DNA of 64,000 nt from NCBI GenBank assembly GCA_943788055.1, contig CALSOU010000008.1:1-64000 (forward strand). Direction: 5' to 3'. The DNA is from an uncultured Saprospiraceae bacterium. Lineage in GTDB: Bacteria; Bacteroidota; Bacteroidia; Chitinophagales; Saprospiraceae. How positions within the stretch are numbered: position 1 is the first letter of the stretch; every line of letters starts with the position of its first letter. Below the pieces are notes generated by a model. The model saw only the letters and a list, made by a program, of their open reading frames with translations. It ran no database searches and was not told where the DNA came from. The translations under genes were made by a program, and so were the position numbers. This document shows positions 1 to 64,000 of this stretch, piece by piece.

Positions 1-808
1 CAGGAATAACAGAGTGCTTCGATCTTCTTGCTCCGTCATGGCAATATTGACATTCGATTTTATTTAATCCAGCATGAGTTTCGTGAGAAAACTTAATAGG
101 CTGCTCGGGTGCATAACCTTGTTGACGACCTAGAGAAACTGCATTATTAACTGTTGTATATCCTCCAAGTAGCACAAACGCAAAAAGTACGAATCCAATC
201 AACCCCTTACTCGTAAGAATATCCAGAATTGATTTTCGTTCGACAATCGCATCAGGGTTCTCTTTCTTGGTAGCTATAACATTTAGGTTACCAATTACTC
301 TTGCCAAAACTAAAGCAAGAATTGCAAGAAGTCCAAGCAATCCAACGTACAACCAAGGGCTAGTTGCTTCTTCTTCCTCTTCATCTTCGGCTACTACAAC
401 TACACCAGCTTTCACACCATAAGTACCATTGGCTACACCATTGATGTATTCTAAAAGTGATCCTATATCGTCATCTGTTAGGTTAGGATATGCAGTCATG
501 ATGACACCATTGTAAGTCTCCCACAATTCTGTAGCTCGTGGATGACCAGATGCGATCAAAGCTTGTGAATTTCTAATCCATGCATATAAATCAGATTCTG
601 GATAATCAGCCCAACGCTCCTGAACTCCCGCGAGTGCTGGACCAGTCATATTCTTTTGCATGCCCTTATCGTGGCAAGATGCACAATAATTACGGAACAA
701 GGTTTTTCCTGCGTCAGCAGAAACCTGTGCCATCGAAGTGGTTCCATATGCCATGAGAAATACTAAGAGTAGTGATTTCCCGAATGAAGCTAAATTTCTT
801 ATTATCAT
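1..808 (-). CDS. Partial c-type cytochrome, alternative complex III ActA-like (quinol:cytochrome c oxidoreductase) N-terminal part; runs off the window edge
   Basis: Manual translation from ATG at 808: signal peptide MIIRNLASFGKSLLLVFLMAYGTTSMAQ, heme motif CASCH, one TM segment, then KFSHETHAGLNKIECQYCHDGARRSKHS. Absent from the ORF track because it has no stop inside the window. Confidence 0.8.
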   Translation of the reverse strand, partial: MIIRNLASFGKSLLLVFLMAYGTTSMAQVSADAGKTLFRNYCASCHDKGMQKNMTGPALAGVQERWADYPESDLYAWIRNSQALIASGHPRATELWETYNGVIMTAYPNLTDDDIGSLLEYINGVANGTYGVKAGVVVVAEDEEEEEATSPWLYVGLLGLLAILALVLARVIGNLNVIATKKENPDAIVERKSILDILTSKGLIGFVLFAFVLLGGYTTVNNAVSLGRQQGYAPEQPIKFSHETHAGLNKIECQYCHDGARRSKHSVIP

Positions 809-990
809 CGTGTTTGTATGAACTTTAAATTAAGTGTGTTTTTCGTGATCAAAATTTTTCAAATTTACTTTACCATGACAAAACACAACATTGCCGCAAA
901 AATAAGTCCCTACCTAAGTTTGCACAATTATTTTCTCTGCCTTTAATTTTATTTAGACAACGTCTAAATAAAATGACTAAATAAACAGCC

Positions 991-1787
991 TCACACAGAA
1001 ACTTTTGCCTTGATGTGAGGATGTGGGTTATAATCAATTAATGTAAAATCGTCATATGTAAAATCCAGTATATTTTGTATTTCTGGATTGATATTCATTG
1101 TCGGGAGCGGTCTTAGATCTCTACTGAGCTGTAATTTCGTTTGCTCAAGATGATCTTTATAAATATGTGCATCACCGAATGTATGGACAAACTCTCCCAC
1201 TTCTAAGTTACACACTTGTGCGATCATCATAGTAAAAAGAGCATAGGAGGCAATATTAAATGGAACTCCTAAAAAACAATCTGCCGATCTCTGAAAAAGT
1301 TGACACGAAAGTTTACCATCCGCGACGTAAAACTGAAACATACAATGACAAGGTGTTAAAGCCATCTTATCAAGTTCACCTACATTCCAAGCATTAATGA
1401 TCATGCGTCCTCGAATCAGGATTCTCTTTTAGTGTATTAATGACCTTCATCAACTGATCTACAGTTTTTACCGTCAGCTCCTTGCCAACTTCGCCACTGC
1501 TTGCCGTATACCGGACCAAGATCACCATTTTCATCTGCCCACTCGTTCCATATTCTGACACCGTTTTCTTGTAGATATTTGACATTAGTATCGCCCTTTA
1601 TAAACCATAAGAGCTCATAAATGATCGATTTTAAGTGAAGTTTCTTAGTTGTGACCATCGGAAAACCTTTAGAAAGGTCAAAACGCATTTGATATCCAAA
1701 GGTGCTAATTGTGCCTGTGCCAGTACGATCTGATTTCTCGACACCATTATCGAGTACGTGCTGCAGTAGGGATAGATATTGACGCAT
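991..1787 (-). pseudogene. thyA: Thymidylate synthase split over three frames by two single-base frameshifts
   Basis: ORFs 1437-1847 ([51 protein letters not shown]), 1394-1585 ([19 protein letters not shown]) and 991-1404 ([27 protein letters not shown]) are consecutive ThyA segments in different frames. Confidence 0.85.
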
Positions 1788-2582
1788 AAGTGGTAGAAGC
1801 GTGAGTTCGGTTAGCTGCAAAATTAATAACATTTCTAGCCAAAGCAAATGGATAATAAAATAAAATATGATATTTTTTAATGTGTTTATGAAGTCTCTTA
1901 GAACATCTTTGTAATTAGAGATTTACATGTTAAGCTAATTGAATATATGAAATTGCATCTTCTCTTCGTCGGATGCAAATCCAAATAAAAAGTACTCTAA
2001 TAAACTAAATGGAGAGAGGTTGCACTACTTGTCATGAAATGATAAGCTTAGAATTGATTCGCCTTTCGGGCTCAAAGCCCTTAATAATCAATAGTAGGAA
2101 AAGCTACAATTCATTGAATTCCATTAATAAGCGCTTTCTCAAAAGTTAAATTAATTTCAAATCAAATTATCAAAAGTTAAGTTGGATCGAGCGTAAGTCT
2201 GATTCTTTACGAAAAAACAAGGACATAGAATATAAGGAGATAGAAATTGGTACAAAGTTAAAAACGCACTATTAGGATTCACATGGGTAAGTTACTCGGA
2301 AATAGAGCATATTTCTATCTGATATCTTTTCCTGAATATTCGAATTATAAAAAAGTAGTACTGCACATTTAACCAAATTAGATGTCACACATCTCTTTAA
2401 ATGCAAAAGTCTCATAAAGAAAGAGGATTGATTACTCGATATTCTGGACAAATTACTAAATCAGTTTTTTGAATGTCAAAAATTAATAATACCTTTCCGA
2501 GCTGTAAGTAAAAAGTGTTTCACCTTATAGGCGAAATAAAGTACTTGCGAACTTAGACGAAAACAAATCAAACAAACGACAT

Positions 2583-4160
2583 ATGAATTTGAAGATGCGC
2601 AGAGTAATGACATTATTGACCCTTCTGGTCATTCCTTTTTTAAGCTATGCAAAAGGTATTGATGAAACGATTAATGAATCATTCAAGCCAATCGCAGATG
2701 CGTGGGGAGGTATAATATTTTATCCAATTACGATTGCTGGCCTTGATGTACCACTGGTAGTAATAATGCTCCTAGGAGCTGCAGGATTCTTCACAGTAGC
2801 GTTTAAGTTTGTTAACATTAAAAATTTTAGTACCGCAATCAATATTGTAAGAGGGAAATATGATGACCTAGACAAGCATGGAAAAGTGGAAAAGGCAATG
2901 GTCAATACACTAGATGGAGACATTCTAGACACAATTAAGATTGAGAGTGATGGTGAAGTAACACATTTTCAAGCACTCACAGCAGCCTTGTCAGGGACGG
3001 TAGGATTAGGTAATATAGCAGGTGTTGCTGTCGCAATATCCCTAGGTGGGCCCGGTGCTACTTTTTGGATGATTATAGCTGGCTTACTTGGAATGTCGTC
3101 AAAATTTGTTGAATGTACGCTCGGTGTGAAATATCGTGACGTAGGAGAAGATGGAACTGTCTATGGAGGTCCGATGTACTACTTGAGCAAAGGTCTAAAA
3201 GAAATGAAGGCAGGTACACTTGGTAAAATACTTGCAGGAATTTTTGCTGTGATGTGTGTTGGAGGATCTCTTGGGGGAGGAAACATGTTTCAAGCAAATC
3301 AAGCTGCCGCGCAATTCAATTCAATGTTGGGAATTACGCACCCATCTGCAGGAGCAATATTTGGTTTGATCCTTGCTGTTTTGGTTGCACTTGTAATCAT
3401 TGGAGGAATTAAGCGAATCGGTTCAGTTACGGAAAAAGTTGTTCCTTTTATGGTAGTATTATATGTTTTAGCAGCAATAATTGTTTTGATTATGCATGCG
3501 GGTGACATACCTGGTGCATTTGGGCAAATCTTCTCTGGAGCTTTTTCTCCTGAAGGAATGAAAGGTGGACTTGTGGGTGTACTTATTGTAGGGTTCCAGC
3601 GAGCAGCATTTTCAAATGAAGCTGGAGTTGGATCAGCAGCGATTGCTCACTCAGCCGTAAAAACAAATTTTGCAGCATCAGAAGGCCTTGTAGCACTTTT
3701 AGAACCATTTATTGACACAGTAATAGTATGTACAATGACTGCTTTAGTGATCATAATTACCAACGGTGATGGTTCAATAATGGAATATGGTGTCAAATCT
3801 CCTGATGGTGTTGTTGCAACTTCAGCAGCATTTGGGTCAGTTCTTTCATTCTTTCCTTATATTCTTACCATAGCGGTAGTACTTTTTGCCTTTTCAACTA
3901 TGCTCTCATGGTCATATTATGGGTTACAGAGTTGGATGTTCCTTTTTGGAAAGAATAAAGCTGCAGATATTTCGTATAAAATAATGTTTTGCCTCTTTAT
4001 TATCGTTGGAGCAGCAATTAGCTTAGGACCAGTAATTGACTTTTCGGATGCGATGATCTTTGCAATGGCTATTCCTAATATCATCGGATGTTTCATACTC
4101 TTTCCAAAAGTTCGTGAAGAGTTGAACAAATACCTAGCTGCCATAAGGGCAAACAAATAA
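2583..4160 (+). CDS. Alanine/glycine:cation symporter (AGCS family)
   Basis: 525 aa, multi-TM, motifs ALSGTVGLGNIAGVAVAISLGGPGATFWM and FSNEAGVGSAAIAHSA. Confidence 0.92.
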   Translation: MNLKMRRVMTLLTLLVIPFLSYAKGIDETINESFKPIADAWGGIIFYPITIAGLDVPLVVIMLLGAAGFFTVAFKFVNIKNFSTAINIVRGKYDDLDKHGKVEKAMVNTLDGDILDTIKIESDGEVTHFQALTAALSGTVGLGNIAGVAVAISLGGPGATFWMIIAGLLGMSSKFVECTLGVKYRDVGEDGTVYGGPMYYLSKGLKEMKAGTLGKILAGIFAVMCVGGSLGGGNMFQANQAAAQFNSMLGITHPSAGAIFGLILAVLVALVIIGGIKRIGSVTEKVVPFMVVLYVLAAIIVLIMHAGDIPGAFGQIFSGAFSPEGMKGGLVGVLIVGFQRAAFSNEAGVGSAAIAHSAVKTNFAASEGLVALLEPFIDTVIVCTMTALVIIITNGDGSIMEYGVKSPDGVVATSAAFGSVLSFFPYILTIAVVLFAFSTMLSWSYYGLQSWMFLFGKNKAADISYKIMFCLFIIVGAAISLGPVIDFSDAMIFAMAIPNIIGCFILFPKVREELNKYLAAIRANK

Positions 4161-4259
4161 AATTATTCAAACTCATATAAAAGCACCTTAATATTTCAAG
4201 ACGATAGAATCGTCTGAAAATTGAGGTACTTTGTTTTCTATATCTACTTATAAACTTGC

Positions 4260-4742
4260 ATGGATACTTCTCCCATCATTTTACAATTAGGATCTAACTT
4301 AGGAAATCGAGGTTCCAACTTAGCAAGAGCGAGGGGCGAAATATCTAAGAGGTGCAGTATAAAGAAAGTAAGCTCGATATTTGAAACTGAAGCGTGGGGT
4401 AATCAAGATCAATCAAATTTTCACAACCAATTAATTGAAATTGAAACCAAATTAAACCCATTTGCACTACTTAGACTGTGCCTAGAGAGTGAATCACAAC
4501 TGGGGAGAAAAAGAGAAAGGAAATGGGAGCCGAGAATAATTGATATTGACATTATTCTTTATCGTAATATGATTATCTTTAGCCCTGAATTGGAAATTCC
4601 TCATTCTTTATTTCGAGAGCGGCGTTTTGTTTTAGAACCGCTTGCAGAATCTTGGGGAACTGCAGTTGACCCGATTAGCAACTTAGACAGTTCGCAATTA
4701 TTGGATCAATGCGCAGACAATAGTAAAGTCTTACGCATATAA
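4260..4742 (+). CDS. folK: 2-amino-4-hydroxy-6-hydroxymethyldihydropteridine diphosphokinase
   Basis: LQLGSNLGNRGSNLARA, WGNQDQSNFHNQ, PRIIDIDIILY, IPHSLFRERRFVLEPLAE. Confidence 0.9.
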   Translation: MDTSPIILQLGSNLGNRGSNLARARGEISKRCSIKKVSSIFETEAWGNQDQSNFHNQLIEIETKLNPFALLRLCLESESQLGRKRERKWEPRIIDIDIILYRNMIIFSPELEIPHSLFRERRFVLEPLAESWGTAVDPISNLDSSQLLDQCADNSKVLRI

Positions 4743-4745
4743 CTC

Positions 4746-5396
4746 ATGTCAGGAAAAATACCATATAATTATATTGTCATTGAAGGGAACATAGGATCCG
4801 GAAAGACTACTTTTTGTGAAATGATGCAAAAAGAACATAATTGTAGTTTAATTCTTGAAGAGTTTGACGACAATCCATTTCTTCCGATGTTCTACGAAAA
4901 TCCGGAAAAATTTGCATTCACTGTGGAGTTATTTTTTATGACTGAACGTCATAAGCAAATGAGCGGAATTTTGTCAATGCGTAATATGTTTGACGATTTT
5001 GTTCTAGGTGATTACTTCTTTTTGAAAACTCTACTTTTTGCGCGAAAAAACTTAAATGAAGAAGAGTATCGAATCTTTCAGAAGATATTTAAGGTGCTGG
5101 ATTCAAATTTCCCTCAGCCTGATTTAGTTGTATATTTCCACAGAGACGTTGATGTATTAAAGGAGAACATAGAGAAGCGCGGGCGGTCGTACGAAATGAA
5201 TATTTCTAAAGAGTATTTGAAAACTGTACAAGATTCTTACTTTGAGTATTTTCGAAATGTTCTGTCCTACCCTGTTTTGATTTTAGATTTGAAGGACATA
5301 AATTTTGTAGAAAATAAGAAGTACTTTGACTTTATACAGTCCTTATTATGTCAAAAATTTCGTCCGGGCGTACATCGAATATCATTAAATGTCTAG
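4746..5396 (+). CDS. Deoxynucleoside kinase family protein
   Basis: P-loop IEGNIGSGKTTF; FVLGDYFFLKTLLFA; LVVYFHRDVDVLKENIEKRGRSYE. Confidence 0.88.
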   Translation: MSGKIPYNYIVIEGNIGSGKTTFCEMMQKEHNCSLILEEFDDNPFLPMFYENPEKFAFTVELFFMTERHKQMSGILSMRNMFDDFVLGDYFFLKTLLFARKNLNEEEYRIFQKIFKVLDSNFPQPDLVVYFHRDVDVLKENIEKRGRSYEMNISKEYLKTVQDSYFEYFRNVLSYPVLILDLKDINFVENKKYFDFIQSLLCQKFRPGVHRISLNV

Positions 5397-5416
5397 TGTT
5401 ATCAAGAATTTAGTTC

Positions 5417-6460
5417 CTAGAATTTTGGACAGGTAATGGGTGATCTGTATTTGGTATTCCGATTAATATACTGAAACGACAATTCAATCGAACCTCTTCG
5501 TGAATTAGCTTGAACAAGTGAAGACGTAGTCACATCATATGAAAGACCAAATAATATAGATTCGTATTCAAAAGTTGTTCCAAATACAATAGACTCCACG
5601 AATTCTTCACCAGCTACGAAACGAGACCAAACACCCGCTCGAAGTGCAATTTCTTTCCAATCCTTGTGTTTATATCTCGCAGTATATCCAGGCATAAACA
5701 TTCTGCTAGATCCTTGAAAATACGTGGCAAAATTAATCATAGAACTCAATTCACGATTATGTGGCAGCTCGGTTCCCGCATGAAATACGTAGAGTCTCTT
5801 CAGCCTAAAGTCACCAAATTCTGTTACCGAAACCCTTGGTTGATTGAGATGGTTGGCTGAAAATCCCGCATAGAAATTATGTCTATCTTTTATTACACCA
5901 TAGTAAAGCAATCCCATACCGAAATCACCGAAAAGAGGCGTACTACCGTTGCCCAAAAGTTCTTCATTTGATGCGGCACCAAAATCTATTGTTCCAGACG
6001 ACTTATTGAATTGGTTACCAAACCACAAATCAGCCAAACTTAAACGATTCTGACCAAAACCTAAACGCAGAGCTCCAACTAGAAAGTGATCAACTGGAGA
6101 ATATGCATTTGTACCAATCTGTTTTATACAGCCTATATTGAAATGTCCATTTTGCTGCAGATAATTACTATTTCCAGCCTGATCTCTAGTAAAGTCTATT
6201 CCATACGTCAAAAAGTCATTTCTTTTGATATGGACTTTACCATCAAATTGTGCTGATAAGGTTCTATAGGAATTATTTCTATGAATTGACGCCCACTGAT
6301 CTCGATAATTCAGCGTCAATCGATTTTGTCCGTCATAGACACCAATTAGAGCAGGATTAAGAATTGCATTTGAGTTATAGAACTGCGAATACGCAGCATC
6401 TTGAGCAAACAATCCAATTTGCACAAATAAACTCAAAATAAATATCAAACATAATCTCAT
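5417..6460 (-). CDS. PorP/SprF family type IX secretion system membrane protein
   Basis: AQDAAYSQFYNSNAILNPALIGVYDGQNRLTLNYRDQWASI is the classic PorP/SprF N-terminus; located just downstream of the SprB-like gene. Confidence 0.92.
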   Translation of the reverse strand: MRLCLIFILSLFVQIGLFAQDAAYSQFYNSNAILNPALIGVYDGQNRLTLNYRDQWASIHRNNSYRTLSAQFDGKVHIKRNDFLTYGIDFTRDQAGNSNYLQQNGHFNIGCIKQIGTNAYSPVDHFLVGALRLGFGQNRLSLADLWFGNQFNKSSGTIDFGAASNEELLGNGSTPLFGDFGMGLLYYGVIKDRHNFYAGFSANHLNQPRVSVTEFGDFRLKRLYVFHAGTELPHNRELSSMINFATYFQGSSRMFMPGYTARYKHKDWKEIALRAGVWSRFVAGEEFVESIVFGTTFEYESILFGLSYDVTTSSLVQANSRRGSIELSFQYINRNTKYRSPITCPKF

Positions 6461-6464
6461 AGTC

Positions 6465-9400
6465 TTATCTGATTAATGTTGTATTACCTGAATAAACTTC
6501 GGCAAAACCATTTGTTAATTCTGCCTTTACATACCAAGTATATACTCCTGGAGGCATTTCTTGATCTCGGAATGTTCCATTCCACCCTAGGTCATCATCA
6601 TTTACTAAGAAATCCTCATTACTATACATCAATTCTCCCCACCTATCGTAGACTTTGAATTCAATGATTTTTACATTTTCACGTCCATAAACTGTCAGGA
6701 TATCATTATTGAAATCACCATTTGGTGTAAACCCAGTTGGAACACGCACGGCATCATCATTAGTAATGTATATATTTATAAAATCTTCCACTAAACATCC
6801 TCTACCGTCGGTAACGACAAGTTGGAAACTAGCCTGCTTAATTGCCTCATAAAATGGATTTAGACAATCATCACAAGATAAGAGGTCTTTGTCGGGAGAC
6901 TTCCACTCAAAACTCAGTGGGTTTTGAAAGTTGGATAGAAGCGGATCAAACTGAAAGTTTTCACCATAGGACAAATATATATCTGGGCCTAGTTCTAATT
7001 CCAGTGCTACTGGGCTAAAAATATCAATATTTTCAATCGAATCTATACAACCATTGGCATCTTTCACATAGAGGGTATATGTGCCCTCCGACAAGCCAAT
7101 CTGCTCGACTGAGCCATTGTATAGGAAATTATCTAAACTATATATATAATTACCGGAACCACCAGAAGCATTTACAATGATACTTCCATCTTGTCCATCG
7201 GCACAGGTAATATTATTCACAGAAGCATCGATCGAAATCGGTGACAAAGGCTGAGCTACTTCAACCGAATCCACAATCTCACAATCATTTGCATCTGAAA
7301 CAGTTACGTAATATAGACCTTCGTCAAGATTTTCTATCACGTCATCAGAGTCACCAGTCGACCAATTGTATGTGTAAGGCAATGTACCGCCATTTGCAAT
7401 CAGTTCAACCTCTCCGTCTTCTTCACCAAAACACAGAACTTCAAATATTCGATAATTCAATGAAATTGGAAATGGATCTTGTATGGAAAATTCTTCAACA
7501 CCAGTACAGCCATTTGTATCAGTAATTGTTACAAGGTATGTCCCAGCTCGTAGATTACTTGCCTCTGGGCCAGTTTGGAAGTTCGTTTTTTGCCCCCATT
7601 GATAACTGTATGGGCTATTTCCTCCAATTCCATTAATCTGGATACTGCCATCATCACCTTGTGCACAATTGATAGAATCAATTACACTAAGTTCAGCTTC
7701 TACTTCTTCAGGTGTATCAATTATGACTGACTGCCTTGCCGTACAGCCAAGTTGATCAGTTACAACTACAAGATAATCTGCACCACCTTTAAGGTTAAGT
7801 GCTTCTTGTGTAGTTTGTAATGGGAATGAATTCCAAAGATATTCATAGTCATTTGGATCTTGGACAACACCATTTACTGTTATTAACTCTACACGAGCTG
7901 AACCATCAAATGACTCAAAACAGAGGGATGTACTCTGACTAGTTTCTATTTCAATTTGAGGACGCTCTATAATCTCGACAGAATCCACCACGAAACAATT
8001 CGAACCATCCACAATTGTAACGTAGTACCATCCGGGTGAAAGCCCATTTATATTAGTAAATTTACTATCGTTACTCCATGTAATATCATACGGTAAAGTA
8101 CCTCCAAAAGGTTGAACTGAAGCTACACCATTTTTTGCCTCAAAACAAACCTCATCATCAGGTGATATGCCAGCCTGAATTCCTTGAAAAGGCTCTATTA
8201 TTTCATATTGTTTCTGAACAGTACAACCAATATCATCTATCAATATTAGCGTATAAACTCCTGCTAAAACATTAATTAAATCTTCTTCATCTGAGGTAAA
8301 TCCGTTTGGACCAATCCAATTGTAAGTGTAGGGTTCAGCACCGCCTGTTACTGTAATCTGCAAAATACCGTCGGCCTCTCCTTTACAAGCAATATTAAAA
8401 ACATCCGTTCCAATAATAATCTGCTCGGGCTCGTCAAGTGTCAAACTATCTACCTTAATGCATCCATTTGCATCGGTTATCTCGATAAAATACTGCCCTG
8501 AATTAATGTCAAAAATATCTTCACTATTTGAGGTGAAGTTGTTTGGACCTGTCCATGAGAAGGTATAAGGCTCTACACCCATGGAAACGGTAATATCGAT
8601 TGAGGCATCATTTGTATTAAAGCACGACTCGAAAACAGCTAAATAATCAATTACTAATTCAACTGGTTCGATAAGCGTAATACATGAGTCAAGTACACAC
8701 CCTTCAGAGTCTTCAAAACTAAAGCAATGAATTCCAGCTGGCAAATCGCTCACTGGTGAAGTGACCACATCATTATTGAGATCAGTGACAGTAATTGCAC
8801 CAGTGCCTCCAGTAACCATCCAACTCACTTCACCATCAGTTAAACCAAAACAACTAACATCTGAATTATCAAAGATTACTTCAATCGCTTCAGGAGCAAG
8901 AATCTCGACACTATCGATGGCTTCACAATTCATATTATCGGTAACTGTCACATAATGCCACCCTGCCGTTAAGTCTAGGACGGGATTATCTGATGATCCA
9001 GTATCCCAGAGTATATCGAATGGCGGATTTCCACCTTGAATGGTGACTTCTGCTTCGCCATCAAGGCTATTAAAACAAGAAATACTAGACCCAGTCACAT
9101 TTGTGACTATCTGTCCTGGCTCTCCAATAATAACTTCCTCGGTCGTACTACAATTATTAATATCTTCTACAGTAACAATATATGTTCCTGCAGCTAGATC
9201 GTTGGCTTGTTGAGTTAATTGATTTAGAGGATCTCCCCAATTATAAAAATATGGACTCGTTCCGCCACCAGGGTTAATAATCCCAATACCAGTACTTGTT
9301 CCAAAACAACTTGCATCCATACTCAAATGATCAGCTGTTAATTCTGGTGGATTATCAAAATCAATTGATTCAACTAGTTCGCATCCATTGGCATCAGTAA

Positions 9401-12050
9401 TTGTGATAAAGTTCGTTCCGGGAGATAGCAGGGCTGCTACTTCTGTCATTTCGCCAGAAGACCATAGAACTTCATACGGAGCAACACCACCAAAAGGTTC
9501 AGCTACTGCCCTTCCGTCATTCTCGTTAAAACAACTAATTGCTATAATTCCGTCAAAATCTACGTTTAGGCTATTTGGTTGAAGAATTTCAATCGGATAT
9601 TTCGAAACACATCCGACATTGTCTGTGATATACAAGGTATCTTCCCCAGCAGCAAGACCAGTAAACAAACCATCTAAATTACTTTCACCTCTATACTCGT
9701 AAGTAAAAGGCGGAAACACTCCTGTAATATCAACGTCAAGTAATCCATTTGCTTCTCCAAAACATACGACTGAATCTTGTGCCTCTATGATTAAATCATC
9801 GACATTACAATTTATGGTCGAGCAAACAATTGTTACTGATTCACCTCCACAGATTCCTCCTATTGACCGCACAGTTATGGAATAATCTACTAAAGGAAGT
9901 AGTCCATCAACTGCATACTCTGTAACATCTCCAATATCAATCGCTGGATCGATAACTCCTGGAATAAATATTTCATATGAATCAGCAGTTGGCTCACCGT
10001 CCCAGGTAAAGCTTATGTAATCCTGAGAAATACTATCGCACATCAGATTAGTAACTCCGGGCAAGAGCGTATTTGTAGTTACAGTAAATGAATCCAGGTA
10101 TCCACAACCGTAAGAATCTATAACTTCTAAATAAAATGTCGTATTCTCAGAAACATCGATTGGAACACCTTCGCAATTTGTACAGATGTCGCCATCAATA
10201 TCAGAAGACCAATTGTACGTCAGATTATATATTGGGTTGAAACAAATTGACCAACCTGTAAACCTACCCAATGCACCAGTTTCGTCATCAATAATTAGTA
10301 ATTCGTAAGTTCCGTTACTTTCTCTTTCAGGGCCATATAAATCATTCCAAACTCCTTCTGGAAAAAAGTCGCCTCCATAAGTAGGGTTGGTATTGAAGAT
10401 AGGGCCTGATAATGAAGAGCCGTTTTCTACCTCTGTCAATGCAAAAGGTGTAAAGCAAGTATTAATATAATAATCGACATCTAGTCCATTCAGTGGTTTT
10501 TTACCGTTGTCTGTTGTTAATTCTAAAAACTGACCGGATGGTGTAATTAGAAAGACATCCATATCGGTCAAAAATCTATGCTCAAGTGTATCAATACAGA
10601 CAGACTTTATTACACCATTGGCGAGAAATTCAGGTACCACGCCAGATACATCAATAGGGAATGTATTTGGAACCAATTCATTCATAATCATAGAATTGGT
10701 TGACATTTCAAAGGATGGAGCTGGAGGCAATATGAAGCTTGGAGGTAGCGAGGTATTTAAAAATACTGTTTCGTTCTGACAGATTGTGGTATCATTTGGC
10801 ACGTAAACTACATTTCCTGTCAGAGGAGATTCAACTATCCTAATGGACACCGTATCTCTGTTACAAATATCCCTCTGAATATCAAAGCAAATAAATTCGT
10901 CACCTTCGACGATTCCTTCATCAACTGCAAAGACTTCATATGAAACACTCGTCTCTCCCGCTGGAATAACAATCTGGCTAGGAAGGCCAAAATAATCGAC
11001 ATTCAATGTAGCAGAACCTGGGCAATCTATCAAAACTGCGTCAACAATGATATCCTCTTCTTGAGGATTCGGAAGCGAAAACACAATTATTCCGGAATTA
11101 CAACCCTCTGCAATACTTCCATCAAGACTGACCGTTTCTATTTCAATGTTAAGGGACCCAGTCCCAAATGACTTCGCTTCAAGAAAAACAGCAGAATCGA
11201 AAATCTGATCGGCACCATCAGCAATTGCCAACTTTATCGTGTATTCTTCACAAGGAATTACAATCGCTTGTGCAGTAAAAACATCTAGATATGCCCCATA
11301 AGCAAATTGCACACTCCCTGAGTTATCGTTATAGTATTCTTCAAATGATCCTGGACAATTATTTGCAGGAACAGCACCATGTACGTTTGCGATCGAAACC
11401 GGTAAGTTTGTAAATGTAAGTCCGGAAGGATCTGATAATTCAGGTACTAGAGCAATATTCTCTGCCGCGTAACTTCCACCTAATGGATTTGGCCCTGTAA
11501 TGAAAAATCCAAAAACGTCATTGAATACTGAACAATTGTAATCGGGATACTCCTCACTTGCAAATACATAACGAAATCTCAGAGTATCTGCTGTAGGAAT
11601 AAATGTTATTTCATAAAAAGAAACATCGTTAACAGCCACATCAGTAATATTCTCCAAATCACTATCACCATTTGGACCTCCGGTATCTGTACTAGCAAAA
11701 TCAAGATAAGCACCAACAACGTCTGCAACAAAACCTGAACCCATTACAAGCCCCCGGTCCATATCAATCTCATTAATACCGTCTGTGAAAAAACCTACTG
11801 CATTGGAATCTCCTGTATAATCGATATTTGTAACTTCTACTCCGTCACCAAGAAAAAAGGTTTCCACAAGTGCTTCAGGATCAAGAGCTGCATTGGAAGC
11901 GGTAACGCTAAGTTGTGCGCTAAGGGCATTGAAACTAGTGCAAAACAAAAATATCAAGGTAACAACCAAGCAACTTAACCTACAAATTTTAGCAAAAAAC
12001 ATAAAGATAGTAGTACTCTCAAATACTGTTCTATCGATTTTATCAGTCAT
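6465..12050 (-). CDS. Giant SprB-repeat, T9SS type B sorted surface protein (choice-of-anchor L domain, P/Homo B-like domain, Fn3, SprB repeats, gliding-motility C-terminal domain)
   Basis: 1861 aa. N-terminal choice-of-anchor L (FRYVFASEEYPDY); P-domain-like block ending TGWSICFNP; about 12 repeats of the type CFGxxDGxxxVxxxGGxxPYxYxW; C-terminal VPTGFTPNGDFNNDILTVYG...PPGVYTWYVKA. Confidence 0.92.
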   Translation of the reverse strand: MTDKIDRTVFESTTIFMFFAKICRLSCLVVTLIFLFCTSFNALSAQLSVTASNAALDPEALVETFFLGDGVEVTNIDYTGDSNAVGFFTDGINEIDMDRGLVMGSGFVADVVGAYLDFASTDTGGPNGDSDLENITDVAVNDVSFYEITFIPTADTLRFRYVFASEEYPDYNCSVFNDVFGFFITGPNPLGGSYAAENIALVPELSDPSGLTFTNLPVSIANVHGAVPANNCPGSFEEYYNDNSGSVQFAYGAYLDVFTAQAIVIPCEEYTIKLAIADGADQIFDSAVFLEAKSFGTGSLNIEIETVSLDGSIAEGCNSGIIVFSLPNPQEEDIIVDAVLIDCPGSATLNVDYFGLPSQIVIPAGETSVSYEVFAVDEGIVEGDEFICFDIQRDICNRDTVSIRIVESPLTGNVVYVPNDTTICQNETVFLNTSLPPSFILPPAPSFEMSTNSMIMNELVPNTFPIDVSGVVPEFLANGVIKSVCIDTLEHRFLTDMDVFLITPSGQFLELTTDNGKKPLNGLDVDYYINTCFTPFALTEVENGSSLSGPIFNTNPTYGGDFFPEGVWNDLYGPERESNGTYELLIIDDETGALGRFTGWSICFNPIYNLTYNWSSDIDGDICTNCEGVPIDVSENTTFYLEVIDSYGCGYLDSFTVTTNTLLPGVTNLMCDSISQDYISFTWDGEPTADSYEIFIPGVIDPAIDIGDVTEYAVDGLLPLVDYSITVRSIGGICGGESVTIVCSTINCNVDDLIIEAQDSVVCFGEANGLLDVDITGVFPPFTYEYRGESNLDGLFTGLAAGEDTLYITDNVGCVSKYPIEILQPNSLNVDFDGIIAISCFNENDGRAVAEPFGGVAPYEVLWSSGEMTEVAALLSPGTNFITITDANGCELVESIDFDNPPELTADHLSMDASCFGTSTGIGIINPGGGTSPYFYNWGDPLNQLTQQANDLAAGTYIVTVEDINNCSTTEEVIIGEPGQIVTNVTGSSISCFNSLDGEAEVTIQGGNPPFDILWDTGSSDNPVLDLTAGWHYVTVTDNMNCEAIDSVEILAPEAIEVIFDNSDVSCFGLTDGEVSWMVTGGTGAITVTDLNNDVVTSPVSDLPAGIHCFSFEDSEGCVLDSCITLIEPVELVIDYLAVFESCFNTNDASIDITVSMGVEPYTFSWTGPNNFTSNSEDIFDINSGQYFIEITDANGCIKVDSLTLDEPEQIIIGTDVFNIACKGEADGILQITVTGGAEPYTYNWIGPNGFTSDEEDLINVLAGVYTLILIDDIGCTVQKQYEIIEPFQGIQAGISPDDEVCFEAKNGVASVQPFGGTLPYDITWSNDSKFTNINGLSPGWYYVTIVDGSNCFVVDSVEIIERPQIEIETSQSTSLCFESFDGSARVELITVNGVVQDPNDYEYLWNSFPLQTTQEALNLKGGADYLVVVTDQLGCTARQSVIIDTPEEVEAELSVIDSINCAQGDDGSIQINGIGGNSPYSYQWGQKTNFQTGPEASNLRAGTYLVTITDTNGCTGVEEFSIQDPFPISLNYRIFEVLCFGEEDGEVELIANGGTLPYTYNWSTGDSDDVIENLDEGLYYVTVSDANDCEIVDSVEVAQPLSPISIDASVNNITCADGQDGSIIVNASGGSGNYIYSLDNFLYNGSVEQIGLSEGTYTLYVKDANGCIDSIENIDIFSPVALELELGPDIYLSYGENFQFDPLLSNFQNPLSFEWKSPDKDLLSCDDCLNPFYEAIKQASFQLVVTDGRGCLVEDFINIYITNDDAVRVPTGFTPNGDFNNDILTVYGRENVKIIEFKVYDRWGELMYSNEDFLVNDDDLGWNGTFRDQEMPPGVYTWYVKAELTNGFAEVYSGNTTLIR
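7010..9815 (-). repeat. About 12 tandem SprB repeats within the giant adhesin gene
   Basis: Repeat starts read by eye: SVVCFGEANG, AISCFNENDG, DASCFGTSTG, SISCFNSLDG, DVSCFGLTDG, FESCFNTNDA, NIACKGEADG, DEVCFEAKNG, TSLCFESFDG, SINCAQGDDG, EVLCFGEEDG, NITCADGQDG. Borders approximate. Confidence 0.85.
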
Positions 12051-12300
12051 ATTTAAAGTCTCGGTTTAAAACAAGCTACAAGATAAACAGTAATATCGGT
12101 CTGAACTAACCTCTCATCAATAATTTGATCCTAAGTAGGACAATTCAGTAACTTAACGACACGAAATTACTAAATATTGACCTTGTGACCAGTCAAGACG
12201 ATGCATTGAGAACAACTTTTTAGGTAAAACCATTTGCTTATCTGCGAAATAATCCAATTCATCTATTTTTATCGCTTTTCATAAACTAATGCATTAGATT

Positions 12301-12308
12301 TAACTTTG
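12301..12308 (+). promoter_or_regulatory. Bacteroidota-type -7 promoter element TAACTTTG upstream of sppA
   Basis: Matches consensus TAnnTTTG 25 nt before the ATG at 12334. Confidence 0.5.
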
Positions 12309-12333
12309 CAATTAAAACACTGGATACATCAAT

Positions 12334-14046
12334 ATGAAAATCTTAAAGTTCACAGCAATTGCGTTCCTAATTCTACTACTTGTAATAGGGCTGGCAGCAC
12401 TTGGTGTTTATTCAGCAGTTGTTTCCAAACAGAAAATTGAAGATCACAGTATACTAGAATTGTCCTTTGCCGCCAACCCAGCCGAGTTGTCTATCGAAAT
12501 GTCTCCAATCCAATCGCTCATTTTGGGCGAAAGCCCACCTCCTACACTAAAGAACACGATCGAGCTGATTGAAGCAGCAGCATACGATCCGCAAATTGAT
12601 GGTATTTCCATAAACGGAAAATCCAATCTACGGCATGTGACATCGATGGAACTTAATCGCGCTTTGGTCAAGTTTAGGGAATCAGGAAAATCAATTTACG
12701 CACATGGTGATTACTACACGCAGAGTGCATATTTACTCGCTTCTATGGCAGACTCGATTTTCATTGACCCTATGGGAGAAATAGATCTTAAGGGCTACTC
12801 AATTATCCTCAGTTACTACAAAGGGTTTCTTGATCGATATGGAATCGAGATGGAAATATATTCAGCAGGAAAATTTAAGAGTTTTGTTGAGAGTTACAAT
12901 AGAACATCTTCAAGTCCGCAAAATAGAATGCAGTATGAAAAATATTTGTATGGTCTACAAGAGGAACTGATTCAAACCATTTCCGATAATAGAGGCATTG
13001 GATCTGAAAGAATTGAGCAAATCATACGAGAAAACCTTGCTTTCGACTCAGATGCATGTTTAAGCCTCAAACTAGCTGATGTAAAATCCTACAAACCTGA
13101 ATATGAGACGTTTTTAAAGGAACATACAGGTCGCGAAAAATCTCCTGTTATTTCACTTTCTAGATATAAAGCATCGAAAGACTTTTTCAAGAAAAAAGAG
13201 AAAGCTAATGCGGCATATATTGTTGTGGAGGGAAGCATCCTAGATAATGAAGGAAATGCTTCCACCAAAAAACTAAGAAGAGCATTCGAAGAGATACGAA
13301 AAAATGATGAAATTGATCTTGTTTTAATGAGAGTAAATTCACCAGGAGGCAGTGGAACTGCGTCGGACAGAATTTGGCATGAAGTAGAGTTGACAAAAGA
13401 TGCTGGCAAGGATGTAATTTGCAGTATTTCATCAGTCGCAGGAAGCGGTGGCTACTACATTATGGCAGGCGCTGATAGAATATATTCGGCTCCAGGTTCT
13501 GTAACGGGCTCAATAGGTGTTTTCATTGCGTTTCCAGTACTCGAGAAGGCACTTTCTGACAATTTAGGTATCGATTTTGATGCGATCAAAACGGGACCAC
13601 ATGCTACGCGATATAGCAGTCTCCAAGAGCTGAGTGAACCTCAAAAGGAGAATCTCAGAAGATCAGCGGATGATTTGTACGAACTATTTGTTAAGAGAGT
13701 TGCTACCGGAAGGGCAATCCAGCAAGACAGTGTATATGATCTAGCACAAGGCCGGATATATAGTGGAACTGATGCAAAAGACATAGGTTTGGTTGACGAA
13801 ACAATCTACTTTGTGGATCTACTTGATAGTTTAGAGGCTCGTTACGACTTGGATCGACTTGTTTTTACTGACTATCCCGAGGTAAAAACTGACTTTTCTG
13901 AATTTGCCAAGATCAATCCACTTCTTAGTTTGAAAAGTATGAGAAGTCAAGCATTGGCACTGAAGAACCAAATAGAAGAACTAGATCATTTACTAGAAAG
14001 ACCAAAAGTCATGTCGAGAATGGAAAATATTGATCTCTTCTACTAG
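12334..14046 (+). CDS. sppA: Signal peptide peptidase SppA, 67K type
   Basis: 570 aa; N-terminal TM; catalytic region SVAGSGGYYIMAGADRIYSAPGSVTGSIGVF; MRVNSPGGSGTASDRIW. Confidence 0.93.
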   Translation: MKILKFTAIAFLILLLVIGLAALGVYSAVVSKQKIEDHSILELSFAANPAELSIEMSPIQSLILGESPPPTLKNTIELIEAAAYDPQIDGISINGKSNLRHVTSMELNRALVKFRESGKSIYAHGDYYTQSAYLLASMADSIFIDPMGEIDLKGYSIILSYYKGFLDRYGIEMEIYSAGKFKSFVESYNRTSSSPQNRMQYEKYLYGLQEELIQTISDNRGIGSERIEQIIRENLAFDSDACLSLKLADVKSYKPEYETFLKEHTGREKSPVISLSRYKASKDFFKKKEKANAAYIVVEGSILDNEGNASTKKLRRAFEEIRKNDEIDLVLMRVNSPGGSGTASDRIWHEVELTKDAGKDVICSISSVAGSGGYYIMAGADRIYSAPGSVTGSIGVFIAFPVLEKALSDNLGIDFDAIKTGPHATRYSSLQELSEPQKENLRRSADDLYELFVKRVATGRAIQQDSVYDLAQGRIYSGTDAKDIGLVDETIYFVDLLDSLEARYDLDRLVFTDYPEVKTDFSEFAKINPLLSLKSMRSQALALKNQIEELDHLLERPKVMSRMENIDLFY

Positions 14047-14310
14047 TCCCAGATACAGGTATAAATTGCTCTGTCATCAAAACTTGATGACCAAATAATA
14101 TCCCAAAATTTTCTACGGGTGATTTAGAAAAGACTCTGAATTGCTATCATCTTTACAATGGTTTAAACCAAACACTTGAGAACAAGTGGTTGATAACTAG
14201 AGTGTTCACTCAAATTACGAAGCAGAATAGTTGGACAATTGAAAAACTAATGTAAATTTGTCTCAAGAGCATCGTACTCTTTAAGATAAAGTTTTTCATG
14301 GTGTGTTAAT

Positions 14311-14350
14311 GGGTAGGTAATCAAGTCTTTCTTGATTACTGCCCTTTTTT
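14311..14350 (+). terminator. Rho-independent-like terminator
   Basis: GGTAATCAAG-TCTTT-CTTGATTAC stem with GGGTA/TGCCC extension followed by T6. Confidence 0.65.
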
Positions 14351-15630
14351 GTTTTTAGGGCGAATAATCAGTCTCAATGATTGATCATAATTTATATAAT
14401 TCCACCACCAATTCAACATCACAACTACTTTATTCTTTACACCAATCAATGCCTACAAATGAACAAGTAACCACATCACCCAGGCAAAAAAGCCCTTAAA
14501 CTTGAAAAATGGTAATTCCACAAGTGCTTTGCTTCGACCTACGGTTGCCATTGTGCCGTAATCTTTGTAGGCAAAAGGTTTCCATTTGGAAGTATCGGAT
14601 CAATCACCTTGTGATTTTCTCAAGTTTCTCGCAAGGTTCTTTGCTTGTTGAATGGCAGGCTGCGTTACTTGCGGATGGCCATACTGCATGTTCTCTGACT
14701 CCATCATAGCAGCATCACCGAGGGCGAAAATAAAATTGTCTTCAGTAAGTTGATTAAACGCGTTTACTCTGAGTCTATTTCCGCGTCCATAGAATTTTTC
14801 TCTTTCAAACCCTTCTGCAATTTCACAAGTAACTCCTACTGTCCAAACCACCTTTCCAGCAACTATCTTTTGCCCGTCGGCAGTGACTACATGATCTTCA
14901 GGAATTTGATCTACCCTTGCATTCAAGAGAACTTTAACATCCATTTTCCTCAAATACTCAACAAACGCATCACCTAAAGAATCATCCATGCCTTGGAGCA
15001 AATTTCCCCCTCCTTGTATCAAATAGATATCTACTTCCTGATGATTTAATTCTCTATAATCCTTTGGTATTATGTACTTTCGCATTTCTGCTAATGCACC
15101 AGCCATCTCAACTCCTGTAGGACCACCACCCACGATGACAATATCGATCAAAGCTTGTCTATCGTCGTAGTTTACAGTTTGAAGCGCTTTTTCAAAATCA
15201 GTAAAAATATGATTTCGAAGATCAAGAAACTCTCCTACAGTTTTTAAACCGAATGCGTGCTTTTCAATTTCTGAATTTCCAAAGAGATTGGTAACTGCTC
15301 CCGTTGCAATGACCAAGGCATCGTAATCTAGATTTCCTTATGATGATACTACCTTCTTTTAACTCGATCAACACTTTCCAAAGTACATACCCGAATAAAA
15401 ACATTGTCTGAATTCTGAAACGTCTTTCTTTACGGAAATTAAATCGCGCTAGGCTCCAAACCTGCCATCGAAACCTGATAAAAAAGCGGTTGAAATTGAT
15501 GATAGTTTTAACGATCTAAGAGGATAACTTGATAAGCTTGATTTCTTAGTTTTCGAGCTAAGGTCAAGCCTCCAAAACCTGCTCCGACAATGATAATTCG
15601 TGGTAAATCCGATTCTGAGATCTTGAGTAT
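14336..15630 (-). pseudogene. NAD(P)/FAD-dependent oxidoreductase (type II NADH dehydrogenase) with multiple in-frame stops and one frameshift
   Basis: Manual translation: PRIIIVGAGFGGLTLARKLRNQAYQVILLDR*NYHQFQPLFYQVSMAGLEPSAI*FP*RKTFQNSDNVFIRVCTLESVDR [frameshift] VVSS*GNLDYDALVIATGAVTNLFGN...NLRKSQGD*SDTSKWKPFAYKDYGTMATVGRSKALVELPFFKFKGFFAWVMWLLVHL*ALIGVKNKVVVMLNWWWNYINYDQSLRLIIRPKNKKGQ*. The longest open piece is ORF 14600-15316. Confidence 0.9.
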
Positions 15631-15656
15631 TAGGTCAAAGAGTAGTATTTAGGTCT

Positions 15657-16901
15657 CTAAATTCGCTCGGCATTAAGCTTCACAATATGCAAAATAGTTT
15701 CAACTGCTTTCTCCATATCTTGGAGACTTGTCCATTCATGTCTTGAATGAATCGCTTGTTCTGCAGCAAATATATTAGGACAAGGCAAACCTCGATGGCT
15801 CAATACAGCACCATCTGTTCCTCCTCGAATCGCTTTAGGTTTAGCTTCGACTCCTGCCTCTTTCATCGCATCAAGAGCAAGCTCAGAAATAAACGGATAT
15901 TGGTCAATCATATCCTTCATATTTCGATATTGCTTGTTGCGCTCAATCTTAAAGCTTGATCCTGGATAATCTATCAATACCTCTTTTGCGGTATTTTCAA
16001 TTAGCTTTTCTCGGTGCTCTAATGCACTGGTATCAAAGTCCCTAATTATGAACGTTACCACTGTTTTTTCTAGACCTCCTTCAATATGATTTGGATGTAT
16101 AAACCCTTCTTTTCCGGAGGTTGTCTCGGGACTTAAAGTATCCTTTGGAAGGCGATCAATAATTGCCGCTACAATTTTAATACTGTGCTCCATTTTACCT
16201 TTTGCATACCCCGGATGAGCCGACACTCCATGAACTGTCAAGACGATGCTGTCTGCTGAAAAATTCTCGTCAGCATAGTCTCCCAAATCTCCTCCGTCAA
16301 GTGTATATCCAAATTTTGCAGGAATTAAGGAGGTATCAACATGTTGCACTCCGCGACCTATCTCTTCGTCGGTGGTGAATAATACAGAGACTGGACCATG
16401 CTCGATATCTGATACCGTATGCATAAGTTGATACATTGCATCCATGATAATTGCAACGCCGCTCTTGTCATCTGAGCCAAGTAAAGTTTTACCACTTGCA
16501 GTAACAATGTCATGGCCAATTTTATCTAATAGTTGCGGATACTTTGTCGCTGATATCACTTGAGTATTATCGTCTGGAAGTATTATATCTTGACCTTGAT
16601 AATTCCTATGAACAATCGGTTTCACATCCTTACCAGTGACATCTGGAGCTGTGTCAACATGTGAACAAAAGAATACTCCGTCGATATCCTTCTTAGAATT
16701 ACTTGGAATGGTTGCATAAACGTATCCGTGTTCGTCTGTATATGCATTTTCTAAACCCATTTCATGTAACTCTTTTACAAGTAATCTTGACAAATCCTTT
16801 TGCTTCTCAGTTGAAGGTGAACTGTCGCTGAAAGGGTCTGCTTCAGTATCAATTTTAACGTAGCGAAGAAAGCGATCTTCAAGTGTATGTTTTAACTCCA
16901 T
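15657..16901 (-). CDS. pepT: Peptidase T (M20 tripeptide aminopeptidase)
   Basis: VFFCSHVDTAPDVTGKDVKPIVH, GSDDKSGVAIIMDA, TTDEEIGRGVQHVD, IRGGTDGAVLSHRGLPCPNIFAAEQAIHSRHEWTSLQDM. Confidence 0.95.
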   Translation of the reverse strand: MELKHTLEDRFLRYVKIDTEADPFSDSSPSTEKQKDLSRLLVKELHEMGLENAYTDEHGYVYATIPSNSKKDIDGVFFCSHVDTAPDVTGKDVKPIVHRNYQGQDIILPDDNTQVISATKYPQLLDKIGHDIVTASGKTLLGSDDKSGVAIIMDAMYQLMHTVSDIEHGPVSVLFTTDEEIGRGVQHVDTSLIPAKFGYTLDGGDLGDYADENFSADSIVLTVHGVSAHPGYAKGKMEHSIKIVAAIIDRLPKDTLSPETTSGKEGFIHPNHIEGGLEKTVVTFIIRDFDTSALEHREKLIENTAKEVLIDYPGSSFKIERNKQYRNMKDMIDQYPFISELALDAMKEAGVEAKPKAIRGGTDGAVLSHRGLPCPNIFAAEQAIHSRHEWTSLQDMEKAVETILHIVKLNAERI

Positions 16902-17028
16902 GTTATCTTTTTTATTCTTTAATCACAAATTCCACTTTCACAAACTTACATTCCACGGGTTGAACGTAGATCAGCAAAAATGTGCTCTTTAAGCATTTAC
17001 AAAACTATTCATTTTTTATTCATGTACC

Positions 17029-17709
17029 CTACCTCACCGTTGTTTTGAATCCTTTACTTTCAGCAAATATATTATCGCTGTACATGTGCTCACAGATCAT
17101 TTTTGGAAAATAGAATGATCCAAGGTATGTAGCTTTCGCAACAATCTCAATCGTAACTTCATTTTTGTTTTCAAGACTGAAAAAGCTATTGACTTGATTA
17201 TCTTTAAAATATTGAAATTCGACGCCTTGGGGCATTCGTCTTCCAAATCCCGGAGCTCGATTATTTAGAATTTCCCAGCCATTTGGCAGAACTTGTCGTA
17301 GTACTAATTCATCAAAATTACCAAGTGCATCCGCTGGTTTTCGAATCGTAGTGCACACCTTAATTGTCGTACCTTGTGCAACCGAACTGACATCGACTGC
17401 TTTTCCTTCAACATCGAGGAAAGAAGTTTTGATAGATAAGTTTTTAGATGAAGTTCCTTCTGATCCCAAAAGTTCTTTTCCTACTGTTGTAGCTTGAACA
17501 TATACTGATTCTGTAGATATATTGGTAATCGAAAAACTCTTACTTGCTATGAAATCTGATTGAACAAAAACAGCCCCTGAAGAAGACGTCAAAGTATTGT
17601 TACTATTATTCCAATCGAGCTCAATTTGAACAGATTTATCTTTCTTGTTTTCTTTAAACTTAGCTAATGCTCTGAATACGAAAGCAGCAGTATTTGTCGA
17701 CAGATACTC
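17029..17709 (-). pseudogene. C-terminal remnant of a large alpha-2-macroglobulin family protein
   Basis: Frame open from an in-frame TAA (17710-17712): EYLSTNTAAFVFRALAKF..., ending VLRQVLPNGWEILNNRAPG...YFPKMICEHMYSDNIFAESKGFKTTVR. This matches only the C-terminal end of bacterial alpha-2-macroglobulins; the upstream body is missing. Confidence 0.75.
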
Positions 17710-17978
17710 TTAGTGTGTTAGTTAGCATAGCGGTGTACTTGTGGTAAGTAACACATATCATAAATGAAATGAAAGAATGATAGGTGCTAATTTACCAACA
17801 TTGATAATATTGATATAACGCAATGAAGATAAGTATAATTACCCGCTTTGTCCACAAAATCGAACGTCAAATTAGCACATAGCAAGTCTGTGAAACCTAA
17901 GAATGAATAGTCTCCTTTGAAAATTTACAATCAATTGCTAATCATAATATTAGAGGAAGATCAGTGAAATAATCGAAG

Positions 17979-19097
17979 CTACGGGATTAATCTAGTTTTG
18001 GGAACAAAATCTATCGTAAGTGAAAAAATATGAGAATAAAGAGCTCCAGTATCTGACGACTGAGTACCTATATTATTGAGAGCGTAGTCGATTTTGAACC
18101 TATTCAACTTTAAGCCCAAACCAACAGATGGCGTAACACTAAGGGATCTTGTTTGAGCGTTGAAATCATTCACAAGACGTTGCATATTGCCAACTCCAGC
18201 TCTTAAATAAACCATTTGATTATATCCGAATTCTCCTCCTATTGCAGGTTCTACTGCAAAACGATCGGTATTAATAATTCCGCTTGCTCTACCATCCGTA
18301 TTTAAGTTGAAATTTGCTTCAACCAAATAACTGAATTTTGAAGTATAATCTTCTCTATCACTATGAAAAGCAAAACCTAGAACTACTCTCGGCAGCGCAA
18401 TTTCGGAACTAGTAACAGGGATACTATTACCAGTTGCTGCAAAAACCTGCTTCTCCTCTTCAGTAAAGTTGAATGACCAACTATTGTATGTTGTTGTTAT
18501 GTCTTTTCCTACTGCACCGAATGAAAATCTTGGTCGTTGGTATTGGATACCTGCGTCTAGGCCAAATCCCCACGCGTTGGCAAATCTTCCAATGGTGCGA
18601 TAAATAACTTTGGCACTACCACCAACTCGCAAGTAATCGCCAAACTTCTGACCATACGAACCAAAAAAGGCATAGTCAGCAGAGGAAAAGTCAGTTACAT
18701 TATCATAATTTACACTGCCATCTGGACCTATCAAATTCAATGTGTAAGGAATATTATCTATTCCCATCCGTACTAGGGAAATTGCAGCATAAGAATTCTT
18801 CTCCTCATTAATCTGTTTTGCAACACCTAGGTAATCATAGTTTGCAACTCCACCAAACCACTCGGCATGCATTGCACTTACTTGAAGTGGAGCATCGACT
18901 ATGCCTGAAAGACCAGCGGGATTCCAAAAAGCTGAAGTTACATCATTTGTCGAAGCAACTTGGGCCTGAAACATTGCGTGCGATCTTGCACCTACCCCAA
19001 TATTCAGAAATTCGTTGACAAATTTTGTTTGCGCAAAGCTACTTACCGAAATAAGTAGTCCGATTATTAATAAAGAAAGCTTGTTCAATGAATTCAT
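17979..19097 (-). CDS. PorV/PorQ-family outer membrane protein (T9SS-associated)
   Basis: FVNEFLNIGVGARSHAMFQAQVASTNDVTSAFWNPAGLSGI...; start MNSLNKLSLL with signal peptide. ORF track extends to 19139. Confidence 0.85.
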   Translation of the reverse strand: MNSLNKLSLLIIGLLISVSSFAQTKFVNEFLNIGVGARSHAMFQAQVASTNDVTSAFWNPAGLSGIVDAPLQVSAMHAEWFGGVANYDYLGVAKQINEEKNSYAAISLVRMGIDNIPYTLNLIGPDGSVNYDNVTDFSSADYAFFGSYGQKFGDYLRVGGSAKVIYRTIGRFANAWGFGLDAGIQYQRPRFSFGAVGKDITTTYNSWSFNFTEEEKQVFAATGNSIPVTSSEIALPRVVLGFAFHSDREDYTSKFSYLVEANFNLNTDGRASGIINTDRFAVEPAIGGEFGYNQMVYLRAGVGNMQRLVNDFNAQTRSLSVTPSVGLGLKLNRFKIDYALNNIGTQSSDTGALYSHIFSLTIDFVPKTRLIP

Positions 19098-19215
19098 TTC
19101 AAATATTAGTATTTTGCCAACCAAGCGAATTTTCGACATGAATCAACACATTTCTTCGCTCTGCAAAAGTATAAACTTAATATTGAACCATTGTATTACA
19201 ATAGGAGTATAAAAA

Positions 19216-20913
19216 ATGACAAAACACACCATTTTTCTGCTTGCAAGCTGCTTTCTGATTGCAATATCTTGTAAGAATCAAGAAGCCATCCAGGTTTACG
19301 AAACTCAAAAATTGATCGAGGTTGATAGCATGGCGGTAGTCACGGCGCATCCTGAAGCATCAAAGATAGGACTAGAAATTTTAGAACAAGGAGGCAACGC
19401 AGTTGATGCGGCTATCGCAACTAATTTTGCATTAGCAGTTTGCTATCCCATCGCCGGAAATATTGGAGGAGGAGGCTTCATGATCTACCGAGATTCGTCG
19501 GGTCAAGTATCAGCACTTGATTTTAGGGAAAAAGCACCTCGAAGAGCTTTTCAAGACATGTACCTTGATTCAGATATGAATATTGTAAAAGATGCCAGTA
19601 CGCTTGGCGCTTTGGCAGCAGGTGTACCAGGAACTGTAGCTGGAATGGAAGCTGCGTTTCTCAAAGGAAGTCGATTAAAAGATTGGACAAAATTATTGCA
19701 GCCAGCGATCGATCTTGCAGAAAATGGCTTCAAGTTAACTTCTAGACAAGCTAAGAACTTAAACAACAATCAGCGCAAATTTCGCAAAGCAAATATGAAT
19801 ACGTCAGATTTCATATCAAGAAAATCATTCAAAGCAGGTCAGTTATTCACCCAAAAAGACCTAGCTAATACCTTGAGATTAATCCAATCAAATGGAGCTG
19901 ACGGTTTCTACAAAGGACTAGTAGCTGAGGATATAATAGAATGCATGGAACTTCAAGGCGGCATCATCACAGCCGAAGATCTAGAAAACTATACAGCTAA
20001 ATGGCGAGACCCCATTGCATTTGATTATAAAGAATATCGTGTTTTCTCCATGTCGCCTCCATCAAGCGGAGGTATAGTTCTTGCTCAGTTACTAAATGGG
20101 ATAGAACCATATCCAATTTCTGATTGGGGGTTTCAAGATCCCAGATCAATACACCTTATGGTTGAAGCTGAAAAACGAGCCTTCGCAGATCGCTCTGTTC
20201 ATCTTGGAGATCCAGATTTTTATACTGTTCCTGTCGATACCTTAATTTCGAAAGACTATACATTGAAAAGGATGGAAACCTATGATCCCGATAAGGCAAG
20301 CTTGATTGATTCAATTTCTACTAGCACGCTGGAAAGTGAAGAAACAACACATTTTAGCATTATTGATCAATGGGGCGGTGCAGTTTCTGTAACAACTACT
20401 TTGAATACAGCCTTTGGAAGCAAGGTAGTTGTTGATGGTGCTGGATTCATACTCAATAATGAAATGGATGATTTTAGTTCGAAAGTTGGAGAACCTAATT
20501 TTTATGGACTAGTTGGAGCTGAAGCAAATAAGATTGAAGCTGAAAAAAGAATGCTTAGTTCAATGACTCCTACCATCGTTGAAAAAGACGGAAAACTATT
20601 TATGATAGTTGGCACACCAGGTGGATCTACTATAATTACGTCTGTATTACAGACCATTGTGAATGTAATTGAATTTGATCTCGATTTGGTAGACGCCGTT
20701 CACAATTGTCGCTTTCATCATCAATGGAAACCAGAATTTGTATTTCTTGAAGATGGCTGTCTGCCAAATGATACTCGAAAAGCACTTTCAGCTCTTGGTC
20801 ACAAGCTGAAATCAAGATCTTCGATTGGTAGAGTAGAAGCTATTATGATTGACGAAAATGGCATTTCAGCCGTTGCAGACAATCGAGGTGATGACGACGC
20901 CAGAGGAAAGTAG
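19216..20913 (+). CDS. ggt: Gamma-glutamyltransferase
   Basis: MAVVTAHPEASKIGLEILEQGGNAVDAAIATNFALAVCYPIAGNIGGGGFM; catalytic EETTHFSIIDQWGGAVSVTTTLN; lipoprotein-like N-terminus. Confidence 0.95.
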   Translation: MTKHTIFLLASCFLIAISCKNQEAIQVYETQKLIEVDSMAVVTAHPEASKIGLEILEQGGNAVDAAIATNFALAVCYPIAGNIGGGGFMIYRDSSGQVSALDFREKAPRRAFQDMYLDSDMNIVKDASTLGALAAGVPGTVAGMEAAFLKGSRLKDWTKLLQPAIDLAENGFKLTSRQAKNLNNNQRKFRKANMNTSDFISRKSFKAGQLFTQKDLANTLRLIQSNGADGFYKGLVAEDIIECMELQGGIITAEDLENYTAKWRDPIAFDYKEYRVFSMSPPSSGGIVLAQLLNGIEPYPISDWGFQDPRSIHLMVEAEKRAFADRSVHLGDPDFYTVPVDTLISKDYTLKRMETYDPDKASLIDSISTSTLESEETTHFSIIDQWGGAVSVTTTLNTAFGSKVVVDGAGFILNNEMDDFSSKVGEPNFYGLVGAEANKIEAEKRMLSSMTPTIVEKDGKLFMIVGTPGGSTIITSVLQTIVNVIEFDLDLVDAVHNCRFHHQWKPEFVFLEDGCLPNDTRKALSALGHKLKSRSSIGRVEAIMIDENGISAVADNRGDDDARGK

Positions 20914-21026
20914 AGTGTCTCATAGAAAAATATATACTAAGCATGTTTAATTAGATGAAGTCTACTCTTGATCTATGTATTGCAGTCAGAAATCGTCAGG
21001 TAATATCTACTTTCGATAATTCGGAT

Positions 21027-21034
21027 TAACTTTG
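21027..21034 (+). promoter_or_regulatory. -7 element TAACTTTG only 4 nt upstream of the kdsA ATG
   Basis: TAACTTTG-CACA-ATG; matches TAnnTTTG. Confidence 0.45.
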
Positions 21035-21038
21035 CACA

Positions 21039-21845
21039 ATGACAGATTTATATACATCTCTTAAAAATCCAAACCAACTATTTTTCCTTACTGGACCATG
21101 TGTTGTAGAAGGAAAAGCACTGCTAGACGAAATTGCCAGTGAACTTAGTCGCTTACGCGAAAAGTATCAAGTGCCTATTGTCCTGAAGTCCAGCTATCGC
21201 AAGGCTAATCGAAGTCGCATTGATTCTTTTACTGGAATTGGAGATGTTAAAGCACTCGAGCTGCTAAAAAATGCTTCTGAAAAGTACAATTTGCCTACTG
21301 TCACTGATATCCATACCGAAGAAGATGCTAGTTTAGCAGCTGAATATGTCGACATACTGCAGATCCCCGCTTTCCTGTGCAGACAGACATCCCTACTAGT
21401 AGCCGCGGCAAAAACAAGGAAGATTATAAATATCAAGAAAGGTCAATTTCTCAGTCCTGATTCCATGGAATTCGCAGCTAAAAAAGTTACGGATTCAGGG
21501 AATTCTCAAGTACTATTAACAGAAAGAGGAACAACTTTCGGCTACACCGACTTGGTAGTTGACATGCGTGGATTTCCCATTATGAATGCTTTTGGATTTC
21601 CAACGATCATGGATGTAACACATTCTCTACAGCAGCCAAACCAGACTTCAGGCGTGACAGGAGGTCTACCTCATCTAATTCCTACGATTGCTTCATCAGC
21701 AGTAGCGGCAGGTGCAAACGGACTATTCATTGAAACACATCCTACACCTTCTACTGCCTTGTCTGACGGAGCAAACATGCTACCTCTTGCTGAGTTAGAA
21801 AAACTTATGATTCAATTGATTAACATAAAAAAAGCGGTTCTATAA
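21039..21845 (+). CDS. kdsA: 3-deoxy-8-phosphooctulonate synthase
   Basis: FFLTGPCVVEGKALLDEIA, KSSYRKANRSRIDSFTG, TDIHTEEDA, LQIPAFLCRQTSLLVAAAKT, LLTERGTTFGYTDLVVDMRG. Confidence 0.96.
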   Translation: MTDLYTSLKNPNQLFFLTGPCVVEGKALLDEIASELSRLREKYQVPIVLKSSYRKANRSRIDSFTGIGDVKALELLKNASEKYNLPTVTDIHTEEDASLAAEYVDILQIPAFLCRQTSLLVAAAKTRKIINIKKGQFLSPDSMEFAAKKVTDSGNSQVLLTERGTTFGYTDLVVDMRGFPIMNAFGFPTIMDVTHSLQQPNQTSGVTGGLPHLIPTIASSAVAAGANGLFIETHPTPSTALSDGANMLPLAELEKLMIQLINIKKAVL

Positions 21846-23383
21846 TGTCAGAATTGGTCGAAATAAAGGTCTCTCCTGACAATATCAACGATGAAACTAT
21901 CATCAGGGCAAAGCTTAAAAAACATCGTAAGTCTTCAGCCAAAATGAGCAAATTTGTGCTTCGCAGAAAATCACTCGATTCTCGTCAAAGGAATATATTC
22001 TACCTGATGAGATTTGAGGTTTACGACCAAGGTGAAGTACCAGTAAGTCACCACGAAACCGTTTACCAAAATGTTCAGAATAAACCAAGTGTGATTATCA
22101 TCGGTGCAGGTCCCGCAGGCTATTTTGCAGCGTTAAAACTAATTGAAAGAGGAATAAAGCCAATCGTTCTAGATCGTGGTAAAGATGTTCGCGCTAGGCG
22201 TCGAGATCTTCGAGCGATTCAACAGGATAGCAAAGTAAATGAACATTCAAATTACTGTTTTGGGGAAGGTGGTGCCGGTACTTATTCTGATGGTAAGCTC
22301 TACACGCGTTCGCAAAAAAGAGGAAACATTGTAGGAATCTTAAACACTCTGCACGATCACGGCGCTCCAGATGATATTTTGTTTGACGCACATCCACATA
22401 TAGGCTCAAACAAACTGCCAAAAATCGTCTCGAACATCAGAGAGACTATTCTAAAACATGGAGGCGAAGTTCATTTTGAACATTTTGTTACGGACTTAAT
22501 CATAAATAATGACAAAATTGAAGGCTGTGAAACCTCCGATGATCAGCGATTTTATTCCAATGCGGTTATCTTAGCTACTGGGCATTCAGCAAGAGATATT
22601 TTCGAATTGCTTCGCAAGAAAGGAATAAAGCTCGAGGCAAAAGAATTTGCTCTTGGAGTACGTATTGAGCACCCTCAAAGTCTCGTTGATGCCCTTCAGT
22701 ACCGTCAAAACCCTAGACATCCTGAATTACCTGCTGCTAGTTATAGATTAACGACCCAAGTAAACAATAAAGGTGTATTCAGCTTTTGCATGTGCCCCGG
22801 TGGTTTAATCGTTCCGGCAGCAACACATCCCGGAGAACTTGTGGTTAATGGAATGTCACTTTCTAGACGAGATTCACCATATTCAAACAGCGGTTTTGTC
22901 ACTGCTGTCGACAAAGAGGATTTTAAAGACTTCGAAGAACTAGGAATTTTCGCAGGATTGGAGTATCAAAAGCATTTTGAACAAGTAATGTGGCAACATG
23001 GGGATGGGTCCCAAAAGGCACCAGCTCAGTTAGTACAAGACTTCCTTAAAGGCCGACTTTCAGAGAATCTTCTCGATACATCGTATATACCAGGTATCTA
23101 TTCAGCCCGAATAGATCAATTGCTCCCTTCTCCTATAGTAGAGAGATTAAGAGCTGGACTTAGAGCTTTCGGCAAGCGCTACCCCAGTTATATAGGCCCA
23201 AAGGCCCAGATTATCGGAATCGAAAGCCGTACTTCTTCTCCGATTCGAATTCCAAGAAACAAAGACGGTCAACATGTCGAGATCGGAGGACTATATCCTT
23301 GCGGAGAAGGTGCTGGATATGCAGGAGGAATACTTTCCGCATGCATGGATGGAGAAAAAATTGCCAATAAAATTGAAATCTAG
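21845..23383 (+). CDS. NAD(P)/FAD-dependent dehydrogenase (COG2509-like)
   Basis: Rossmann motif VIIIGAGPAGYFAALKLIERGIKPIVLDRGKDVRARRRD; C-terminal GLYPCGEGAGYAGGILSACMDGEKIA. Confidence 0.93.
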   Translation: MSELVEIKVSPDNINDETIIRAKLKKHRKSSAKMSKFVLRRKSLDSRQRNIFYLMRFEVYDQGEVPVSHHETVYQNVQNKPSVIIIGAGPAGYFAALKLIERGIKPIVLDRGKDVRARRRDLRAIQQDSKVNEHSNYCFGEGGAGTYSDGKLYTRSQKRGNIVGILNTLHDHGAPDDILFDAHPHIGSNKLPKIVSNIRETILKHGGEVHFEHFVTDLIINNDKIEGCETSDDQRFYSNAVILATGHSARDIFELLRKKGIKLEAKEFALGVRIEHPQSLVDALQYRQNPRHPELPAASYRLTTQVNNKGVFSFCMCPGGLIVPAATHPGELVVNGMSLSRRDSPYSNSGFVTAVDKEDFKDFEELGIFAGLEYQKHFEQVMWQHGDGSQKAPAQLVQDFLKGRLSENLLDTSYIPGIYSARIDQLLPSPIVERLRAGLRAFGKRYPSYIGPKAQIIGIESRTSSPIRIPRNKDGQHVEIGGLYPCGEGAGYAGGILSACMDGEKIANKIEI

Positions 23384-23454
23384 GATAGGATTTGGACTTT
23401 TCCTGTTTCTCATGAGGGTATAAAATAAGAAGGTTAGAAATTCAATATATTATT

Positions 23455-23462
23455 TACTTTTG
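23455..23462 (+). promoter_or_regulatory. -7 promoter element TACTTTTG upstream of the DoxX gene
   Basis: TAnnTTTG match 20 nt before ATG 23483. Confidence 0.4.
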
Positions 23463-23482
23463 CGAACCCTAGAGTAAAAAAC

Positions 23483-23899
23483 ATGAAAGATATAATTGAT
23501 CTTGTTGCACGATTCTGTTTGTCTGCAATCTTTATTTTTGAAGCATACGATTCGATATCTTTTTTTGGCAAAACCAAGAATACAATGTCCGCCTACGGAA
23601 TAGAATGGAATCAAGACTTTCTACTTTCTTGCGTTGTAACAGTTTTGATTTTTGGAGCTATATTAATATTGATAGGATACTACGCCAATATCGGTGCATT
23701 TCTAGTTCTGCTCTACATGATACCTATAACATTTATCGTGTATTCTTTTTGGAATGATCCAAAAGACGTTCAACGCATTCAGTCGATCATGTTTATGAAA
23801 AACATTGCTATAATAGGAGGTTTGCTTTTATTGATCGTTAATGGCACGGGTAAATACAGTGTCAAGCGTTTGATTCATGTTCTGCGACTTCCTAAATAA
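23483..23899 (+). CDS. DoxX family membrane protein
   Basis: 138 aa, 4 TM; LVARFCLSAIFIFEAYDSI... and C-terminal KNIAIIGGLLLLI. Confidence 0.8.
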   Translation: MKDIIDLVARFCLSAIFIFEAYDSISFFGKTKNTMSAYGIEWNQDFLLSCVVTVLIFGAILILIGYYANIGAFLVLLYMIPITFIVYSFWNDPKDVQRIQSIMFMKNIAIIGGLLLLIVNGTGKYSVKRLIHVLRLPK

Positions 23900-23911
23900 A
23901 TCAGCAACTGC

Positions 23912-24787
23912 TCAAAAAGTTCTATCCTCATCATCCATCGGATGATTTTCAATATCTATTTTACCAGCGCAATACTTACAGTACACCGCATCCGAATCAT
24001 GACCTTCTCTGCCGCAATTCATGCAAAGTTGTGATGTTATATCTTGTTTCTTTTTTGCTTCTGAGTACATTTCAGAACTCACAATTCCTGTAGGAACAGC
24101 AATTACCGCATAACCAAGAACCATTACTAAGGCAGCAAGAAATTGTCCTAAATTCGTCTGCGGAGAAATATCTCCATAGCCCACCGTCGTCATTGTTACT
24201 ATTGCCCAATAAATCGATCTTGGAATACTATCAAAACCGGAGTTAGACCCTCCTTCAACAAAATACATCAGTGATCCTAGGATATTTACCATTAAGAAGA
24301 TAAAAAACAGAAATATAAATATTTTGTCCCTACTTGCTTTGAGAGACCTAAGTATAAAGGAACCTTGGTTCAAGAAGCCTACCATTTTGAAAATCCTAAA
24401 AACTCTCAAGAGTCGGAGCGCACGAATAACCATAAGCGAATGGGTTCCAGCAACAACTAGACTCAGATAAGTAGGTAAAATTGCTAGCAAATCAATAATA
24501 CCATAGTACGAGAGTGCATACTTTTTAGGTCGATATGAGCAATACAAGCGAAAGATATACTCAGCAGTAAAGAAAATAGTTAAAACCCACTCAAGGCCAT
24601 TTAAGAATGCCCCATAGTTGTTTGCTATTGACGGTACACTCTCCAGATTAACAACAAGTATACTCAGAGCAATAAAGATGATAAGAAATATATCAAATAC
24701 CTTACCGTACTGCGTATCAGCCTCAAAAATGATTTCATGCATTTTTGATTGCAATGGACTAAAATTTCTTTCTTTCTTACCAGCCAT
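23912..24787 (-). CDS. Voltage-gated potassium channel family ion transporter with C-terminal zinc-ribbon
   Basis: Selectivity filter TMTTVGYGDISPQT; S4-like RALRLLRVFRIFKM; C-terminal CMNCGREGHDSDAVYCKYC. Confidence 0.92.
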   Translation of the reverse strand: MAGKKERNFSPLQSKMHEIIFEADTQYGKVFDIFLIIFIALSILVVNLESVPSIANNYGAFLNGLEWVLTIFFTAEYIFRLYCSYRPKKYALSYYGIIDLLAILPTYLSLVVAGTHSLMVIRALRLLRVFRIFKMVGFLNQGSFILRSLKASRDKIFIFLFFIFLMVNILGSLMYFVEGGSNSGFDSIPRSIYWAIVTMTTVGYGDISPQTNLGQFLAALVMVLGYAVIAVPTGIVSSEMYSEAKKKQDITSQLCMNCGREGHDSDAVYCKYCAGKIDIENHPMDDEDRTF

Positions 24788-24851
24788 GAAAACTACAAAG
24801 TTATTCGTTTATTTACCAATATACAAAGTTAACAAAGAACCAAAAATACAG

Positions 24852-27211
24852 CTATTCTACAATTCGGAACTCAATTTGATCTCTATTTCCTTCCTCATCA
24901 ATGATAAGCACTTTATGTATATCGGCACTACAACTGATCTTCCGTTCGTGAATAGACTTAGTTTCGCCCAAAAACTGACCATCGAGATGCCAGAATACCT
25001 TTTCATCCTCATTTTCATGAAATGCTTGCACGACAATAGGATTTCGTTGACCATCACCTATTTTTGGTTGATATATTTCAAGTCCATCCTCTGGATAAAT
25101 TATTTTGACGGTCTGCTTTTGCTCAAAGTCCCTACATGAGGGATGCATCGGTGGTCGTTCTACAAAAACAGCCTCTTCCTGTAAATAATATCGAATTCTA
25201 CTCGGCACTACGAACCTTGTCTCTTCCTTGGCTATTTGAATATCATAACATTGAGCAGCTACCTCATACTGTTCACTACTATCAAGATAGATTCTTTGAT
25301 GGTAGGTGCAAACTGGCAAATCTTGTGATGAGTATGATACCAACTGAGTTTCTTTTGGACAAACACTACTTGCCGCATGACCGCTTACTGAACAAACTTC
25401 TAACTCCTTAAAATCGTCGATCGGTTCCGTAAACCAACTGTTATTTGGTAGGGAATTTAATACTCTAAAAAATATGGGTGCAGCAACTTTAGAACCGATC
25501 AAACCTGGTCGACCTTCTCCGTCTGCATTCCCTACCCAAACGCCAATCGCGTATCTCCCATTTACACCGATAGACCAAGCGTCTTTGAATCCGTTGCTAG
25601 TTCCGGTCTTCCAAGAAATTAGCTTGCTTGACTCGTATAACTCCCAGCCTCCTTGTTCATCAGGTCTAGAAACATTTCGCGTATTATTGAACGCATTCCA
25701 AATCCCAACGTTTTTAAGAATCAAAGGATCTTTTTTCAATTTCTGATTCTCATTATTGATATCATCGGTAGATGATAGCAACCTGCATTGGATCTTATCC
25801 AACTCATCGTAAAATCCATCATTTGCAGCATGCGCTAGCATTGACTTCCCCATCCAAGCATAGGCATTTGTAAGATCCCATAGGGAAGACTCCGCACCTC
25901 CTAAAATGAGTGGAATTCCGTAATAGTTAGCATTGTATCGTATGTCTTCCAAACCCAATTCTAGACACAATAGTCGAAATTTTTCAATACCATATTGCTG
26001 TAGCAGGTAGGCAAATGGAATGTTGAGGGACTGAATTAGCGCTTGATTTGCGGGAACTAAACCTTGGTACTTTTTATTAAAATTCTGCGCTAAAAAACCC
26101 TGCATAGAAATCGGATAATCTGGTAAATATGATTTCTCCAGAATAAGTCCTTCATTAAGAGAAGCAGCATAAAGGAAAGGCTTCAATAGGGAGCCGGTAC
26201 TTCTCGGTGCCTGTACGATATCGACAAACTCCTGATTTGTGGATCCAGTTGTTGGCAGATTTCCAACATAAGCAATAGCTTTATTTTCAACAATGTCTAT
26301 TACTAAGATAGATACGTTATGAACGTTATTCTCAGCTAATGGCACCTTGTATGCTTGAGCGATCTGATTACATTGGTTCTGAATTTGAAAATCAATTGTG
26401 CTATTGAAAATGGACGGTCCGTGCGTTTGTTGAAGGTATTGCAATAGATGAGGTGCATGTTGAGGAAGAGCTAAAGGTTTAGTTGGCACTGATTCTAGGA
26501 TTGCTGCTTCATAAGTTTGATCATCAATTTCACCGGTGTCTTTCAACTTGCTCAACAACATGTTTCGTTTCAATTTGAGTAAGTCTCTATTCTTATACGT
26601 ATTTATTAATCCCGGACTATTTGGAAGGACGGCAAGTAAGGACGCTTCTGACCAACTCAATCGATCAATTGGCTTTCCAAAGTATCGCCACGCTGCAGTT
26701 TCAATTCCGATCACATTGCCTCCGAATGGAGCGTGATTAGCGTAATTCAAGAGTATCTCATCTTTGCTCAGCCTGAATTCTAGTCTCGTAGCCAGAATTA
26801 TTTCGATCAGTTTTTCAAATACGGTTCGAGGTGGATTTTTCCGATGAAGTCTAATTGTTTGCATCGTTATGGTAGAAGCTCCACTCACAATTTTAGATAC
26901 CTGTATATTTTGCTTTAGCGCCCTTGCAAGAGTTAAAAATCAACTCCTATATGCTTAAAAAATCGCTTGTCCTCAAAAGCAAGTACTGCCGTAATATACT
27001 TCCTTGGTAATTCTTCTCGATGCGGAAAATACCATTGCTCCTCGTCCGAAACTGATGCAGATAATAATCTTCAATCTTCAGCGTAGAGAACTGAACTATG
27101 CGTTACATTCTGGAATAATTGAGAAGGAAGGCAATGATAATACGAAACCAAGACAACACCGAGCATCACCAATAAAAAAACAGATCCTAATCGTCTTTTC
27201 TTCTTTGCCAT
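24852..27211 (-). pseudogene. pbpC: Penicillin-binding protein 1C, interrupted near the N-terminus by an in-frame TGA and a single-base frameshift
   Basis: ORF 24852-26888 carries GASTITMQTIRLHRK (GT51) and transpeptidase SWKTGTSNGFKDAWSIG. Upstream from ATG 27211: MAKKKRRLGSVFLLVMLGVVLVSYYHCLPSQLFQNVTHSSVLYAED*RLLSASVSDEEQWYFPHREELPRKYITAVLAFEDKRFFKHIGVDF [frameshift] LTLARALKQNIQVSKIVSGAS. Confidence 0.9.
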
Positions 27212-27283
27212 CTTAATAATAGAACGATGAACAATGATTTTAGGATTTGCCTTAGCAAGACTAAGAACTATCTAAATTCAATG

Positions 27284-28318
27284 TTAACCAATAAAATCGA
27301 CGTCTGCAGAATAAGGATAACTCATCAGATATCGTATAGCCTGGTCGACTGGAAAATCTTCATAAATAATCTTATAAAGCATATTGGTAATTGGTGCATC
27401 AATCTTATAGAAGTTGCCCAACAGATATGCAATTTTTAGCGTACGTACACCTTCCGCAACCTCATTTGGATCTAGTAAAATCTCTTCCATCTTTAGCCCA
27501 CTAGCTATGGCACGACCAAAGGTAAAATTTCGACTGCTTTCACTAGTTGCGGTAGCAATTAGATCGCCTATTCCTGCAGTACCTAAGAATGCACGTTCAT
27601 GGATTCCGACTGCCTTTCCAAAATACACCATTTCCCTCAAGCCCCTCGTTATCAGTAGCGCTTCTATATTTTTGCCAAGCTTCTTCTCACGGAGCATGCC
27701 GCTAGCAAGTGCAATAATATTCTTATACGCTCCAGCAAATTCAGCACCCCTAATCTCATTGGAACCGAAAACAAAAAATGAGCTGTTACTTAGAAGTTGA
27801 TGACCAATCTTGATGACTTCTTCAAATTCGCTTGCAATTACAGTTGCCGCAGGTAGGCCGGCCATAATTTCGTTTGATAGATTTGGACCGCTCATACAAC
27901 CTACCCTCAACACACTAGTTTCATCTTGGATGACTTCACTCATACTGAAAATCTGATCCTTGGATAAAAAGGCAATAGGCTCGTCGGCTTTTAACTTGAC
28001 ATCTAGCCCCTTTGTACCATGAATGATTATATGACGCGGTGATACATAAGGACTAAGCTCTTGCATCATCATCCTAAAATTAGCTGATGGAACTACTGGG
28101 AATAAAACATCGCACTCCTCAGCCACAAGGCTCAATGCCTTGGTTGCCTTGATGTTTTCTCTCAATTCATAACCTCTATTTGTGTGTTTTTCGTTGATGT
28201 TGATCACCTGATGTTCATGCTTAGCATAAATCAACACATCCGAATTGAAAGACAACAAATTGGCAACAGTTGTACCAAAACTTCCAGCACCGATAACACC
28301 AACTTTTTTCTTTCTCAT
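27284..28318 (-). CDS. gpsA: NAD(P)H-dependent glycerol-3-phosphate dehydrogenase
   Basis: MRKKKVGVIGAGSFGTTVANLL, GTKGLD, GAEFAGAYKNIIALASGM, GTAGIGDLIATATSESSRNFTFG. ORF track extends to 28357. Confidence 0.94.
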   Translation of the reverse strand: MRKKKVGVIGAGSFGTTVANLLSFNSDVLIYAKHEHQVININEKHTNRGYELRENIKATKALSLVAEECDVLFPVVPSANFRMMMQELSPYVSPRHIIIHGTKGLDVKLKADEPIAFLSKDQIFSMSEVIQDETSVLRVGCMSGPNLSNEIMAGLPAATVIASEFEEVIKIGHQLLSNSSFFVFGSNEIRGAEFAGAYKNIIALASGMLREKKLGKNIEALLITRGLREMVYFGKAVGIHERAFLGTAGIGDLIATATSESSRNFTFGRAIASGLKMEEILLDPNEVAEGVRTLKIAYLLGNFYKIDAPITNMLYKIIYEDFPVDQAIRYLMSYPYSADVDFIG

Positions 28319-28409
28319 CTTGGTAAAATTAATCAATTCTGCGATTCGTTCAAGCATTCATATATACTACTATCGAAATAGCTTACTTTTATGTCGCGAA
28401 AGTAAATAG

Positions 28410-29261
28410 ATGCGAATAATAATTATACTTTTTCTCTTTTTATTAAGCTATACTGCTCAGAGTCAGTTAGATGATAGGTTTCGTTTTGGTAGTGTACATA
28501 AAGTGGAAGAAAGATCTTCATATAGTATTTTCTATCCGCTCAACAAATCTACGTACAAGGGAGTTGTTGTCTTAATTCACTCAAACCAGGCAAGTAATCC
28601 AGCAGTCTATGGTAACTTCATTAACAAACTGCTGACTGAAAATTTAATTGTCATTTATCCATCCTTTCAAAGTTTTGCTCAGAGCAATAATAAGCTCGAT
28701 AAAAAATTTATATCTGAATCATTGAAGCAAGCTTACGATGACATCAAAGTAAATTATGAAGATATCATGAGCTTACCTGTAGCGTTTATTGGACATAGTA
28801 TGGGTGGTGTGATTGCTTACGAAATGGCACTTGGACAGATCAGTGTTCCCAAAAAGCCTTCTTGCGTAATTAGCGTTTGTCCGGCTGAAGTGAGACATCA
28901 TAAGCTTGACATGCTTGATTATAACAAATTGGATTCCTATGATGTCTACCTCGTGATTGAAGAAGAAAAAGACAAATTCTATAGAAGAGGAACAGGCAAA
29001 CAGATCACTTCTGAGTTGCACAATGCTAAACGAAAGAAGTATATCTTGCACAAAAAATCAGAGGACAGCGACTCCAAGCATCTTAATTTTTGGTCACACA
29101 ACAAAGACTACAGTTCCAAAAATAACACGCTTGCAACCTATTTCAGTAAACGTTTGGGAAAGACTAACAAAGTAGACAAGGAGGTGTATTGGCCAATTAT
29201 GATACAAGCCTTGGACTGTGCTTTTTCACGTCAAGACTGCGACACATTTAGAACTCAATAG
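28410..29261 (+). CDS. Secreted alpha/beta hydrolase-fold protein
   Basis: Signal peptide; VVLIHSNQASNPAVYGNFINKLLTENLIVIYPSFQ; nucleophile elbow GHSMGG. Confidence 0.75.
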   Translation: MRIIIILFLFLLSYTAQSQLDDRFRFGSVHKVEERSSYSIFYPLNKSTYKGVVVLIHSNQASNPAVYGNFINKLLTENLIVIYPSFQSFAQSNNKLDKKFISESLKQAYDDIKVNYEDIMSLPVAFIGHSMGGVIAYEMALGQISVPKKPSCVISVCPAEVRHHKLDMLDYNKLDSYDVYLVIEEEKDKFYRRGTGKQITSELHNAKRKKYILHKKSEDSDSKHLNFWSHNKDYSSKNNTLATYFSKRLGKTNKVDKEVYWPIMIQALDCAFSRQDCDTFRTQ

Positions 29262-29400
29262 TAGGTTTAGGGACCATCCCTTCGTGAGTACTCAGAGTCA
29301 CTATGCTTCGCAGTTCGGCATGCGCCTCATCCCACTGCAGACGCACATTTGCTCTGCTCGGGATCCCGTGAGACCACGGGACTACTTCGCAACGTTTGTC
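29262..29400. repeat. GC-richer intergenic element containing a hairpin (TCCCGTG-AGAC-CACGGGA, 29364-29381)
   Basis: Base composition contrasts with AT-rich flanks; shares CCCTTCGTG...CCACTGCAG landmarks with 61330-61510. Confidence 0.4.
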
Positions 29401-29485
29401 CAAATTATCGTTGATGGCTCTCGATTTCTTTTGGTTAACCAACCATATTCATGATTTCTACGTCTATACTAGTAAAAGGAATATC

Positions 29486-29998
29486 ATGAAACAACAATTT
29501 ATATTGTTGACATTACTAGTTTCTACCATTATCTCATGCAGTAAAGAGGAAATGAGAATGAACATTGTTAATTACGAATGCCAAGGGAGCGAACTCGTCT
29601 CCAGCGCTGCAATCGAAACTGAAGAATCTCAGATGATGCTTGAATGCAAAAACAACGCGCTTACAGATGAAGAAGATATTGCTAATTTGCTATCAGGAAC
29701 ATGGGAACTGGTAGGATATGCTGATGGTTGGAATCGACCAAGTATTTATACATGTGTCGTTCTAAGTTTTGACGGCAATAAGCTTGAGAGACGGACAATC
29801 AATGATGATGAGGACATTACAAAAGAGTACACTTGGGAACTTGAACCTTATCAATTCAATAATGAAGTAAATTATTCGATTAAGATCATGGACGGCGATA
29901 TGAACTACTTCTTAATGAATAAGTTTAGTGACAACTACATGTACTTCAACCATACACCAAGTGATGGCAACTGTGAAATCTATAGTCCTGTAAAGTAA
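29486..29998 (+). CDS. Small lipoprotein, lipocalin-like hypothetical
   Basis: MKQQFILLTLLVSTIISCSK lipobox; LLSGTWELVGYADGW. Start at 29486 rather than the track's 29396. Confidence 0.6.
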   Translation: MKQQFILLTLLVSTIISCSKEEMRMNIVNYECQGSELVSSAAIETEESQMMLECKNNALTDEEDIANLLSGTWELVGYADGWNRPSIYTCVVLSFDGNKLERRTINDDEDITKEYTWELEPYQFNNEVNYSIKIMDGDMNYFLMNKFSDNYMYFNHTPSDGNCEIYSPVK

Positions 29999-30320
29999 AA
30001 GACGCAAGATGAACAAAACAGTGTTAAAATCACAAGATTCGACGATAACCGCGATAGCGATGCGAATGTATCTGCTAGGAGATTCTTAGCCAACCGACAG
30101 TGTAAAAACTTACAAAATAGTCTATTTCAATACGACATCTTGATTTTACATAGCTACTACTTGGCTAAGAAGCCGACCGACAGGGAGTACCGAAGCTCAG
30201 CGCCGCCTTTCTCGATCTACATTTTCCAAAATGGAAAGTAATTAAAGCACGAGCATCTTCTCTCCCACGAGCAGAAAAGCGGATCGCCTAAACTCTTGAA
30301 CTCTACATTACCTAAAAAAA

Positions 30321-30349
30321 ACGCACAAGTAAATGAATTACTTGTGCGT
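30321..30349 (-). terminator. Intrinsic terminator downstream of yidC
   Basis: Perfect 12-bp stem ACGCACAAGTAA/TTACTTGTGCGT; on the minus strand followed by a T-tract. Confidence 0.8.
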
Positions 30350-30417
30350 TTCTAATCTTTAAGTCTACTAGCTAAAGCTATTGTATTCTAGTCCTTGAAA
30401 ACAGATCTACTGAACTC

Positions 30418-32319
30418 TTATTTCTTTGGTTTCTTCTTCGCTTCCTCCTGCTGTTGCTTTTGAGCATTTTCAATTGCAGTCATAAACTTACTTTTCTTCT
30501 TCTTTGGCTTCATCTTATTCTTCATTAGCTGCTGACGAAGTTTATCCTCGTTGAAAACCAATTTCTTGGTTCCAATGGTTTGAGCGATATTGAACAAGTT
30601 ACTAAAGAACATGTAAACCGTCAGACCAGAAGCATATTGATTAAAGAATGCTAAGAACATTAATGGCATGAAGTACTGAACATATTTCATCGCTGGATTA
30701 GCAGACATATCCATATGTTTAGTATTGTAGAAGGTATAAATCAACTGAGATGCTACCCATAAAATGGTAAACAAACTCAAGTGTGCTCCCATAAATGGTA
30801 TTTCAAATGGCAAATTGAAAAAAGCATCATATGACGAAAGGTCATCTGCCCACCAAAAAGACTCTTGTCTAAACCCAATCGACGCTGGGAAGAAACGGAA
30901 AAGGGCATACCATATCGGCATCTGGACCAGCATAGGCATACAACCCCCTAGAGGACTCACGCCATACTCCCTATATATCTTCATCGTTTCCATCTGTTGG
31001 GTCTGAGCGTCGTCCTTGTACTTCTTCTTAAGGTCTGCTAGCTCTGGCTTCAAAGCTCCCATCTTCGCCTGTGAATGCAACATCTTATAAGTCAAAGGAT
31101 AAAGGACTAACTTGATCAAAAAGATCATCAGAATAATCGCAAAACCCTTGTTTCCGACGATATTATCAAAGAAGTTAAACAGTGGTCGAATCACCCATCT
31201 GTTAATAGTACCAAACAATGACCGACCAAAAGGAATGATCTCCTCTAGACCGTTTCCGTAAGTTCTTAAACGCTCAAACTCATTTGGACCTGCAAAAATC
31301 TGCATTGGGAATACACCTCCAGCAATCACATCGGGTGAAATATGAAGCTCTGATGTTACTAATTTCAAGTCATCATTGTCTTCATCTAGAACTTCTGTTA
31401 CAAACTTACCATAGCTGAATCCTTGGCCTTTAGCCATGATTGTCGTATTGAAAAACTGATTTACGTGGGCAACCCATTCCACTGGCTTATCTTCTGCTTC
31501 CTCAGTAGCCGACTTTCGACAGTTACAATAGTCCGAATCCTCACCAGACTCTTTGAAATATACTGTCGAGTAGAATCTTTCGAAATAATCATTGAGCTCT
31601 AGTTTATCTAGATAATTCTTCCAACGAACTGTTATCTTTTCGCCATTTGTGAATGTTGCAGCAGCATTTCCGAAGTTCAAATTATAATCGATATCATAAT
31701 CCTCCTTCAAAGTGTAAGTCTGAACGAATTCGCCATTTGCACCAGCAGTAAAAACGATCGTATTTCCGTTCTGAGTGGCGCTAAAATTCAAATCTTCTGA
31801 ATCGACAGTACCTCCAGGAACCCCTTTGACGGGTAATATATAGGAGAATCTGTTCTTTTGATCGGCAAGAAGCTCAACTGGAGTTTTCACCTTCTCTCCT
31901 TCTTCATTTTTGTACACTTTCATGTAGTCTTTCACGGTAACACCGACAATCTTTCCTCCTTTGGAACTAAAATCAACTTTGATTTGATCGTTTTCTAGAG
32001 TGTATGTTTTGGCTGTACCGTTTGCATTTGGAGCAAAAGCTCCATACTGCATCTGCAACTTGAGATCTTGTTGAGCTAATACAATCGAATCATTTACGCT
32101 TGCAGAAGTTCGCTCTACAACAGTTTGAGAAGACGCAATTGGTTGAACTGGAAGCGCAGCGATAGAATCAGCTACTTGCTTGTCCATAATAGCCTGCGCT
32201 ATGGAATCTTGTTTGATTTGTTGTAATAAAGCTGCTCTCTTTGCTTTCGTGTTGTTTGTAGACCAAAGAAAGAAAAGTGCAAAAATCAGAACAAGTCCTA
32301 TTATTTGACGTTTGTCCAT
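30418..32319 (-). CDS. yidC: Membrane protein insertase YidC
   Basis: MDKRQIIGLVLIFALFFLWS; periplasmic domain; GCMPMLVQMPIWYALFRFFPASIGFRQESFWWADDLSSYD; Lys-rich tail. Confidence 0.97.
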   Translation of the reverse strand: MDKRQIIGLVLIFALFFLWSTNNTKAKRAALLQQIKQDSIAQAIMDKQVADSIAALPVQPIASSQTVVERTSASVNDSIVLAQQDLKLQMQYGAFAPNANGTAKTYTLENDQIKVDFSSKGGKIVGVTVKDYMKVYKNEEGEKVKTPVELLADQKNRFSYILPVKGVPGGTVDSEDLNFSATQNGNTIVFTAGANGEFVQTYTLKEDYDIDYNLNFGNAAATFTNGEKITVRWKNYLDKLELNDYFERFYSTVYFKESGEDSDYCNCRKSATEEAEDKPVEWVAHVNQFFNTTIMAKGQGFSYGKFVTEVLDEDNDDLKLVTSELHISPDVIAGGVFPMQIFAGPNEFERLRTYGNGLEEIIPFGRSLFGTINRWVIRPLFNFFDNIVGNKGFAIILMIFLIKLVLYPLTYKMLHSQAKMGALKPELADLKKKYKDDAQTQQMETMKIYREYGVSPLGGCMPMLVQMPIWYALFRFFPASIGFRQESFWWADDLSSYDAFFNLPFEIPFMGAHLSLFTILWVASQLIYTFYNTKHMDMSANPAMKYVQYFMPLMFLAFFNQYASGLTVYMFFSNLFNIAQTIGTKKLVFNEDKLRQQLMKNKMKPKKKKSKFMTAIENAQKQQQEEAKKKPKK

Positions 32320-32721
32320 TCTATTTTCAAATTTGCGGCAAAGTTACACATTTGTTTGACTTAGCCGATGATAAAACTACCGAGTATTCTCATTTTTTAC
32401 ATAACAATTGCATAGAAAAAATAATACCAAGAGGGAATCACCTTATTAACCGTCAATGTTCGAAAATGATTCAAGGCATTGGATGAAAGAGCAGAACTAT
32501 TCGACAAAAGCTTCCGATATTGAAAGAAAACAAGTACTTCTTTACCAAAAATCCACACTTCCAACAATCTCAGCATACCCTTGTCTGTTCCACTTAATGC
32601 TTCATTTTTTATTGAAAGGATCAGCACTGACTTGAATCTGATTATAGGTGACTTAGGTTACAATTTGGCATCTCGTCTAGTCATATTTTTATAATTATTA
32701 CATCACCTAAACATTGTAATT

Positions 32722-33342
32722 ATGAAAAGTTCATTCAAATTTTTGTCAATTACTTTTCTAGTATTAATGAGTCTAGGAATAGTGTCATGTAATAAGGAGG
32801 CTGATGATGAAATTATCCCTGTTGTAGAATTAACTTCAGAAGAAGCATCAAACTTGTTATATATGAGAGAAGAAGAAAAACTTGTGCGAGATGTATATGT
32901 TTTTCTCTTTGAAAAATATAACATGAGCATATTTGAGAATATATCGGGGAGCGAGCAGAAACATATGGATTTCGTTTTAGATATTATGAATGAATATAGT
33001 TATGAAGACAATGCAGCGGCTGCCTATGGAGAATTTAATAATTCTGAATTACAAGACTTGTATAACGACCTCATTGCTAAAGGTTCCGTGTCTCTGTATG
33101 ACGCTCTAGTTGTTGGCGCTACTATTGAAGATGTAGAAATATATGATTTAAATACTGCTATAGATGAGACGGATTAATCTGATATAGTAGATCTCTAAAG
33201 CTTACTACTTTGTGGATCTAAAAATCACATACGCGCATTTACGGATCATTTGAGTAAGGAAGGACCTGACTATGTACCTCAGTTTATTGATCAAGGTGAA
33301 TTTAATGCTATACTAGCAGCTAGTCACGAGCCATGTAGATAA
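32722..33342 (+). pseudogene. DUF2202-family lipoprotein interrupted by two in-frame TAA codons
   Basis: ORF 32722-33177 (SEEASNLLYMREEEKLVRDVYVFLFEKYNMSIFENISGSEQKHMD...) continues in the same frame past TAA (33175) and TAA (33196): SDIVDL*SLLLCGSKNHIRAFTDHLSKEGPDYVPQFIDQGEFNAILAASHEPCR*. Confidence 0.88.
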
Positions 33343-33370
33343 TAACATCTTGACGCAGAAAAAACTAATC

Positions 33371-33405
33371 GGGCGAGATAGGCAAATACTATCTTGCCCT
33401 TTTCT
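33371..33405 (+). terminator. Intrinsic terminator after the DUF2202 gene
   Basis: GGGCGAGATAG-GCAAATA-CTATCTTGCCC followed by TTTTCT (one G-U pair). Confidence 0.7.
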
Positions 33406-33576
33406 ATTGCTGTAAACAGATGAAATGAGCAACACCAGCGCTTCTAGAGTCGTTTAAGATTCCTTAAAAATATGCGCCATGCTATCGCCGCTATGCACGT
33501 AAACTAGAACATCTACTAAAATTTACATTGCGATTAAAAGCTGCAACTACCCCTGCCTTTCAGTTGTTTCAAGATC

Positions 33577-34017
33577 ATGAATAGATCGTCGACCACACAA
33601 AAAGAAATTCTTGATGAATATACCAAGGATTTTAAAAATACAATCCAACTTTCTCTTGGCACAATTTCTTCAGTTGACCCTTCAACTGAGCAGTCTCTTG
33701 AAGAGCGCTTCCAGCATCAAGTCTTGAGACCAATCCTAAAATTCCAACATGAGAAACTAGTAGGTTATTTTCTCTACTACAGTAACTTAAAAAAATGGAC
33801 GATGCCCGCAAGATCATCGCAAGAACTTCGCCCTTGGATAAAAATGAGATTGGCGAAAGATATTCAGTTGAGATATGCTATGATAGGAATGATCATAGGC
33901 TTGTTCACTAACGATGTCCTGGTGATTTATCAAGAAGCAACGGCTGACTTGAGCAAGCGTATCATACATCTGCTTGTTGAACGGATTTACGATGCTTTGC
34001 GAGAACAAACTAGCTAA
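33577..34017 (+). CDS. Hypothetical protein
   Basis: 146 aa open frame with sensible composition; no family recognised. Confidence 0.55.
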   Translation: MNRSSTTQKEILDEYTKDFKNTIQLSLGTISSVDPSTEQSLEERFQHQVLRPILKFQHEKLVGYFLYYSNLKKWTMPARSSQELRPWIKMRLAKDIQLRYAMIGMIIGLFTNDVLVIYQEATADLSKRIIHLLVERIYDALREQTS

Positions 34018-34118
34018 TTTTCGAAATTTCTATCACTTATTAGATAAAGCGTTACAAGATAATTAGGATAAAGTGAATAATATCAAGCAAATTTGAGGGA
34101 AATCGAGGCTAGTAAAAT

Positions 34119-34865
34119 ATGAGCTCATTCCCCACTCCTATTTCATATACATTTGATGTTTTATATCAGGATGAACATTTAGTAGCTATCAACAAGCCTT
34201 ATGGTTTCTTGACCCATCGTACAGCACTAGCAAAATATGAAACACAAATAGTTCTTCAAGCATTACGAGATCAATTAGGTCGTTCTGTACATCCGATTCA
34301 TCGACTTGATCGCAAGACATCTGGCGTTTTGCTTTGGGGTTTAGATTCCAAGGCTCACAGCGATATGAGCAAGCTATTTCAGGAAAACCTTATCAAGAAA
34401 AGCTACCTAGCAATTGTAAGAGGATATACCAAAGACGAAGGCACAATTGATTATCCATTGAAAAATGAAGCTGGCAGGTCACAAGAGGCAGTTACAAATT
34501 ACAAAACCTTAGAACGAAAAGAGCAGAAGTGGCCTTTAGGCAAACACGAAACAAGTCGCTATTCGCTTCTTGAACTCAACCCGACTACTGGAAGAATGCA
34601 TCAACTACGCAGACATCTTTCACATAATTTTCACCCAATTATTGGGGATCGACCGCATGGCTGTAGTAAGCAAAATAGAATGTTTAAACAGAAATTCGGC
34701 TTTGAAGAAATGCTTCTTCATGCAAGTTCTCTAAGTTTTACACATCCCTACACTGATATCGAAATTAAAATCCAAGCACCACTTTTCGAATCGTATTTGA
34801 AAATGGCAAGTAAAATCGGGTTTATGAATGTTGAAGAATCGAACTCCATTTCCAAGGAAAAGTAA
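34119..34865 (+). CDS. RluA-family RNA pseudouridine synthase (TruC-like)
   Basis: LVAINKPYGFLTHRT; HRLDRKTSGVLLWG; TGRMHQLRRHLSHNFHPIIGDRPHG. Confidence 0.92.
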   Translation: MSSFPTPISYTFDVLYQDEHLVAINKPYGFLTHRTALAKYETQIVLQALRDQLGRSVHPIHRLDRKTSGVLLWGLDSKAHSDMSKLFQENLIKKSYLAIVRGYTKDEGTIDYPLKNEAGRSQEAVTNYKTLERKEQKWPLGKHETSRYSLLELNPTTGRMHQLRRHLSHNFHPIIGDRPHGCSKQNRMFKQKFGFEEMLLHASSLSFTHPYTDIEIKIQAPLFESYLKMASKIGFMNVEESNSISKEK

Positions 34866-34887
34866 ATCTCGAGTGTTGTGGGAAATC

Positions 34888-35245
34888 TTACAGCTTGACA
34901 GTTAATCCAATTCGCAATTGGTGATTAAGCGTTCTACTCTGAATTTCTGTGACATTAAAAATAGCATTCTCGTTTGCACTCAAGTGATAAGATCCACGGA
35001 TATCAAGTCTATCTGTCAAGGGTACTGAAAACCACACCTGACTAGCAGCACCAATGTTCCATGGTTTTAACAATGCAGCATCAGAACCATCAAACTCCCT
35101 GTAATACATCTTGAATAAACTGATTATTCCTTAAGTATCGATGAGCAACTGGTTTAAGATACGGTAGCAAGTAGCGATAGACCTCGCGCTGTGCACGTTG
35201 ATCTTTTTGCTAACAAGCTTTTATTGTATCTAAACTGAGACTCAT
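34888..35245 (-). pseudogene. Deletion fusion: ECF sigma-70 factor N-terminus (35245 to about 35105) joined to the C-terminal end of an outer-membrane beta-barrel-like protein (34888-35109)
   Basis: MSLSLDTIKAC*QKDQRAQREVYRYLLPYLKPVAHRYLRNNQFIQDVLQ (sigma region 2-like, one in-frame TAG), then directly YYREFDGSDAALLKPWNIGAASQVWFSVPLTDRLDIRGSYHLSANENAIFNVTEIQSRTLNHQLRIGLTVKL*. Confidence 0.6.
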
Positions 35246-35401
35246 TAAGTAGTATCTACGTTCCGTCTTAATTGACTGTAAACCTTTGTTTTGCTGGTGG
35301 CTTTCGCCAAAAATTACTCTCAACTTTCAAACGTGCGTATTCAATAATACTGTTTTATGAATACTCTCATCTGCTAAAGTTTTGGTTTAAATTCAAACTT
35401 C

Positions 35402-36371
35402 CTAAAGCATTATCGTAGCAATTGCATCGCAACCACTTTCACTACCCAAAACTACTGTCCAAGTCCCTGGAGGCTGAACAGATATTGTTGGTGTAAATTC
35501 GTTCGTAGACCATATATACTGGTTTATTATAAAACCTCCACTTGTATTTACACTCAAAATATAATTTCCTGGAATTGCTGGATCCTCTTCTGCCACGATT
35601 TCTGCAAAGAAACCATCACAAGGGTTTCCTGAATCTTGATAATTGACGGATGTTTCGCTTGTGCATCCTGCTGCGTCAGTAACTATTAGTGTATAAATTC
35701 CAAATGCGTTTGGCTGAATCTCAGCAGTCGTAGCTCCGTTACTCCATTCATATGTATATGCTGCAGTTCCACCCGTTGCGTATCCTACCAATATTGTTGT
35801 GTTATTCGTCGAATCCGTTAATATATTTATGTTTGCTTGCAAATCAGCACAAGGGTCTAAAGATACATCGTAACTCGCAACATCGTCGCAACCTTCTGCA
35901 TCGGTTATTGTGACTGTATAAACACCAGACCCCATCACCATTATTTCTTGAGTAGTAGATCCTTCGCTCCAGTTGTAAGCATAGGGCTCCGTACCACCTT
36001 GACCAAAAGCAACTAATAAGGTATCAGAGCCCGCAATTCCAGCTGTAAAACCTAGGCAATCAGTTTGAAAAACAACCTCTATAGTTGCCTCGTCACTGCA
36101 TTCATTTGAATCTGTTACTGTAACACCTGTAACTACCCTCTTCATCAACTACTATGGACGATGTTATTTCACCAGTAGACCATATATAGTTATACTCTGG
36201 TGTTCCTTCAGTTACATTTGCAGCTAGGATTGCTCCGGTTGAATCAATTGCAATTGTGATATCTACGTCATAAAGTTCGCAATCTACTTCCAAGTTACCT
36301 TCGCAAGAACTGCCAAAAAAAATAAATCCTAGAAGTATCAATAGGATTGAAAATTTAAATGTTTGTTTCAT
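35402..36371 (-). pseudogene. SprB-repeat-like lipoprotein split by a single-base frameshift near 36130
   Basis: 36102-36371: MKQTFKFSILLILLGFIFFGSSCEG...YNYIWSTGEITSSIVVDEEGSY. The frame then shifts to GVTVTDSNECSDEATIEVVF... (35402-36148) with further GGTxAYTYEWSNGATT repeats. Confidence 0.8.
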
Positions 36372-36896
36372 TATGATGATTTTATGTTTTTCAAAGATAG
36401 AAATAGTGCGCGTTCAATAGATCTACGCAAGATTTGCTGAAACGTGACAAATACGTTTCTACATTTGCTAAAAAAGAAAGAAAAGTATATCACACTATAG
36501 ACAAACACCATTATTCAATAATTTAGGATATGAAAAGTACTTACATAGTTTTACAAAAAAAATTAATATTTGAATTCAGCGAATAGTCGATAGCTCTCGA
36601 TCTTTAATTTATGATCAGTAGCTTCGATTTCTATAAATTTTGCTCTGTGTGATGCAAAAAACCAACTTGATCGCATCATGTAAATTCTACTTAGACTAGT
36701 TTCAAGTCTGTCCTTAAAACATGTGTAAATATCTAATTTAATCGTTACATTCAGTAAGATAGTCGATGCTTTGCTATTCAAGTTGATCAAATTGAACTTT
36801 TTGTTCCTGAGCTTTGTACTTTTGGTGTTTGATATTAGATCAGTCTTCTTGTTTTCACGTTGCTCAATAAAACAAATAAAATTTTAATACCATAAT

Positions 36897-37451
36897 ATGG
36901 CAGTAATAGATTTGAAGGTTTTACTTGATGTACCAACTATTCTAGACAAACGCTCTTCTGATGCTCTAATTAAGGCAATCAAAGAAAACTATGTAGAGGA
37001 TTTCGATTATCTGAAATTCCTTTCGTCTGTAAAGACTCTTCAAGGGATGGGCATAGATGAAGAGACCGCTTTCAAATCAGCTTTTGCAACTGCCAAAACT
37101 ATGGGCTTCTCCAAAGCTGCTTTTAAACAAAGTGTGCAGCATTACAAGCAAATATTGACATCTCAGATGGGAAATTTTGCCGAAGCATTTCAGAGGCAAA
37201 AAGAAGATAAACTGGAAAACCGGGTTGAGAAAAATAACGAAATTGAAAAACGGATTGAGAGCAACAAAGAAAAAATCCAAAAGTTACAAGCAGAAATTGA
37301 AATCCTAGAAAAGAAAATTGCCACGGCTAATGAAACCTTGGAAAAGGAAAGAACGAAACTCGAAACTATACATACGAACTTCGTATCTTCGTATCAGTTC
37401 TTTGATGAAAAGCTAAAACAAGATCTAAACCTATTCGAAAAATATATATAA
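36897..37451 (+). CDS. Conserved-looking hypothetical with C-terminal coiled coil; partner of the next gene
   Basis: 184 aa; heptad-rich region RVEKNNEIEKRIESNKEKIQKLQAEIEILEKKIATANETLEKER; 10 nt gap to the next gene. Confidence 0.7.
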   Translation: MAVIDLKVLLDVPTILDKRSSDALIKAIKENYVEDFDYLKFLSSVKTLQGMGIDEETAFKSAFATAKTMGFSKAAFKQSVQHYKQILTSQMGNFAEAFQRQKEDKLENRVEKNNEIEKRIESNKEKIQKLQAEIEILEKKIATANETLEKERTKLETIHTNFVSSYQFFDEKLKQDLNLFEKYI

Positions 37452-37461
37452 CTAATTATCG

Positions 37462-38493
37462 ATGGATGTATCTAATCCCCTAGACAATAATAACTTCAAG
37501 CCAAAAACCTTTTGGCAAAAACCAGAAGGAAAAACAGGCGCATTGTTCCTCGTTGGTGTAGCGGCGGTAGCAGGCTACTTCCTTTTTACGGCAGGTACTG
37601 CCATATTGACTTTTCTCACGACAACAATCGGAATTGTAATATCCTTAGCAGTTCTAGGTGCGATTATCTATATGGCTCTCGATCCAAAAGTACGAGCGGT
37701 AGTTGGCTACATGTATAAAAGTATAATGCGTAAGATCACTGGAATTTTTGTGACTATTAATCCTATTGGAATACTTAAGAACTACATTAGTGACTTAGAA
37801 GACAATCTTCAAAAAATGAGTAAACAGATTGGAAGTCTACGTGGTCAAATGCGTAAGATTAAGGACCTAATCAGCAGCAATACAGATGATATTAAGCAAA
37901 ATTTGTTGATTGCTAAAAAAGCTAAAGAACAAGACAATAGTTCAGCTTTAACGCTTGCGACTAGAAAAGCTGCTCGTTTGAAAGAGAGTAATAGCAAGTA
38001 TACTGTGCTTCACAAACGAATGACAATTCTTCACAAAGTGTTGACAAAGATGTACGCGAATTCTGAGATTCTTCTCGAAGATACTAAAGACCAAGTCAAA
38101 GTAAAAGAAGTAGAATACAGAGCAATTAAGACCTCGCATTCAGCTATGAAATCTGCAATGAGTATTATTAGTGGAGATAAGGACAAAAGAGCAATGTTTG
38201 ATCAAGCAATGGAACATATTGCTGATGATGTAGCTAACAAGGTAGGTGAAATGGAGCAATTCATGGAAATGTCTTCTTCTTTTATGGATTCTATCGACTT
38301 GCAGAGTGGTGTTTTTGAAGAGCAAGGACTTAAGATGTTGGAGGAATATGAAAAACGATCAAGTTTACTACTTATGGGCGGCAGCGAACAACATGACGAA
38401 GTGTTGGATTTAGATGAGATGCCTCAAATTGACTATGACGAGAATACGTTAGATGATTCTAGTGATTCAGACTATAAGAATTTGTTTGAGTAA
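37462..38493 (+). CDS. Membrane-anchored PspA/IM30-like coiled-coil protein (putative)
   Basis: Two N-terminal TM segments (FLVGVAAVAGYFLFTAGTAILTFLTTTIGIVISLAVLGAIIYMAL) followed by an all-helical region resembling PspA architecture (PIGILKNYISDLEDNLQKMSKQIGSLRGQMRKIKDLI ... FDQAMEHIADDVANKVGEMEQFMEM). Confidence 0.6.
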   Translation: MDVSNPLDNNNFKPKTFWQKPEGKTGALFLVGVAAVAGYFLFTAGTAILTFLTTTIGIVISLAVLGAIIYMALDPKVRAVVGYMYKSIMRKITGIFVTINPIGILKNYISDLEDNLQKMSKQIGSLRGQMRKIKDLISSNTDDIKQNLLIAKKAKEQDNSSALTLATRKAARLKESNSKYTVLHKRMTILHKVLTKMYANSEILLEDTKDQVKVKEVEYRAIKTSHSAMKSAMSIISGDKDKRAMFDQAMEHIADDVANKVGEMEQFMEMSSSFMDSIDLQSGVFEEQGLKMLEEYEKRSSLLLMGGSEQHDEVLDLDEMPQIDYDENTLDDSSDSDYKNLFE

Positions 38494-38516
38494 TTTCTAG
38501 ATTCACAAAAAGATAC

Positions 38517-38546
38517 AAAGGAGATGTAAAATACATCTCCTTTTTT
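38517..38546 (+). terminator. Intrinsic terminator
   Basis: AAAGGAGATGTA-AAA-TACATCTCCTTTTTT. Confidence 0.85.
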
Positions 38547-38582
38547 ATTGCAACTATCCGATAAATCAAATGTTATCAGCTT

Positions 38583-39266
38583 ATGAAATATTTTCTGACC
38601 ACAATCATCTTGATTATGTCAATCTCGTCCCAAGCTCAAGACCAAAACGAAACTAAACTCATTTACGTAGGTGACCCAATGTGTTCATGGTGTTATGGGT
38701 TTTCTCCAGAATTTAGCAAAGTAATAAACGATTTAGACGAAGGCATACAGCTTGAAATTGTGATGGGAGGTCTAAGACCTTATAATCAAGAAAAGATGAC
38801 TGATTTAAAGTCATTTTTGACCGAGCATTGGGAAGAAGTTCACGAGCGCTCCGGTCAAGAATTTCAATATGGTATTCTAGATGATTCTTCTATAGCATAT
38901 GATACAGAACCTAGCTGCAGAGCAGTAGCTGTTATGTTAGATATAGCACCAGAGCATGGATGGTCATATTTTCAGAATGTCCAGAAAGCATTCTATTACG
39001 ACAACAAAAATCCGCAAGATCCCAAGACATTCATAGATTTAGCAAGTAAGGTTGAAGGTATTGACGCAAGTGAATTTGAACGAAAGTTCACTTCTCAACA
39101 ATATAAAGATAGAGTTAAAGAACATTTTCAAATGGCAAGAAACTTGGGCGTTAGCAGTTTCCCAACTGTCGTTCTTAAAAATGGAGAATCGTACAACCTA
39201 ATTGCACAAGGCTATGCAGAGACCGATCAAGTTCAAAGCCAAATTGCAAAAGCTTTATCGCAATAG
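38583..39266 (+). CDS. DsbA family protein (FrnE-like thioredoxin fold), secreted
   Basis: Signal peptide; YVGDPMCSWCYGFSPEF; VSSFPTVVLKNGE cis-Pro loop. Confidence 0.88.
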   Translation: MKYFLTTIILIMSISSQAQDQNETKLIYVGDPMCSWCYGFSPEFSKVINDLDEGIQLEIVMGGLRPYNQEKMTDLKSFLTEHWEEVHERSGQEFQYGILDDSSIAYDTEPSCRAVAVMLDIAPEHGWSYFQNVQKAFYYDNKNPQDPKTFIDLASKVEGIDASEFERKFTSQQYKDRVKEHFQMARNLGVSSFPTVVLKNGESYNLIAQGYAETDQVQSQIAKALSQ

Positions 39267-39530
39267 CACATAGTTCTATACTTCCTTTTCTAGTTATACC
39301 ATTAAAAGACAATTTCAAAAGTTTAACAGAATTCATAATTCTCAATCTAAACACTTACTCACTAGTTTGATAGTGACAATCTTCGATTTCTAGAAGGAAG
39401 ATAAATTAACGCATTTATTGCTAAGAATTTCCTTTCAATCTTTGACAATTCATGTCGCACGTGTAAAAGAGTTATCTAATTAAGTATTCCTTTGTCTAAA
39501 TACGCACTCACTAATTTCAACTGTTTTCAG

Positions 39531-39538
39531 TACTTTTG
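39531..39538 (+). promoter_or_regulatory. -7 promoter element TACTTTTG upstream of the IDH gene
   Basis: TAnnTTTG match in an AT-rich intergenic region. Confidence 0.4.
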
Positions 39539-39580
39539 TGCTTCGCTTTGAAAATTCTAACTTTCTTAGCTAAACTGTAG

Positions 39581-41830
<2,250 letters not shown>

Positions 41831-41848
41831 TTAGTCCGATCTACTGAC

Positions 41849-41886
41849 AAAAAAGCCAGCTGATTTATCAATCAACTGGCTTTTTT
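41849..41886 (+). terminator. Intrinsic, probably bidirectional terminator
   Basis: AAAAAAGCCAGCTGATT-TATC-AATCAACTGGCTTTTTT, one mismatch. Confidence 0.85.
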
Positions 41887-41936
41887 ATGCAACCGCTTGT
41901 CAAAACGGTAAACTAATTTGTTTGTCGTATTACATT

Positions 41937-42890
41937 TTATGGTAAAAGTACAGTGTCAATAGCGTGGATCACACCATTTGTACCTTGAACATCTGTCAAG
42001 ATGATATCTACAGATTGACCGCTCGTAGTAGATAATTTCGCTCCGTCTGAAAGATCAATTGTTAAGTCAGATCCACCAAGTGTTGTTACCGCAGCACCAT
42101 CAGTTAATTGATCAGCCTGTACATTTGCATTTTGAATAACGTGGTAATTTAATACAGCTTCTAAAGTTGCAACCGGAATATCATCCAATGTTGACCAATC
42201 TGGATTACTATCTAGTAGGTCAATAAATGCTTGATCTGTTGGAGCAAACACTGTAAAAGGACCTGGATTTTGCAAAATAGTCGCATACATTGTATTTAGG
42301 TCAGCTCTTGTAAGAGCTGCTACTAAAATAGAGAAGTTCGAAGGATTGTTGATCGCCAATGTTACAACATTTGGTGGCAACATAACCTCATCGATAATAT
42401 GTACAACTCCATTTGTTGTTTCAACATCTGTAGTTACTGGTTCTGCAGTACCATTAAATTTCACTCCACCTGTTACGTCGATTTGAAGAACTACTGGCTC
42501 ATCGTTTGGTCCAACAGAATTTGTCGTAACATACGAATCTGTTAAATCAGCTGCTTTAATTGATCCACCTAGAACGTGAAATAACAATACACTTGTTAAA
42601 GTTGCTTTGTCTATATCTTCCACTGTATTCCAATCTGGGTTAGAATCTAGCAATGTTTGGAAAGCAGTGTTTGTTGGTGCAAAAACTGTAAATGGTCCAT
42701 CTCCGTTCAACACGTCTACTAAATCAGCTGCAACTAGTGCGTCTACAAGCATACTCAAGTTGTCAGCCCCTTGTGCCGTCTCAACAATGTTTACCATCTC
42801 TGGTTCTGGATCTGGATCTTCCTCACAAGAAGTAAATGTAAAAATTCCCATGAAGGCTAGACCTAAAAGAATAAAATTCAGATTTTTCAT
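41937..42890 (-). CDS. Fasciclin-domain lipoprotein (two FAS1 domains)
   Basis: MKNLNFILLGLAFMGIFTFTSCEED; two copies of NGPFTVFAPTNTAF / GPFTVFAPTDQAF ... TNGVVHIIDEVMLPP / TNGVIHAIDTVLLP. Confidence 0.93.
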   Translation of the reverse strand: MKNLNFILLGLAFMGIFTFTSCEEDPDPEPEMVNIVETAQGADNLSMLVDALVAADLVDVLNGDGPFTVFAPTNTAFQTLLDSNPDWNTVEDIDKATLTSVLLFHVLGGSIKAADLTDSYVTTNSVGPNDEPVVLQIDVTGGVKFNGTAEPVTTDVETTNGVVHIIDEVMLPPNVVTLAINNPSNFSILVAALTRADLNTMYATILQNPGPFTVFAPTDQAFIDLLDSNPDWSTLDDIPVATLEAVLNYHVIQNANVQADQLTDGAAVTTLGGSDLTIDLSDGAKLSTTSGQSVDIILTDVQGTNGVIHAIDTVLLP

Positions 42891-42952
42891 ACTATTAATT
42901 TGTTTGTTATTATGAATCAATTCAATCGTAACGAACTAAATCAAAGTATTGT

Positions 42953-43309
42953 TTAAGTATTCTTGTAAAAAGATAAACATTTTGACGAGCGGGAATTGTG
43001 CTGTAGACCTGAATCCTTTACTGAGTATTGATGTGGAGTGAAACCGACGATCTCTTTAAAAACGTGATTAAGTGTAGCCTTTGAATTAAATGCTGCTTTC
43101 ATTGCTATTCCAAGAAGTGATAATTTTTGATGTTCACCAGCGTCAATAGCTGCACATTCAAAGTCGTAAATTTCTTTACGATACACTTCTTTTCTTGAAT
43201 ATTCCCATTTCCATTTACCGTTTTTTTGGGCTACAGCCTGATATCCAAAACATAATAAAACCCCTAAAGTGATAATTTTTGCAAAAGATAACAAAGTTTG
43301 CATTGTCAT
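42953..43309 (-). pseudogene. Chimeric fragment: signal-peptide N-terminus joined to an AraC-family HTH C-terminus
   Basis: MQTLLSFAKIITLGVLLCFGYQAVAQKNGKWKWEY... then KLSLLGIAMKAAFNSKATLNHVFKEIVGFTPHQY, the second HTH of AraC regulators. The regulator's membrane/linker part and first HTH are absent. Confidence 0.55.
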
Positions 43310-43555
43310 AATCTGATTTTTTAGTTCTTCAATTTAATACAGAAGTAAAAGTACCTTCCATAGTTCATTTCAAAATCTCAAGCTATCTTTTGAGACGTCT
43401 CATTATGTCATATGAGACCTGAAAGCGGCTATTTTTTTAAATAGAACCGCATGAGAGTAATGAAATAAATGAGGGTTTAAGAGTATCAGTTGACAAATGG
43501 ACTACGGATTGAGAATAATATCGACTCTGAGTAAAACAGACTAAATCCATTTTTA

Positions 43556-43563
43556 TAATTTTG
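43556..43563 (+). promoter_or_regulatory. -7 element TAATTTTG 4 nt before the dusB ATG
   Basis: TAATTTTG-TAGC-ATG. Confidence 0.4.
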
Positions 43564-43567
43564 TAGC

Positions 43568-44567
43568 ATGGTAAAAATTGATACAATACCTTTAGAGCGA
43601 TTTCCCCTTACTACTTGCACCAATGGAAGATGTAAGTGATCCTCCATTTCGTGCTCTCTGCAAGGAAAACGGATGTGATATGATGTATACGGAATTCATT
43701 TCTGTGGAAGGTTTGATTCGAGATGCAACCAAAAGCCTACAAAAACTAGACATTTACGACTACGAACGTCCCATTGGAATACAAATATTCGGAGCGGAAC
43801 TAGACTCAATGATGCGTGCTGCAGAAATTGTGGAAGAGGCCCAGCCTGAGGTTCTAGATATTAATTTTGGCTGCCCTGTAAAAAAAGTCGTCTGTAAAAT
43901 GGCTGGAGCCGGAATACTTCAAGATCTTGACAGAATGGTTAAGTTGACAAAGGCAGTTGTTGATAGTACCAATTTACCCGTCACGGTAAAGACAAGACTC
44001 GGTTGGGACGATAACACAAAATTCATAGAAGAAGTAGCTGAAAGATTACAAGATGTAGGGATTAAGGCGCTTTCGATTCATGGACGTACTCGTAAGCAGA
44101 TGTACAAAGGTGAAGCTGATTGGACCTTGATAGGTAAAATCAAGGAAAACCCTCGTGTTCATATTCCTATAATAGGAAATGGCGATATCGATTCCCCACA
44201 GAAAGCAGTCGAATACAAAAATAGGTACGGTGTTGATGGTATTATGATTGGTCGAGCTAGCATCGGAAATCCATGGATTTTTAGAGAAATTAAGCACTAC
44301 GTCAAAACTGGAGAAAGACTTGCTCCTCCAACAATCGATGAGCGGGTAGATACTTGTAAAAGACATCTCGAGTTTAGCTTAAAGTGGAAAGGAGAAAGAC
44401 TTGGTGTTGTTGAAATGCGGCGTCACTATACAAATTATTTCCGCGGATTTAGAGATGTGAAAAAATTCAGATCTCTTCTTGTCACGGAGGATTCCCCTGC
44501 TCCAATTTTTGAAACCCTTGAAATTTTGCGAGAGCACTATAACAGGGAACTTGTCACTGCACTTTAA
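43568..44567 (+). CDS. dusB: tRNA-dihydrouridine synthase, with an apparent +1 in a C4 run at 43604-43607 separating the first 12-13 codons
   Basis: ORF 43623-44567: MEDVSDPPFRALCKENGCDMMYTEF, INFGCPVKKVVCKMAGAGIL, SIHGRTRKQMYKGEADW. Upstream ATG 43568 gives MVKIDTIPLERFP, then the frame shifts to LLLAPMEDVSDPPF. Confidence 0.88.
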
Positions 44568-44576
44568 TTCGATTCA

Positions 44577-45989
44577 TTGCTCTTCAACATAGAACCTTAC
44601 GAACGCAAAATATTTAGTCTGATTAGCGAAGCTGCTGAAGAATTGGACTTCCCTACTTATGTAGTGGGTGGTTTCGTAAGAGATCGACTACTTGGCAGAA
44701 CTTCTAAAGATATAGATGTTGTCTGTGTTGGAAGCGGAATAGAATTGGCTACCAAACTGAGCGAGAAATTGCGACCTGCGCCACGACTAGTTGTATTTCA
44801 ACGTTTCGGCACTGCAATGTTAAAGCACAAGGAACTAGAAATTGAATTTGTAGGGGCTAGAAAAGAATCTTACAGGTCTGATAGTCGCAAACCCGCAGTC
44901 GAAAATGGCACCCTTGAGGACGATCTGAATCGACGTGATTTTACAATAAATGCACTGGCTGTAAGTCTAAATAAACACAATTTTGGCAGTTTAATTGATT
45001 CTTTTGGTGGTCTTGACGATCTGAATTCTAAAAGAATCGTAACTCCACTCGATCCAGGAAAGACCTTTTCGGATGATCCTCTACGTATGCTCCGCGCAAT
45101 TAGATTTTCATCGCAGCTAGACTTCGGGATTGACCCGCTTACACTTGAAGGTATCTCTCAATTCTCCAATCGACTAGTGATAGTATCTAAAGAACGGATC
45201 ACGACGGAAGTCAATAAGATCATCCTTTCTCGCAAACCTTCAAATGGATTTAAATTACTAGAAGAAACTGGTCTACTCAAGGAAATTCTACCCGAATTAA
45301 ATAATCTCAAAGGAATTGAGATCAAAGATAATATTGGGCACAAGGATAACTTTTATCACACATTAGAAGTTCTAGATAATTTAGCACAAGAATCCAATAA
45401 TCTGTGGTTAAGATGGGCTGCTATTTTACATGACATTGGTAAGGCTTCCGCCAAAAGGTTTCACAAGGATTCTGGATGGACATTTCATGGCCATGAAGTT
45501 ATCAGTACTAAATGGGTACCGAAAATCTTCAAGAGACTAAAATTACCTCTGGATCACAAAATGAAATATGTTCAGAAGATAGTTTCTCTGCACCATCGAC
45601 CTATTAGTTTAACAAAAGAGAACATATCAGATTCCGCGGTTCGCCGTTTACTGTTCGATGCTGGAGAGGATATCGACGATCTGATGACGCTCTGTAAAGC
45701 TGACATCACTTCCAAGAATGAATCCAAGAAAAAGCGATATCGAGAGAATTATGACGTGGTAAAAGTCAAATTAATAGAAATTGAAGAGAAAGATCATTTA
45801 AGAAATTGGCAGCCACCTGTGTCTGGTGCGATTATTATGGAGCATTTCAATATAAAACCAGGACGTTCTGTAGGAATTATTAAAACAGCTATTAGAGAGG
45901 CTATTTTAGATGGTATAATCGAAAATGATTATGATACAGCTTTCGCATATATGGAAAAAATAGCAGTCGATATTTTAGCTAAAGCATAA
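44577..45989 (+). CDS. cca: CCA tRNA nucleotidyltransferase with HD domain
   Basis: TYVVGGFVRDRLLGRTSKDIDVVCVG; RRDFTINALAVSL; DDPLRMLRAIRFSSQLDF; LHDIGKASAKRFHKDSGWTFHGHEVIS. Confidence 0.94.
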   Translation: MLFNIEPYERKIFSLISEAAEELDFPTYVVGGFVRDRLLGRTSKDIDVVCVGSGIELATKLSEKLRPAPRLVVFQRFGTAMLKHKELEIEFVGARKESYRSDSRKPAVENGTLEDDLNRRDFTINALAVSLNKHNFGSLIDSFGGLDDLNSKRIVTPLDPGKTFSDDPLRMLRAIRFSSQLDFGIDPLTLEGISQFSNRLVIVSKERITTEVNKIILSRKPSNGFKLLEETGLLKEILPELNNLKGIEIKDNIGHKDNFYHTLEVLDNLAQESNNLWLRWAAILHDIGKASAKRFHKDSGWTFHGHEVISTKWVPKIFKRLKLPLDHKMKYVQKIVSLHHRPISLTKENISDSAVRRLLFDAGEDIDDLMTLCKADITSKNESKKKRYRENYDVVKVKLIEIEEKDHLRNWQPPVSGAIIMEHFNIKPGRSVGIIKTAIREAILDGIIENDYDTAFAYMEKIAVDILAKA

Positions 45990-46070
45990 CACCTAAGCAG
46001 TTTGCGTTAGAAAACTAGTAAATGTTTGGTGTTAATTCTACTTCTGAACACTTCGCTAAACAAAGGACTA

Positions 46071-47072
46071 CTATCCTCCAATTGTGATCATACTTCGATT
46101 TTTTTCGTGAAGATTAGGCGTTTCTAACTTTTCTAATGTGTCCATTCCTCCGCGAACCTTAAATTTCGATTGCATCACCTTTTGAATGATAGGTCTCAGG
46201 TCCTGACCGTCGCGTAAGGGCGTCAATAAATCAGATTCAGTAGCTGAGAAGAGGCAATTTTTTATCCGTCCGTTTGCTGTTAGACGAATTCGATTACATG
46301 AATCACAAAAAGGATTAGTCACAGAGCTAATTATTGCAAAAGATCCTTTATGCTCTTTAATTTTGTAATTCTTCGAAGTATCATTGGGAGCATCCTTAAT
46401 ACGATCAACGCGTTCTATTCCGTAGGCCTCTTCTACAATCGCCATAATATCAGAATATGACACTAACTTTTGCTTATTCCAAGCATTTCCATCGAACGGC
46501 ATGAATTCTATGAATCGCACATTAATATCTATATCTCTTGTAAGGTTAATGAAGTCCACTATCTCATCATCATTTACCCCCTTTATAAGAACAACATTAA
46601 GCTTTATGCTAAAGCCTTCCTTGATCAAGAGATGGATATTGTGAAATACCTTTTCGAAATTATCTCTCCGAGTTAGGATCTTAAATTTTTCAGAATCCAA
46701 AGAATCTAAGCTAACATTAAGATTTAGTATACCACATTCCTTAAGCACCTGGATATACCTATCAATTATAACTGCATTTGTGGTCATCGACAATGCGACT
46801 GGTAGGGTAGCTAATTTCCGTAGTATGATTTCCACATCTTTGCGGACCAGTGGTTCTCCTCCCGTCAATCTTATTTTGGACACCCCGTGACTCACAAACA
46901 ACTTTGCAATGTCATAGATTTCATCAAAATTCATAATGTGAGATCTAGGAGATAATTGGATACCATCGGCTGGCATGCAATAGGTGCAGCGTAAATTGCA
47001 TAACTCTGTCAATGATATTCGTAGGTACGTGTGCTGTCTACCAAAGGTATCTTTCAATATTTCTGCGTTCAT
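46071..47072 (-). CDS. moaA: GTP 3',8-cyclase MoaA
   Basis: LRISLTELCNLRCTYCMPADGIQLSPR; KIRLTGGEPLVRKDVE; NPFCDSCNRIRLTANGRIKNCLF. Confidence 0.96.
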   Translation of the reverse strand: MNAEILKDTFGRQHTYLRISLTELCNLRCTYCMPADGIQLSPRSHIMNFDEIYDIAKLFVSHGVSKIRLTGGEPLVRKDVEIILRKLATLPVALSMTTNAVIIDRYIQVLKECGILNLNVSLDSLDSEKFKILTRRDNFEKVFHNIHLLIKEGFSIKLNVVLIKGVNDDEIVDFINLTRDIDINVRFIEFMPFDGNAWNKQKLVSYSDIMAIVEEAYGIERVDRIKDAPNDTSKNYKIKEHKGSFAIISSVTNPFCDSCNRIRLTANGRIKNCLFSATESDLLTPLRDGQDLRPIIQKVMQSKFKVRGGMDTLEKLETPNLHEKNRSMITIGG

Positions 47073-47077
47073 ATCAA

Positions 47078-47989
47078 TTAGTCGTGTTGCGCTCCTTTTA
47101 GAATTTCGAAAACCTGTAGTACCGAAGGAAAAATTGCTTCCATGGATTCTTTTGCCCCGTTTCTTGAACCTGGTAATGCAAGTAATAGTGTATTCTTACT
47201 AGTTCCTGCGATACTTCTAGACAACATGGCATAAGGTGTACGGTCTTGTCCGTAGCTTCTAATAACTTCCTCTATTCCAGGAATTCTCCGATCGATTATT
47301 TCATCCAAAGATTCTGGTGTGACATCTCGTTTTGACAATCCTGTCCCTCCAGTAAATATGACTAAATCGACACCTTGTTTAACGTATTTTTTAGCAACTT
47401 TTTGAATATGACCTTTTTCATCTGGGATGACAATGTAATCAGCGATGTTGACATGACTGACCTCCAATTTGTCAATAATTGCTTTTCCAGCTCGATCTTC
47501 TTTTAAACCTGCAGAAATTGTATCAGAGCAAACTACCACTGCAGCACTTAAGTTTTTTTCAAGACGATGGTTACTATCTGATTTCCCACCTCTCTTTTCA
47601 AGTAACTTGATTGAGTGAATCTCAATACCTTTATCAATAGGCTTCAACATATCATACATATTTAACGCTACAACTGATGCACTATGCATTGCTTCAACTT
47701 CAACTCCAGTTTTATAAATCGTTTTAATAGTGCAAATAACTCTAATGTCCAGTTCGTTAATTTCATATTCTATGCCTGTATATTCAATCGGGAGTGGATG
47801 ACAATCGGGAAGGAGATCCGGAGTTTTCTTTGCGGCTAGTAAACCAGCTGCTTTACTCATTGCAAAAACATTACCTTTCGGCACCGTATCATTCTTGATT
47901 GCCTCTATAGTTTCTTTCTTGCTCACCTTCACAATCGCTTGAGCTGTTGCGATTCGAAGTGTATTTTGTTTATGTGTAATGTCGACCAT
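47078..47989 (-). CDS. Bifunctional MoaC-MogA/MoaB molybdenum cofactor biosynthesis protein
   Basis: MoaC part: GNVFAMSKAAGLLAAKKTPDLLPDCHPLPIEYTGIEYEI...VEVEAMHSASVVALNMYDMLK. MogA/MoaB part: FTGGTGLSKRDVTPESL, ALPGSRNGAKESMEAIFPSV. Confidence 0.94.
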   Translation of the reverse strand: MVDITHKQNTLRIATAQAIVKVSKKETIEAIKNDTVPKGNVFAMSKAAGLLAAKKTPDLLPDCHPLPIEYTGIEYEINELDIRVICTIKTIYKTGVEVEAMHSASVVALNMYDMLKPIDKGIEIHSIKLLEKRGGKSDSNHRLEKNLSAAVVVCSDTISAGLKEDRAGKAIIDKLEVSHVNIADYIVIPDEKGHIQKVAKKYVKQGVDLVIFTGGTGLSKRDVTPESLDEIIDRRIPGIEEVIRSYGQDRTPYAMLSRSIAGTSKNTLLLALPGSRNGAKESMEAIFPSVLQVFEILKGAQHD

Positions 47990-48071
47990 GTGTCATTTTT
48001 CTGTTAAGCCAAGTAGCTTTAATTTTAAAGATTCATCAGTTGAGGATTCTTATATATCAAACTGCTATATT

Positions 48072-48515
48072 TTACTGGTTCACTTTCCATTGATGTGTAG
48101 TATCTTCGAATATCTCTTTTCCAAAAATGGGTACTTTTGCTTTTATCTCTTCCACAACAAATTCTAAAGCTTTAAACACTTGTTTCCGTCGAGGTGATGA
48201 GACAAAAACAAACAAGCATATTTCTCCAGCTGAAACCAACCCTATACTATGGTAAATATGCATACAGGTCAAGTCAAACTTCTCGAAAGTTTCTTCTCGG
48301 ATTTCATGAAAGGTGATATTCGCCATCTCTACATGTGCGGTATATTCAATGGCTTCTACCTGCTTTCCATCGAGTTCATCCGCTCGTACCTGGCCGAGAA
48401 AAATATTGTGGGCTCCAATATTTGTTTTCACTTGATGTTTTGCTATCGAATTCGCAATGAATTCTGAAGAAATAGCGCCTTCTCTGAATACGTTTTTTAT
48501 CTTTTTATCCATCAT
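48072..48515 (-). CDS. moaE: Molybdopterin synthase catalytic subunit MoaE
   Basis: HNIFLGQVRADELDGKQVEAIEYTAH; IYHSIGLVSAGEICLFVFVSSPRRKQVFKALEFVVEEIKAKVPIFGKE. Confidence 0.93.
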   Translation of the reverse strand: MMDKKIKNVFREGAISSEFIANSIAKHQVKTNIGAHNIFLGQVRADELDGKQVEAIEYTAHVEMANITFHEIREETFEKFDLTCMHIYHSIGLVSAGEICLFVFVSSPRRKQVFKALEFVVEEIKAKVPIFGKEIFEDTTHQWKVNQ

Positions 48516-49599
48516 TGTCTATCTTGTTAAGTTTTATTAGTCCGTATGCTCCTTCTCTTAAACTAAGTGTATTATTTATATTGTGTTTTCGTAATAAATC
48601 AACTGCTTTCTTACTCCTTAATCCTTGTTGGCAAAACAAAATGACTGTTCGATCACGCGAAATCTCATCCAATCGACTTTCTAGCTCTCTGAATGGAACC
48701 GTCAAACCCATATAATTTTGGATTTTAGGCTCTTCATTTGGTTCTCTCACATCAACTAATTGCACGGTGTCGATATCTTTCAAGTCTCTAAATGATATCT
48801 CATTTTTACTCATACTAGGTCCTGATGACCTACCCCCCTCTAAAACGAGACTTGATTTCTTGGTAATCCGTTCAATCTCGCTTTTTGATTTTGAAAATTT
48901 CAAAATCTGTATTTCTGCTGACTTAGCATTATAACATAACAGTTCTCCAGAAAGAACACCTTTGAATTTTAGCACAATCTTTAGAACCTCGTTAGCTTGC
49001 ATTGTCCCAATAATTCCAGACAATACTCCCAGGACTCCTATTACAGAGCAATTTGGGATAGTTTCTTTCTCAGGTAGACTTGGAAACAAGCATCTGTAAC
49101 TTGGACCATTTTCGAAGTTGAAAACTGATACTTGTCCCTCAAATTTATAAATCGCCCCATAAACCACCGGCTTGCTTTCTATGACAGATGCGTCATTAAT
49201 AATGTAGCGTGTCTCAAAATTATCGGTACAGTCAACAACAATATCGTAGTCTCTTAGTAATTGCAATGAATTATACTCATCGAATTTGTCAGTATAGGTT
49301 TCAATCTGAATGGTTGGATTTAGATCCAATAAACGAGATTTTGCCGCAAGAGCTTTATTTTGACCTAAAGAGGAAACTCCGAATAATATCTGTCTTTGCA
49401 GGTTTGACTCTTCCACAACATCAAAATCTACGATACCAAGGGTTCCTATGCCTGCCGCAGCGAGATATTGCAAGACAGGACAGCCTAAACCCCCAGCGCC
49501 AATAACCAGTACTTTAGCTCTAGAAATTCTGTCTTGACCCTCCTGACCAATTTCCGATAATATAATTTGTCTGTTATACCTACTCATAATTTTAGCCAC
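48505..49599 (-). CDS. moeB: Adenylyltransferase MoeB/ThiF with C-terminal rhodanese domain (MoeZ-like)
   Basis: RYNRQIILSEIGQEGQDRISRAKVLVIGAGGLGCPVLQYLAAAGIG; rhodanese VDVREPNEE ... TVILFCQQGLRSKKAVDLL. Confidence 0.94.
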   Translation of the reverse strand: MAKIMSRYNRQIILSEIGQEGQDRISRAKVLVIGAGGLGCPVLQYLAAAGIGTLGIVDFDVVEESNLQRQILFGVSSLGQNKALAAKSRLLDLNPTIQIETYTDKFDEYNSLQLLRDYDIVVDCTDNFETRYIINDASVIESKPVVYGAIYKFEGQVSVFNFENGPSYRCLFPSLPEKETIPNCSVIGVLGVLSGIIGTMQANEVLKIVLKFKGVLSGELLCYNAKSAEIQILKFSKSKSEIERITKKSSLVLEGGRSSGPSMSKNEISFRDLKDIDTVQLVDVREPNEEPKIQNYMGLTVPFRELESRLDEISRDRTVILFCQQGLRSKKAVDLLRKHNINNTLSLREGAYGLIKLNKIDNDG

Positions 49600-49825
49600 C
49601 AGAAAAAGGAGGTAATAATGCGATTTCAGATGATGTAATTTTGTTTCCCAAGTCTATAATTTGATTATACTGCGCAACCTTGATATCTTTTGTCGCGAAA
49701 CTTGGGTACTTCTGGATTAGAAAGTGTAGCAAATCTGCACCTGTTGTTCCATCAAAATTCAGCAACTCCTCATCGCATTGACTGATTTCAGCTAGCATAC
49801 CATAATACTTAATCTGTAACTCCAT
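49592..49825 (-). CDS. moaD: Molybdopterin synthase sulfur-carrier subunit MoaD
   Basis: 77 aa ubiquitin-like protein with terminal ...EIALLPPFSGG. Confidence 0.88.
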   Translation of the reverse strand: MELQIKYYGMLAEISQCDEELLNFDGTTGADLLHFLIQKYPSFATKDIKVAQYNQIIDLGNKITSSEIALLPPFSGG

Positions 49826-50062
49826 ATTTATAGTTTTAAGGTGCTCTCTTTCTAAAAAATATTCTTAACACCTCTTTATTTAAGTTTTTTAATTGCTTCT
49901 TCCTCCAATTAAAAAACCTATTGTATTACTTTCTATTTGTATTATCAACAGATTCTAGCATCTGCATTCAGAAAAAGCAACATATCTAGAATCAACAAAA
50001 GTGTCTATTTATATGTGTCGTTAAGGCCTCCCGTTTTATATCTAGTTCAATGTTCATCGCAA

Positions 50063-50806
50063 TCATACAAAGAACAATTTTAAAGAGGCAATAAATAGTA
50101 CAAAAGCAAGGATATATCTTAAAAACACATTATTCAGTCTTTTACTACCATAGTATCCTCCAAAGTATCCTCCGAGCAATGCAATAACTGCCAAAACTAC
50201 GACGTCCCAAGAGAGGTGAACACCACTGCTAAATTGACCTAGTAAGGCAGCTATGGAATTCACCCAAATAAACAAAGCTGAGACTGCCGCTGCAGTCTTC
50301 ATTTCGCCCCAATGCAATAACAAGATCACTGGCGTTAATATGACACCACCTCCAATTCCAATTAAACCTGAAAAGAAACCTATTATACCGCCAACTAATA
50401 AACCTTGCCAAATCTTTACTTTGTTTATTCGACCTTTATTCCGCCCAATAATATTGAGCATTCTCAAGATTGCAAAAATCAACAGTAATCCGAGAAGTTT
50501 CTTATAGAGCGTTGCGTCAACTTCAATCATCCCACCGACAAAGGCAAGAGGAATAGATGTTATTGCGAAAGAAATAAACAACTTAAAGTCAAAATATCCT
50601 TCTTTGTAATAATGGTAAAATGCAATTCCAGCAACGAAAACATTTAAAAGCAGTGCCGTCGGCTTCATAGTTTCTGGTAAAAATGAAAATAAGGCCATCA
50701 AAGCTAAATAGCCACTCGCTCCACCATGACCCACACTAGAGTACAAAAAAGCAACAATGGGCAGAACAATTAGAAAAACCTCTATATTGGGTATGTCGAA
50801 AATCAT
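50063..50806 (-). CDS. TauE/SafE family permease
   Basis: YSSVGHGGASGYLALMALF; GGIIGFFSGLIGIGGGVILTPVILLLHW. Confidence 0.88.
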   Translation of the reverse strand: MIFDIPNIEVFLIVLPIVAFLYSSVGHGGASGYLALMALFSFLPETMKPTALLLNVFVAGIAFYHYYKEGYFDFKLFISFAITSIPLAFVGGMIEVDATLYKKLLGLLLIFAILRMLNIIGRNKGRINKVKIWQGLLVGGIIGFFSGLIGIGGGVILTPVILLLHWGEMKTAAAVSALFIWVNSIAALLGQFSSGVHLSWDVVVLAVIALLGGYFGGYYGSKRLNNVFLRYILAFVLFIASLKLFFV

Positions 50807-51141
50807 AAATTAGTCAGTTCAGCTTGTGCATCTAAGAAATTCCAACATCTCTTTTTAAGGCCCTCAAATACTTTGACCATCGACCTACCATAATCCGTTA
50901 AGATTGCTCCTCCTCCACCTTTACCTCCAACACTTAGTTTAACTAGTGGCTGATCAGCTCTTTCATTCATCATATCAACTAATTTCCATGCCTTTTTATA
51001 AGACATACCTATCGCCTTAGCCGCTTTCGACAATGAACCAATCTCTTTAATTGCCATCAACAAATTAACGCGCCCCTCTCCTAACAACACTTTATCATTT
51101 ACCTCTATCCAAATTTTACTTTTTACCCGATATTTCATCAT
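50803..51141 (-). CDS. ModE-type HTH regulator, N-terminal DNA-binding domain only
   Basis: GRVNLLMAIKEIGSLSKAAKAIGMSYKKAWKLVDMMNERADQPLVKLSVGGKGGGGAILTDYG; 4-nt overlap with the permease gene. Confidence 0.88.
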   Translation of the reverse strand: MMKYRVKSKIWIEVNDKVLLGEGRVNLLMAIKEIGSLSKAAKAIGMSYKKAWKLVDMMNERADQPLVKLSVGGKGGGGAILTDYGRSMVKVFEGLKKRCWNFLDAQAELTNL

Positions 51142-51143
51142 AG

Positions 51144-51401
51144 TTATTTAGTTGGTAGCAAAACAAGCTCAACAGTATCTCCAACTTTCACTTCATCAAT
51201 GACTTTGTATATCAATGATTCATGGATGTTCACTGCATACCCATCCATTGATGATTGTCGAAATGGAGGCATGTTAATTGGTGATATAACATCTTCGGAT
51301 AACACTTAATTCAGTGCATCTACTGCAGGTCTTGTCTCTTGTTTAGTTGAACATTGAACTGCATTTTCAATAATCTTCAAAGCTTTTTCTACTGCTATCA
51401 T
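51144..51401 (-). pseudogene. moeA: Molybdopterin molybdotransferase MoeA: internally deleted remnant with in-frame TAA
   Basis: MIAVEKALKIIENAVQCSTKQETRPAVDALN*VLSEDVISPINMPPFRQSSMDGYAVNIHESLIYKVIDEVKVGD joined directly to a C-terminal-like TVELVLLPTK*; 86 codons in one frame. Confidence 0.82.
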
Positions 51402-52005
51402 ACTTTATTCGTTATATCCACACGAATATAGCGAAACTACCACATGGGATTTGTAACATTGTTTACATAATTTAACGAAAAGAGTGTGACTAAATTGGCT
51501 GCATTAGATAGTTCGAGCTATGCTCAGCGATATTTCAAAGCGTTCAATTGCTTCGAAATATTCTTAAGCATTCTACAATTTTTCGTATTTCAGCGCTAAA
51601 CTTTGACATTCAATCAATGGCATATAAAAAAAAGTATATCTACATTACTTCGTTATGTCAAAGGACTTAACAACAGCGTAGTCATTCATTCACTTCTTTT
51701 CAAGTTGAAGGGGCGGTTGAAATAATTTCCGTAGATTGTATTATTTTCGCAACCTATTTTCTAGCAATATCTTAGTTGAGCAATTCCACTCGTAAAAACA
51801 TAGAAAAATATACGCTTGATTCTTGAATCAAGTCATCTAAATCAATGATAATTCTGTGCAAGGTCATATCTTTACGGTTGCTTTGAGATTAAGATAAGTC
51901 ATAATCCGATGTGAAGAGGTATCAGGTTTATGATATACCAGGTTTTGATCGGCGGTAAAAATACGCCCAAGCAGTTTTTCATTTTAGCCATAGAAAAATT
52001 AGTAT

Positions 52006-53394
52006 ATGTTTTTAGCCGTAGTAGGTACATTCATTTTAGGTTATTTGGCAATTGTTTTTGAACACCCTTTAAAGCTAGACAAAACCGTTCCAGCTTTAAT
52101 TATGGGAGCCTTGACCTGGGCCTTTCTAGCTATTGGATTTAATACAGGAATCCTAGATGTCATTGATACACATGGTACTATTTTCTCTTTGGCTGAGCAT
52201 GCAGCTGATCACGGAGGAGATCATTCGGGAGATCATGGAAGTCCAACAGATGGTTTTGCAAATGGGCTTTTGCATCATATGGGTAAAACTGCTGAAATTC
52301 TAGTATTCCTCATTGGTGCGATGACCATCGTAGAAATAATAGATTTACATAGAGGTTTCGATATCATCAAGGGATGGGTCAAAACAAAAAATAAGCGGAA
52401 ATTACTTTGGATTGTCGGAGCTTTAGCTTTTATTCTATCCGCAATTATCGACAATCTTACCGCTACAATAGTAATAGTCACACTCTTAAGTAAGCTCATT
52501 CACGAGCGTAATAGTAGAATTTGGTTTGTGTCCTTGGCAGTCATTGCTGCCAATGCTGGTGGTGCATGGTCTCCTATCGGTGATGTTACAACAACGATGC
52601 TATGGATTGGTAAAAAGGTGACAACAGGAGGTTTGGTCACATGGTTGGTTCTTCCTTCTATTATATGTTTTGTCGTGCCATTCTTAATCGCTTCGTTTAT
52701 GAAACCTTTCCAAGGTAATCTGGCTCCCGATGATGAACTAGACGAAGAAAGGGACCCTCTACTCTCTAGTAAAGTAATGCTTTTCCTAGGCCTTGGTGGA
52801 ATTATCTTCGTTCCTATATTCAAGACTGTAACACACCTCCCTCCATATCTTGGTATGATGCTCAGTATGGGTGTTGTTTGGCTTGTGTCTGAATACATAC
52901 ACCCGGAAGAAAATTTCGACGAAGAGCGAAAGCACTTATACTCTGCGCATTTAGCTCTATCTCGTATAGAAATGTCTTCAATCCTATTTTTCCTAGGAAT
53001 CTTGATGGGAGTCGCAGCTCTAGAGACATTAGCTATTGAAGGTGTTGGATCGCTGCGTTACGTAGCGGAAGGTCTAGAGAATTCTATTCCCAATCAAGAT
53101 ATCGTAGTGATGCTCCTTGGTGTTGGTAGTGCAATTATCGATAATGTACCACTAGTAGCTGCTTCAATGGGTATGTACACTGCAGAAGTGGATGCTAAGC
53201 TTTGGCACTTCATCGCATATTCTGCAGGAACTGGAGGTTCTATGTTGATTATAGGTAGTGCCGCTGGTGTTGCCGCAATGGGAATGGAAAAAATCGATTT
53301 CATCTGGTATTTGAGAAAGATCGCTTGGTTGGCTGCTGCTGGATTTGTTGCTGGAGCTGTCGCATTCTTAGCGCTTTATGCTGCGTTTCACTAA
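52006..53394 (+). CDS. nhaD: Sodium:proton antiporter NhaD
   Basis: FILSAIIDNLTATIVIVTLLSKLI; NAGGAWSPIGDVTTTMLWI; GSAIIDNVPLVAASMGMY; SAGTGGSMLIIGSAAGVAAMGMEKIDFIWYLRKI. Confidence 0.94.
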   Translation: MFLAVVGTFILGYLAIVFEHPLKLDKTVPALIMGALTWAFLAIGFNTGILDVIDTHGTIFSLAEHAADHGGDHSGDHGSPTDGFANGLLHHMGKTAEILVFLIGAMTIVEIIDLHRGFDIIKGWVKTKNKRKLLWIVGALAFILSAIIDNLTATIVIVTLLSKLIHERNSRIWFVSLAVIAANAGGAWSPIGDVTTTMLWIGKKVTTGGLVTWLVLPSIICFVVPFLIASFMKPFQGNLAPDDELDEERDPLLSSKVMLFLGLGGIIFVPIFKTVTHLPPYLGMMLSMGVVWLVSEYIHPEENFDEERKHLYSAHLALSRIEMSSILFFLGILMGVAALETLAIEGVGSLRYVAEGLENSIPNQDIVVMLLGVGSAIIDNVPLVAASMGMYTAEVDAKLWHFIAYSAGTGGSMLIIGSAAGVAAMGMEKIDFIWYLRKIAWLAAAGFVAGAVAFLALYAAFH

Positions 53395-53664
53395 GACGCT
53401 TGCACCACTTTAGACGCTTTCTTAGTGCTTCTATTTTGGATTGAGTGATAGTTGTAGCTTCTTACAAAATTACTTGTACTAGATTATTGACTGTTATTCT
53501 ACGAAGACATTGCCAATATTCTATTGGATATGGCAGCTCTTCGTATTTTCCAAATAAGAGTAGAATTCTATTTCAAGCCATTTCCTTTTTTGTATATTGT
53601 AATTCAATACCACTAAATGATAGTTTATTTAGTAGCTATTTCAGATTATACTAACATTCAATTG

Positions 53665-56600
53665 ATGAGAACTTTTATCCTTTTGCTTTTTCTTATAATG
53701 TCGATGCAACTTATTGGACAAGATAGATTTGTCTCGCACGACTATATCCCAGGAAATATACCTAACTATAAGCCAGCTTTTAATGAAGCATACCCTGCGT
53801 GGGCAAAGATGTTGTATGAAGAAGGTATCAACTATTTTGAAATTGAAGAGTCCTACTCAAAATGGGCTGTCAGCAATAGCGGAACTTTTAGAGATATTCA
53901 GAGATACTATAAAATTTGGCGAAAGCACGCAATTCCCTTTGTCAATGACAGCGGAAAAATCCAACTTGACGCAATAGACAAATTCTATGAAACTTTAGCT
54001 CTGCAACATAAGTACGCACCTAAAACACAAGATATAAAAAGTCCTTCGCTAGCTGGAGAGTGGGAGTTTCTAGGGCCCAAAGAGACCTTCTGGTTGAATG
54101 AATCAGGTTCTCCTGAAGCACCCGGTCCATGTCCATGGCAAGTAAATCTTTACACCTTCGATGTTGCAGAAAGTAACCTCAATACAATCTATTGCGGCAC
54201 AGAAACGGGATTTATTAATAAATCAATAGACAATGGCATAAACTGGAATTTATTAGCTCAAGGCTATAATTTTGGTGGCGGGATTACCGCTCTAGCTATT
54301 GACCCTCTCAATGAAGACATCGTTTATGCTGTAGGTGGCAAGCAAATTCATAAAACTACTGACGGTGGTGAAAATTGGACACCAATGCTTTCTGTCAGTG
54401 ATCAATTCTATGCAGACAAAATCACGATTGACGCCACAAATCCAAGTAAGATATTTGCGGCAGGTTCATCAGGGGTTCAAATGTCTGTCGATGCTGGTAA
54501 TACATGGACAAACGTTTCTACTCTAGCTTCATTTGATGTGCATATAAAACCCACTAGTGCCGACACTGTCTATGCCATTACAAGTTTTGGTGGAAATTTC
54601 AATGTGATCATTTCCACGGATGGCGGTGAAACTTTCAGCAATGATTCAAATTTTCCGTCACAAATCCAAGAAGTATCGGGTGGTCTACTAGCTGTTACTC
54701 CTGCAGCGCCCGACAATCTGTATGTGATCATGCTAAGCGTTAACAATACGCCTTTGATATATCGTGGAAATATGGCAACTGGCACTTGGGAACTACTAGC
54801 AACAGGTCAAACTAATGAGCTTCCTTTAAATAATGGACAAGGGTTTTTTGACCTTATTCTCGAAGTATCTCCTTTAGATGCCAATCTAATTTTTGCAGGT
54901 ACGACAACCCTTTACAAATCAACAAACGGAGGCTCAAATTTCTCGATTGTGGGAGGTTACGGAGGAAGTTTTCCTATTCATCCAGATATCCAAGCAATGA
55001 AAATCTTGCATGACGGCTCGTCTTGGGTTGCAACAGATGGAGGCTTTACGCATTCTACTGATAATTTCATTTCTGTAGATAATGCTGTCGCAAAAAACAA
55101 AAATCTCGTGGGTTCTGACATGTGGGGTTTTGATCAGGGATGGAACGAAGACCTTATTGTGGGTGGAAGATACCACAATGGGAATACAGCTATTGCTGAA
55201 TTTTATCAACCTAAAGCTATCCGCATGGGCGGTGCCGAATCACCAACGGGATGGATCATGAAGGGTAAAAGCAAACATGCTACTTTCAATGACTTGGGTC
55301 CTGGTTGGATCCTTCCCGAAAGCGCAGAATCAGCACCTCAAGGGAGATTCGGTTTTAGCAAATACCCAAATATGGACGAATATGGTGGCCGTAGAGGTAA
55401 TATGCTTTTCCATCCTAACTACTACGAAACCATTTATTTGGGAGAAGGAAACGGGTTTTGGAAAAGTCTTGATATGGGTGTTTCATTTGAACTGTTACAT
55501 GACTTTGGCAATCGTATAAGGTTTTGCCAACTAGCCTATAATGATCCTAATATAATATACGCAGACATCGTAAATCAAGGACTTTTTCGAAGTGAGGATG
55601 GAGGTGCTACTTGGACTGCAAAACCAAGCCTAACCGATGGTTCTGCAGGCTCAGCTTTTTGGCAAGGTAAGCTACATTTTGAAATATCACCTTATGATGC
55701 AAACACAATCTATGCCTGCTTACAAAATGGCACTTGGTCTGCCGATCTAGGTAAGGTTTTCAAATCCGTTGATGGTGGAGATAGTTGGGAAGATTTTACA
55801 GGTTCGCTAAATGAATTTACCAAGACTTTATTAGTTCAACCAGATGCCGATGGCAAGGATATATTGTATTTATTTACAACGAACAAAAACGGGAATGCAG
55901 CGCAATGTTACATCCGCAGACCAACTGATACTGATTGGTCAATTTACGGAGAGAAGTTCCCAGCGGGTATGGCTCCAAATCATGCTCTACCCTTTTATCG
56001 AGATAGTAAAATTAGAGTTGCTGGAAATGCGGGAATTTGGGAAAACACTTTGGAGGAACCAAACTTTCAGCCAATCATTCAGCCATGGGTGGAACGACCG
56101 TTCTACGATTGTATGCTTGACACTATTCAATTTGATGACCACTCTATACTAAATCATGAGAACGCAAGTTGGACCTGGGAAATACAGCCAAGCCCACTAT
56201 ATATTGACGATAAAAACAAGCGAAATCCAAAAGTGGTGTTAGGAACACCAGGGAGTTATGATATAACGATTACTGTTCTTATAGATGGTGCTTCTTACTC
56301 CAAGTCAATTGAAAATATGGTAACAACTGTTGAATGTCCATCAGTTGAAGATTGTGACAATCCAGGACTACTTGCCAAGGATAGCTGGAAATTGGAATAT
56401 GTCAATAGCGAGGAAATTAACTATCCTGGATTAGCGACGATGGCTTTTGATAACGATCCAGAAACGATATGGCATACAAGATGGAGTACCGGATCAGATA
56501 CATACCCTCATGAAATACAAGTAGACCTCGGTGAAGCTTTTGATATTCACGAATTCACGTATTACCCTCGTCAAGATGGTCAAAACGGGTGGATAAAAGA

Positions 56601-57075
56601 CTACGAGTTGTACTTTAGTGAAGATCTAGACACATGGGGAGATATAGATGCACTTGGCCAATTTGAAAACTCCGCTGCTCCAAAAAAGCTTATTTTTCAA
56701 ACTCCTAAAGTGGGTAGATATTTCAAGTTTGTCGCATTGTCTGAAATAAATGGCAATCCATGGGCTTCTGCTTCTGAAATTGAAATTAAAGGATGTTATC
56801 ATCAATCACCTTCAAGCCTAGAATTAGTTAAACAACAAAGCCTAAAGGGATTTCCAGTGCCAACTCAAGGTCTGTTTGCAGTACCACTACCCTCAGATGA
56901 ATTGTTTACTTATTCAATTTATTCAACCACAGGGCAACTTATGCAAAATGGGCAGAGTATTCAAGGTAATGAAACAATACAATTAGACCTTTCTGACTAC
57001 ACTACCGGCATGTATATTATCAAGTTGCGTGAACAGAGTGGTAGCTCCTATTTTATTAAAGCAGTAAAAGAGTAA
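53665..57075 (+). CDS. Large secreted T9SS type A-sorted protein with BNR/VPS10-like repeats and an F5/8 type C (discoidin) domain
   Basis: Signal peptide MRTFILLLFLIMSMQLIGQ; repeated TDGGENWTP / SEDGGATWTAKPS; MAFDNDPETIWHTRWS..HEIQVDLGEAFDIHEFTYYPRQDG; C-terminal PVPTQGLFAVPLPSDELFTYSIYSTTGQLMQ..GMYIIKL. Confidence 0.88.
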   Translation: MRTFILLLFLIMSMQLIGQDRFVSHDYIPGNIPNYKPAFNEAYPAWAKMLYEEGINYFEIEESYSKWAVSNSGTFRDIQRYYKIWRKHAIPFVNDSGKIQLDAIDKFYETLALQHKYAPKTQDIKSPSLAGEWEFLGPKETFWLNESGSPEAPGPCPWQVNLYTFDVAESNLNTIYCGTETGFINKSIDNGINWNLLAQGYNFGGGITALAIDPLNEDIVYAVGGKQIHKTTDGGENWTPMLSVSDQFYADKITIDATNPSKIFAAGSSGVQMSVDAGNTWTNVSTLASFDVHIKPTSADTVYAITSFGGNFNVIISTDGGETFSNDSNFPSQIQEVSGGLLAVTPAAPDNLYVIMLSVNNTPLIYRGNMATGTWELLATGQTNELPLNNGQGFFDLILEVSPLDANLIFAGTTTLYKSTNGGSNFSIVGGYGGSFPIHPDIQAMKILHDGSSWVATDGGFTHSTDNFISVDNAVAKNKNLVGSDMWGFDQGWNEDLIVGGRYHNGNTAIAEFYQPKAIRMGGAESPTGWIMKGKSKHATFNDLGPGWILPESAESAPQGRFGFSKYPNMDEYGGRRGNMLFHPNYYETIYLGEGNGFWKSLDMGVSFELLHDFGNRIRFCQLAYNDPNIIYADIVNQGLFRSEDGGATWTAKPSLTDGSAGSAFWQGKLHFEISPYDANTIYACLQNGTWSADLGKVFKSVDGGDSWEDFTGSLNEFTKTLLVQPDADGKDILYLFTTNKNGNAAQCYIRRPTDTDWSIYGEKFPAGMAPNHALPFYRDSKIRVAGNAGIWENTLEEPNFQPIIQPWVERPFYDCMLDTIQFDDHSILNHENASWTWEIQPSPLYIDDKNKRNPKVVLGTPGSYDITITVLIDGASYSKSIENMVTTVECPSVEDCDNPGLLAKDSWKLEYVNSEEINYPGLATMAFDNDPETIWHTRWSTGSDTYPHEIQVDLGEAFDIHEFTYYPRQDGQNGWIKDYELYFSEDLDTWGDIDALGQFENSAAPKKLIFQTPKVGRYFKFVALSEINGNPWASASEIEIKGCYHQSPSSLELVKQQSLKGFPVPTQGLFAVPLPSDELFTYSIYSTTGQLMQNGQSIQGNETIQLDLSDYTTGMYIIKLREQSGSSYFIKAVKE

Positions 57076-57202
57076 TGATTTAGTTCTTTTGAAAAATGTA
57101 AATTGATAGTATTTTACTATATAGTGTATTTCTAAATGTGTTTTTGTCGACATTCGATAATTATTCAACTGTAATGATTTATTATTTGTTGTAAAGCAAT
57201 AA

Positions 57203-57718
57203 ATAATTATTAAGACATTTCTACTAACTCTGACTCTAACCCTTCTGACCATAGCACAATCCTTTGCTGTTAGTACCAATCAAACACATGAATGCGATTC
57301 CCTGAAACTCACGGACGGTCGTATTGTCGCTGTTCAAATGACCAAGTAAACTAATGATCGAATATTCTTTACGTTTTGTGAAGACAAATCTGAGAAAGAA
57401 GGAGTTTTACTCAAAAGGTTTGTCGAGGCAGTTATTGTCAAAGGAAGAATAACTCATGAACCTGCCAAATACCTAAAATCAAAGGGAAGAAGACAGAAAA
57501 ACAATTGGAAAGATATTAAAAACGGAGCTAAATCTCACCAATCTCAAATCCAACAGCATATAATAAACTATCCATTTCTGTCTCTTGGTTATCCTAGCAT
57601 GTCAATTAAAATCTATCACAAAAATTCCTTAAAACAAGTAACTCTACTTGAGTTAATACTCAAAGTGCATTTAGTACGAAAAAAAATAAGTACTAAAATC
57701 CAATTTAATATAAGCTAA
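57203..57718 (+). pseudogene. Small secreted hypothetical protein interrupted by one in-frame TAA (57347-57349), no conventional start codon
   Basis: Manual translation: (I)IIKTFLLTLTLTLLTIAQSFAVSTNQTHECDSLKLTDGRIVAVQMTK*TNDRIFFTFCEDKSEKEGVLLKRFVEAVIVKGRITHEPAKYLKSKGRRQKN...; the frame stays open for about 120 codons after the TAA. Confidence 0.65.
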
Positions 57719-57781
57719 TACAAGGGGATATTTAAGTACTCGGTGCAATATCTCTATCGTATAGTACTATCTACTCAAAAC

Positions 57782-58501
57782 CTAACCTATTTGAACTCCA
57801 AAGACATAGCCTATCAGCGCTGTAAGTCCCATTGCTAAAGTACCCCAAAATGTAAGTCGGATTACCGCAGGTAAAATGGAAGAACCTCCTAATTTCGCAG
57901 AAACAGCCCCCAATAAGGACAGAAAAGCAATGGCAGCTATGTACTGTATATAGACCATGGACTTTAGAGGTACAAAAAGTACAAGAAGAACTGGTAAACC
58001 ACCACCAAAAACAAATGAAGCACCTGAAGCAAGGGCTGCTTGTAGTGGATTTGCTGCTGTATCTTGTGTAATTCCTAATTCATCGCGTACATGAGCTTCA
58101 AGTGCATCTCGTTCTGTTAATTGTACTGCAACTGCCCTAGCAAGCTTAGCATCCAAACCTCTTGATTCGTATATAGCGGCTAGTTCATCAAGTTCTTCTT
58201 CAGGCATTGTGCGTAATTCCTCAGCTTCACGTTCTATGTCCGCCTGTTCGATGTCTACCTGCGAACTAACAGATACGTATTCACCCGCTGCCATCGATAA
58301 AGCCCCAGCGACAAGACCAGCAACACCAGCTATCAGAATCGGCTCTCGTGCTGAAGAAGCTGCAGCGACGCCAACCACTAGTGATGCTGTTGACAAAATA
58401 CCATCATTGGCTCCAAGCACGGCTGCACGCAACCAAGAACTTCGATCGAGAAAATGTTTTTCTTCTTGCATAAATCTAAAACTACTTCCTATGCGATTCA
58501 A
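57782..58501 (-). CDS. VIT1/CCC1 family transporter
   Basis: FLDRSSWLRAAVLGANDGILSTASLVVGVAAA; AGALSMAAGEYVSVSSQVDIEQADIEREAEEL. Confidence 0.94.
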   Translation of the reverse strand: MNRIGSSFRFMQEEKHFLDRSSWLRAAVLGANDGILSTASLVVGVAAASSAREPILIAGVAGLVAGALSMAAGEYVSVSSQVDIEQADIEREAEELRTMPEEELDELAAIYESRGLDAKLARAVAVQLTERDALEAHVRDELGITQDTAANPLQAALASGASFVFGGGLPVLLVLFVPLKSMVYIQYIAAIAFLSLLGAVSAKLGGSSILPAVIRLTFWGTLAMGLTALIGYVFGVQIG

Positions 58502-58643
58502 TACTAAATATAAGAAATCCTGCTAGCACTACTTTTTTCTAAGTTACAAATCACAGAAACTAGCTTATGTCATGTCGCAAAGTACTGCTCATCTGATTCA
58601 TTTTACACTTTTGAACCTAAGTCCCTTAGTCATAAGTTGTACT

Positions 58644-59885
58644 CTAATTTCTAAATAAAGAATTACCGACCCAGCTGTAGACAACCCCACAAATGATCCC
58701 CGCATAACTAAACATAGTACCATCAATTCCAATGACTATTTTGGACACAAGTCCGACACTGAATAAGAAGCTCGCCAAAACATAGAATACCTTAGCAGTA
58801 TTCCTGACTCTCTTATCTTGAGATTCCCACATATTTGTAGACATAACCAGTCCTAGAAATCCGATTCCTAACATGTTTAGCCAAGCTAACTCTGAGATTA
58901 ATAAGGCACTACCAACACTCACAAAACCAGCAATTAAGTTCCATTGCGCAAACTTTGCAGTCTTCAACTCCCCTTCGTCTAAGGACAAGCGACCGTTCTT
59001 ACGTGTATAAAGTACAAAGGTCATAATCGGGTCTAATATCCATGTTGATAGTGTAAATGCTAATAACAAAGCAACAATAGTATACATCGCAATTAAACCC
59101 ACTCCCCCCAACAATTCCCCTACTCTGCCAGCTAAATTGATCATAACAACAATTCCTATCATCACCAGAAAATTCGTGTTACGGCCTTTCTTCGACATAT
59201 ACAGCTGAAATTGCAATAACCAACGGTACAGCGGGAACCTTGCCTTCATTGCAAGCTTCATTCCTTGTTGTGCATGTGCTTGAGTGGGATCATTGATAAG
59301 CGCTTGGCGAAAATGTTCAATCGCTTTCGACGTCTGACCAATCTCAAGATTTCTAAACCCATAATTAGCGTGAGTTTCCCAGTTCTCAGGATCGGTTTTA
59401 AGAGCTTTGTCGATTACTGTTCCTGCTTCTTTTCCTCTACCCTGTCCGACAAGTGACTTGGACAAGGTGTTCAGAGCATCTGTATCTTCTGAATCTAGTT
59501 CCAAAGCCTGCCTAGCTGCAATTTCAGCTTCCGAATAATTTTGCTGATACAAGTATATTCTAGCCTTTAGATCAAAATAGTTAGACATTTGACTATTAAG
59601 TCCAATCGCTTCATTAATGTATTTGAGCGCTTCTTGAATCTTATTTCGCTTTATTTCAAGATTTGATAGAAGATAGAAATAATACGAGTTCCACGGTTGT
59701 CTCATCAAGCCATCTTTTGCAACTTGCTCTCCCTCTTCCAGCTTACCAAGTACAATACAAACAGACGCTAGAGAACGAATGGCTTGGTCATTTTGAGGCT
59801 CCTGAGAAAGCAGCTCTTTCACCTCTTTGTAAGCCATTTCAAATCTTCCCTGACTGAATAATATGTTGATTCTTTCTATCTGCAC
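58644..59885 (-). CDS. TPR-repeat protein with C-terminal transmembrane segments
   Basis: TPR units such as WNSYYFYLLSNLEIKRNKIQEALKYINEAIGLNS and AEIAARQALELDSEDTDALNTLSKSLVGQGRGKEA, followed by several hydrophobic helices. Confidence 0.88.
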   Translation of the reverse strand: MQIERINILFSQGRFEMAYKEVKELLSQEPQNDQAIRSLASVCIVLGKLEEGEQVAKDGLMRQPWNSYYFYLLSNLEIKRNKIQEALKYINEAIGLNSQMSNYFDLKARIYLYQQNYSEAEIAARQALELDSEDTDALNTLSKSLVGQGRGKEAGTVIDKALKTDPENWETHANYGFRNLEIGQTSKAIEHFRQALINDPTQAHAQQGMKLAMKARFPLYRWLLQFQLYMSKKGRNTNFLVMIGIVVMINLAGRVGELLGGVGLIAMYTIVALLLAFTLSTWILDPIMTFVLYTRKNGRLSLDEGELKTAKFAQWNLIAGFVSVGSALLISELAWLNMLGIGFLGLVMSTNMWESQDKRVRNTAKVFYVLASFLFSVGLVSKIVIGIDGTMFSYAGIICGVVYSWVGNSLFRN

Positions 59886-61189
59886 TATTTGATGTACTTT
59901 AGGATTTCATCGTACAGCCCGCTTTGATTAGCATAGAGTGCATAATTTTTGGCTGTATTAAACCATTCCCTTGTAGATGGCTGTGTTTTCTTAATTGCCT
60001 GTTGCAAATCAGTCATTTCTATAGGTTGAACCTCTCCAGTTTCTAAGGCAATCTCCAGTTTAGCTTCGATTGCACGATCAACCACCGCGTAGATATCCGC
60101 ACCCGAAAACATGTCTGTAGATTTTGCCAACTTCGTATAATTAATACCTTCACCTAAGGGCTTTTCACGTAATGCAAGCTCAAAAATAGCTGCACGCGCA
60201 TCATTATCTGGAGGAGGAACGAAAATGATTCTATCAAAACGACCAGGTCTTCTGAAGGCCGTATCTAGTGCCCAAGGTGTATTAGTTGCTCCAACAATCA
60301 GTAAACCTTCATTATCTGAAGAAATACCATCCATTTCCGATAAGAATTGGTTGATCACATTTTTTCCAGCTTGATTGATCATCTGATGGCGAGAGGCTCC
60401 AATTGCATCTACTTCATCAAAAAATAGTACGCATGGTGTATGCTCCCTAGCTACCTCGAAAACGTCTGCGAGATTTCGTTCACTTTGACCTATGTACATA
60501 TCAAGTATATCATTGATGCCTACATTGATAAATTTTGCATCAATTTCACCAGCCGTCGCACGAGCCATATAAGTTTTTCCACAGCCGGGTGGTCCATAAA
60601 GCAATATGCCACCTCCGACCTTCTTACCGTACATTTTATAAAGATCAGGGTTCAGAAGTGGTTTGATAATCTTCAGGTTAATCTCCTTTTTTACATCTGC
60701 TAACCCACCCACATCTTTAAAAGAAATATTACTCTCTTCAAGAAACAATTCCTCATCCAGATCAAGTTCTTCCAAAGCTCCAAATGCCTTAATTCGCAAA
60801 GCTTCATCTAATTCAGGGTCCAAGAATCTAGGATTATCATCTAGTATTTCCTCATACATTTCTTGTGCTAATCGTAAATTCTTTTCCTTCACCAATGCCT
60901 TCGTATACCACACTTTCAGTTTGAATGGCATTTCGTTAGTATCCTGTATATCCTCGGCGATCATGACGATTGCACTGAACTTCTTGCCCTTGTAGAAAGC
61001 CTCAGCCAGTAATTCCTTAGCAGCCATATTTGACCGATCTAGTTTTAAGATCTCTTGCAATTGCACCTCAGCCTCAGGAACAAATCCTGAATGCATAAAT
61101 TTTTCTGCCAAATAATATCTTAAGGTTGTATTATCTGGACTCTTGGCAACAGCTTCGATTAGAGTCTGTATATCCTGATTATAGTTCAT
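59885..61189 (-). CDS. AAA+ ATPase with N-terminal TPR domain
   Basis: ISFKDVGGLADVKKEI, Walker A GPPGCGKT, Walker B CVLFFDEVDAIG, FRRPGRFDRIIFVPPP; N-terminal TPR-like repeats. Confidence 0.93.
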   Translation of the reverse strand: MNYNQDIQTLIEAVAKSPDNTTLRYYLAEKFMHSGFVPEAEVQLQEILKLDRSNMAAKELLAEAFYKGKKFSAIVMIAEDIQDTNEMPFKLKVWYTKALVKEKNLRLAQEMYEEILDDNPRFLDPELDEALRIKAFGALEELDLDEELFLEESNISFKDVGGLADVKKEINLKIIKPLLNPDLYKMYGKKVGGGILLYGPPGCGKTYMARATAGEIDAKFINVGINDILDMYIGQSERNLADVFEVAREHTPCVLFFDEVDAIGASRHQMINQAGKNVINQFLSEMDGISSDNEGLLIVGATNTPWALDTAFRRPGRFDRIIFVPPPDNDARAAIFELALREKPLGEGINYTKLAKSTDMFSGADIYAVVDRAIEAKLEIALETGEVQPIEMTDLQQAIKKTQPSTREWFNTAKNYALYANQSGLYDEILKYIK

Positions 61190-61329
61190 ACGATTAGTGG
61201 TTTAAGTCGATGAGGCAAGTTTACAAATGTATTCTTTTAGCGAATTTTATAGCTTATTTATTGGACAAAAGCCTCACTTTTATTTAGCAATACTTTCCTC
61301 AAAATCTAACTTAGGCTTATTCTTAAGAA

Positions 61330-61510
61330 AAGTATTTTGGGCGATCGAGCGCTCCCTTTCGTGGCTCGCTGTTCGCTAGGCCCGCAACTAAATTCCCATT
61401 TAGAGATTCTGAACTACTCACTGTAAGCATCGGAAAATAGTTAGATAGCTGAAAGTCGGAGTCTCCAAGCGTCGTTCCTCCTTGTGGACCACTGCAGGCA
61501 GCTATCGCAA
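61330..61510. repeat. GC-richer intergenic element, possibly related to 29262-29400
   Basis: GGGCGATCGAGCGCTCCCTTTCGTGGCTCGCTGTTCGCTAGGCCC ... GTTCCTCCTTGTGGACCACTGCAGGC; composition differs from flanks. Confidence 0.4.
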
Positions 61511-61548
61511 AATTTACACTGTAGTTATTCTACATATTGATTCAATGA

Positions 61549-62733
61549 TCAATCAGGAAGATGTTTTAGAAAGAAATTCTTGACATTATCTCCCATCGCC
61601 AGTCTGATTTCATCAGCGGTAAAACCCTCTCGGAGCAAAGCTTCAACCAAAAGTGGAAAGCCTGTTGCATCAAATGGGACATCTACCGTTCCATCGAAAT
61701 CAGAACCTAAAGCCACAGATTCAATTCCTATTAAATCACGAACATATTTCATTGCAATGGCAATATTCTTTATAGTAGCGCCACAGACCGCTTCATCAAA
61801 AAAGGCTATTCCTACCAGTCCCCCTCGCCCAGCAATAGCTCTGAGCTGTTCATCTGTTAGATTGCGAGGTGATGCACAATGACCATTGACTCCAGTATGC
61901 GAACTGATTATAGGAGCATCTGTCAACTGCAGTACGTCTTCTACCAATTGCGAGCTAGAATGTGCTATATCAATAATCATATTCCTTTCAACCATTTCCA
62001 AAATAACCTCCTTGCCAAAATCCGACAAACCGCCCTTGTCTATTCCATGAGCAGATCCTCCCAGCTCGTTATCAAAAAAATGAGTGGGACCCAGCATGCG
62101 CATTCCCATATCATACAATTTTCCGAGATTTTCAATCTTTCCTTCAAGGCAATGACCTCCTTCTGCTCCTAAAAAAGCACCAACGTGTCTTTTATCTTTC
62201 TTTCGATCTTTAAGAAATTCTTGAAAATCAGTCTTAGTGCCAACTAATCTGAAGTATTCATTCTTTTTTGCTGCTTTTTGAAGTTGCTTACATTGATATT
62301 TTGCGCGACCAAATAAACTAAACCAGGCATACAGCGGCCTGCCTTGACCAATGACTAAATTGGTAATCCGGTCAGAATCACTACCATTATTATCAAAATT
62401 CAAATTATCAGGAGATTTTGTCACCATAGTGAATGCTTGAAAAGCCACATTACCTTTCTGCAATCGCGGAATATCCACATGTCCAAAATCATGCTCAGTA
62501 TTCATATTGCGTTGCCACATTAAGGCATCACAATGAAGATCTGCAACAAATTCCAAGCTATTGTATAACTCAACGGATCGATCAGTAAACGCATACGGTT
62601 TTTCCAAAATCGTCGGATTAAAATCTGTATCAACCTTATCTGCTACGAATACCACAACGATTGTTACACCAATAATGATTAGCAAAAAAAGCCCAAGAAT
62701 TATTTTCTTTACCATATTTACATTGTGTATCAC
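61549..62733 (-). CDS. Membrane dipeptidase (peptidase M19)
   Basis: FVADLHCDALMWQRN; GAFLGAEGGHCLEGKIENLGKLYDMGMRMLGPTHF; IDIAHSSSQLVEDVLQLTDAPIISSHTGVNGHCASPRNLTDEQLRAIA; ALGSDFDGTVDVPF. Confidence 0.94.
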   Translation of the reverse strand: MIHNVNMVKKIILGLFLLIIIGVTIVVVFVADKVDTDFNPTILEKPYAFTDRSVELYNSLEFVADLHCDALMWQRNMNTEHDFGHVDIPRLQKGNVAFQAFTMVTKSPDNLNFDNNGSDSDRITNLVIGQGRPLYAWFSLFGRAKYQCKQLQKAAKKNEYFRLVGTKTDFQEFLKDRKKDKRHVGAFLGAEGGHCLEGKIENLGKLYDMGMRMLGPTHFFDNELGGSAHGIDKGGLSDFGKEVILEMVERNMIIDIAHSSSQLVEDVLQLTDAPIISSHTGVNGHCASPRNLTDEQLRAIAGRGGLVGIAFFDEAVCGATIKNIAIAMKYVRDLIGIESVALGSDFDGTVDVPFDATGFPLLVEALLREGFTADEIRLAMGDNVKNFFLKHLPD

Positions 62734-63162
62734 GTTATGAGATATGGACTACCTTCGTCTAGTAGTCAACAATTCATAAATTTAGAAATTCTATCTGTTA
62801 TCAGCTTTAATCAGTAGAGTCATAAAAATAAAAACGAGTTAAATCCTCTCAGTTAGAAACCTTCAACTGCCAAACATGATCAAAAATAGTAGGGTAAAAC
62901 GTAGACTTATTCTCATAATGATGTCGTTTGAGCATTGGATTTTACCGAATAAATGACTAGACCACATTGATAGCATTCTTTTCGCAAATAAGAATTCTAA
63001 ATAGAACTACTTACATTTCTATGGAGATGTTCTAGGGAAAACTATTTTTGCTAGAATTCAATTATAATAATATTGATCTGAAGAAGGTAGTCAGATTGGA
63101 CAAAAGGGTGCCAGTAGACGTATATTTATCTTAAAATACTTGAAAATATTATCAAAGAAACC

Positions 63163-63822
63163 TTGAAGAATCTCACTTATGCATTAGTCTTAGCTGTGCT
63201 TTCAAGCAGCTGTATGACATCACATATTTTCGAAGAAGCTCAGACTATTGGCGAAGGCAATCATGCGGTATCTGGATCTTTAGCAAGAGGCGTTTTTAAA
63301 CCAGAGCCACTTGTCATTGATCAAATGTCAAATCTTTATTTGGATAATGACATCGGAACAGCTAGGTTTCATTATACATATGGTATTGGCGAACATACTG
63401 AAATTGGAATCGGTGCAGATCTACCTATTGGTTTCAGAGCGCATTTCAAACAAGAATTTAATGTCAAAAATGTCCATCACGTTCACGGTCTAAAGGTTGA
63501 CCTTTTTGCCCCACTAATTTATTATGCACAGGATATAGGAGAGCATCCGATTTTCGGATTCGCCCCTTCATACATTTATACTTATCGACATGATGACCTG
63601 CTGTCCTTTTCAACAAATGTTACTTTGCAGGCATTCCAAACCCAAGAGCGCTCATTTGGACTACCAGGAATAACTACAGGAATCCATGTGGGAGACCAAT
63701 TAAAATTCACTGCAGGAGTTGGGTATTTCAATAATTTCGGATACCTAAGTGCTGCGTCTATTCAATTCTTAACAGTTGAAGCCGGATTCAAATACGACTT
63801 GATAGGTAAATCGAGTAAATAA
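63163..63822 (+). CDS. Hypothetical lipoprotein / small beta-barrel-like protein
   Basis: TTG start; MKNLTYALVLAVLSSSCMTS lipobox; alternating beta-strand-like pattern (GIGEHTEIGIGADLPIGFRAHF). Confidence 0.6.
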   Translation: MKNLTYALVLAVLSSSCMTSHIFEEAQTIGEGNHAVSGSLARGVFKPEPLVIDQMSNLYLDNDIGTARFHYTYGIGEHTEIGIGADLPIGFRAHFKQEFNVKNVHHVHGLKVDLFAPLIYYAQDIGEHPIFGFAPSYIYTYRHDDLLSFSTNVTLQAFQTQERSFGLPGITTGIHVGDQLKFTAGVGYFNNFGYLSAASIQFLTVEAGFKYDLIGKSSK

Positions 63823-63858
63823 GGAATCATTAAACCACAGGCTAGGAATGATACAATT

Positions 63859-64000
63859 ATGAACATCAAAGAAATCACACCAATAATTAAAGGTTTCTCC
63901 CTTCAACAGATTCCAATATCTGTTTGTATTCAGCTTTCTGACTTCATTGGAGAGCTCGAGTCAATTGGCAAAACTCAACTACAGCAAATTCAGAATATAC
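63859..64000 (+). CDS. Partial CDS, hypothetical protein N-terminus, runs off the window edge
   Basis: Open frame MNIKEITPIIKGFSLQQIPISVCIQLSDFIGELESIGKTQLQQIQNI. Confidence 0.45.
   Translation, partial: MNIKEITPIIKGFSLQQIPISVCIQLSDFIGELESIGKTQLQQIQNI

Follow-up and report, generated by a model that had tools for sequence, protein, structure and literature searches.

The known bacterial members of the ESCRT-III superfamily comprise, according to a 2026 review, only PspA, LiaH, YjfJ and IM30/Vipp1, and the fold is recognized by an alpha1-alpha2 helical hairpin followed by helices alpha3-alpha5 (PMC13051332). The published order of helices in PspA is alpha0, alpha1, alpha2+3, alpha4 and alpha5 (PMC12358876). 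In the LiaI-LiaH and YdjGHI-PspA systems of B. subtilis, a PspA-type protein is tied to the membrane by other transmembrane (TM) proteins (PMC9239133 and PMC8581546, accessible text of both). One sentence in the accessible text of Ravi et al. 2024 (PMC11237479) mentions TM-bearing Snf7 homologs whose operons also encode an ABC ATPase, a permease and a PBPB-OmpA protein; the same text names the missing AAA partner for disassembly as an open point.

The tandem described here, ORF1 and ORF2, lies in a 64,000-nucleotide stretch of DNA (the window) from an uncultured Saprospiraceae bacterium. The host assembly totals 3.0 Mb in 13 contigs, and the window lies on contig 8. We put the probability at roughly 0.7 that ORF2 is an ESCRT-III/PspA-superfamily protein which an N-terminal TM hairpin keeps permanently anchored in the inner membrane and which acts as a membrane-maintenance polymer.

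The ORF1-ORF2 tandem in the window

The original prediction had placed two genes at 36897 and 37462, 10 nt apart, with a common terminator at 38517. ORFs were found at exactly those coordinates, separated by a 10-nt gap, and a terminator scan detected a hairpin with a T tail at the predicted site (Table 1). The scan yielded two terminator-like sites, versus 1.0 expected in shuffled sequences, both being the same hairpin on the two strands. The two ORFs are real genes, because ORF2 is conserved in related genomes, as is its tandem arrangement with ORF1. The downstream neighbour of the locus encodes a DsbA-like thioredoxin-fold protein. Also in the window are a pseudouridine synthase gene (at 34119) and, near the locus on the opposite strand, yidC (30418-32319) and gpsA (27284-28357).

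Table 1. Features of the ORF1-ORF2 locus and of the AAA gene pair in the window.
Feature	Residues	Position	Strand	Basis or description
ORF1		36897..37451	+	184 aa, ATG start; small helical N-domain and 110-residue helix; conserved partner gene
ORF1 N-terminal helical domain	6-68	36912..37100	+	AF2 model, ORF1 family alignments
ORF1 long single helix	73-183	37113..37445	+	AF2 model
ORF2		37462..38493	+	343 aa, ATG start; TM-anchored PspA/ESCRT-III superfamily protein (probable)
Motif FWxKPEG	17-23	37510..37530	+	Directly before first TM helix; invariant alignment columns
TM hairpin	24-73	37531..37680	+	Hydropathy; helix 24-73 in AlphaFold model
Amphipathic helix alpha0	75-97	37684..37752	+	Model; helical moment; hhalign alignment to PspA alpha0
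alpha1-alpha3 hairpin	101-235 (alpha1 101-156, alpha2+3 160-235)	37762..38166	+	Model, Foldseek, hhalign
alpha4 and alpha5	240-277 and 285-304	38179..38373	+	AlphaFold model
C-terminal tag YKNLFE, consensus Yxx[LF]F[DE]		38473..38490	+	After acidic, low-confidence linker
Intrinsic terminator common to ORF1 and ORF2		38517..38543	+	12-bp hairpin and T tail (terminator scan)
TPR/multi-TM gene paired with AAA		58644-59885	-	In window
VPS4-like AAA ATPase with N-terminal TPRs		59885-61189	-	In window

The same contig carries a second copy of ORF1 and ORF2 (L021:5180-6915, corresponding to C8:162176-163911), which is of the B type defined below and lacks transporter genes. This copy is interrupted by single-base frame breaks, some of them beside short homopolymers, and is either a pseudogene or an assembly error, the two being indistinguishable from sequence. 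A thymidylate synthase in the window (991-1847, minus strand), named from its sequence, likewise seems split into two frames. The broken genes of the second copy and the split synthase together suggest indel errors in the assembly.

ORF2 and the PspA/ESCRT-III superfamily

The TM hairpin, helix alpha0, the alpha1-alpha5 core, the conserved tag and the frequent pairing with ORF1 are established by sequence and by an AlphaFold2 model of ORF2 computed from 67 sequences. Two TM helices had been predicted, and ORF2 indeed contains two hydrophobic stretches, centred at about residues 36 and 60 (Kyte-Doolittle 2.0-2.4), which the model folds into a hairpin. An N-terminal W/F..(K/R)PE pattern is present in 117 of 120 ORF2 homologs, and the conserved motif in front of the hairpin reads FWx(K/R)PEG. 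Positively charged residues flank the hairpin on both sides, suggesting, by the positive-inside rule, that both of its ends are cytosolic. The amphipathic-looking stretch anticipated after the TM helices is alpha0, with a helical moment of up to 0.50 (in KSIMRKITGIFVTINPIG). Helix alpha1 opens with an invariant proline (P101), aligned by hhalign to the invariant P25 of PspA. From about residue 311 the model has a pLDDT of only 38-44, over an acidic and divergent linker, beyond which Yxx(L/F)F(D/E) or a close variant ends 118 of 120 distinct homologs and is kept even in relatives with only 22-34% identity. This conserved tag is a new feature of the ORF2 family. Conserved tails beyond disordered linkers are usually docking peptides.

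The model (mean pLDDT 72, pTM 0.50) is most reliable over residues ~120-180, where pLDDT exceeds 90, and both tails are low. Its helices (Table 1) correspond to alpha1-alpha5 of PspA, as the original prediction had proposed from their order, and the full series from alpha0 to alpha5 is reproduced, with the TM hairpin in front. Comparison of the model with PspA, Vipp1 and CHMP, which had been proposed as a check, revealed the helical-hairpin fold of the ESCRT-III proteins. In a Foldseek search of the PDB, the best 12 matches were all Vipp1 (E 9e-4 to 5e-2, probability 1.00), followed by CHMP2A/3, CHMP1B/IST1, Shrub and residues 1-144 of E. coli PspA. Full-length superpositions mostly bend differently, with rmsd often above 30 Å; the alpha1-alpha3 hairpin alone superposes well (rmsd 3.0-4.6 Å; TM-score by target 0.73-0.79). 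An unrelated structure, 8snb_8U, also resembles the hairpin (0.86), and the fold result is read jointly with the sequence result because helical hairpins match unrelated proteins as well.

When the proteins of the window were scanned singly with HMMs, nothing scored over any cut-off. ORF2 alone reached 11.1 bits (E 0.29) against Pfam PspA_IM30 (PF04012), in a colinear alignment of residues 100-269 with positions 23-182 of the 220 in the profile. The PspA signal became visible because all homologs were scanned, rather than ORF2 alone. Most (64 of 67) of the close homologs, scanned singly, match PspA_IM30 at E<=1 (best 2.8e-6), ahead of every other family. In a broader set of 29 sequences (22-71% identity to ORF2), 14 match it at <=0.01 (best 2.5e-7), and the second family, TACC_C, is matched by five. 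Genome searches using PF04012 alone recover genes of the TM-anchored family (the TM form) at E 1e-7 to 1e-3.

Alignment of the TM-family profile with 18 Bacteroidota PspA sequences by hhalign gave a probability of 81% (E 1.2e-5) and begins at alpha0, versus at most 6.7% for the controls: ORF1, reversed alignments and 28 alignments of other gene families, among them the coiled-coil proteins of clusters c4 and c7. In the opposite direction, canonical PspA was left out of the TM-family profile, which still recovered canonical PspA genes from Bacteroidota genomes (E 1e-8 to 1e-5). Eight such genes were found, four of which (L178, L180, L183 and L185) were read individually; they begin MSLWxRFxRxIRSxFGGxIxxxEDPxLILEQNIR... 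Two of these canonical operons from other Bacteroidota (L178:1426-3417 and L183) also contain a small coiled-coil gene and the gene of a distinct TM protein; this protein has a long helical tail and no profile similarity to ORF2.

Generic coiled coils can imitate helical hairpins, and genes for TelA, a 2-TM helical protein and SBP-OmpA are neighbours in a Vibrio plasmid operon. ORF2 might have no kinship with PspA and be a helical TM-anchored protein of another origin, such as the TelA/XpaC type that occurs in comparable SBP-OmpA operons elsewhere among bacteria. We consider such convergence highly improbable, since the match to PspA is specific, colinear and reciprocal, whereas hhalign of the ORF2 family against TelA and against the Vibrio 2-TM protein gave only 0.2-0.5%. 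Kinship with TelA (PF05816) was itself rejected at 0.2%. The clear match to an unrelated coiled-coil family that would have spoken against the original prediction did not occur, TelA and other coiled-coil families remaining unmatched.

None of the TM-form members seen passes the Pfam PspA gathering score of 33.9 bits, the best reaching 33.1 (in G112), and ORF2 is therefore classified as a superfamily member and not as a canonical PspA/Vipp1. The proposed assignment to PspA/IM30 within the ESCRT-III superfamily thus holds at the level of the superfamily, by fold and by reciprocal profiles, but not for canonical PspA/Vipp1. A PDB sequence search with the window proteins returned no relevant match, and a plasmid search with ORF2 returned no match.

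Distribution, gene context and candidate partner proteins

The TM form is present in 25 of 41 related genomes, the best copy per genome being 52-82% identical to ORF2. PspA scoring over the Pfam cut-off occurs in only one of the 41 (G024), which lacks the TM form, and the host genome has no PspA over that cut-off. This 25-to-1 pattern derives from related genomes and does not amount to independent evidence. Canonical PspA and the TM form coexist in G206, a genome of another family; replacement is therefore not strict, but a tendency within related genomes. In most sampled Saprospiraceae, the TM form seems to take the place of ordinary PspA. Among 297 genomes of the phylum, the TM-family profile found matches in 21, of which about half are short matches to other genes, several of these being ordinary PspA. 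Conservation of the pair across Bacteroidota, which was to be checked, was thus not borne out, the pair being limited to Saprospiraceae and scattered relatives.

The copies of ORF2 fall into two types, A and B. In 33 of the 62 A-type loci with enough sequence, yidC and gpsA both lie upstream on the same strand, sometimes with a further coiled-coil gene in between. The arrangement of yidC and gpsA in the window is a rearranged version of this usual A-type context. SBP-OmpA and transporter genes were found in none of the 62. B-type loci link the TM-bearing ESCRT-III-type gene to an SBP-OmpA gene (NMT1 and OmpA domains) in 9 of 14 cases, and to a permease and an ABC ATPase in 7 of 14. The ORF1-ORF2-SBP triad also occurs in a different family of the same class (G402, L161). 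Duplication of ORF2 into A and B copies is argued chiefly from genome counts and context and less from the ORF2 tree, which is midpoint-rooted and only partly resolved. The two-gene locus originally predicted is a conserved tandem, although it is not limited to one locus, having a paralog in ABC-transporter operons.

Two side observations concern SBP-OmpA contexts. In two distant relatives (L175:339-1403 and L177:2-1441), the gene after ORF2 encodes a TM-anchored protein in place of SBP-OmpA, with no Pfam match. On plasmid pSEA2 of Vibrio alfacsensis (L205:5369-14731), an operon that parallels the B loci encodes two SBP-OmpA-like proteins, a VWA protein, a 2-TM helical protein and TelA.

The B-type context raises the alternative that the ancestral job of the pair was to organise a NitT/TauT-like ABC transporter with a peptidoglycan-binding (OmpA) SBP, the A copy being a duplicate that kept a scaffolding or solute role rather than one in membrane repair. 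The frequency of SBP-OmpA, permease and ATPase genes in B loci and the recurrence of the triad outside the family are in keeping with this proposal, and a link to solute transport is likewise proposed in the accessible text of Ravi et al. 2024 (PMC11237479). However, the SBP is missing from all 62 A loci and the transporter from several B loci as well. Moreover, A copies are the best matches among the relatives sampled, and the detached form is therefore not decaying. On balance, a transporter scaffold seems unlikely, and membrane maintenance is retained as the preferred reading.

ORF1 had been described as a coiled-coil partner of unknown family, and no convincing family or fold match was found for it. 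Its AF2 model (mean pLDDT 89.7) comprises helices at residues 6-9, 18-30, 38-50, 55-68 and 73-183, and the most conserved positions (F36, D37, Y38, A62 and G70) lie in the N-domain and at the start of the long helix. Foldseek with this model gave no fold match at E<=0.001, and Pfam matches, to assorted coiled-coil families, were set aside as composition effects. Kinship of ORF1 with PspA was not accepted: hhalign gave 4-18% for a broad ORF1 alignment against PspA or ORF2, and 29.5% for a narrow one against PspA, confined to the coiled coil. ORF1 is a family of its own without a known fold.

An upstream ORF1 was found at 119 ORF2 loci; at 32 others, each with at least 900 bp of upstream sequence, none was detected. 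Both counts include redundant loci, and the 32 absences are an upper bound because at least one of them, G009, does have ORF1 there. A clear ORF1 is present in 11 of 12 genomes tested, among them G229, in which ORF1 and ORF2 sit on different contigs; the twelfth (G011) gave a weak match only. A-type copies cluster as a single supported group in the ORF1 tree (SH-aLRT 99), and B-type ORF1 proteins carry an additional N-terminal amphipathic-looking segment and linker. G077 contains a third, very divergent TM-form gene (L056:1381-2286, 22% identity) directly 3' of an ORF1, and another TM-form copy without an adjacent ORF1.

A further candidate partner is the VPS4-like AAA ATPase of the window (Table 1), which might disassemble the ORF2 polymer in the way Vps4 acts on ESCRT-III, perhaps via the C-terminal tag. 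It shares the window with ORF2, and with its TPR/multi-TM neighbour resembles the VPS4-like AAA beside a TPR and 6TM gene in the accessible text of Ravi et al. 2024 (PMC11237479). The AAA is present in 7 of the 297 phylum genomes at E<=1e-60, and four of the seven also carry the TM form. It lies, however, 21 kb from ORF2, occurs in genomes without the TM form as well, and is absent from the TM-form genomes G077, G202 and G009 at the same E<=1e-60, a cut-off by which diverged homologs could be missed. Neither an MIT nor a Vps4_C domain was found in the AAA, and the tag of ORF2 is presumably dissimilar to the MIM motif. Action of this AAA on ORF2 is thus improbable, and an obligate partnership was rejected on the patchy co-occurrence at this strict threshold.

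Proposed role and comparison with known systems

We infer a membrane-stress or remodelling role for the pair. In the preferred reading, a membrane-anchored maintenance polymer, the helical core of ORF2 would lie on the cytosolic face, with alpha0 in the inner leaflet beside TM2, and would polymerise on the membrane like PspA and Vipp1, thereby sealing, stabilising or reshaping it. Superfamily members polymerise and remodel membranes, their alpha5 lying across the hairpin of a neighbouring subunit. The built-in anchor would make recruitment unnecessary, a step for which soluble PspA/LiaH depends on PspB/C, LiaI or flotillin-like proteins. ORF1 would most likely be a cytosolic regulator or co-assembly factor that binds the ORF2 polymer, and the C-terminal tag a peptide to which ORF1 or some other partner docks. 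The A copy, often near yidC-gpsA, would be the general membrane-maintenance form in most Saprospiraceae, probably taking over the job of the missing canonical PspA, and the B copy would be tied to the ABC transporter. A bolder version, for which we would give somewhat less than even odds, is that an integral-membrane ESCRT-III protein with a helical partner and a docking tag replaced soluble PspA across the Saprospiraceae, its assembly being switched by ORF1. Under such a replacement, ORF2 would be permanently in the membrane, and the assembly switch would therefore be ORF1 and not membrane recruitment.

The TM family is likely the same as the Snf7 homologs of Ravi et al. (PMC11237479), the B paralogs fitting in part, in a comparison by description alone. 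As far as the accessible text goes, both have a TM segment and ESCRT-III-type helices, and the B paralogs share the transporter and OmpA-domain neighbours; in contrast, the operon of Ravi et al. includes PspA and an AAA ATPase, which are absent from the loci of the pair. That accessible text (PMC11237479) contains no description of the tag, of a detached A copy close to yidC-gpsA or of the absence of canonical PspA, and the accessible text of a phyletic study of Psp systems (PMC9239133) contains none of such a TM-anchored form. The pSEA2-type TelA/SBP-OmpA operons resemble the B loci in having SBP-OmpA and ABC genes as neighbours and in encoding a 2-TM helical protein, but neither TelA nor the 2-TM protein has profile similarity to ORF2. 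PspB, PspC, PspF, Lia and band-7 proteins of the classical Psp systems are not among the recurrent neighbours of ORF2 (ORF1, gpsA, yidC and ABC genes) in the part of the neighbours scanned.

ORF2 resembles PspA, Vipp1 (IM30) and LiaH in its amphipathic alpha0, its alpha1-alpha2 hairpin, helices alpha3-alpha5, the proline at the start of alpha1 and the reciprocal profile matches. Unlike the canonical proteins, which are soluble and begin at alpha0, it has about 74 residues, including the TM hairpin, before alpha0, as well as an acidic tail with a fixed tag, and it scores under the Pfam cut-off. In LiaI-LiaH and YdjGHI-PspA the anchor is a separate protein, whereas in ORF2 it is fused to the ESCRT-III-type protein itself. 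ORF1 is a candidate regulator in bacteria without a known disassembling AAA partner. With a built-in anchor, the route to the membrane and the trigger of polymerisation, which are entangled in PspA, become separate questions: PspA and Vipp1 gain access to the membrane via alpha0 and LiaH via a partner protein, whereas ORF2 would do so via its own TM anchor.
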